This document shows, in pieces, positions 1 through 33,311 of a stretch of 33,311 nt of DNA. This stretch comes from Acidobacteriota bacterium (GTDB taxonomy: Bacteria > Acidobacteriota > Terriglobia > Versatilivoradales > Versatilivoraceae), in contig JAPPDF010000069.1 of NCBI GenBank assembly GCA_028875575.1, forward strand, positions 1 through 33,311. The letters are read 5' to 3'. Position 1 is the stretch's first letter, and the number at the start of each line of letters is the position of its first letter. The translations under genes were made by a program, and so were the position numbers. The notes under the pieces are model-generated. The model made no database searches. It was not told the origin of the DNA and saw only the letters and a list, made by a program, of their open reading frames with translations.

Positions 1-105
1 CACAGGCTCCCTCGACCGTAGTGACCGCTACGCTCTTCGGTCGCGAGCCCGCGCTGAAGGGGAAATTCCTGCGCCATGATCATGCCCCCTGGTGAGGAAT
101 GCGGG
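1..105. other. Left edge, no gene seen
   Basis: This stretch lies downstream of the histidine phosphatase stop. It holds two small overlapping inverted repeats (GACCG at about 14-18 with CGGTC near 39-43, and CGTAG with CTACG between them) and a 10-bp palindrome CATGATCATG at about 75-84. No T-run follows the hairpin on the minus strand, so I do not call a terminator. No coding frame is convincing. Confidence 0.4.
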
Positions 106-685
106 CTAACCCAATTCCCGATAGTCCTTAAACCTTCCCCGATCGTCCAGCATCACCACCCCGGCATAGCGGTTGCTGATGAACAGGCTGGGCAGATCGT
201 CGAGTCCGACAGCACCCAACACCACCAGCAACATGCGGATGGGGCCCGCGTGCGCCGTAATCAGCAGGCTGTGTCCTGCTGCCTCCGAACGGAGGCGCCG
301 GGCGAAGGCGTCGGCTCGCCGTTCCAGCTCCCTGAACCCTTCTCCCCCGGGGTAGGGGCGGTCCCGGCAACGGCGATAGTCCAGATAGGCAAAGGTCTCG
401 CGGACCGGCCGTTGCGTGAACCGGCCATAGTCCAGTTCCCGCAGCAACGAGGAGATATGTACCGGACAGTCGAGTGCCAGGGACTCCCTGATGACTTCCG
501 CCGTCTGCAGGGCCCGCCGCAGATCGCTGGAGTAGATCCGATCGAAACGGTGGTCCTTCAGCAAGGCCGCCACCGCCCGGGCGTCTTCCCGACCCTTTGC
601 GGTGAGGCATGAGGGCACTTGTCCGGCCACCAGCTTGCGCAAATTGTGGCTCGATTGGCCGTGGCGGACCAGGCAGATCACAGTG

Positions 686-693
<8 letters not shown>
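106..693 (-). CDS. Histidine phosphatase family protein (phosphoglycerate mutase-like)
   Basis: A 195-residue cytosolic protein of the histidine phosphatase superfamily, which transfers phosphate through a catalytic histidine. The N-terminal LVRHGQS carries the RHG motif (R10, H11, G12). R60 in SSDLRRALQT, E86 in LRELDYG and H148 in ITAHAG complete the usual catalytic set. The length fits the small cobC/gpmB-like branch, whose members act on varied phosphomonoesters such as alpha-ribazole phosphate, sugar phosphates or nucleotides. The sequence does not fix the substrate. Its ATG lies within the 3' end of nfo (8-nt overlap), so it is probably co-translated with nfo and bioD. No cobalamin gene is nearby, so a CobC role is not supported by context. 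Confidence 0.9.
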
Positions 694-2536
<1,843 letters not shown>

Positions 2537-2586
2537 ATCTTTTTTCTACTGAGGCACAGCCTCCCCTGCCTCGCGACTGCACCGTC

Positions 2587-3780
2587 TCAGGATCCGGACT
2601 GGCACCCGATTTCAGTCAGGCAACCCACCAGTTCATCGATCTGGGTTGCCGAGTGGCTGGCCGTCACAGTAATCCGCAAGCGACTGGTGTCCGGCGGAAC
2701 GGAAGGGGGCCGGATGGCCGCCACCAGGAACCCCCGATCCAGGAGCTGTCGACTCACCTCCAGCGCACGCTCCTCCGAACCCAACAGCACCGGGAAGATG
2801 GAGGTCTGTCCCTGGCCTCCGCCAAGACCATGCTGCGCCAGCCGACTGCGCATCAGCCGCATGTTGCTCCGCAGTCTTTCCCGGACCTCTGACGGAGGGC
2901 GAATCAGCTCCAGGCTGGCCAGGGCAGCTCCAAGGAGGGCCGGCGGCAGGGCGGTCGCAAAGATAAAGGGCCGGCACTTGTTGATCAGGTAGTCCCTCAT
3001 GGAAGCCGAGCAGGCTACGAATCCGCCGAAGGATCCCAGGGCCTTGCTCAAAGTGCCCATCAGCAACTCGATTTCCTCCGGACGGGCAGCGCCTCTTTCC
3101 TGGAAATGCTCCACCAGGCCGCCTCCCCGGGATCCCAATACCCCGGTGGCATGGGCTTCGTCCAGCATCAACCGGCAGTCGTAACGCCGGCACAAGCTGA
3201 TCAGACCGGGCAGATCGGCCAGATCGCCTTCCATGCTGAAGACCGAATCGGACACCACCAGCCGACGCCCAGCGCCGCCGCAGCCCTTCAGAAGCTCCTC
3301 CAGGTGTTCCAGGTTGTTGTGCCTGAAGACAACGGTGGAGGCGCTGCTGAGGCGGCAACCGTCCACAATGGAACCGTGATTGAGCGCATCGCTGAAGATG
3401 TGGTCTCCGGCTCCGACCAGACTGGAGAGCAGGCCCAGATTGGCGCTGAAGCCGGAAGCAAAGGTCAAGGCCGCCGCCTTGCCTTTCAACTCGGCCAATG
3501 CCACTTCCAGCCTTTCATGCAGATCCGAATTGCCGCAGATGAGCCTGGAGCTGCTTGCCGAGGCTCCCGCCCTCGCAATGGCCCGGGTGGAACCCTCCCT
3601 GACCGCGGGGTGCTGTGACAAGCCCAGGTAGTCGTTGCTGGAGAAGTTGACCAGGCGGCGGCCCCGATATTCAACCAGCGGACTCTCGTGAGCGAGGATT
3701 CTTCTGAGCGAGCGGCGCCTGTCCAGCGACTCCAGCCGGCTCAGCTCCCCTTCCACGAACTGGTTCCAGTCCTGGCTCAT
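2587..3780 (-). CDS. bioF: 8-amino-7-oxononanoate synthase
   Basis: BioF is a PLP enzyme that condenses pimeloyl-ACP or -CoA with L-alanine to give 8-amino-7-oxononanoate, the first committed step of biotin ring assembly. The 397-residue protein shows the alpha-oxoamine synthase signatures: NFSSNDYLGL near 45-54, NHGS with H135, LDEAHATG with D207 and H210, and the Schiff-base lysine K246 in GTLSKALGS. The ATG at 3780 overlaps the stop of the M16 peptidase as ATGA, which fixes the start although the frame is open further upstream. bioF therefore ends a ruvX-mltG-M16-bioF operon. It is parted from bioD by a repeat element, and bioA and bioB are not in the window. A related family member (KBL or SPT) is possible, but biotin context favours BioF. 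Confidence 0.92.
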   Translation of the reverse strand: MSQDWNQFVEGELSRLESLDRRRSLRRILAHESPLVEYRGRRLVNFSSNDYLGLSQHPAVREGSTRAIARAGASASSSRLICGNSDLHERLEVALAELKGKAAALTFASGFSANLGLLSSLVGAGDHIFSDALNHGSIVDGCRLSSASTVVFRHNNLEHLEELLKGCGGAGRRLVVSDSVFSMEGDLADLPGLISLCRRYDCRLMLDEAHATGVLGSRGGGLVEHFQERGAARPEEIELLMGTLSKALGSFGGFVACSASMRDYLINKCRPFIFATALPPALLGAALASLELIRPPSEVRERLRSNMRLMRSRLAQHGLGGGQGQTSIFPVLLGSEERALEVSRQLLDRGFLVAAIRPPSVPPDTSRLRITVTASHSATQIDELVGCLTEIGCQSGS

Positions 3781-6700
3781 TGCAACACGGCTTCGGGACC
3801 TGCAATCACAGTGGCCGTACGGTCGAGCAGCAGCCGGGTTCTGGAGACATCGATCACCTGATCCACCGTCACCCCATGGATCCGACCCAGCCAGTCCCGC
3901 AGGGCGTCGGCACCGGGATCGAACCACTCGGCCTGTGTCAGGGCCGCGGTCAGACCACTGTTGGAGGAGAGGCCGACCATCATCCGATTGAGCAGATAAT
4001 TCTTGGCAGCCGTCACCTCTCCGGGGGTCACCTCCCGATCCCGCAGGTCTGCCATTTGCTCTCCAAGGTAGGAAACCACGCTCTCCAGTTCTCCCGGTTT
4101 CACGCCCAGTTGGACCATGAACACCCCACCCTCCAGGCTGGCGCCCCCGGCGCTGAAGGGGAAGGAGGCCGGTCCTTCGGACACAGCCCTGGTACTGCCC
4201 AGTCGGGCTCCCTGCCCTAGAATTTGCGAGAGCACCAGCATCGGAAAGTAGTCGGGGTGCCGGCGAGAAACCCCGGGCAGCCCGTGGACCAGGGTGCCGT
4301 AGGAACTCCCCCGCAATCGAATGAGGTGCCGACCGGTTCCCAGCCCCGGAGCCACGGCCTCGACCGGTTGAGACACGGGAGCCTCCAACGCCTGCCAGTC
4401 TCCAAAATGGTCCGCGATGGCGGACAGCACCTCTTCAACCCCCCGGTCGCTGGCCACCGACAGGATCAGCCGATTCGGCCGGTAGAACCTCTGCCGGAAG
4501 TCCTCCACGTCAGAGGGCTGCAACACCTCGACCGTCTCCAGACTGCCCTTGAGATTGCGCCCGAACGGATGACCATGGGGATGAATCCTTCGTCGAAAGG
4601 CCTGCTCGGCCCGGTGAGCCCCGCTGTCGGCTTCCAGGCGCAGCTCGTTGAGGATCACACCCTGCTCCCGGCGGAAGTCGCTCTCCGAAAAACCGGGGCT
4701 TCGGACCATTCGAGCCGAGGAGGCCAGTGCCCCGGGGAGATCCTCACCCCTTCCTTGAAGGTGAACCGCCGTCGCCAGGTAGTTTGTCCCGATACCGAGG
4801 GAGACTCCCGACGATTCGATGGATTCCGCCGGGGATGGAGCTTCGTCGGTGCCGTCCAGCAGCAATTGTCCGCTGAGATGAGCCAGCCCCGCCCTGTCGT
4901 CGCCGTCTCTGGCGGCTCCGGCTCCAAAGGTCAAGCGCAGGCTGAAGCTATCCCGGGCCGGGTGACTCGCGACCCATACCACCATTCCATTGCCCAGCAC
5001 CTGGCGCTTGGTGCTCCAGGATTCCGGAAGGGGTTGTCCCAACCGGCTCGACGGTAACAAGGGCCCCGGTTCCGCGGAAAGCCCGGTTGGACCCTCCACT
5101 GTCGCTCCGCCGCCAAGACGTCCGGCCACTTGCGCCACCGGAAACATGGCGCCGTGGCCGGGCGGACCCAAAACGGGCCGGGCCGAGCTCAGGTTCGGAG
5201 CGACGCTTTTTGGTCTACGCCCCCCGGATATGGGATCGGCGCTGGTGGCGGCGAGCTTTTCCACCCCAATGACCGGGGTCTCGGGCCGAGGAAGATACCA
5301 GCCTACCGTGCGAGCTTCCTTGGAAAAAATCGGCCGTGCAACCCGCTGCAAGTCGGCCCTGGAAACCCCGTCGATCTTCTCTTCCATACGCTGCAGAACC
5401 TGGAAGCTGGCGATGGATTCGAAGGTGCCCAGTTGATGAGCCAGCTTGCCGACGGAGTTCCGGTCCAGAAGAAATCTAGTCTTGATCTGCCTCCGGGCCC
5501 GGTCCAGGTCGTCATCCGAAAATTCCCCGTTTCTGAGACGTTCCAACTCATGGTCCAGCATCTCCTCGGCCAGTTCGAAATGGGAGCTGTCCGGAAGCGT
5601 CACCAACAACTTGTAGAGGTAGGGGTGACGGGTGGCATGGAGGCTGGAGTGGACATGGGTAGCGACCTCGGAATCGACCAGGGCCCGGTACAGGCGCGAG
5701 GTTCTGGCAGCGCTTTCCTGCAGGGAATCCAGACTGACGCTCCGGCCCTTGGCACGACACAACATGGCGTCCAGGACCCACAGCCCGTACAGATCGCTCT
5801 GGTGGACGCCGGGAGCCCGAAAGACCATCTGCAAGTAGGGGACACTTCCCGGTCCGGTGAGGCGCAGCCGCCGTTCTCCCCGCTGCACCGGCTCCGACAG
5901 CGGCACCCGGGTCGGGGCCGGTCTCCGGGGAATGACACCGAACCGGCGACGGACCGCTCGCATGGCCCGGTCCACATCAATATCACCGACCAGTACCAGA
6001 ATGGCGTTGGCGGGCGTGTAAAAACGGCGGTAGTGGTCCCAAAGCCGGCTGCCATCCATCTGCTCCACGTCCGGGACCCATCCCCCGGCAGGCCAGCGGT
6101 AGGGGTGCCGCTTCAGGGCCGTAGTCGCCATCTCCCAGTCCAATGCCAGGCGGGAATCATCCTCACGCCGCAACAGCTCGGCAATTACCAGACCCCGTTC
6201 CAGCTCGATCCGACCGGACTCAAAGCGTTGGTGCCGCAGGCGCCCGGCTGCCAGTTTGAGCAGGTCGTCCAGTTCGCTCTTCACCACCGAAGCAAAGTAG
6301 GCGGTCTGGTCCAGAGAGGTGTAACCCTGCAAGAGGCCGGCAGCGTGGCGGACAATCCAGGGACGGTCAGTTGCGGACGACGGGTTTCCGGAGCTGAGGG
6401 TCAGGTGTTCGACGAAATGGGAGATACCGGACGTTCCCAGCCCCGAATCATGTGAACCCACCCGTAGCCAGAGTCCCACCGAGACCACTGGAGAGGAATG
6501 ATCTTCCTTGAGCAGGACCTTCAGGCCGTTGTCGAGATAGGTCTCCACCACCCCGAAGACCGGCGGCTCGGTCTGCTCCGACGGGGCAGTTTCCGTTGAT
6601 GGATCCTGGGCTCCCACAGCCCCCGAAAACCCAAGAGTCCCCAGCAGAAGTGCGCCGCAAAGGCAGGGCAATGGGCTGGAGGCAGGACGTGCTGCGGACC

Positions 6701-6908
6701 GGGCTTCGCCGGAGGGCGCGGCTGCAGTCAACCCCGGGTCGGGAGCACGCGGCCGGGTCCGGCCCTGAGCCAAGTGGACCCGCTGGATCGGGTTGCTACT
6801 ATCAGGATCCCGTGCGTCGGGTCCGGGCGAGCCGCTGCTGGCTACGGAGGGCCCTCCTATAAGCGCCCACGGCCCGCTGATGCTGCGCCAAAGTCTCTGA
6901 AAAGACAT
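3777..6908 (-). CDS. M16 family zinc peptidase, two-domain, probably periplasmic
   Basis: A large M16 (pitrilysin-type) metallopeptidase of about 1043 residues from this start, with two M16 units fused. The N-terminal unit has the inverted zinc motif HFVEH at about 164-168 and the third ligand glutamate at about 244, 76 residues on, as in active enzymes. In the C-terminal unit the same place reads HLSGQ (about 677-681), so it has lost the glutamate and second histidine and is probably structural. A Pro/Ser/Gly-rich linker of about 60 residues joins them. A hydrophobic stretch LCGALLLGTLGFSGAVGA just before the first domain looks like a signal peptide core, implying export. The start is uncertain: the ATG at 6908 lies 107 nt inside mltG, and TTG codons at 6773 or 6731 would give a more normal signal peptide. 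Its stop overlaps bioF as ATGA. Confidence 0.85.
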   Translation of the reverse strand: MSFQRLWRSISGPWALIGGPSVASSGSPGPDARDPDSSNPIQRVHLAQGRTRPRAPDPGLTAAAPSGEARSAARPASSPLPCLCGALLLGTLGFSGAVGAQDPSTETAPSEQTEPPVFGVVETYLDNGLKVLLKEDHSSPVVSVGLWLRVGSHDSGLGTSGISHFVEHLTLSSGNPSSATDRPWIVRHAAGLLQGYTSLDQTAYFASVVKSELDDLLKLAAGRLRHQRFESGRIELERGLVIAELLRREDDSRLALDWEMATTALKRHPYRWPAGGWVPDVEQMDGSRLWDHYRRFYTPANAILVLVGDIDVDRAMRAVRRRFGVIPRRPAPTRVPLSEPVQRGERRLRLTGPGSVPYLQMVFRAPGVHQSDLYGLWVLDAMLCRAKGRSVSLDSLQESAARTSRLYRALVDSEVATHVHSSLHATRHPYLYKLLVTLPDSSHFELAEEMLDHELERLRNGEFSDDDLDRARRQIKTRFLLDRNSVGKLAHQLGTFESIASFQVLQRMEEKIDGVSRADLQRVARPIFSKEARTVGWYLPRPETPVIGVEKLAATSADPISGGRRPKSVAPNLSSARPVLGPPGHGAMFPVAQVAGRLGGGATVEGPTGLSAEPGPLLPSSRLGQPLPESWSTKRQVLGNGMVVWVASHPARDSFSLRLTFGAGAARDGDDRAGLAHLSGQLLLDGTDEAPSPAESIESSGVSLGIGTNYLATAVHLQGRGEDLPGALASSARMVRSPGFSESDFRREQGVILNELRLEADSGAHRAEQAFRRRIHPHGHPFGRNLKGSLETVEVLQPSDVEDFRQRFYRPNRLILSVASDRGVEEVLSAIADHFGDWQALEAPVSQPVEAVAPGLGTGRHLIRLRGSSYGTLVHGLPGVSRRHPDYFPMLVLSQILGQGARLGSTRAVSEGPASFPFSAGGASLEGGVFMVQLGVKPGELESVVSYLGEQMADLRDREVTPGEVTAAKNYLLNRMMVGLSSNSGLTAALTQAEWFDPGADALRDWLGRIHGVTVDQVIDVSRTRLLLDRTATVIAGPEAVLQ

Positions 6909-7866
6909 GTCCCCCCCGGTTGTCGCTGACAAAGTAGAGGTAGTTGGTTTTTGCCGGACGAATCGCGGCCTGGAGTGATTTCAGCCCCGGATTGGCTATG
7001 GGGCCGGGAGGCAATCCGGCAATGGTGTAGGTGTTGTAGGGCGAACTGAAATCCAGGTCGGACTGGTAGATCTTGCCTCGAAACCGTCCGTTCAGCTTGG
7101 CGGCATAGATCACGGTGGGATCGCACTGAAGCGGGATTCCCCGGCTCAGCCGGTTGTGAAAGACCGAAGAAACCAAGGCCCGCTCCGAGGGCATACCCGT
7201 TTCGGTCTCGATCAGCGAAGCCAGCGTTACCACTTGTTGCAGGGTCAACCCACTGGCTTCCATTTCGGGCAGAATGTAAGTCTCGGCCACCTGGCGAAAT
7301 CGTTGAACCATCTGACGGATCAGATCCCGGGCCGTCGTCTGCCGGTTCCAGCGATAGGTGTCCGGAAACAGGAATCCCTCCAGATTGCCGGCCTTGGGAG
7401 CCAAATCGGGAATCAGCTCAACCTCTTCAAGCATTCGGTCGAAGTCCTCGGGCAGAGCCGGGCCGCCCCCTCTGAACAAATCCGGAATTTCAAACAGAGA
7501 AGAACCTTCCGGGATGGTGAGCTCGCGATAGTGGATCAACCCCCGGTTCAAGCGCTCGGCAACCTGTGGAATGGTCAGTGGTTCCCGGAACAGATATTCT
7601 CCCGCCTGGAGAGGCTTCGACCACTTCAAGGTCTTGACGTAGGCCAGGAAAAGGTGGCGATGGCTGATGATGCCTTCCGTTTCCAGTTGCCGGGCGATGT
7701 CCGGCGACGGGGTGCCGGGAGCGATCCACAGCAGCTTCTCCGGCTCCGAGTAGTTCTTGAGCGGATGGTACCAGGCAGTGACAAGGGCGCCGGCTCCCGC
7801 TCCCACAAGCAGCAGCCCCAATCCTGCCAGGCACATCAGAATCACAAGTCGTCTGCCTGTTGTCAT
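6802..7866 (-). CDS. mltG: Endolytic murein transglycosylase
   Basis: MltG cleaves nascent peptidoglycan strands at the membrane and sets glycan chain length. The 354-residue protein starts with a short cytosolic tail and one membrane helix (about 7-32). It continues with the YceG-like domain containing LEGFLFPDTY (162-171) and the catalytic glutamate E220 in ASLIETETG. Near the C-terminus, PYNTY and GLPPGPIANPG are family hallmarks. The start ATG at 7866 has only a weak ribosome binding site. Linkage to ruvX immediately upstream is a widely conserved pair. The 3' end appears to overlap the start of the M16 peptidase gene, whose exact start is not settled. Confidence 0.95.
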   Translation of the reverse strand: MTTGRRLVILMCLAGLGLLLVGAGAGALVTAWYHPLKNYSEPEKLLWIAPGTPSPDIARQLETEGIISHRHLFLAYVKTLKWSKPLQAGEYLFREPLTIPQVAERLNRGLIHYRELTIPEGSSLFEIPDLFRGGGPALPEDFDRMLEEVELIPDLAPKAGNLEGFLFPDTYRWNRQTTARDLIRQMVQRFRQVAETYILPEMEASGLTLQQVVTLASLIETETGMPSERALVSSVFHNRLSRGIPLQCDPTVIYAAKLNGRFRGKIYQSDLDFSSPYNTYTIAGLPPGPIANPGLKSLQAAIRPAKTNYLYFVSDNRGGHVFSETLAQHQRAVGAYRRALRSQQRLARTRRTGS

Positions 7867-7886
7867 AGATCCGGCCGGTTGAGTCC

Positions 7887-7970
7887 GAACTGCCGATTCC
7901 GAGAATCCCCGCAGCTCTGGTCATCATTCATCATTCAGAACTGCCGGTTCCGGGAGTCGAGGTAGCTCTG
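7887..7970. repeat. 51-bp-spaced duplication of the ruvX 3' end with GAATGAT units
   Basis: The last 33 nt of the ruvX coding sequence (7938-7970) reappear in imperfect form at 7887-7919, matching at 26 of 33 positions. Read on the minus strand, the copy encodes QSCGDSRNRQF, against QSYLDSRNRQF at the true RuvX C-terminus. Between the copies sits a short heptad array (GAATGAT twice) that begins at the ruvX stop codon. It lies in the ruvX-mltG spacer. Confidence 0.75.
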
Positions 7971-8354
7971 AAGCATGATCGCGGCCGCCATCCGGTCGAT
8001 GGCCCCGCGGCGTTTCTTCCGTCTCACACCGGCTTCAATCAGGGTCTTCTCCGCCGAGAGCGAGGTGAAACGCTCGTCCCACAAGACCACCGGCAGTCCG
8101 GTGGCCTCTTTCAGCCGGTCGGCAAAATCCCGGCTACGTTCCGCCTGCCTTCCCGCCGAGCCGTCCAGATTCAGCGGATTGCCGACCACGAACCGCTCCA
8201 CCCCGTGCGCCTCGGCCATCTCTGCCAAGTAGGCGAGGTCGCGGTCCCAACCGGACCGCTCCAGGGTGGCGTGACCCTGTGCGATCAGACCGGTCTGGTC
8301 ACTGAGCGCGATCCCTATCCGGACCTCTCCCACGTCCAGACCCATGCTCCGCAT
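7935..8354 (-). CDS. ruvX: Holliday junction resolvase-like RuvX/YqgF
   Basis: A 139-residue RNase H-fold protein of the YqgF/RuvX family, implicated in pre-16S rRNA 5'-end processing and once proposed as a Holliday junction resolvase. The acidic active-site positions are seen in MGLDVGEVRIGIA (D7), VVGNPLNLDGS and WDERFTS, and near the C-terminus in AIDRMAAAIMLQSYLD. The length is typical. The ATG at 8354 is taken because AGGG lies upstream; an internal ATG at 8345 is poorly placed. It heads the ruvX-mltG-M16-bioF set and has a likely promoter of its own 35 nt upstream. The stop codon lies in a GAATGAT heptad array. Confidence 0.94.
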   Translation of the reverse strand: MRSMGLDVGEVRIGIALSDQTGLIAQGHATLERSGWDRDLAYLAEMAEAHGVERFVVGNPLNLDGSAGRQAERSRDFADRLKEATGLPVVLWDERFTSLSAEKTLIEAGVRRKKRRGAIDRMAAAIMLQSYLDSRNRQF

Positions 8355-8388
8355 CGAGCGTTACCCTTTCCGTGCTGACCCAGCCCTC

Positions 8389-8394
8389 ATTATA
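8389..8394 (-). promoter_or_regulatory. Probable -10 box of the ruvX operon
   Basis: A perfect TATAAT hexamer on the minus strand, within an AT-rich island (TATATAAT) that stands out from the GC-rich surroundings, lies 34 nt before the ruvX ATG. No good -35 hexamer is seen at 16-18 nt, so the call rests on the -10 alone. It fits a new transcript starting after the methyltransferase gene ends at 8421. Confidence 0.4.
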
Positions 8395-8420
8395 TACCGC
8401 TCCCTGGCCGGCTCCGCCGC

Positions 8421-9245
8421 CTACGGACCTCCGGAGACTTCGGGCTCAAGAAGCTCCGCGCTGCCCGTCTTCCGGCATTTCACCATGTATCCGGTCCCCA
8501 TGTCCCTCCTCAGAAAGGGACGTTGCATCAGCAGGAAGGGTCGCCACAACCGCTCCTTGAGCAACCACTTCGCCAGCCGGGCAAAACGCCGGCCCCCACT
8601 CACGGAGGTCCGCCCAAAATCCCTCATGGAACCGCCGGCAGCCGGGGCAAGGGCTCCGACGCACCCGCTCGCGCCGGTGGTCTCACCACGCTCCGGGAAC
8701 AAGAGCGAGGAGAGCGGGTAGGTCCAGTTCAGCACCGGGAACCCATAACAGCAAAATGCCTCCGCCGCCAAGCCGGACCGGCCGAGCTTTCGGATCAACT
8801 CCGCTTTCTCGTATCTTCGGGCGTGGCCGGCTCGAGTGTCGTTGGAGGTCCAGCGACGCTGGTGAGCCGGCACGGAAAACAACAGGATGCCTTCGGCGGA
8901 CAGCAGATCCCTCCAGCGTTCCAGGCATTGCCGGTCATCCAGGTAGTGCTCCAGAACCTCGAAGGCCAGCACCAGGTCGAAGGGTCCTTCCACCTCAGAA
9001 AAATCCTGGGTGCGAAACTCCACCACGCCGGCCGGATGGCTGGATCGCCTCCGGTGCTCTTGAATCAGTGCCGGATTAAGATCCAGACAGAGCCCACGGC
9101 ACCCCCAACCCACCAGATCTTCATAAATGTTCCCGCTGCCGACCCCAATCTCCAGGAAACGCCCCGATTCCACCGGCTGCAGGAGTCGGCGCATCAGCCA
9201 GCGGCGGTAGAGATAGGCCAGGGTGGGGTTGAACTCTGTGCTCAA
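8421..9245 (-). CDS. Class I SAM-dependent methyltransferase
   Basis: A Rossmann-fold SAM methyltransferase of 274 residues. The SAM-binding motif I is FLEIGVGSGN (about 30-39), followed by LCLDLNP (motif II acidic residue) and DLVLAFEVLEHY, the usual motif IV with HY after the EVLEH block. The frame is open far upstream, but the TTG at 9245 is the likely start. It overlaps the previous stop as TTGA, has GGAG 7 nt upstream, and removes about 125 residues of Pro/Arg-rich noise that would overlap the upstream gene. The C-terminal third has a hydrophobic, Arg-rich stretch and does not resemble a known specific family. It sits in a glycan gene block, so a sugar or lipid carrier is a plausible substrate, but this is inference. 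Confidence 0.85.
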   Translation of the reverse strand: MSTEFNPTLAYLYRRWLMRRLLQPVESGRFLEIGVGSGNIYEDLVGWGCRGLCLDLNPALIQEHRRRSSHPAGVVEFRTQDFSEVEGPFDLVLAFEVLEHYLDDRQCLERWRDLLSAEGILLFSVPAHQRRWTSNDTRAGHARRYEKAELIRKLGRSGLAAEAFCCYGFPVLNWTYPLSSLLFPERGETTGASGCVGALAPAAGGSMRDFGRTSVSGGRRFARLAKWLLKERLWRPFLLMQRPFLRRDMGTGYMVKCRKTGSAELLEPEVSGGP

Positions 9246-10009
9246 GACTGGTCTCCGGTCCGACCCTCCAGGCTGTTTTCGTCCTTCCTCAGGGTCAGGA
9301 TATAGACGGGAAGCCAGGGCATCAGCAAGACGAAGGACCAGCGGGGAAACCACCGCAACCAGCGTGCCGGCCCGCTCAAACCGGGATCGTCCCGGAAGAA
9401 GAATTCCGCATCGGCCAGGACCGCGGCGGTCTGGTTCCGGACCCGAAACCGGCGGGCCAGCCGGTTCAGCTGCCGGTAGCTGAGAGGATAGTCGAGATAG
9501 GCCTGGCCCCGTCCGGTCCAGCGGACATAGCGGTCGGCCAGCCACCTCGGAAACCAGGACAAGAGGGGCAAGCGATAGTGCTGCTCCATCAAGCCGTACC
9601 GATTGGGGGTGGCAAGATAGCACAGCCCCCCCGGACGAAGCACCCGCCAGGCCTCGTCAATCAGTTGCTGCGGCACGCGAACGTGCTCCACCACGTGGTT
9701 CAGCAGCAGGACGTCGAAAGTGTCTGAACGCAGGGGAAGGCGACAGCCGTCCGCCCGAATGAAGTGAAACCCCTTCCGGCGACCGTCTTCCTCCGCGTAG
9801 TCGACGCCTACCACCAGACCGAAGTGCTCGGCCAGCGTCTGAGTGATTTGACCCTGACTACAGCCTACGTCCAATAGCGAGAGTTTCCGGTCGAGAGCGA
9901 TCTGTTGCTGCAACACCCGCAGAATCTTTTGGGCCTTGGCCTCTCGAGAGGCCAGGTAGTCTTCCACCCAGGGGGGGAAACGCCCCAGGAAAGTGCGGGA
10001 AGGGCTCAT
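9242..10009 (-). CDS. Class I SAM-dependent methyltransferase
   Basis: A 255-residue SAM methyltransferase of the Methyltransf_11 type. Motif I is LLDVGCSQGQ (about 45-54) and the acidic residue of motif II is in VVGVDYAEED. DVLLLNHVVEHV is motif IV, and RVLRPGGLCYLATPNRYGL is the post-IV loop. The C-terminus is hydrophobic and aromatic (WSFVLLMPWLPVYIL), perhaps a membrane-associated segment. ATG at 10009 overlaps the upstream glycosyltransferase stop as ATGA, with AGGGA 7 nt upstream. Such enzymes beside glycosyltransferases often methylate sugars or lipid-linked intermediates; the substrate is unknown here. Confidence 0.88.
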   Translation of the reverse strand: MSPSRTFLGRFPPWVEDYLASREAKAQKILRVLQQQIALDRKLSLLDVGCSQGQITQTLAEHFGLVVGVDYAEEDGRRKGFHFIRADGCRLPLRSDTFDVLLLNHVVEHVRVPQQLIDEAWRVLRPGGLCYLATPNRYGLMEQHYRLPLLSWFPRWLADRYVRWTGRGQAYLDYPLSYRQLNRLARRFRVRNQTAAVLADAEFFFRDDPGLSGPARWLRWFPRWSFVLLMPWLPVYILTLRKDENSLEGRTGDQS

Positions 10010-11193
10010 GCTTGTTCCCTGGCAGGCGCGGCCGATTTCCCAACCGCCTCCACCGCTTCCGCCAGGCGCTCCCAGGAATGTTCCCGCAGCCTGGCTTCAA
10101 TGTTTCCGGCCATAGTGGAGCTGCCAGCGCTTGAAAAGAAGTGGATGACAGCCTCCGCAATGGCCTCCGGATTGCGCGGCGGAACCAGGTAGCCGGTGCG
10201 TCCCTGCTCCACCGCTTCGGGAATGCCGCCGACCCTTCCCACCACTACCGGTTTCCTGAATCCATGGGCCAACTGCACGATACCGCTCTGCGTGGCGCTG
10301 GTATAGGGAACCACGACCAGGTCGGCAGCTGCAAAGTAAGTGGCGACCATTTCGTCGGGAATATAGCGGGCATGCAACGTCACCCTTTCTTCCAGGTCCA
10401 GCTTCTCCATCAATTGCCGATAGGGCCGGAGATCTTCCCAACTCTCTCCGGCCACCAGCAGGTGGACCCGGAATCGGTCCAGGATCAACGGGAGGCTCTG
10501 CAGCAGGTATCGGAGGCCCTTGTATTCCCGGATAAAGCCGAAGAACAGCAGGACTCTTTCGCAGTGCACGCCGAGTCGGGCTCGAGCAGTGGCCGGGTCG
10601 ATCTCGGCTGCATTGAAGTGGTCATATATGGGGTGCGGAGACACCGTGACTCGATGGGCCCGATCCCTCCCAATCCATTTCAGCAGGTTGGCCCGGTCCC
10701 AATCGGAATGGGTGAGAAAGTAATCTCCCCGTCGCAGGACCCTGCTGGAGAGCCAGTTCTTCAGCCCGGATGTCTCATGCTCGATCACGTTGTGACAAAT
10801 GAAGAGGGCCGGTGGGCCGGAGTTCCTAGCCAGCGCCTTCAGGAAGACGTGGTAAAAAGGGACCCAATAGGCCGCCGTCCAGGGGAGAACGACCAACTCG
10901 GAGTGGTGGAGGGCAATCCTTCCGGGAAGGCGCCACCAGGCCCGGGGGCTGAGGGCATCAAAGGTTGCGTCGGGTTTCTCGAGGGTGACCGGTTTCAAGC
11001 TGGGGTCCCGGTCAGTGGCCCCGGGGTACAGCCAGGCGGGGTACTGGCGGGAGTAGGAGAGAAACTGGACCCGGCATCGCCGCCGCAGCGCCCGGACCAG
11101 CAGCGATGTGTAGTGCGCGATGCCGCCCCGAAAGGGATGGGTGGGACCGACCACCGAAAGCCTGGTGTTCTGTCTCGGAAATAGCGTTGCCAT
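10006..11193 (-). CDS. Glycosyltransferase family 4
   Basis: A GT-B fold glycosyltransferase of about 395 residues. The N-terminal GPTHPFRGGIAHYTSLLV is the acceptor-side glycine-rich loop. The C-terminal domain carries LLFFGFIREYKGLRYLL, and the VVGRVGGIPEAVEQGRTGYL block holds the nucleotide-sugar binding glutamates. It probably adds a hexose to a lipid-linked or surface glycan at the inner face of the membrane. The ATG at 11193 is chosen because the domain begins shortly after it. A TTG at 11319 has a better ribosome binding site (GGAG, 7 nt) but would add 42 residues of low-complexity sequence read through a structured region. It is followed by two overlapping methyltransferases. Confidence 0.88.
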   Translation of the reverse strand: MATLFPRQNTRLSVVGPTHPFRGGIAHYTSLLVRALRRRCRVQFLSYSRQYPAWLYPGATDRDPSLKPVTLEKPDATFDALSPRAWWRLPGRIALHHSELVVLPWTAAYWVPFYHVFLKALARNSGPPALFICHNVIEHETSGLKNWLSSRVLRRGDYFLTHSDWDRANLLKWIGRDRAHRVTVSPHPIYDHFNAAEIDPATARARLGVHCERVLLFFGFIREYKGLRYLLQSLPLILDRFRVHLLVAGESWEDLRPYRQLMEKLDLEERVTLHARYIPDEMVATYFAAADLVVVPYTSATQSGIVQLAHGFRKPVVVGRVGGIPEAVEQGRTGYLVPPRNPEAIAEAVIHFFSSAGSSTMAGNIEARLREHSWERLAEAVEAVGKSAAPAREQA

Positions 11194-11266
11194 CTTTCGG
11201 AGCGCAAAGGCGCCGGATTTCAGGAGCAACGACGAAGACGGCGCCGTTCCGCCCGAACCCGGAGGG

Positions 11267-11362
11267 CCGATGGAGGTTCCGGGGGGAGTGCACAACAGTG
11301 CCTGTTGGCTGAAACGCAACGGGCCTCTCCTCCCGACTGTTTCCCGCTGGAACCTCCATCGG
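11267..11362. repeat. 14-bp perfect inverted repeat with inner hairpin
   Basis: CCGATGGAGGTTCC (11267-11280) and its exact complement (11349-11362) enclose 68 nt. Inside, CAACAG and CTGTTG form a 6-bp stem with a 3-nt loop (about 11291-11305). The structure lies in the 203-nt gap between the family-2 and family-4 glycosyltransferase genes. It could be a transcript folding element or a very small inverted-repeat insertion. No flanking target duplication is visible. Confidence 0.7.
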
Positions 11363-11396
11363 AGATGGTGACCCTATTGCTGGGACAGGACACCAA

Positions 11397-12401
11397 CTAT
11401 TGGCGGATCTCGAGTGCCGAGGCCTCCATCGAGTCCGCTTTGGAATGGTTCACGTCGCCTTTTTCGCTCAGTTCCAGCTTGCGAACCCGGTAAAGAGTCT
11501 CCTCGCTCAGCCTTCGATTGGCTGCGATCAGGTCCGCCGCCAGTCCAACCACAATGACCTGAAAGCCCACGATCATCAGGATGGCCGCCAGAATCAGCGA
11601 CTGCACATGGCCTCCGGCAGACTCCAGAAAAAAGAAATAGAGGTAGCGCAGACCCAACAGGAACCCCAAAAGGCAGCCGACCCCTCCCAGGAGGAGAAAA
11701 ACGCGAAGCGGATTGTACATGGTGTAGATGCGAAGGATGGTCACTGCCGACTTCTTGAGGTAGTACCAGGTGGATCTGGCCAGTCGCGACTCCCGCAGCT
11801 TTGGATTGACCCGGATGGGCACGCTGGTCACCCGGAGGGGACCGGCGCCCGCCTGAATTACCGTTTCCAGGGTGTAGGAAAACCGCGTATGGACAATGGT
11901 CCGCAAGGCGGCTTCCCGATTGTAGGCGCGGAAGCCGCTGGTGGTGTCTTCCACCGGACAGCCGGCCACCGTGCGAACCAGCCAGCTCCCCAGCCGCTGC
12001 AGCCATTTCTTGGCGGGTGAAAAGTAGGCAATGGCTTCAATGTCCCGGGAGCCCACCACCAGGTCGGCCCGATCCTGAAGGATCGGTTCGATAAGGGCTT
12101 CCACGTCCTCGCCGGCATACTGATTGTCGCCGTCGGTATTGACGACAATGTCTGCCCCAAGCCTCAGGCAGGCATCCAGGCCCGTGCGAAAGGCGATGCC
12201 CAACCCCCGGTTCCGTCCCAGCTCGACCAGATGAGTCACGCCGAGCCTGCGAGCCGCTTCGGCGGTGCCGTCGGTGGACCCGTCATCCACCACCAGGGTC
12301 TCTATCGCATCCAGGCCGTCCAAGGCTCTCGGGAGCCGGCTCAGCACCTCGGGAAGGGTGTGCGCCTCGTTGAAACAGGGAATCTGAACGATCAGCTTCA
12401 T
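11397..12401 (-). CDS. Family 2 glycosyltransferase with C-terminal membrane helices (dolichyl-phosphate-mannose synthase-like)
   Basis: A 334-residue GT-A glycosyltransferase. The N-terminal VQIPCFNEAHTLPEVL, VVDDGSTDGT and NTDGDNQY (metal-binding D90 and D92) are the standard GT2 blocks, and TTSGFRAYNREA is typical of polyprenyl-phosphate sugar synthases. Two hydrophobic segments follow (about 235-260 and 270-295), ending in a charged cytosolic tail. It likely loads a sugar from a nucleotide donor onto polyprenyl phosphate for surface-glycan building. The ATG has GAGG 5 nt upstream. It begins a four-gene run with the GT4 and two methyltransferases, after a 460-nt gap upstream. Confidence 0.92.
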   Translation of the reverse strand: MKLIVQIPCFNEAHTLPEVLSRLPRALDGLDAIETLVVDDGSTDGTAEAARRLGVTHLVELGRNRGLGIAFRTGLDACLRLGADIVVNTDGDNQYAGEDVEALIEPILQDRADLVVGSRDIEAIAYFSPAKKWLQRLGSWLVRTVAGCPVEDTTSGFRAYNREAALRTIVHTRFSYTLETVIQAGAGPLRVTSVPIRVNPKLRESRLARSTWYYLKKSAVTILRIYTMYNPLRVFLLLGGVGCLLGFLLGLRYLYFFFLESAGGHVQSLILAAILMIVGFQVIVVGLAADLIAANRRLSEETLYRVRKLELSEKGDVNHSKADSMEASALEIRQ

Positions 12402-12522
12402 TACGCCTCTGAACGAAGAGCGGGCTCCCGGTGAGGCCGGTGTCCCAGCATGCCTGAAACAAACGCCCGCGCCTGGTGGCTGGAAACCGGTTCAAAGTCA
12501 AGCATGGGCAGGTTCTTGATTC

Positions 12523-12756
12523 ACATCGATGCACAAGATGCACAGGATTATTGGCTGATGGTCTGGTCTGAGTGCTCCGGGACGAGAGTGTTCACCCCCT
12601 TGAGTTCGACCACCACCTTTTCTTGAACAACGATTCCCCAAAACCGTCTCCCAAGCTCTTGGATTACTTCACGTGCGCACCCGATCAACGATTGGGTTCG
12701 CTTCCTGTGCGCAGCCTCTCACCCGCTTAATCCTGTCTATCCTGTGCATCGATGTT
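12523..12756. repeat. Inverted phased-nonamer repeat cassette (ACAGGA type)
   Basis: Two inverted arms, 12523-12550 and 12728-12756, match at 25 of 28 compared positions. Each arm has a CATCGATG palindrome at its outer end, then two nonamers of the form NNNACAGGA (TGCACAAGA and TGCACAGGA on the left; TGCACAGGA and TAGACAGGA on the right, read inward) and a terminal TTA. The interior of about 177 nt is a degraded GxxExxY gene. The TTA of the left arm is the gene's stop codon on the minus strand, so the arm and the coding end are fused. Confidence 0.8.
12548..12718 (-). pseudogene. GxxExxY protein remnant, internally deleted, no start
   Basis: A 56-codon open frame without a start codon carries two pieces of the GxxExxY family (TIGR04256) joined in frame. 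The first, LIGCAREVIQELG, corresponds to the family N-terminus, whose usual form is close to IGAAIEVHRELGPG. The second, KVVVELKGVNTLVPEHSDQ, corresponds to the strongly conserved VELKAVE-L-P-H-AQ block. In intact proteins of about 120-130 residues these lie about 45-60 residues apart, so the middle is deleted, including the G-x-x-E-x-x-Y motif itself. An in-frame TGA precedes it. The stop TAA belongs to the flanking repeat arm. The identification is from memory of the family and needs a profile search. Confidence 0.65.
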
Positions 12757-12863
12757 CAATAATGCAGCAGACCGATTTGGCGGCACATGGTTTCTGCTCC
12801 GGATAGATTATGAACTTCCGTTGTTTCACTCCCACATGATCCGCACGGCAGGGCCGGGGCCCG

Positions 12864-13700
12864 TCAGTCAGCGGAGGTCAATTCCACCAGCAACGAGCCG
12901 AAGGGAAGGGATACCGAAGCCAGAACCGGTATTCGTCGAGGGTCATTGGTGAACCAGAGGGTCATCTTCTTGTCCCGCAGCACGCTTCCCCCACGCCGCA
13001 GAGCCGCTTCCACCCTGTGGGCCGCAAAACTTCCCAGTGCAGTCGAAATCAGCTCACTCCCAGCGACCCTGACATCGGCTTCGAAGGTCTCTCCACCTTC
13101 CACGATAGGGAACAGGATCCGCAACCCCGGCTTCAGGCCCAACGTGCGCAGCAGGTAGATGGCCGAGACCGGATCCTGGGCGCCCAATTGGATCGTGAGC
13201 TTGTTGACCTGCTTGTTGGAGTCGACATACCTGGCCGTTCCGCCCGCGGGGTTGAAGACAACTCTATCCCGCACAGTCCTGCCGTTCTCCTTGAAGGATC
13301 TTCGGTACTCCCGGCTGAGCCCCTGATGGGGGTCGAAAAGGGAAGAACACTGAAACTGCAGGCGATAGACAGAGGTCATCGCAGGGGTGCTTTCGGCATC
13401 CAGCACCAACCGATAGCCCCCCGAGCCTTCGGAGCCCCTGGAGGCCACCCGCAACTCAGCCCTGCCGGCCTCCAGGGTCTCCGCCCAGGATACGCGATAG
13501 GCCAGGCGTTCTCCCACCTCAAAGGGTAGGGAGCCGGACCCGCCATCCACTTCGGACTGGAAAGCGCCACTTGACCGGCCTGAGGCCTGGGACACCCCCT
13601 CGATGGGACCGGCAGGAGGCGCTCCCTCCTGAGCCCAGATACTGCCGCCGGCAATTCCGGCCGCCAGCACCATCATCCCCCACAATAGTCTGTCGCTCAT
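12864..13700 (-). CDS. DUF3108 domain protein, exported
   Basis: A 278-residue protein with a signal peptide (MSDRLLWGMMVLAAGIAG then SIWAQ) and a DUF3108 domain. The family pattern is visible in LPFEVGERLAYRVSWAETLEAG, then QDPVSAIYLLRTLGLKPG, LGSFAAHRVEA and a final WFTNDPRRIPVLASVSLPFG. DUF3108 proteins are beta-rich periplasmic proteins of unknown function in Gram-negative bacteria. The ATG at 13700 is preferred over a GTG at 13733 because the signal peptide starts there. It follows the SDR gene after a 138-nt gap in the same direction and may end the dnaX-recR transcript. Confidence 0.85.
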   Translation of the reverse strand: MSDRLLWGMMVLAAGIAGGSIWAQEGAPPAGPIEGVSQASGRSSGAFQSEVDGGSGSLPFEVGERLAYRVSWAETLEAGRAELRVASRGSEGSGGYRLVLDAESTPAMTSVYRLQFQCSSLFDPHQGLSREYRRSFKENGRTVRDRVVFNPAGGTARYVDSNKQVNKLTIQLGAQDPVSAIYLLRTLGLKPGLRILFPIVEGGETFEADVRVAGSELISTALGSFAAHRVEAALRRGGSVLRDKKMTLWFTNDPRRIPVLASVSLPFGSLLVELTSAD

Positions 13701-13838
13701 GCTCTTCGCCCGGGTGTCCGGGTCAACTGCCACGAAACTCTCGGCAATACGATACGTGAGATCCTTCGGCCCCGACTCCCTCCAGATGACGTCTCTACCC
13801 TGCGCCGGGCGTCTTCCGCCAAAGGGGTGAACCCACCC

Positions 13839-14579
13839 TTAAAAAATATGGCGGCCTCCATCGACCCGGATGCATTCGCCCGTGATGAAATCGCTCTCGA
13901 TCAGGCTCATCGCCGCCAGGGCGATCTGTTCCCCGCCCCCCCAGCGGCCCAGGGGCGTCACCTCTCGCACCTTTTCCACGTCCTCCGGAGCAAGATCGGG
14001 CGGCGGCACCATGGGACCCGGCGCAATGGCATTGACCAGGATGTTGTAGGGAGCCAGTTCCAGGGCCAGCGCCTCGGTGAGGCCCACTACGCCCACCTTG
14101 GAGACATAATAGGGCAGATATCCCTTGTATCGGGGACGGCCGCTGGCAGCCGTCCAATCGGCGCAATTGATGATCCTCCCGCCCCCCCTGGCTTTCATTC
14201 CCGGTATGACGGCCCGGGCGCACAGGAAGGCGCTGCGCAGGTTGACGTTCATGTTGAGGTCCCAGTCGCTCCCGGTCGTCTCCTCGAACGGCTTGGAGGC
14301 GTATACCGATGCCAGGTTCACCAGGACGTCAACCCCGCCCCACATTACCGCTATACGCTTCACCGCATCGCTGATCTCTTCTTCACGGCTCAAGTCGGCC
14401 TGAACCGGCATGGCTTCCCGGCCGGCGGCCCGAAGCTCCCGGGCCGCCTGCTCGGCCGAGTCCCGGGACCGGTGATACCCCAGGGCGACCCTGGCCCCTC
14501 TTTGCCCCAAAGCGACGCCGACGAGGCGGCCGATTCTCCGAGTCCCGGTGATGAATACCACCTTGCCATCTATGTCCAT
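13839..14579 (-). CDS. Short-chain dehydrogenase/reductase, pteridine-reductase-like
   Basis: A 246-residue SDR with NAD(P)-binding Rossmann fold. The cofactor loop TGTRRIGR (11-18) resembles the TGxxxRxG loop of pteridine reductases (FolM/PTR1) but is one residue shorter. The active site has Y157 and K161 in YYVSK. The usual catalytic serine position reads INCADW with D141, as in pteridine reductases, though D141 is 16 residues before the tyrosine instead of 13. NVNLRSAFLCARAV and NAIAPGPM are standard SDR blocks. The ATG at 14579 has AGG 5 nt upstream; an ATG at 14624, just 1 nt past the recR stop, would add 15 residues and is also possible. It probably reduces a pteridine or a carbonyl compound with NADPH; the substrate is not known. 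Confidence 0.85.
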   Translation of the reverse strand: MDIDGKVVFITGTRRIGRLVGVALGQRGARVALGYHRSRDSAEQAARELRAAGREAMPVQADLSREEEISDAVKRIAVMWGGVDVLVNLASVYASKPFEETTGSDWDLNMNVNLRSAFLCARAVIPGMKARGGGRIINCADWTAASGRPRYKGYLPYYVSKVGVVGLTEALALELAPYNILVNAIAPGPMVPPPDLAPEDVEKVREVTPLGRWGGGEQIALAAMSLIESDFITGECIRVDGGRHIF

Positions 14580-14625
14580 AGAAACCTCATCCCGGCGGAG
14601 GTCCGCCGGCGACGGCACCCTCATC

Positions 14626-15225
14626 TCACAGATCCCGCCTGCCTTCCAGAGCTCTCGCCATGGTAATTTCGTCGGCGTATTCCAGGTCTCCGCCCACCGG
14701 CACTCCCATGGCGATACGAGTCACCCGCACCTGCAGCGGCTTGATCAGCTTGGACAGATAGAGAGCCGTAGCCTCGCCCTCCACGCTGGGGTTGGTAGCC
14801 ACGATCACTTCCTCGACCTGCCCGTCTTTCAGGCGTTCCAGCAGCGCCTTGATCTTGAGCTGGTCGGGACCAATGCCGTTGAGGGGAGACAGCACCCCCA
14901 GCAGCACATGGTAGAGTCCCCGGTACTCGCGGGTCTTCTCGACGGCAATGACGTTGTGGGGCTCCTCCAACACGCAAATCAGGCCGCGGTCGCGAAGAGG
15001 ATCGGTGCAGTAGAAGCAGGGATCGACGTCGGTGATGTTGTAGCAGACCGAACAGTAGCCGATCGAATCGATGACGTTAAGAATGGACTCGGCCAGCCCG
15101 CGGGCCTCGCTCGAGGACGCGCGCACGATGTGAAAGGCAAGGCGCTGGGCCGACTTGGAACCGATGCCCGGCAGCTTCTTGAGCTCGGCGATCAATTCCT
15201 CGACGGGGCGGGCGTAGTCACGCAT
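14626..15225 (-). CDS. recR: Recombination mediator RecR
   Basis: RecR works with RecO and RecF to load RecA on gapped DNA. The 199-residue protein has the helix-hairpin-helix (KLPGIGSKSAQRLAFHIV, 17-34), the four-cysteine zinc site C58, C61, C70, C73, and a Toprim domain with VLEEPHNV and VEEVIVATNPSVEGEATA. The C-terminal Walker-like RIAMGVPVGGDLEYAD block is also conserved. It lies in the conserved order dnaX-ybaB-recR with a 75-nt gap after ybaB. No clear ribosome binding site precedes the ATG. Confidence 0.97.
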   Translation of the reverse strand: MRDYARPVEELIAELKKLPGIGSKSAQRLAFHIVRASSSEARGLAESILNVIDSIGYCSVCYNITDVDPCFYCTDPLRDRGLICVLEEPHNVIAVEKTREYRGLYHVLLGVLSPLNGIGPDQLKIKALLERLKDGQVEEVIVATNPSVEGEATALYLSKLIKPLQVRVTRIAMGVPVGGDLEYADEITMARALEGRRDL

Positions 15226-15300
15226 TTTGACCGGACGGCGACTGGGTGGCCGGGCAACGGAGGTTTCCGGAACGGAAAAGACCGGGAAGAATCGGCTGGA

Positions 15301-15603
15301 CTACATCATTCCCGGAATCCGCAATCCCCCGGTGAGGCCTCCAATCTGACCTGCCATGGCTTCATCCACTTTGCGCGCCGCCTCGTTGAAGGCGGCAACC
15401 ACCAGATCCTGCAACATCTCCAGGTCTCCGGAGCCTGCGGCATCGGGGTCTATCTTCACTTCGGACACCTGCTTGAGTCCGTTCATCCTGACCAACACCA
15501 TTCCTCCACCGGCCGTACCCTCGACCGACAACTCCGCCATCTGCTTCTGCAGCTGCTCCTGCATCTGCTGCGCCTGTTTCATGATCTGCTGAATGTTCTT
15601 CAT
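15301..15603 (-). CDS. YbaB/EbfC family nucleoid-associated protein
   Basis: A 100-residue YbaB/EbfC protein, a DNA-binding dimer that coats the nucleoid and is usually encoded between dnaX and recR. The N-terminal helix is Gln/Met-rich (KQAQQMQEQLQKQMAEL), followed by the family block VEGTAGGGMVLVRMNG and VKIDPDA. The ATG at 15603 is chosen because GGAGG lies exactly 5 nt upstream; the ATG at 15615 has no such site. It begins 30 nt after the dnaX stop. Confidence 0.93.
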   Translation of the reverse strand: MKNIQQIMKQAQQMQEQLQKQMAELSVEGTAGGGMVLVRMNGLKQVSEVKIDPDAAGSGDLEMLQDLVVAAFNEAARKVDEAMAGQIGGLTGGLRIPGMM

Positions 15604-15633
15604 CAGGGCCTCCATGCCAACATCGGACCGACT

Positions 15634-17295
15634 CTACTTCAGCTTCCGAACCTCCGGTTTCTCCTGAACCTGAAACACTTCCAGAAAGCTCTGCACTCGC
15701 TTGTCCTCGAGAATCCGCTTCGACTCCCGCCTTTCAATCTCATCTTCCGAAGGCGGCATGACCTCAGTCCTCGGTGGAACTTCAGCCGGGAGTGGAGTTC
15801 CCGAGGACGGCCCGTCCTCTTCCACCAGCAGACTCACCTTCAAACGGCGTCCTTCGAGTTTGGCGCTCGCCCTCGCTATCACCTCCCGCTTCTCGCCGTC
15901 CTGCAGCAACTCGCGCGAACCGCGCTGACCGGCTGCAAACCGGACTCTGATCTCGTCTCCCGCGACAGTCGCGTCCGAAGCCTTCCCCAGCAGGGATGCC
16001 ACCATCGGGGAATCGCTGAATGCCGCCTCACGGATGCGATCCAGGAGTGTACCCGCCACGGCCGGAGTAGGCGGGCCGGAATCCTGGAAGATGGCAGGGG
16101 GAGGCGAAGGGGCGGACCGTGGAGGGCCGGGCGTGGCCGGCGGTTCGGGGTTTCCTGGAGGGGCATCTCCGGAGAAAGCCGCCAGCAATTCCTCCAGCGC
16201 TGCCAGGCGCTTGGCCTGAACCATGCGGACCAGGCCCAATTCCAGATGCAACCGGGGGTGAGCCGAACCACGCAACTCTCCCTCGGTTGCCACCAGAATT
16301 TGGAAAAACCGGGTGACATCCTCCTCCGAGAGTTGGGCGCTGAGGGTCTGCAAGCGTGCCAGGTCCTCCGCCGGGGCAGCCACCAGTTGAGAGTCCTTGC
16401 CCGCGACCTTGACCATCAGCAGGTTGCGGAAATGGCCCATCAACTCGCGAACCAACTGCTGGGGGTTCCTGCCGCTGGTCAGGACCTGATCCACCAGCGC
16501 CAGCACCTGCTTGGTGTCGCGGGCGATGACGGCGGCGGCAACATCCTCCAGCAACTGCTGGGGGACAACGCCCAACAAGTCCCGCACCTGCTCTTCCCCC
16601 ACCTCCTCGCCGCAAAGGGAAATCGCCTGGTCCAGCAGCGACTCCCCGTCGCGAAGGCTCCCCTCGGAAGCCCGGGCAATGGCGCTCAGGGCCCGCTCAC
16701 CGATCCGGACCCGCTCTTCACGGGCGATCAACTCCAAGCGCTCAAAAATTTCTCGGTAGCTGATGGCGCGGAAGTTGAAGTGCTGGCAACGGGAAAGGAT
16801 GGTTCCGGGCACCTTGTGCAGCTCGGTCGTGGCCAGGATGAAGACCACGTGCGCAGGAGGTTCTTCCAGGGTTTTTAGCAGCGCGTTGAATGCCTCGGTA
16901 GTGAGCATATGAACTTCATCGATGATGAAAACCTTGTAGCGATCTCGTGCCGCCCGGTATCTGACGCTTTCCCGCAGTTCACGAATTTCGTCAATGCCGC
17001 GGTTGGAGGCCGCATCTATCTCGAGAACATCGATGGATTGGCCTGAAGTCACCTCCCGACAGGAAGCGCAGTCGTTGCAGGGATTGACGGTCGGGCCCTG
17101 CTGGCAGTTCAACGCCTTGGCCAGGATCCGGGCCGTGGTGGTCTTGCCCACTCCCCGCGCCCCGGCAAACAGATAGGCATGGGCGATGCGATTCTGGGAG
17201 ATGGCGTTCTTGAGGGTCTCCGCCGTGGCTCCCTGCCCCACAATCGAAGCAAACGTTTGCGGCCGCCACTTGCGGGCCAGAACCTGATAACTCAT
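15634..17295 (-). CDS. dnaX: DNA polymerase III subunit gamma/tau
   Basis: The clamp-loader ATPase that loads the beta clamp at the replication fork. The protein has 553 residues. It starts with MSYQVLARKWRPQTF and has Walker A GARGVGKT (45-52), zinc-module cysteines C64, C73, C76 and C79, Walker B IIDEVHM (124-130), the sensor ATTELHK and the arginine finger region SRCQHF. After a Pro-rich linker (about 390-420) comes a tau-like C-terminal domain ending in a highly charged tail. The frame extends 17 codons upstream, but the ATG at 17295 gives the family N-terminus. I see no A-AAA-AAG slippery site, so a separate gamma product by the E. coli mechanism is not supported. It is followed by ybaB and recR. 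Confidence 0.97.
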   Translation of the reverse strand: MSYQVLARKWRPQTFASIVGQGATAETLKNAISQNRIAHAYLFAGARGVGKTTTARILAKALNCQQGPTVNPCNDCASCREVTSGQSIDVLEIDAASNRGIDEIRELRESVRYRAARDRYKVFIIDEVHMLTTEAFNALLKTLEEPPAHVVFILATTELHKVPGTILSRCQHFNFRAISYREIFERLELIAREERVRIGERALSAIARASEGSLRDGESLLDQAISLCGEEVGEEQVRDLLGVVPQQLLEDVAAAVIARDTKQVLALVDQVLTSGRNPQQLVRELMGHFRNLLMVKVAGKDSQLVAAPAEDLARLQTLSAQLSEEDVTRFFQILVATEGELRGSAHPRLHLELGLVRMVQAKRLAALEELLAAFSGDAPPGNPEPPATPGPPRSAPSPPPAIFQDSGPPTPAVAGTLLDRIREAAFSDSPMVASLLGKASDATVAGDEIRVRFAAGQRGSRELLQDGEKREVIARASAKLEGRRLKVSLLVEEDGPSSGTPLPAEVPPRTEVMPPSEDEIERRESKRILEDKRVQSFLEVFQVQEKPEVRKLK

Positions 17296-17916
17296 GAGCC
17301 TGTCCCAAAATCCTTCGCATTCACACTTCGCCCCCGCCCGCCGCACGGCAGGTCGCGGGGGTCCTTCGCCCTCGGAACCGGCAGGCAGGGAACCCTCGTT
17401 CTTGAATCAAGCGGGGTCTCGCAATCCACTCGAATCGGGAGAATCGAAACCACAGGCGGGAGATTGGGGAAGTGAACTGCCGGTCCGGAAACGACCTTGA
17501 ACTGGCCAGGCCCCGGGTTTTTCCGCGGCACCTCCGGGAGTCCACTACCGTTGCTTTCTTCCGAACCTGGCGGGGTTTGCGGATCCGGATCGCACGGAGC
17601 CCGAGACCTGATGAATTCGTTTTGCGAAGCAGGCCGCATGGTAGTGAATAACCTGGGCGCTGTCCAGGGAAAAGGGTGTCAGCAGGAGGTCAGCGACGTC
17701 GTTAGTATGTGACGTGTCCGGTGTTTATGGCACGTGAAATATTCACTCGGGGGATGGCGGCATTAGTAAAGGCGTCTTGCCCAGCCAGAAGGGGGGGAGG
17801 GGTGGCACCTTATTCGAGCCCGCCGTGGAGGGGGGCGATGAACGTACAGGAAGTAATCTTACTGCAAACCGATTACCGTTTTTCCGGCAATTCAACAACC
17901 CACCAGACTCTACTCC
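17296..17916. other. 621-nt gap upstream of dnaX
   Basis: No gene is recognised on either strand; open frames here are short and compositionally random. I checked for a signal recognition particle RNA, tRNA, tmRNA or RNase P signature and found none. The only strong structure is the hairpin at 17331-17361, near dnaX. The stretch must contain the dnaX promoter, but I cannot place it with confidence. Confidence 0.5.
17331..17361 (-). promoter_or_regulatory. GC-rich hairpin in the dnaX leader
   Basis: CCCCCGC (17331-17337) pairs perfectly with GCGGGGG (17355-17361), and the loop itself holds GCCG-ca-CGGC (17340-17349). The pair forms a two-part stem whose edge lies 35 nt before the dnaX ATG. 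If transcribed in the dnaX leader it would be very stable. It lacks a U-tract, so it is not a clear terminator. Confidence 0.4.
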
Positions 17917-18138
17917 TCAAGCGACGGTTCGGCGGGTAATCGCCTCTCGCAACCCTTCCAGCAGTCCTTCAAGCTTGGCCATGCGCTCGCGAATTTCAGC
18001 TTGACTACGCTCTACAGCGGTAATCCGTTCACTCAACTTGGAGATGTCCTGGCGCAACCAAGCAAACAAGCCAACCAACAGGGCGGCGAGGCCGATAAAA
18101 CCACCAATCTCAATCGTCATGATGGTAGTTTGGCACAT
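17917..18138 (-). CDS. Small single-pass membrane protein with coiled coil
   Basis: A protein of about 73 residues. A hydrophobic helix (TIEIGGFIGLAALLVGLFAW) is followed by a heptad-rich amphipathic stretch (DISKLSERITAVERSQAEIR onward), suggesting a membrane-anchored coiled coil facing the cytosol or periplasm. Such small proteins are common and usually unnamed; I do not assign a function. Start choice is uncertain: ATG at 18138 has GGAAG 3 nt upstream, while ATG at 18120 begins closer to the helix but has no ribosome binding site. It lies 26 nt after the substrate-binding protein gene in the same direction, so it may be the last gene of the transport operon. Confidence 0.6.
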   Translation of the reverse strand: MCQTTIMTIEIGGFIGLAALLVGLFAWLRQDISKLSERITAVERSQAEIRERMAKLEGLLEGLREAITRRTVA

Positions 18139-18164
18139 CAACTTCCGTTCGATCAAGGTGGTAA

Positions 18165-19193
18165 TTATCCTGGACTTTCCCCATTTTTCTTAGGGCCGGT
18201 GGCTGGGGCGTTGGGAGGCGCTTCTGCGTCCAGGACCTCCTTGGTAATCAGTTGAATCGGCACCTCCACATCCTTCTCGATCGGGTTGCCCTTGAGAACT
18301 TCGACCGCGTTTTCGACCACCCGTTTGCCCATATCGTAGGGGAATTGGGCCACACTGGCCAGCAACCTGCCCTGCCGGACCGCTTCCCTGGCTTCGCTGG
18401 CCGCGTCGAAACCCACGACCACGATGGACCCTTCCCGCCCGGCCTCGGCGATGGCCTCGATGGCGCCCAGGGCCATCATGTCGCTGCAGGAGAAAAGAGC
18501 CTCGATGTCGGGCTGAGCCTGGAGCATGTTCTGAAACACGGTATATCCCAGGGCTCGCTCCCAGTTGGCAGTCTGAGACGACAGCACCTGAATGCCCGGA
18601 TGATTCCGAATGACCTGGTGGAAGCCCCGGAGTCGAGAGTCCCCGGTTTCATGTCCGGGGATTCCCTCCAATATGGCAACCCTCCCCTGTCCGTTCAGAT
18701 GCTCCACCAGGTATTCACCCGCCACCCGGCCTCCCCGCAGGTTGTCAGACCCCACGAATCCGGCGATCTCACCTCCGGCTTGGTTCAGCGCCTCCCGGTC
18801 GACACGGGTATCCACGATCAGTACCGGGATCCCGGCTCGATTGGCCTTCACGATGACGGGCACGATTTCCCGGGAGCCGCTGGGAGCGATGCAGAGGGCC
18901 GAAACCCTCCTCTGGATCATGTTCTCCACGATCTGCATCTGCTTTTCGACGTCTATCTCCCGCTCGGCGGCCTGTATCACCAGTCGGATGTTCAAATTGC
19001 GGGCAGCCTCCTTGGCGCCCCGCTGCATATCGAGGAAGTAGGGGTGATTGAGCGTCTTCATCACCAGGGCGATGACGGGATCGTGGGCAGAGGGTCCGGT
19101 TCCCCTCCCGCATTGCAGCCAGGTCAGGCCGATGCAGACCGTGGTGAGAAGCATCAGGATTGAACGACGATCAGGACGCTTGCTTGAGTTCAT
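18165..19193 (-). CDS. Sugar ABC transporter substrate-binding protein (RbsB-like)
   Basis: A 342-residue periplasmic binding protein of the type 1 (ribose/galactose) fold. Family features include IALVMKTLNHPYFLDMQRGA at the N-lobe, VENMIQRRVSALCIAPSG, IPVLIVDTRVDRE, VGSDNLRGGRVAGEYL, ILEGIPGHETGDSRLRGF and VVVGFDAASEA. The N-terminus (MNSSKRPDRRSILMLLTTVC, then IGLTWLQCG) is a signal peptide with a cysteine near its end, so a lipoprotein is possible although the lipobox is imperfect. The ATG at 19193 has AAGGG 7 nt upstream. It follows the permease gene after 67 nt. The ligand is probably a pentose or other sugar, or an autoinducer-2-like molecule; the sequence does not decide. Confidence 0.9.
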   Translation of the reverse strand: MNSSKRPDRRSILMLLTTVCIGLTWLQCGRGTGPSAHDPVIALVMKTLNHPYFLDMQRGAKEAARNLNIRLVIQAAEREIDVEKQMQIVENMIQRRVSALCIAPSGSREIVPVIVKANRAGIPVLIVDTRVDREALNQAGGEIAGFVGSDNLRGGRVAGEYLVEHLNGQGRVAILEGIPGHETGDSRLRGFHQVIRNHPGIQVLSSQTANWERALGYTVFQNMLQAQPDIEALFSCSDMMALGAIEAIAEAGREGSIVVVGFDAASEAREAVRQGRLLASVAQFPYDMGKRVVENAVEVLKGNPIEKDVEVPIQLITKEVLDAEAPPNAPATGPKKNGESPG

Positions 19194-19260
19194 TGTTTTC
19201 CCTTTTCTGCCCCGATCAGGACCGTCAGCCGTTCGCAGCCCCACGAAGAAATTGTCCTGG

Positions 19261-20208
19261 TCAGGCTCTGCGATTCTTGAGAAACATGTCCACCAACACA
19301 GCCAGAATGATCACCGAACCGATGACGATCTGCTGCACGAAGGAAGAAACATCCAGAAGGTTCAGCCCGTTTCGCAGGACCCCCATGATCAGGGCTCCCA
19401 CCAGTGTCCCGAAAACGGTGCCTTCGCCGCCCATCAGGCTGGTTCCTCCGATCACGGTGGCGGCGATGGCATCCAGCTCGTACATGATGCCGGCAATGGG
19501 TTGGGCCGAGTTGAGACGAGCCGTCAGGATGACGGCAGCCAACCCGCTCAGCATCCCGCAAATTCCGTAGACCAGGGTCTTGAGTTTTCTGACGTCGACA
19601 CCGGACAGAAGGGCCGCCTCCTCGTTGCCACCAATGGCGTATACATGTCGGCCAAAGCCGGTCTTCCCCAGCAGGACTGCCGCCGCAAGAAAGACCAGGA
19701 GCATGATGAGGATGGGAATCGGAACGTAGAGGATCTCGCCCGAAGCCAGGAATCGAAAGGATTCCGAGAATCCTGATACCGGCCTTCCCTGGGTCACGAG
19801 CAGGGCGGCGCCCCGGGCGACGCTCATCATTCCCAGGGTCGAAATGAAGGGCGGGAGTCGCCCCCGGGTAATCAGGACACCGTTGAGCAGGCCGCAGAGA
19901 AATCCGGTGACCAGGCTGGCCGCCAGGGCCAGTGGGAGCGGAACACCGGCCTGCAACAGCGTGGCCATCACCACGCCGGACAGGGCCAGAACCGAACCCA
20001 CCGAGAGGTCGATTCCGGCGGTAATGATGACAAAGGTCATCCCGGCCGCCATGATGGCGATCACGGAGGACTGCTCCACAATGTTGAGAAGGTTCGAGAG
20101 GGTCAGGAAATAGGGAGTAAGGATCCAGAGCACCACACACAGGCTCAGTAGACCCAGAAGCGTTCCCAATTGACGCCCCGGTATGGAAATGAACCGATGA
20201 AGTCTCAT
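19261..20208 (-). CDS. Sugar ABC transporter permease (RbsC-like)
   Basis: A 315-residue inner-membrane permease of the ribose/xylose (BPD_transp_2) family with about eight to ten hydrophobic helices. The blocks MTFVIITAGIDLSVGSVLAL, LNGVLITRGRLPPFISTLG and ELDAIAATVIGGTSLMGGEG are diagnostic of RbsC-type permeases; the last is near the coupling loop that contacts the ATPase. The ATG at 20208 gives the usual length (RbsC is about 321), although the frame stays open to 20361 with no better start. It pairs with the binding protein downstream. The ATP-binding RbsA-type gene normally next to it is absent on both sides. Confidence 0.9.
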   Translation of the reverse strand: MRLHRFISIPGRQLGTLLGLLSLCVVLWILTPYFLTLSNLLNIVEQSSVIAIMAAGMTFVIITAGIDLSVGSVLALSGVVMATLLQAGVPLPLALAASLVTGFLCGLLNGVLITRGRLPPFISTLGMMSVARGAALLVTQGRPVSGFSESFRFLASGEILYVPIPILIMLLVFLAAAVLLGKTGFGRHVYAIGGNEEAALLSGVDVRKLKTLVYGICGMLSGLAAVILTARLNSAQPIAGIMYELDAIAATVIGGTSLMGGEGTVFGTLVGALIMGVLRNGLNLLDVSSFVQQIVIGSVIILAVLVDMFLKNRRA

Positions 20209-20410
20209 GAGTCGGCTTACCAGCCAAGACAGCGGACTTCGCTGCCAGTGTTGAATTCGAGCAAGCCCCGGTCCTTCCTTCCACCGGCATGCAGACTCGG
20301 CAACCATTGCGGAAACGTCCCCGTTGCGCGGGACCCGCACATCGGAACGCAATGAGATCAAACTTCCGTTTTACCACGCAAGGGGAAGTCGAAAAAAGTG
20401 GCAGGCACTC

Positions 20411-22042
20411 TCAGGAGATTTTCTCCCTGGCTTCCAGCACCTTGGCGACCACGACCTCGATATGGCCTTCATCGACAAAGGGCGACAGGATGTAGGACTT
20501 CAGGGCGAAGATGGGCTCCTGGTAGGTGGTGCGCCGGTAGCAATCGGTGGAGGAAATAACGGCGCCCCGCCCGGCCATGGCTTCGGAATGCACATACCGG
20601 AAAATGGCTCGATTATATTCGTTATTGGAGATCAGGACATCCCGACAGGCGGGGTCATTGAATTCCTGACGCTTGATCGCGAACGTATCCACACCGGCAG
20701 GATAGGCCCTGAACAGGGTCACCGTCCCGAAATTCTCCCGGTTCAACACGGTTATTCCTTCGTGACCCTCCAGATGCTCCCGCAGGAGTTGCGCCATCTC
20801 CACGATGTATCCAAGGATGACCTGCAATCCCTGTTTCCCGAACAATCGGTAGTTTCCGAGCGCCGCCAGGGGGCCCGTCCCGGCCCGGGTCGTCTCCAGC
20901 GTGAAGGTGCCGGGGCGATGATCTCCGAAATGATAGAGGTAGGGCATCTGCTCCGGGGACCGCGCCACCAGGCCCAGGTCTTCCCGCTCCCGGAAGAGAA
21001 CCAGGCTGGAAACGTAGGGTGCAAAGCCGGTTTTGTGGAAATCCACGCCAACGGAATCGGCCAGTGACAGATGGCGGATGCGGCGACAGGCTCCCGCCAG
21101 AGCCCGGAGGGTTCGCGGACGAAAACCCAGCGGATTGCTCCCGAAGTCGTAGTCGTTGAAAACCGACCAGGCCCAGCCGATGACGGCATCGGCGTGAACG
21201 TGGGGACGGTAGTCCAGTTTGAATTCCTCCACCCAGGCATCCCGCAGGCTCACGATTCCCTGCAAGTCATCCAAGCCGAAAGCATCAGTGGTTCCCAGGG
21301 TCGCAATAATGGCGGCGATCTTCTTCCCGCTCGCCAATGCCGCCCTGGCCTCCTGCTCGAAGCGATCCAGGTCCATCTCGTTGTCATCCGTTGTCGGAAT
21401 CGTGACCAGGTTTTCGGTGCCCAGGCCCAGCCAACCGACGACGTTATGGGCACAGTAATGTCCGGCATCCGAAACGAACACAACCGTGCCTTCGGGTGTG
21501 CCCTTCCCCATGGCCTGTGGACAGGCCTTTTCCAAACCGATCTTTACCCCGTAGAGAGTGGTGCCGGTTCCGCCGAAGGTAAAAACGCCACCCGACTGTT
21601 CCGGATCGTACTCGACCAACTGTGCCGTCATGCCGACCGCCTCGGCCTCAGCCAAAGCCACCAGACGGCTGTATTCGTCCCAGGCGAGATTGGGGTTGTG
21701 CAGGGAAGCCAGCAGCACGCCGATCAGGCTGGAAATGGTGGGGGGGGGAATGACATTCTGTTGGGTGTGAGGATGGCCGAAGATCGTCATGCCCCGAAGA
21801 TAGCCGACGAGGTCGGAGGTCACGTGCTCGACCGAGGACATCCGATCGGGCATGGTGGCTTTTCTCGCCTGCTCGAAATCACCGGAGACGACGGAACCGA
21901 GAATCGGCAACTGCGTCTTGAGTCCATCGACCTGATCCAGCGCACGCATGATGGAGTGAACGAAATAGGAATCGTGGATCGGGTCTGAGACCGGCTGGGG
22001 AAAGGCGAGCCGAATCTTTTGAAGGATGTCTCGATAGCTCAT
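20411..22042 (-). CDS. Group II pyridoxal-dependent decarboxylase family protein
   Basis: A 543-residue PLP enzyme of the group II amino-acid decarboxylase fold (glutamate, tyrosine, cysteine-sulfinate and related decarboxylases). Visible landmarks are GHPHTQQNVIPPPTISSLIG (substrate and PLP region), GGTGTTLYGVK, SDAGHYC with H195 stacking on PLP, HADAVIGW with D285 and VGVDFHKTGFAPY with the Schiff-base K337. RAGTGPLAALGNYRLFG is also typical. The ATG has a strong GGAGG 6 nt upstream. The substrate cannot be read from sequence. The gene lies just upstream of the ABC permease in the same direction (gap about 50-200 nt), so product or substrate transport is conceivable, but that is inference. 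Confidence 0.88.
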   Translation of the reverse strand: MSYRDILQKIRLAFPQPVSDPIHDSYFVHSIMRALDQVDGLKTQLPILGSVVSGDFEQARKATMPDRMSSVEHVTSDLVGYLRGMTIFGHPHTQQNVIPPPTISSLIGVLLASLHNPNLAWDEYSRLVALAEAEAVGMTAQLVEYDPEQSGGVFTFGGTGTTLYGVKIGLEKACPQAMGKGTPEGTVVFVSDAGHYCAHNVVGWLGLGTENLVTIPTTDDNEMDLDRFEQEARAALASGKKIAAIIATLGTTDAFGLDDLQGIVSLRDAWVEEFKLDYRPHVHADAVIGWAWSVFNDYDFGSNPLGFRPRTLRALAGACRRIRHLSLADSVGVDFHKTGFAPYVSSLVLFREREDLGLVARSPEQMPYLYHFGDHRPGTFTLETTRAGTGPLAALGNYRLFGKQGLQVILGYIVEMAQLLREHLEGHEGITVLNRENFGTVTLFRAYPAGVDTFAIKRQEFNDPACRDVLISNNEYNRAIFRYVHSEAMAGRGAVISSTDCYRRTTYQEPIFALKSYILSPFVDEGHIEVVVAKVLEAREKIS

Positions 22043-22506
22043 CAGTTGCCTCCATCACAGGTCCGCAAGTCTCTGTCCATGGTCCGTTGGATGCCGGCTT
22101 CCTGCCAAGAAGTGCCTGGCATGGTCGAAGCTCAAGCCCCAGCCAAGCCATTCTCACCGGGAATCGGGCTTCCAGAGAAGAGTTTACGCGTTAAGCCCGT
22201 ATCGGGAAAGGCGGGAGGGTTTGGGACCTGCCGCCGGTTGGTTGCAGAGACTCGGAAAACAGAGAAGTTGGGGAAAAGCCCATGGTGGCAGAAACTCACT
22301 CCCGGAACGCCGCCATAGTCCCCCTCCGGCTCGACTGGAATCTCCGGACTGCCGCCCGAGGAATTATTCCAATAGACAAGCACGTTTCCCCCGGCAGTGT
22401 TGTGGGTTTGGGGAGAGCTGCGAATGCTGCGGTTGACGTGGGTTACCAGGCGAGACGCCATCTACGGGCCATCCTTATAGAGCTGCGTAGCTGCGGCTCA
22501 GCGTAG

Positions 22507-22526
22507 CCCCGGGTGTCAACCCGGGG
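22507..22526. repeat. Perfect 8-bp hairpin, 4-nt loop
   Basis: CCCCGGGT and ACCCGGGG pair perfectly around the loop GTCA. No T-run follows on either strand. It is embedded in the repeat mosaic between divergent genes, so it may belong to a dispersed repeat rather than act as a terminator. Confidence 0.5.
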
Positions 22527-22626
22527 TCGTATGGGTCCGCGCCAACCCAGCCGCGAATGCGGCGAATAGAAAGCACCCGTCCCCGAAACGCAATGCCTCC
22601 AAAAAAAGGTAGGGAACGCCATGTTA

Positions 22627-22687
22627 CCCCCCACCGGTTCGACCGCGGGCGGAGCCCTTGTCTCACCGACTCCCTCCAGGGGGGAGT
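22627..22687 (+). repeat. Dispersed 61-64 bp repeat, copy A
   Basis: This copy shares an ordered series of blocks with the sequence at 33104-33167: a run of six C, CCGGTTCGACCGCGGGC, GCCCTTGTCTCACCGACTCC and a final GGGGGGAGT. Only a few mismatches and short gaps separate them. The 3' part folds back (ACTCCC with GGGAGT). It lies in the intergenic region upstream of the gamma-glutamyltransferase-like gene. Confidence 0.8.
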
Positions 22688-22838
22688 CGCAGAAGCCGAG
22701 CCGAATGGCGAAGGCTGATGCGGTGGGAAGCCCGCCGAGCCGCCAAACTGTGGCGGGCTGCCCGAAAAAGAGTTCCCATGACCTGGAAACCTCTGCATAC
22801 TTGGGGCGGTCGCTACCGTAGCCCCAGCGGGGAATGTT

Positions 22839-24464
22839 ATGCCTGGAATGATCGTGGCCCCTCAACCGGAAGCGGTTGAGCAGGGCGCCAAAGTGCTGGC
22901 CGCGGGAGGCAACGCCTTCGATGCCGCCCTGGCCTGCGCCTGGATCCAGTTCCTGGTCGATCCCCATTCCTGTGGAGTGGGCGGCTACCTGTTGCTCAAC
23001 TGTTGGCTGGGGCGGACGGCCGAGCCCCTTCCCATCCTGGATGCTCCCGCCCTGGCGGGTTCCAGGGTCAGACCAGAGATGTGGGAATCGCAGGTGATCG
23101 GCCCCAATCCGGGCGGTTGGGGATTCCAGCTCCGGGACCAAGTCAATGAAGACGGCTATCTCTCGATCTGCACCCCTGGGACCATCCGCGGCCTGGAGAC
23201 GATCCACAGCCGCTGGTGCAGCCGCCCCTGGCCCGAATTAGTGCAGCCCGCCATCGAGCTGGCAGAAGAGGGCTGGCAGGTCAGCGCCTCCATGGCCACC
23301 CGCTGGAGGGAAAAGCCCCACTACTACGAAACCACCTCGCTGCAGGAGAAGCTGGCAGTCACACCCGAGGCCAGCAGGATTTACCTTAAGGCTGACGGCA
23401 GCACCTACGAGGCGGGAGACCGCCTTCGCAACCCCGACTACGGGCGCACCCTGGAGCGGCTTGCGCGAGAGGGGCCCCAGGATTTCTACCTGGGTGAGAT
23501 GGCCCGTGCCATGACCTCCGATCTGGAGGCTCACCAGAGCTGGATCACCCCTCAGGACCTGTCCGGATACCAGGTACGGGATGAGCCTCCGGTGGTCGTG
23601 ACCTACCGCGACCTCCTCATTCATACGGCGCCGGCTCCCCACGGCGGCGCCACCCTGGCAGCCATCCTGAACATCCTGGAAGGTTACGATCTGGCCCGCC
23701 TGGACCACAATTCCCCAGCCTACATCCACCTGGTTTCGATGGCCATGAAGGCCGCTTTCGCCGATCGAAACCGCTACCTGGGGGATCCCCATTTCGCGAA
23801 GGTTCCCCAGCAGTGGCTGGTTTCCAAGGAACGGGCCCGGCAGTGGCGGGAAGTCATCGATTCAGGAAAGGAAATCGAGCCGTTTCGGGTCCAGACGGGC
23901 TCCACCGACACCACCCACATCAGTGTGGTCGACCGCTGGGGAAATCGGGTTTCTCTGACTCATTCCCTGGGCACCTCATCCGGGGTGATTACTCCCGGAC
24001 TGGGCTTCATGTACAACAACTCCATGATCAATTTCCACCCCTACGCCGGCCACCCCAACAGCATTCTGGCCGGCAAGGGACGTACCACCGGAATGACGCC
24101 GACCATCGTCTCCCGCGACGGGAATCCGATCCTGGTGGTGGGAGCTCCCGGCGCCACCCGGATCATCACCGCCGTGCTCTCGGTGATTCTCAATCACGTC
24201 GATTTCGGCATGTCCGTCACCGAGGCGGTTCTGGCGCCCCGCTTCGATTGCCAGGTGGACGCCATCACCTGCCAGGCTCGCATTCCGGAAGGAGTCTGCG
24301 CGGAGGTCCGCAAGAAGCACCCCATCCAGCGAATGCCTGTCAGCCACGGCGGGTTCGCCTTGGTTCACGCCATTGGGATTGACTCGGAAAGCGGAGCGCT
24401 GAGCGGCGCGGCCGACACCGGCGCCGACGGCATGGCCCTGCAGGTGGAGGACAGCCGGCTATAG
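22839..24464 (+). CDS. Gamma-glutamyltransferase family protein
   Basis: A 541-residue N-terminal-nucleophile hydrolase of the gamma-glutamyltransferase family, made as a precursor that cleaves itself before a catalytic threonine. The likely nucleophile is T358 in DTTHISVVDRWGNRVSLTH. GRTTGMTPTIV and VGAPGATRI form the later glycine-rich parts of the active site. The N-terminus PEAVEQGAKVLAAGGNAFDA is standard, but there is no signal peptide, so the protein appears cytosolic. The usual RE-x-AP motif after the first strands, whose arginine holds the gamma-glutamyl carboxylate, is replaced by PILDAPALAG, so substrate use may differ from true glutathione hydrolases. ATG 22839 has GGGGA 6 nt upstream. 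Its stop codon overlaps that of the convergent gene. Confidence 0.9.
   Translation: MPGMIVAPQPEAVEQGAKVLAAGGNAFDAALACAWIQFLVDPHSCGVGGYLLLNCWLGRTAEPLPILDAPALAGSRVRPEMWESQVIGPNPGGWGFQLRDQVNEDGYLSICTPGTIRGLETIHSRWCSRPWPELVQPAIELAEEGWQVSASMATRWREKPHYYETTSLQEKLAVTPEASRIYLKADGSTYEAGDRLRNPDYGRTLERLAREGPQDFYLGEMARAMTSDLEAHQSWITPQDLSGYQVRDEPPVVVTYRDLLIHTAPAPHGGATLAAILNILEGYDLARLDHNSPAYIHLVSMAMKAAFADRNRYLGDPHFAKVPQQWLVSKERARQWREVIDSGKEIEPFRVQTGSTDTTHISVVDRWGNRVSLTHSLGTSSGVITPGLGFMYNNSMINFHPYAGHPNSILAGKGRTTGMTPTIVSRDGNPILVVGAPGATRIITAVLSVILNHVDFGMSVTEAVLAPRFDCQVDAITCQARIPEGVCAEVRKKHPIQRMPVSHGGFALVHAIGIDSESGALSGAADTGADGMALQVEDSRL
24459..24464. other. Overlapping convergent stop codons in a palindrome
   Basis: The six bases CTATAG hold the TAG stop of the plus-strand transferase and, on the other strand, the TAG stop of the Tat-exported protein. 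They sit inside the 10-bp palindrome GGCTATAGCC. There is no intergenic space for a terminator, so the two transcripts must overlap by at least these bases. Confidence 0.85.
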
Positions 24465-26501
24465 CCTGCCCTCATGGGGCTTTTCCCAATCCCCGCTGAA
24501 GCCTTCCACGCCCTGAATTCGGCAGAGCCCTTTGGAGAAATCGAACTCGGCCGTGACTTCGTTGTCGAACTGCAGGCGCTGCAGGCTGCGCTCGGGGTTG
24601 AGAAACTGGTGAGCGGTCATTTCGGCGTGGGCGGTTTTCCGGAAATAGGCGCTCCAGCGCCGCAGCCACTGGATGCGCCGCCGCATGGGGGTGGTCCCCC
24701 AATCCTGGATCGGAACGCCGTCCTCCAATCCGGTTCCCGGAAATTCGTCCCCGTAGGGCAGGATCCAGTTGTAAGACGGGGCAGCGGTAAAGAGGAGTTC
24801 GTACAGGCGGGGGTTCTTGTCTTCCGGCCAGTCGTAACGCCCGTATCCCCCGCCCGAGAAGCAGGCCGCGTAGCATTCGTGAAAGACGAGCTGGAACCAG
24901 GGGATGGGTTCTCCCACCGCAAGCCGGTCTCGGGACCAGTCGGTAAAGAAGAAGAAATCGCACTCGGAGACGCACCAGAACCGGGCCAGTTCGGCGCCTG
25001 GGATGATTCCCCGCTTCCGCGTCTCGCGAAAGCACTCGATCTGCTTTTCGATGGCCAATTTGCGAGATACCGGGTGGTCCGGAGAAAAGTCCTCCCGGTG
25101 GCCGCCGTGAAAGGCGTATCCATCGAAATAGAGGGCATCGGGCTCGAAACCCCGCGACTTGGCGTAGTCCAGCGCACGGCGCACGGACTCGGGTCCGAAC
25201 TGGGGGCTGAGGCCATCGCCCCAGAAGTTGGGCCTGGGATGCAACTCTCCCGACCGGTCGCGTGAGGACCGGGCCGGGTCGTAGCCGGGGGCTCCCTTCA
25301 GATTGGTATTGGGATTGATGAAGACCTTGATCAGGGCCCCGTATCGCCGAGCCCGGTCGGCCAGGCGCCTGAGCCTTCTCCAGCCGCCTTCCACCGGACG
25401 CCGGCGCAGAAAGGCCTGCCAGGCGCTGGCATCGTTGCGAGCGGTAGTGCCGGGAGACCATTTGGGAAAGAAGAAATTGATGGGCAGGCCGAGACGCGTC
25501 CAGCGCTGCAGGTCTTTCACCACTCGCGACTCGTCTCTGGACTTCCAGTAGACCCAGCGGAATTCGAAGCCTCGCAGGTATCGGTCGATGGCGGGCAGTT
25601 GCTTGGCCCTGTCAGCCAACGTTCGAAAGAACCCCTTGTCGCGGGCATAGCGGCGGTAAGCCTTGGCGATGCCCACGTGGTCCAGATCCTGGGCGAAGCG
25701 CATCAGGAACTGCCGGGCGTAGCCGAGCTCTCCCAGCGACGCCAGCCAGTTGAAATCCACCAGCGAAACCTCGCCCGGCAGGTGGTCGACCTCCACGCTG
25801 CAGTCCCAGAAAGTCTCCACGATCTGGTAGAGGGTGTGGCCTCCCTTGACCAGGCCGAACAGGGGCAGGCTGTAACGGCCCCCCACCAGGTTGCCGCGAA
25901 CCGAATCTCCCTTGGGCATGCTCTCGGCCATCTCCGCCGGAATCAAGTAGCCGGAGCCATGGGGGACCAACAGATACCCGCCGTCGCTGGTGGGTTTCTC
26001 GATGCGGTAAAAATGGTTCACGCGCTGGATGCGGTCCTGGCCACCGGTCTGTTCCAGGCGAACCAGCAGCTCATCCGTTTCGGAATCCAGGCCGTGCACC
26101 AGCTCGATTTCCACGTCGGTGCCGGGAAATGCACCCAATCGGGTCCGGTATCCTTGGTGGCGGCCTTCTTCGAAGGGCTGCCACTCCTTGACAGCCGCCT
26201 CGCCAAAGCTCAGAATCCGCTCCTTCCCGGCAGAGTCGGGGTCCAGAATCAGTTGGGGCTTCAAGGCGCTGGAACTCTCCCAGACCACCTCTCCGCCCTT
26301 CTGATGGACACTGAGGCCCCCCTCCCCATCCACCCGCACCGAATAGGTCTTTCCCCTGAGTTCCCGGGACTTGCCGCCGACAAGAGAACAGCCGGTGAGT
26401 TCCAGCAGTCCGGCTCCCAGGGCGGCCGACGCCGCCAGGAACCCCCGGCGATCCAGCAGCTTCTTCTCTGAATTCGTTTTACTGGCGTGTTTTGGTTGCA
26501 T
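24459..26501 (-). CDS. Tat-exported lipoprotein-like protein, glycoside-hydrolase-like TIM barrel
   Basis: A 680-residue protein. The N-terminus has a twin-arginine signal (LLDRRGFLAASAALGAGLLE, arginines 18-19) ending in LTGC, a lipobox with C38. It is therefore probably folded in the cytosol, exported by Tat and lipid-anchored. An N-terminal beta-rich domain is followed by a region typical of a TIM-barrel glycosidase: LPINFFFPKWSP, YGALIKVFINPNTNLKG, DALYFDGYAFHGGH and IIPGAELARFWCVSECDFFF, where the acidic residues could be catalytic. It most resembles GH101-like or DUF5696 barrels, but I cannot assign a family or substrate. The ATG at 26501 has no clear ribosome binding site; a TTG at 26552 overlaps the epimerase stop. 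The 3' end overlaps the transferase gene by 6 nt. Confidence 0.75.
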   Translation of the reverse strand: MQPKHASKTNSEKKLLDRRGFLAASAALGAGLLELTGCSLVGGKSRELRGKTYSVRVDGEGGLSVHQKGGEVVWESSSALKPQLILDPDSAGKERILSFGEAAVKEWQPFEEGRHQGYRTRLGAFPGTDVEIELVHGLDSETDELLVRLEQTGGQDRIQRVNHFYRIEKPTSDGGYLLVPHGSGYLIPAEMAESMPKGDSVRGNLVGGRYSLPLFGLVKGGHTLYQIVETFWDCSVEVDHLPGEVSLVDFNWLASLGELGYARQFLMRFAQDLDHVGIAKAYRRYARDKGFFRTLADRAKQLPAIDRYLRGFEFRWVYWKSRDESRVVKDLQRWTRLGLPINFFFPKWSPGTTARNDASAWQAFLRRRPVEGGWRRLRRLADRARRYGALIKVFINPNTNLKGAPGYDPARSSRDRSGELHPRPNFWGDGLSPQFGPESVRRALDYAKSRGFEPDALYFDGYAFHGGHREDFSPDHPVSRKLAIEKQIECFRETRKRGIIPGAELARFWCVSECDFFFFTDWSRDRLAVGEPIPWFQLVFHECYAACFSGGGYGRYDWPEDKNPRLYELLFTAAPSYNWILPYGDEFPGTGLEDGVPIQDWGTTPMRRRIQWLRRWSAYFRKTAHAEMTAHQFLNPERSLQRLQFDNEVTAEFDFSKGLCRIQGVEGFSGDWEKPHEGRL

Positions 26502-26548
26502 GGTAAATGGGGATGGTTTGATCGGGCCTGACGGCGACAAGTGCCAAG

Positions 26549-27529
26549 TCAAGCCTCGAGGTCGGAAAGGTCCAGTCGGTCTTCCCGGTGCAGGCGCCTG
26601 AAGATCTCCACAGTCTGCTCAATGCCCTGCTTCAGCGGGGTGGCCGGCACCTGACCCAGTTCCCGCTTCAAACCCTGTTGGCTGAAGTTGCTGGCGATGG
26701 CCAGGGGATTCGCCTTGCACCGGATCGTTCCCCGGGCACTCGGGACCACCTCTTCGATGGCCTGGATGACCTCTTCCACCGTGATCAGGTCTCCACGAAT
26801 GTTGTAGGCTCGCGCCCCGGTCTTGGGGCTTTCGGCACACTCGATGAAGATCTTGGCCACGTCATCCACCAGCAACATCGATACCGGACCGCCGAATTGA
26901 ATCTCGAAGGGCCGTCCCAGGGCCGCAGCCTTCATGGCCGTGGTGGGACCGGAGGTGATCCCGAAATCCCGCCCCGCCCCGTAGACGGCATGGGGACGCA
27001 GACCCACGCTCGAAATACCGTGGTCCAGGAAAAACACGCGGGCGTTGCCTTCGTTGGATTGCTTGAAAACCCCGTAATGGGTCCGAGGAATCAACTGGAC
27101 ACCTTCACCCACGGGCCCGTCTCCGTAGTCTTCCTGCGGACCGAAAACGGCGGCGGAGCTGGCATAGGCCAACCCCTGGATCGGCTCAGGCAAAGACCGC
27201 GCGGCCTCGAACACGTTGACGGTACCCACCACGTTCACCAGGGCGCCCAATCTGGGATTGGCCCGGCAGACGGGAACCTGCAGCCCCGCCAGGTGAATGA
27301 CGTGGGTCACGCTGTTCCGCTGCATCTCACCCTGCAGCCGATCGTAATCGGTAATGTCCCCCTGAATGAAATGGATCCCACCCAGTTCCTCCGGGGAAAG
27401 CAGCATGGAGAGCCTCTTGGGTTCCACATCCAGGTCATAGATGAAGACCTCGTTGCCCCGATCGATCAGATTGCGGACGATCCAGGTCCCGATACACCCC
27501 TGAGCACCAGTTAGAAAATATCGTGCCAT
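26549..27529 (-). CDS. NAD-dependent epimerase/dehydratase
   Basis: A 326-residue extended SDR of the UDP-sugar epimerase type. TGAQGCIG (7-14) is the NAD-binding glycine loop. The catalytic set is S124 or S125 in AYASSAAVFG with Y152 and K156 in HYGVFK. GLRPHAVYGAGRDFGITSGP and FGGPVSMLLVDDVAKIFIE match the sugar-binding half of the family. The exact sugar nucleotide or other substrate is not clear. It begins 17 nt after carB with a GAGGAG ribosome binding site formed from the GAATGAN heptad array. It is followed by the Tat-exported glycoside-hydrolase-like gene, so the two may serve carbohydrate use. Confidence 0.9.
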   Translation of the reverse strand: MARYFLTGAQGCIGTWIVRNLIDRGNEVFIYDLDVEPKRLSMLLSPEELGGIHFIQGDITDYDRLQGEMQRNSVTHVIHLAGLQVPVCRANPRLGALVNVVGTVNVFEAARSLPEPIQGLAYASSAAVFGPQEDYGDGPVGEGVQLIPRTHYGVFKQSNEGNARVFFLDHGISSVGLRPHAVYGAGRDFGITSGPTTAMKAAALGRPFEIQFGGPVSMLLVDDVAKIFIECAESPKTGARAYNIRGDLITVEEVIQAIEEVVPSARGTIRCKANPLAIASNFSQQGLKRELGQVPATPLKQGIEQTVEIFRRLHREDRLDLSDLEA

Positions 27530-27533
27530 CCAT

Positions 27534-27559
27534 CACTCCTCATTCCTCATTCATCATTC
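27534..27559 (-). repeat. Heptad array GAATGAN at the carB stop
   Basis: On the minus strand the sequence reads as four consecutive heptads: GAATGAT, GAATGAG, GAATGAG, GAGTGAT. The carB stop TGA lies in the first repeat boundary, and the last units supply the ribosome binding site for the epimerase. The same GAATGAT unit occurs at the ruvX stop (7921-7937). Confidence 0.75.
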
Positions 27560-30500
27560 CCATGATAGTCCTGCAAGGCACGGACGTCCCGCCGATTCTG
27601 CTGCAGTGCGCTGATGCCGCTGGCCACTGCCGCACCCCCCGAGAGCGTGGTGATGCAGGGCACGTTGTGCTGAACGGCAGCGCGCCTGATGGCGCGTTCA
27701 TCGAAGAAGGAGTCCTTGCCCAGCGGCGTGTTGAGGATCAGGTCCACCTGGCCACTTTTGATGAGGTCCACGATGTGGGGCCGCCCTTCGTTGACCTTGT
27801 AGACCGACTCGACGCCGATGCCCTGCCCCGCCAGGGTCTCCCGGGTGCCCCCGGTGGCGATCAAGCGAAATCCGAGATCATGCAGCCGCCGGGCAATCGG
27901 AAGCACGTTGAGCTTGTCCTGATCGTTCACGCTGATGAAGGCGGTGCCGGATCGCGGCAACACCGAGCCGGCGCTGAGCTGGGCCTTGGCGTAGGCTTGC
28001 CCAAAGCTGTCGGAAACGCCCATCACTTCGCCGGTAGACTTCATCTCGGGGCCCAGAATGGTATCAACACCCGGAAATTTCAAGAAGGGGAAAACCGGGG
28101 ACTTGACGAAGAAGTCGTCTACAGGCAGCTCATCTTCCAGACCGAACTCATCCAGCTTGCGACCCGTCATCAGCCGGACCGCCAGCTTGGCCAGAGGAAC
28201 CCCGGTGGCCTTGCTCACGAAGGGCACGGTGCGCGAGGCTCTCGGATTGACTTCCAACACGTAGACCACATCCTCCTTGATGGCGTACTGCACATTCATC
28301 AATCCGACCACTTTCAGCTCCAGGGCCAGGCGCCGGGTGTAGTCGCGCATCGTCTCCAGGTGCTCGGACTTGACCATGTAGGTCGGCAGCACGCAGGAGC
28401 TGTCCCCCGAGTGGATCCCCGCCTCCTCGATATGCTCCATGATGCCCCCGATCACCACCTGTCGTCCGTCGGCCACGGCGTCCACGTCCACCTCGAAGGC
28501 ATCCTCCAGAAACTTGTCAATGAGAATGGGGCGGTCCTGAGAAACGCCCACCGCCTCGCTGATGTATCGCTCCAGGGACTGGTCGTCGTGCACGATCACC
28601 ATGGCGCGCCCCCCGAGGACATAGGAGGGCCGGACCAGGATGGGGTAGCCAATGCGTTCGGCGATGGCGGCGGCCTCCCCGAAAGAGGTGGCCGTGCCGG
28701 AAGGAGGCTGGGGGATTCCCATGCCGGAGAGCAGACGGCCGAATCGTTTGCGGTCTTCCGCCAGGTCGATGGACTCGGGAGAGGTGCCGATGATGGGAAC
28801 GCCGGCACGCTGCAGGGGCAGGGCCAGGGTCAAGGGAGTCTGCCCGCCGAACTGCACGATCACCCCTTCCGGCTGCTCCCGCTCCACCACGTGCATGACG
28901 TCTTCAAAGGTCAGCGGCTCGAAGTAGAGTCGATCGGAAGTGTCGTAGTCGGTGGAGACGGTCTCGGGATTGCAGTTCACCATGATCGTCTCGAAGCCGT
29001 CCTCCTTGAGGGCAAAGGAGGCGTGGCAACAGCAGTAATCGAACTCGATGCCCTGCCCGATCCGATTGGGACCGCTACCCAGGATCACGATCTTTCTTCT
29101 CTCGGAGGGTTCGGCCTCGCACTGCTGCTCGTAGGTGGAATAAAGGTAGGGCGTGAAGGACTCGAACTCGGCCGCGCAGGTGTCGACACGCTTGTAAACC
29201 GGCCGGAGCTCGAGCCTTTGACGCCGTTGGTGAACTTCGGAAGCCGTGGAACCTGTCAGCCAGGCCAGGTACTGGTCTGAGAAGCCCAGCCGCTTGGCCT
29301 GCCGGAGCTGCAGCGGAGGAATGTCCGCCAGCTCGGCTCCCCGCAATCCGGTCGACAGTTGGGACACCTCCCGAACCTGCTGCAGAAACCAGGGATCGAT
29401 ATGGGTGTACTGATAAGCCTCTTTCACCGAGAGGCCTCTCTCGAAGGCGAAACGCAGATAGAGGAGGCGGTCGGGATTGGGAACGATCAGCTTTTCCCGA
29501 ATCTGGTCCGGTTCCAGCTTTTGCGAGCCCACTTTGCGCCCGGTCTCCAGGGAGCGCAAGGCCTTCAGCAGCGATTCCTTGAAGGTTCTGCCGATAGCCA
29601 TCACCTCCCCGACCGACTTCATCTGGGTTCCCAGGAGCGGCTCGGCCTCCGGAAACTTTTCAAAGGCCCACTTGGGGATCTTGGTGACCACATAGTCGAT
29701 GGTGGGCTCAAAGCATGCCGGGGTCTTCAGGGTGATGTCATTGGGAATCTCGTCCAGAGTGAGTCCCACCGCCAGCTTGGCAGCGATCTTGGCGATGGGG
29801 AATCCGGTAGCCTTGGAGGCCAGGGCCGAGCTTCGGGAAACCCGGGGGTTCATTTCAATCACCACCAGGCGGCCATCCAGCGGATTGACGGCGAACTGGA
29901 TGTTGGAGCCTCCGGTCTCCACCCCCACCTTGCGAATGATTCGCATGGCGGCGTTGCGCATGTACTGGTATTCCTTGTCGGTAAGGGTCTGTACCGGAGC
30001 CACGGTGATGGAATCCCCGGTGTGGACCCCCATGGGATCGAAGTTCTCGATGCTGCAGATCACGACCACATTGTCCTTCAGGTCGCGCATGACTTCCAAC
30101 TCGAACTCCTTCCAACCGATGACCGACTCCTCGATCAGAATCTCGTGGGCCGGGCTGAGATCCAGGCCCCTCTTGGCCAGTTGTTCGAACTCCTCGGCGT
30201 TATAGGCGATGCCGCCCCCCGTCCCCCCCAGGGTGAAGGAGGGCCGGATAATGGCCGGGTACCCCACCTCCTTGACAATCTGCCGGGCCTCCTTGAAGTC
30301 GTAGGCCACTCCGCTTCGCGGCGTCTCCAGGCCTATCTCCCTCATGGCTTCCTTAAAGAGCAGCCGATCTTCCCCCACCCTGATCGACTTGATCTGAGCT
30401 CCGATCAGCTCGACTCCCTGCCTGTCCAGAACCCCTTTCTCCGACAACGCCACCGACAGGTTGAGCGCCGTCTGCCCGCCCACGGTGGGCAGCAGGGCGT

Positions 30501-30750
30501 CGGGCCGCTCCTCCAGGATGATGGCTTCCAGGAATTCCGGTGTCAGGGGCTCGATATAGGTCCGGTCCGCCAACTCGGGGTCGGTCATGATGGTGGCAGG
30601 ATTGGAATTTACCAGGACCACCTGGTAACCCTCGGCCCTGAGGACCTTGCAGGCCTGGGTCCCGGAATAGTCGAACTCGCAGGCCTGTCCAATCACGATC
30701 GGTCCCGAGCCGATGACCAGAATTTTCTTGATGTCCGATCTCTTGGGCAT
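27547..30750 (-). CDS. carB: Carbamoyl phosphate synthase large subunit
   Basis: The large subunit makes carbamoyl phosphate from bicarbonate, ammonia delivered from CarA, and two ATP, for pyrimidine and arginine synthesis. The 1067-residue length is close to the E. coli protein (1073). Two homologous ATP-grasp halves are visible. The first has [20 protein letters not shown] and [12 protein letters not shown]. The second starts near 550 with [20 protein letters not shown] and [13 protein letters not shown]. The C-terminal allosteric MGS-like domain ends with [11 protein letters not shown] and [20 protein letters not shown]. The ATG directly follows the carA stop (TGAATG), so translation is coupled. 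The stop lies inside a GAATGAN heptad array. Confidence 0.97.
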
Positions 30751-31920
30751 TCAGTCTCGCCAGGCGAAGGAAGTCCCGTTCTCCCGCCGGTGCTGACGGA
30801 TCACCCGCTTGAACTCTTCGAACAGGTAGCGGGAATCGTGCGGGCCCGGGGAGGACTCCGGGTGGTACTGGACGCAGAACAGCGGTTGGCTCCGGTGACG
30901 GAATCCCTCCAGGGTTTGATCGTTGAGATTGACGTGGGTCACTTCGATGGATTCAGGCAGGGAGGAAATATCCACGGCAAATCCGTGGTTCTGAGCGGTG
31001 ATCTCGACCTGCCCCGTCTGCATGCGCATCACGGGGTGATTGCCGCCGTGGTGGCCGAATCTCAGCTTGTAGGTGTTGCCGCCCACGGCCAGACCCAGGA
31101 TCTGATGGCCCAGGCAGATCCCCAGGATCGGCTTCTTTCCGATCAGCTCCCGAGCTGTCCTTATCGCATAGGCGACCGGCTCCGGATCTCCCGGGCCGTT
31201 GGAAAGGAAAACGCCGTCGGGGTTCATTGCCAGGATTTGGGCCGAGCTGGTCCTGGCCGGAACCACCGTCACTTCGAACCCGCTGTCCACCATCAGCCGC
31301 AGGATATTACGCTTGATACCGAAGTCCAGGGCCACCACCCGCAGCGGCGGCTCCGCCGCATCCGCATTGGAAGCATTTGGGGAGGACTCCGCGGCAAAGA
31401 TGTCCACCGACGGCTCCTCCCAGCGGTAGGCGTTGCGGCAACTGACCCGGCTTGCCAAGTCCCGCCCCACCATCTCCGGCGTCTGACGCACCTTGTCAAC
31501 CAGAAGCTTCCGATCCACCTCCCCGCTGGCGATGGCGGCGCGCATGGCGCCCTGTTGCCGGATATGGCGCACCAGGGCCCGGGTGTCGATCTCGGCGATG
31601 GCCACGATGCCGTGCTTCTCCAGATAGTCCGGCAGGGTCTCGTCCAGGCGCCAGTGGTCGCCGCTGTCGGTGGCTTCCCGCACCACCAGCCCTTCGGCAA
31701 AGGGTCGGCGGGACTCCTCATCCTCCGAGTTGACCCCGTAATTTCCGATCAGGGGATAGGTCAGCACCACGATCTGACCGGCATAGGAGGGGTCGGTGAG
31801 AATTTCCTGATAGCCGGTCAGGGAGGTATTGAAAACAACTTCGCCGAATGTCTCGCCCCTGGCGCCGATGGACTTTCCTTCGAAAATCAAGCCGTCTTCC
31901 AGGGCGAGCACTGCTTCCAT
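30751..31920 (-). CDS. carA: Carbamoyl phosphate synthase small subunit
   Basis: The glutaminase subunit that feeds ammonia to CarB. The 389-residue protein has the N-terminal CarA domain (ALEDGLIFEGKSIGARG, NTSLTGYQEILTDPSYAGQI) and a class I glutamine amidotransferase domain with the triad C269 in ILGICLGHQ, H353 and E355 in QYHPE. SNGPGDPEPV is also typical. The ATG at 31920 is chosen because MEAVLALEDG is the family start and AGGGA lies 7 nt upstream; an in-frame start at 31953 is less likely. It abuts carB with no gap. A linker at about 175-192 is Asn/Ala-rich. Confidence 0.97.
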   Translation of the reverse strand: MEAVLALEDGLIFEGKSIGARGETFGEVVFNTSLTGYQEILTDPSYAGQIVVLTYPLIGNYGVNSEDEESRRPFAEGLVVREATDSGDHWRLDETLPDYLEKHGIVAIAEIDTRALVRHIRQQGAMRAAIASGEVDRKLLVDKVRQTPEMVGRDLASRVSCRNAYRWEEPSVDIFAAESSPNASNADAAEPPLRVVALDFGIKRNILRLMVDSGFEVTVVPARTSSAQILAMNPDGVFLSNGPGDPEPVAYAIRTARELIGKKPILGICLGHQILGLAVGGNTYKLRFGHHGGNHPVMRMQTGQVEITAQNHGFAVDISSLPESIEVTHVNLNDQTLEGFRHRSQPLFCVQYHPESSPGPHDSRYLFEEFKRVIRQHRRENGTSFAWRD

Positions 31921-31988
31921 GGATGGTCCCTTTCCGCAGCAGGAGTCGGACACGGATTCATCAGTCCGCGTCCCATTCGACGGGGCGG

Positions 31989-32021
31989 CTGATACAGGGT
32001 GAGACCGGAGTGCTTCAAAAC
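31989..32021 (+). repeat. 33-bp imperfect direct repeat, copy 1
   Basis: Matches 32196-32228 at 24 of 33 positions without gaps. Both copies read as related peptides in the plus direction: LIQGETGVLQN here and LIEGETRVFQT in the other. Five of nine differences are at third codon positions, hinting that both derive from a coding sequence. This copy ends one base before the heptad element begins. Confidence 0.6.
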
Positions 32022-32022
32022 G

Positions 32023-32163
32023 AGTGATTAGTGGTCAGTGGTCAGTGGTCAGTCTTGGAAGCAAGCATCTTGTTCACTGGCGGCACTCTTTGAACAACTG
32101 CGCCGAGACCGACACGATGCTTTAGGTTTCGATCAAATAACTATCCACTAGCCACTCTTCACT
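32023..32163. repeat. Inverted phased-heptad repeat element (AGTGNNN type)
   Basis: The left arm (32023-32054) is AGTGATT then AGTGGTC three times. The right arm (32141-32163), on the other strand, reads AGTGAAG, AGTGGCT, AGTGGAT, AG. Over 23 aligned positions, 17 match, and all six mismatches fall in the last two bases of the heptads, so the core AGTGR is what is kept. The interior of about 86 nt contains a possible four-helix-bundle gene end. Like the cassette at 12523, the reading frame stops inside an arm. Confidence 0.75.
32042..32139 (-). pseudogene. Possible four-helix-bundle (23S rRNA IVP-like) protein remnant
   Basis: A short minus-strand frame ends VNKMLASKTDH and stops within the left repeat arm. 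A neighbouring frame just upstream reads QLFKECRQ, so a one-base shift would give LFKECRQ followed by VNKMLASKT. This resembles the C-terminal helix of four-helix-bundle proteins (PF05635), which often end in a KML-x-x-LI-x-x-L type helix. The rest of the gene is missing. The resemblance is short and could be chance. Confidence 0.35.
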
Positions 32164-32195
32164 TGGCCGCGCCGCCGTCCCAAGCAGCAAGCCGA

Positions 32196-32228
32196 CTGAT
32201 AGAGGGCGAAACACGAGTGTTCCAAACA
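32196..32228 (+). repeat. 33-bp imperfect direct repeat, copy 2
   Basis: This is the partner of 31989-32021. The plus-strand frame continues past the repeat as TSPTLLGVACLY, whereas copy 1 stops at the heptad element. Copy 2 therefore looks like the fuller version and copy 1 like one interrupted by the element. Confidence 0.6.
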
Positions 32229-32257
32229 AGCCCGACCCTGCTCGGGGTCGCGTGTTT
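32209..32257. repeat. Two-part hairpin upstream of the glycosyltransferase promoter
   Basis: CGACCC (32233-32238) pairs with GGGTCG (32245-32250). Directly beyond, AAACACG (32209-32215) pairs with CGTGTTT (32251-32257), with a bulge on the left side. It could act on either divergent transcript. The evidence is only the pairing. Confidence 0.45.
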
Positions 32258-32288
32258 ATACCACATTTCAGGGCCGGCCGGGATTGCG

Positions 32289-32294
32289 TATAAT
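32289..32294 (+). promoter_or_regulatory. Probable -10 box for the plus-strand glycosyltransferase
   Basis: A perfect TATAAT lies 32 nt before the ATG at 32327. At 17-nt spacing the -35 position reads TTTCAG, a weak match, so promoter strength or sigma type is unclear. Confidence 0.4.
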
Positions 32295-32326
32295 GCGATC
32301 CTCCAAGGGCCGTCAGAGCCGCTGTC

Positions 32327-33028
32327 ATGACAACGCCTCCAGCCTCCGTCATCATTCCCGTCTACAACGAGGAACCGGGGATCGCCCGAGTCATTGCCGA
32401 CATTCCCCGAGACCTGGTTTCCGAAATCATCGTAGTCGACAACGGGAGCACCGATCGGACCGCCATGAAGGCGCGGGAGGCCGGCGCCCGGGTCGTTTTC
32501 CAATCCGACCGCGGCTACGGCGCCGCCTGTCTGGCCGGGATTGCCGCCCTGCCCCCGGCTACCGAGGTGGTTCTCTTTCTGGACGGCGATTACAGCGACG
32601 ACCCCGCCCAGGCCAGCGATCTGCTCCGCGTCCTGGAGGAACAACAGGCGGACCTGGTGCTGGGCTCCCGGACCCGGGGATGCCCGCAACCGGGTTCCCT
32701 GACCCCGCAGCAGCGGTTCGGCAACTGGTTGTCGACCACTATTATTCGACTGATTTACGGCCACGCCTATACCGACCTGGGGCCTTTTCGAGCTATTCGG
32801 CGGGAAGCGCTGTCCAGGCTCGACATGCAGGATCGAACCTACGGCTGGACGGTGGAAATGCAGGTCAAAGCCCTGCAGCAGGAGCTCAAGGTAGTGGAAA
32901 TTCCCGTCAGCTATCGGCCGCGCCTGGGCCGCTCCAAGGTTTCGGGGACGCTCTCGGGAACGGTCAAGGCGGGATTCAAGATCCTGTGGACCATCGCCCG
33001 GCTGAGCCTCCGCCACCCCTCCTCCTGA
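32327..33028 (+). CDS. Family 2 glycosyltransferase (polyprenyl-phosphate sugar synthase-like)
   Basis: A 233-residue GT-A glycosyltransferase without membrane helices. VIIPVYNEEPGIARVI and VVDNGSTDRT bind the nucleotide sugar, FLDGDYSDD holds the metal-binding D86 and D88, and YTDLGPFRAIRREAL and RTYGWTVEMQVKA are typical of the DPM/DPG synthase-like branch. It ends in GRSKVSGTLSGTVKAGFKIL, a conserved tail in this branch. It probably transfers a sugar to a polyprenyl phosphate at the cytosolic membrane face. No ribosome binding site is near the ATG. It is transcribed away from carA, and a terminator-like hairpin lies 117-139 nt after its stop. Confidence 0.9.
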   Translation: MTTPPASVIIPVYNEEPGIARVIADIPRDLVSEIIVVDNGSTDRTAMKAREAGARVVFQSDRGYGAACLAGIAALPPATEVVLFLDGDYSDDPAQASDLLRVLEEQQADLVLGSRTRGCPQPGSLTPQQRFGNWLSTTIIRLIYGHAYTDLGPFRAIRREALSRLDMQDRTYGWTVEMQVKALQQELKVVEIPVSYRPRLGRSKVSGTLSGTVKAGFKILWTIARLSLRHPSS

Positions 33029-33103
33029 TGGGGCTAAAACTATCCCTTCGGGCGGATCATGCGAGAGTGAAACAGGAGCCTCTTACGAACCTCGGAGACT
33101 GGG

Positions 33104-33167
33104 CCCCCCTCCGGTTCGACCGCGGGCTGGCGCCCTTGTCTCACCGACTCCCCCTCAAGGGGGGAGT
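33104..33167 (+). repeat. Dispersed 61-64 bp repeat, copy B, with terminator-like hairpin
   Basis: This is the second copy of the repeat at 22627-22687. Its 3' part forms a perfect stem: ACTCCCCC pairs with GGGGGAGT around a short loop (33147-33167). It is followed by GATTCTT, a weak T-rich tail. Its place after the glycosyltransferase stop means the repeat could end that transcript. Confidence 0.75.
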
Positions 33168-33170
33168 GAT

Positions 33171-33280
33171 TCTTAGCCAGCACAAGGCTTCCAGTAGAAC
33201 TCTTGTGCAATCCATTCATGGTTTACACAATAAACCGCATACATGGTTTACACGGCCAGTCTTCTTTATGTGTGGCTAAG
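33171..33280. repeat. Palindrome-rich right edge with CATGGTTTACAC direct repeats
   Basis: CATGGTTTACAC occurs at 33217-33228 and 33242-33253. GGTTTA and TAAACC (33220-33236) form a hairpin over the first copy. GCACAAG (33180-33186) pairs with CTTGTGC (33202-33208). The outer ends share an inverted CTTAGCCA / TGGCTAAG (about 33172 and 33274). This is unusually AT-rich for the window. It may be the control region of a gene beyond the right edge or the end of a mobile element. Confidence 0.5.
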
Positions 33281-33311
33281 CATATCTCCCAGAGGGTGGA
33301 TGGGCAACGAG

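Follow-up and report, generated by a model that had tools for sequence, protein, structure and literature searches.

Analysis of the window, the whole 33,311-nucleotide stretch of DNA studied here (on contig C69 of the 4.49-Mb source genome G000), revealed that an element of about 140 bases at 32023-32163 is very probably a decayed, internally deleted, non-coding (MITE-like) copy of a cassette, in which a PF05635 gene lies between a heptad array and an inverted heptad array. Across many phyla, the majority of the PF05635 genes sampled are bracketed likewise, and this gene-specific heptad bracket around the family is statistically strong. As far as the open literature searched shows, the bracket is new: no paper in it links PF05635 genes with heptad arrays, most subscription journals being outside its scope.

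The original prediction described an AGTG heptad element with a possible four-helix-bundle gene end. The element is real, with four AGTGRNN heptads facing about three inverted ones. The features at and around it are as follows.

30751-31953, minus strand: carA (TIGR01368, E=7e-153), then carB
31964-32019, plus strand: left REP-like repeat (CGTCCCATTCGACGGGGCGGCTGATACAGGGTGA...), which belongs to a dispersed repeat of the genus
32023-32053, plus strand: left heptad array, AGTGATT, then AGTGGTC three times, then AGT
32054-32139, no strand: element interior, without an open reading frame and differing between family copies
32090-32140, plus strand: 3'-end remnant of a PF05635 gene (23S rRNA intervening sequence protein, four-helix bundle), LNNCAETDTML*VSIK*
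32140-32163, minus strand: right heptad array, inverted, ACT, ATCCACT, AGCCACT and CTTCACT (= ACTATCCACTAGCCACTCTTCACT)
32171-32226, plus strand: right REP-like stretch, a direct, diverged copy of the left one; a single copy is found at the site in G005 and G004, which are without the element
32327-33028, plus strand: family 2 glycosyltransferase gene

The left array has the top TRF score in the window (48). The arrays are no product of chance. A triple-heptad pattern, AGTGGNNAGTGGNNAGTGG, matches 45 times in G000 and 3 times when reversed as a control, and seven genomes of the genus have 41-75 matches each. These genome-wide counts rest on pattern searches. The window element itself matches dozens of places per genome in the genus and none in six searched genomes of other genera. 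An Rfam search returned nothing of note. Shuffled sequences fold as well as the window strand (z=-0.8), and a selected hairpin in this copy was rejected. The window copy lacks coding capacity; it is probably inert and, taken alone, looks like a dead remnant of little interest.

The gene end was predicted on the minus strand, as LFKECRQ and, one base out of frame, VNKMLASKT. Both words are literally present, the second as VNKMLASKTDH* and extending into the array, but they are not a gene end, because the two frames score 31 and 23 where the shuffle mean is 24, and the minus-strand PF05635 reading was ruled out. Comparison of the interior with PF05635, proposed as a check, did detect similarity: a plus-strand frame at 32090-32140 aligns best with the C-termini of intact PF05635 genes in the genus, with a score of 38 that was equalled by 2 of 300 shuffles. 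A four-helix-bundle gene tail is therefore present in the heptad cassette, on the opposite strand to the predicted one and at the opposite end of the element. At the DNA level, the likeness of the interior to the gene end was reached by none of 2000 shuffles. The plus-strand tail is independently backed, because the orthologous copy in the sister genome G006 is better kept (RRSLNNRAETDKMRNVSIQQLSTNH against RRLLSDCAEIGKMLNALIKSLTTNH, score 59 versus 38 for the window) and other copies in G000 agree. The recognisable PF05635 likeness of the window fragment is limited to the C-terminal tail; consensus tail peptides, at 24-25 aa, are too short to give a Pfam hit.

A survey for intact four-helix-bundle genes in such arrays, the other proposed check, found one in the same genome. 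G000 has two intact PF05635 (23S_rRNA_IVP) genes. One of them, the parent L001 (C67:74112-74429), lies between AGTGG arrays; it was found in the genome search with E=4.7e-38 and passes the curated Pfam cut-off (E=7.7e-39, 132.6 bits versus 33.8, positions 1-106 of 106). Its heptad, AGTGGNN, is the same as that of the window element, its final codons run into the right array (...CAEIGKMLNALIKSLTTNH*), and the cassette encodes PF05635 alone. Eighteen arrays in G000 are paired with an inverted partner, mostly at a spacing of 90-220 bp. All 18 paired copies partly keep the 3' end of the gene, about 15 to 50 nt, beside the same array, as judged by matches to nt 450-530 of intact cassettes or, for L036, by eye only. 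Their interiors are otherwise variable, and several include a REP-like hairpin repeat, the one that is also present on either side of the window element. These gene-less copies are internally deleted, MITE-like derivatives. Two genomes, G001 and G006, contain many arrays yet no PF05635 match, which counts against the explanation that we favour below. The second intact gene of G000, L002 (C78:4106-4408), belongs with L139 and L143 of the same genus to a second, distant PF05635 lineage, which has another heptad, GAAGTTT, as its bracket. Arrays of GAAGT are plentiful in most genomes of the genus; this pattern is no clean test there, because its reversed control also matches heptads.

The arrangement was examined across sampled genomes of the class, which supplied 90 complete PF05635 genes; an array was called when at least 16 of 21 positions matched at lag 7. 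Arrays were detected within 50 nt past the stop codon in 59/89 genes and in the upstream bin from -100 to -50 in 46/89, and beyond 300 nt in 0-1 of about 87. Lags of 5, 6, 9, 10 and 11 gave nearly nothing and lag 8 a few. Two PF05635 loci of genus g7 (L059 and L063) have flanking repeats of period 8, not 7. With a slightly looser array call, 56/90 genes of the class had arrays on both sides. The upstream array matched the reverse complement of its own gene's downstream array with a median score of 48, compared with 10 for that of another gene and 8 in the direct orientation, and 53 of the 56 pairs exceeded the 95th percentile of mismatched pairs. Even without array detection, flanks matched in inverted orientation in 72/86 genes of the class, where about 5% were expected. 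The same result was obtained from 80 further genes, found by scanning named genomes with a 6-sequence alignment and belonging to Acidobacteria, Planctomycetes, Bacteroidetes, Clostridia, Proteobacteria, Chloroflexi, candidate phyla and one Methanophagales archaeon. Their flanks were inverted in 58/71 (about 5% expected), and lag-7 arrays occurred in 42/80 at the stop and in 41/77 within 100 nt upstream, against a background of 2-9 of about 70. The archaeal locus, L202, scores 29, barely over the threshold of 25. Among annotated four-helix-bundle/S23 genes of finished cyanobacterial plasmids, 7/8 have such inverted arrays; for example, GGGAGTA arrays surround a PF05635 gene between nrdB and nrdA on Nostoc edaphicum pNe_5 (L298, NZ_CP054697.1). 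On pANA02 of Anabaena sp. 90 (L300, NC_019429.1), a PF05635 cassette is wedged between cas6 and cas4. The downstream array begins at a median of 3.5 nt past the stop, and a typical array has about 4 units after calibration with simulated arrays. An apparent mode of 5 units fell to about 4 once counting bias was removed, and the idea of one heptad per pentamer subunit was left unsupported.

The heptad varies by gene (AGTGGTC, AGCTATC, AAGTTTG, AATGATG, AGGTGTC, AAGTCGG and others), and this variation follows the protein. Between genera, the share of pairs with near-identical heptads climbs from 0.1% at less than 30% protein identity to 23% at more than 60%, and heptad similarity correlates with protein similarity (Mantel r=0.23, 0/500 permutations). 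Joint inheritance of the two on a single cassette might be enough to produce this co-variation. An AG core is common to the heptads (2.43 bits versus 1.68 in column-shuffled controls). Outside the genus of the window, TCAGC arrays were found in 23/37 genomes with PF05635 and in 0/17 without it (p=1e-5); AGTGG arrays alone showed no significant tie to PF05635 presence there (p=0.12). Inverted TCAGC and AGTGG elements without a gene, their interiors unrelated, are common in other genera as well. At one locus (L264, G033 C14), the arrays are nested: a tract of CAGTTNT-type heptads lies within a TCAGC-type element, as if one had been inserted in another.

Orthologous sites differ among related genomes. 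G006 has the window element; G005 and G004 lack it. The site of the intact cassette has in G003 nothing but the pair of arrays, set back to back (AGTGATTAGTGGTCAGTGGTTAGTGGAGTAACTGACCACCAGCCACTGACCACTGATCACT), and in G004 the arrays enclose a different interior. Element bodies are inverted relative to their flanks in sister genomes (L016 compared with G006 and G004; L022 compared with G004). The insertion L015 is wholly missing in G005, and in G000 it consists of REP, element and REP. Such sites, variously occupied, vacant, inverted, without the gene or filled again, speak for mobility or rearrangement. A search of the copies for a target-site duplication gave none that was consistent, and most copies show no flanking direct repeat. 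A long one (about 56 bp) was first suggested by G005 and G004. It lost weight when the duplicated stretch proved to be a dispersed REP-like repeat and when most other copies showed no repeat at their flanks. By flank identity, G005 is the closest relative; recombination between the two REP copies may have removed the element there. We identified no transposase or other mobilising enzyme for the cassette. The REP-like hairpin repeat of the genus (GGGCGGATCATGCGAGAGTGAAACAGG) also occurs at 33030-33075 of the window and inside L006, L018, L028, L034, L035 and L042; it is commoner near and inside heptad elements than elsewhere (by a strict pattern, 5 in 26 kb near versus 1 in 53 kb far).

How can these observations be explained together? 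From the linkage, inversion, period 7, co-variation, gene-less derivatives, and empty and rearranged sites, we infer that a PF05635 gene and its arrays would make up a single selfish and mobile unit, in which protein and array are a cognate pair. Taken whole, with the window element as a decayed copy of such a unit, this explanation is reasonably probable. Its step of cognate recognition, in which the protein recognises its own heptad arrays, is more tentative, and we hold it at somewhat less than even. If the step is right, the protein, a homologue of a toroidal homopentamer, would probably bind its own AG-core heptads as single-stranded RNA or DNA; an alternative target of the predicted binding would be the hairpin that two inverted arrays can form. 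Heptad recognition would make the gene and the arrays a selfish unit, host functions or a recombinase or reverse transcriptase acting in trans might perform the movement, and array-only derivatives would spread or persist once the gene is lost.

Several known systems resemble the cassette in part. Intervening sequences (IVSs) of 23S rRNA that encode the S23/IVP protein, as in Coxiella and Leptospira, have been called parasitic or selfish, are sporadic and have no known function (PMC4990558). They share with the window family a protein of the same family inside an element with complementary ends (PMC4990558). They differ in that the window family has tandem heptad arrays as ends, intergenic sites and numerous gene-less copies; an IVS is inserted in a 23S rRNA helix and excised by RNase III, whereas the window copy is intergenic, between carA and the glycosyltransferase gene. 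The Xanthomonas member of the family is a toroidal homopentamer of four-helix bundles (PMC4990558), and the profile match to it (XCC0516, 2gsc) has E=1.4e-34. The window element is also non-coding and multicopy with inverted terminal repeats and, like MITEs, short and internally deleted from a longer coding parent; unlike MITEs, its family has tandem arrays as ends, and neither a transposase parent nor a clear target-site duplication was found for it; a transposase might be supplied from elsewhere. We file the heptad bracket with selfish elements having S23/IVP proteins and with MITE-like derivatives. The PF05635 family is further considered homologous to Avd (PMC10053308). The intact protein of G000 matches bAvd, the accessory protein of diversity-generating retroelements, at E=5e-6, under the curated cut-off of the bAvd family, and the likeness to bAvd is one of protein homology alone, between four-helix-bundle proteins.

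Published heptameric repeats form another group for comparison. Passages of two papers describe TAACTGA in Beggiatoaceae, cyanobacteria and Bacteroidetes (PMC4679880), and GGGAATC in Xanthomonas and GGGGA(C/T)T in Nostoc (PMC4692102). Such heptamers have no agreed origin, and these passages propose translational regulation or G-quadruplexes. They resemble the arrays in being dispersed, mostly intergenic 7-bp direct repeats with some inverted pairs. When compared with the sequences given there, closely similar heptads flank PF05635 genes in our data (TCAGTTA-like; GGGAGTA in Nostoc). The searched passages of the two papers do not mention the PF05635 family. It is possible, at a little under even chances, that PF05635 proteins and inverted heptad arrays constitute an unrecognised, widespread class of prokaryotic selfish elements, in which a ring-shaped protein would read a gene-specific cognate heptad and many unexplained heptamers would be solo footprints. 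In that case, the 23S rRNA intervening sequences would represent insertions of such elements into rRNA, and the class may account for the heptameric repeats of Xanthomonas, Nostoc and Beggiatoaceae, published without an origin. PF05635 is a widespread function-unassigned family, and the rRNA intervening sequences, its best-known members, are without an agreed role; a gene-specific bracket that changes together with the protein is an obvious candidate for the substrate of the family. It also provides a simple annotation rule for many gene-less repeats like that of the window.

Autoregulation rather than mobility is a live rival, which does not exclude the selfish unit, because the arrays hug the gene, the downstream one so close to the stop. 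The arrays would then be operator-like sites in mRNA or DNA bound by the ring protein, and the scattered pairs would be regulon targets or decayed copies. The homology to Avd is in line with this. However, the arrays are inverted on both sides and not upstream only, the dispersed copies carry the 3' end of the gene and arise at new sites, and the interiors flip and are replaced between species; we regard the explanation as unlikely. Slightly less likely still is that the arrays are primary, with hairpin-prone heptad tracts expanding, inverting and duplicating by replication slippage and template switching and the PF05635 gene as a captured passenger. Template switching at inverted repeats would be expected to yield one-site inversions and interior swaps such as those seen, and array-only elements with unrelated interiors are indeed common in several genera. 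But a strict period of 7 at PF05635 genes, nearly absent at GxxExxY genes and more than 300 bp away, and the tracking of protein sequence by heptad sequence argue against it.

It is improbable that the flanking REP-like repeats placed the window element via a REP-type transposase, with the heptad arrays as incidental cargo. Direct REP-like copies do flank the window element, as in the L015 insertion. Against this, such flanking direct repeats are missing from most copies, and PF05635 genes also have arrays around them in phyla in which none of these REPs was seen. Moreover, neither of the two Y1 transposase genes found in the genome is accompanied by a REP-like copy, which leaves mobilisation by RAYT through REPs unsupported. 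A chance repeat with a chance peptide, in an ordinary intergenic heptad tract unrelated to PF05635, can practically be dismissed: the window copy is short, degenerate and folds no better than shuffles, but every genome of the genus contains many relatives that share its layout and gene end.

GxxExxY (PF13366) genes have a similar bracket with a different array. Two protein families in one architecture, as the original prediction put it, holds as far as the bracket: inverted short-repeat flanks exceeded the 95th percentile of mismatched flanks at 20/28 GxxExxY genes in the same 61 genomes, and these, like the PF05635 cassette, are small function-unassigned genes between inverted short-repeat sequences. 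It does not extend to the arrays, since the flank units of GxxExxY genes are 8-12 bp and loosely spaced, in contrast to the period-7 arrays of PF05635, and a period-7 array was found near 0/30 of them. A gene-less inverted short-repeat pair of the kind that flanks GxxExxY genes (ccacgaagaatcacgaagaac... / ...ccttcgtcgtccttcgtgtcccttcgtgg) lies in the window at 2380-2545, and is probably a remnant, without its gene, of the cassette that the original prediction had in mind.
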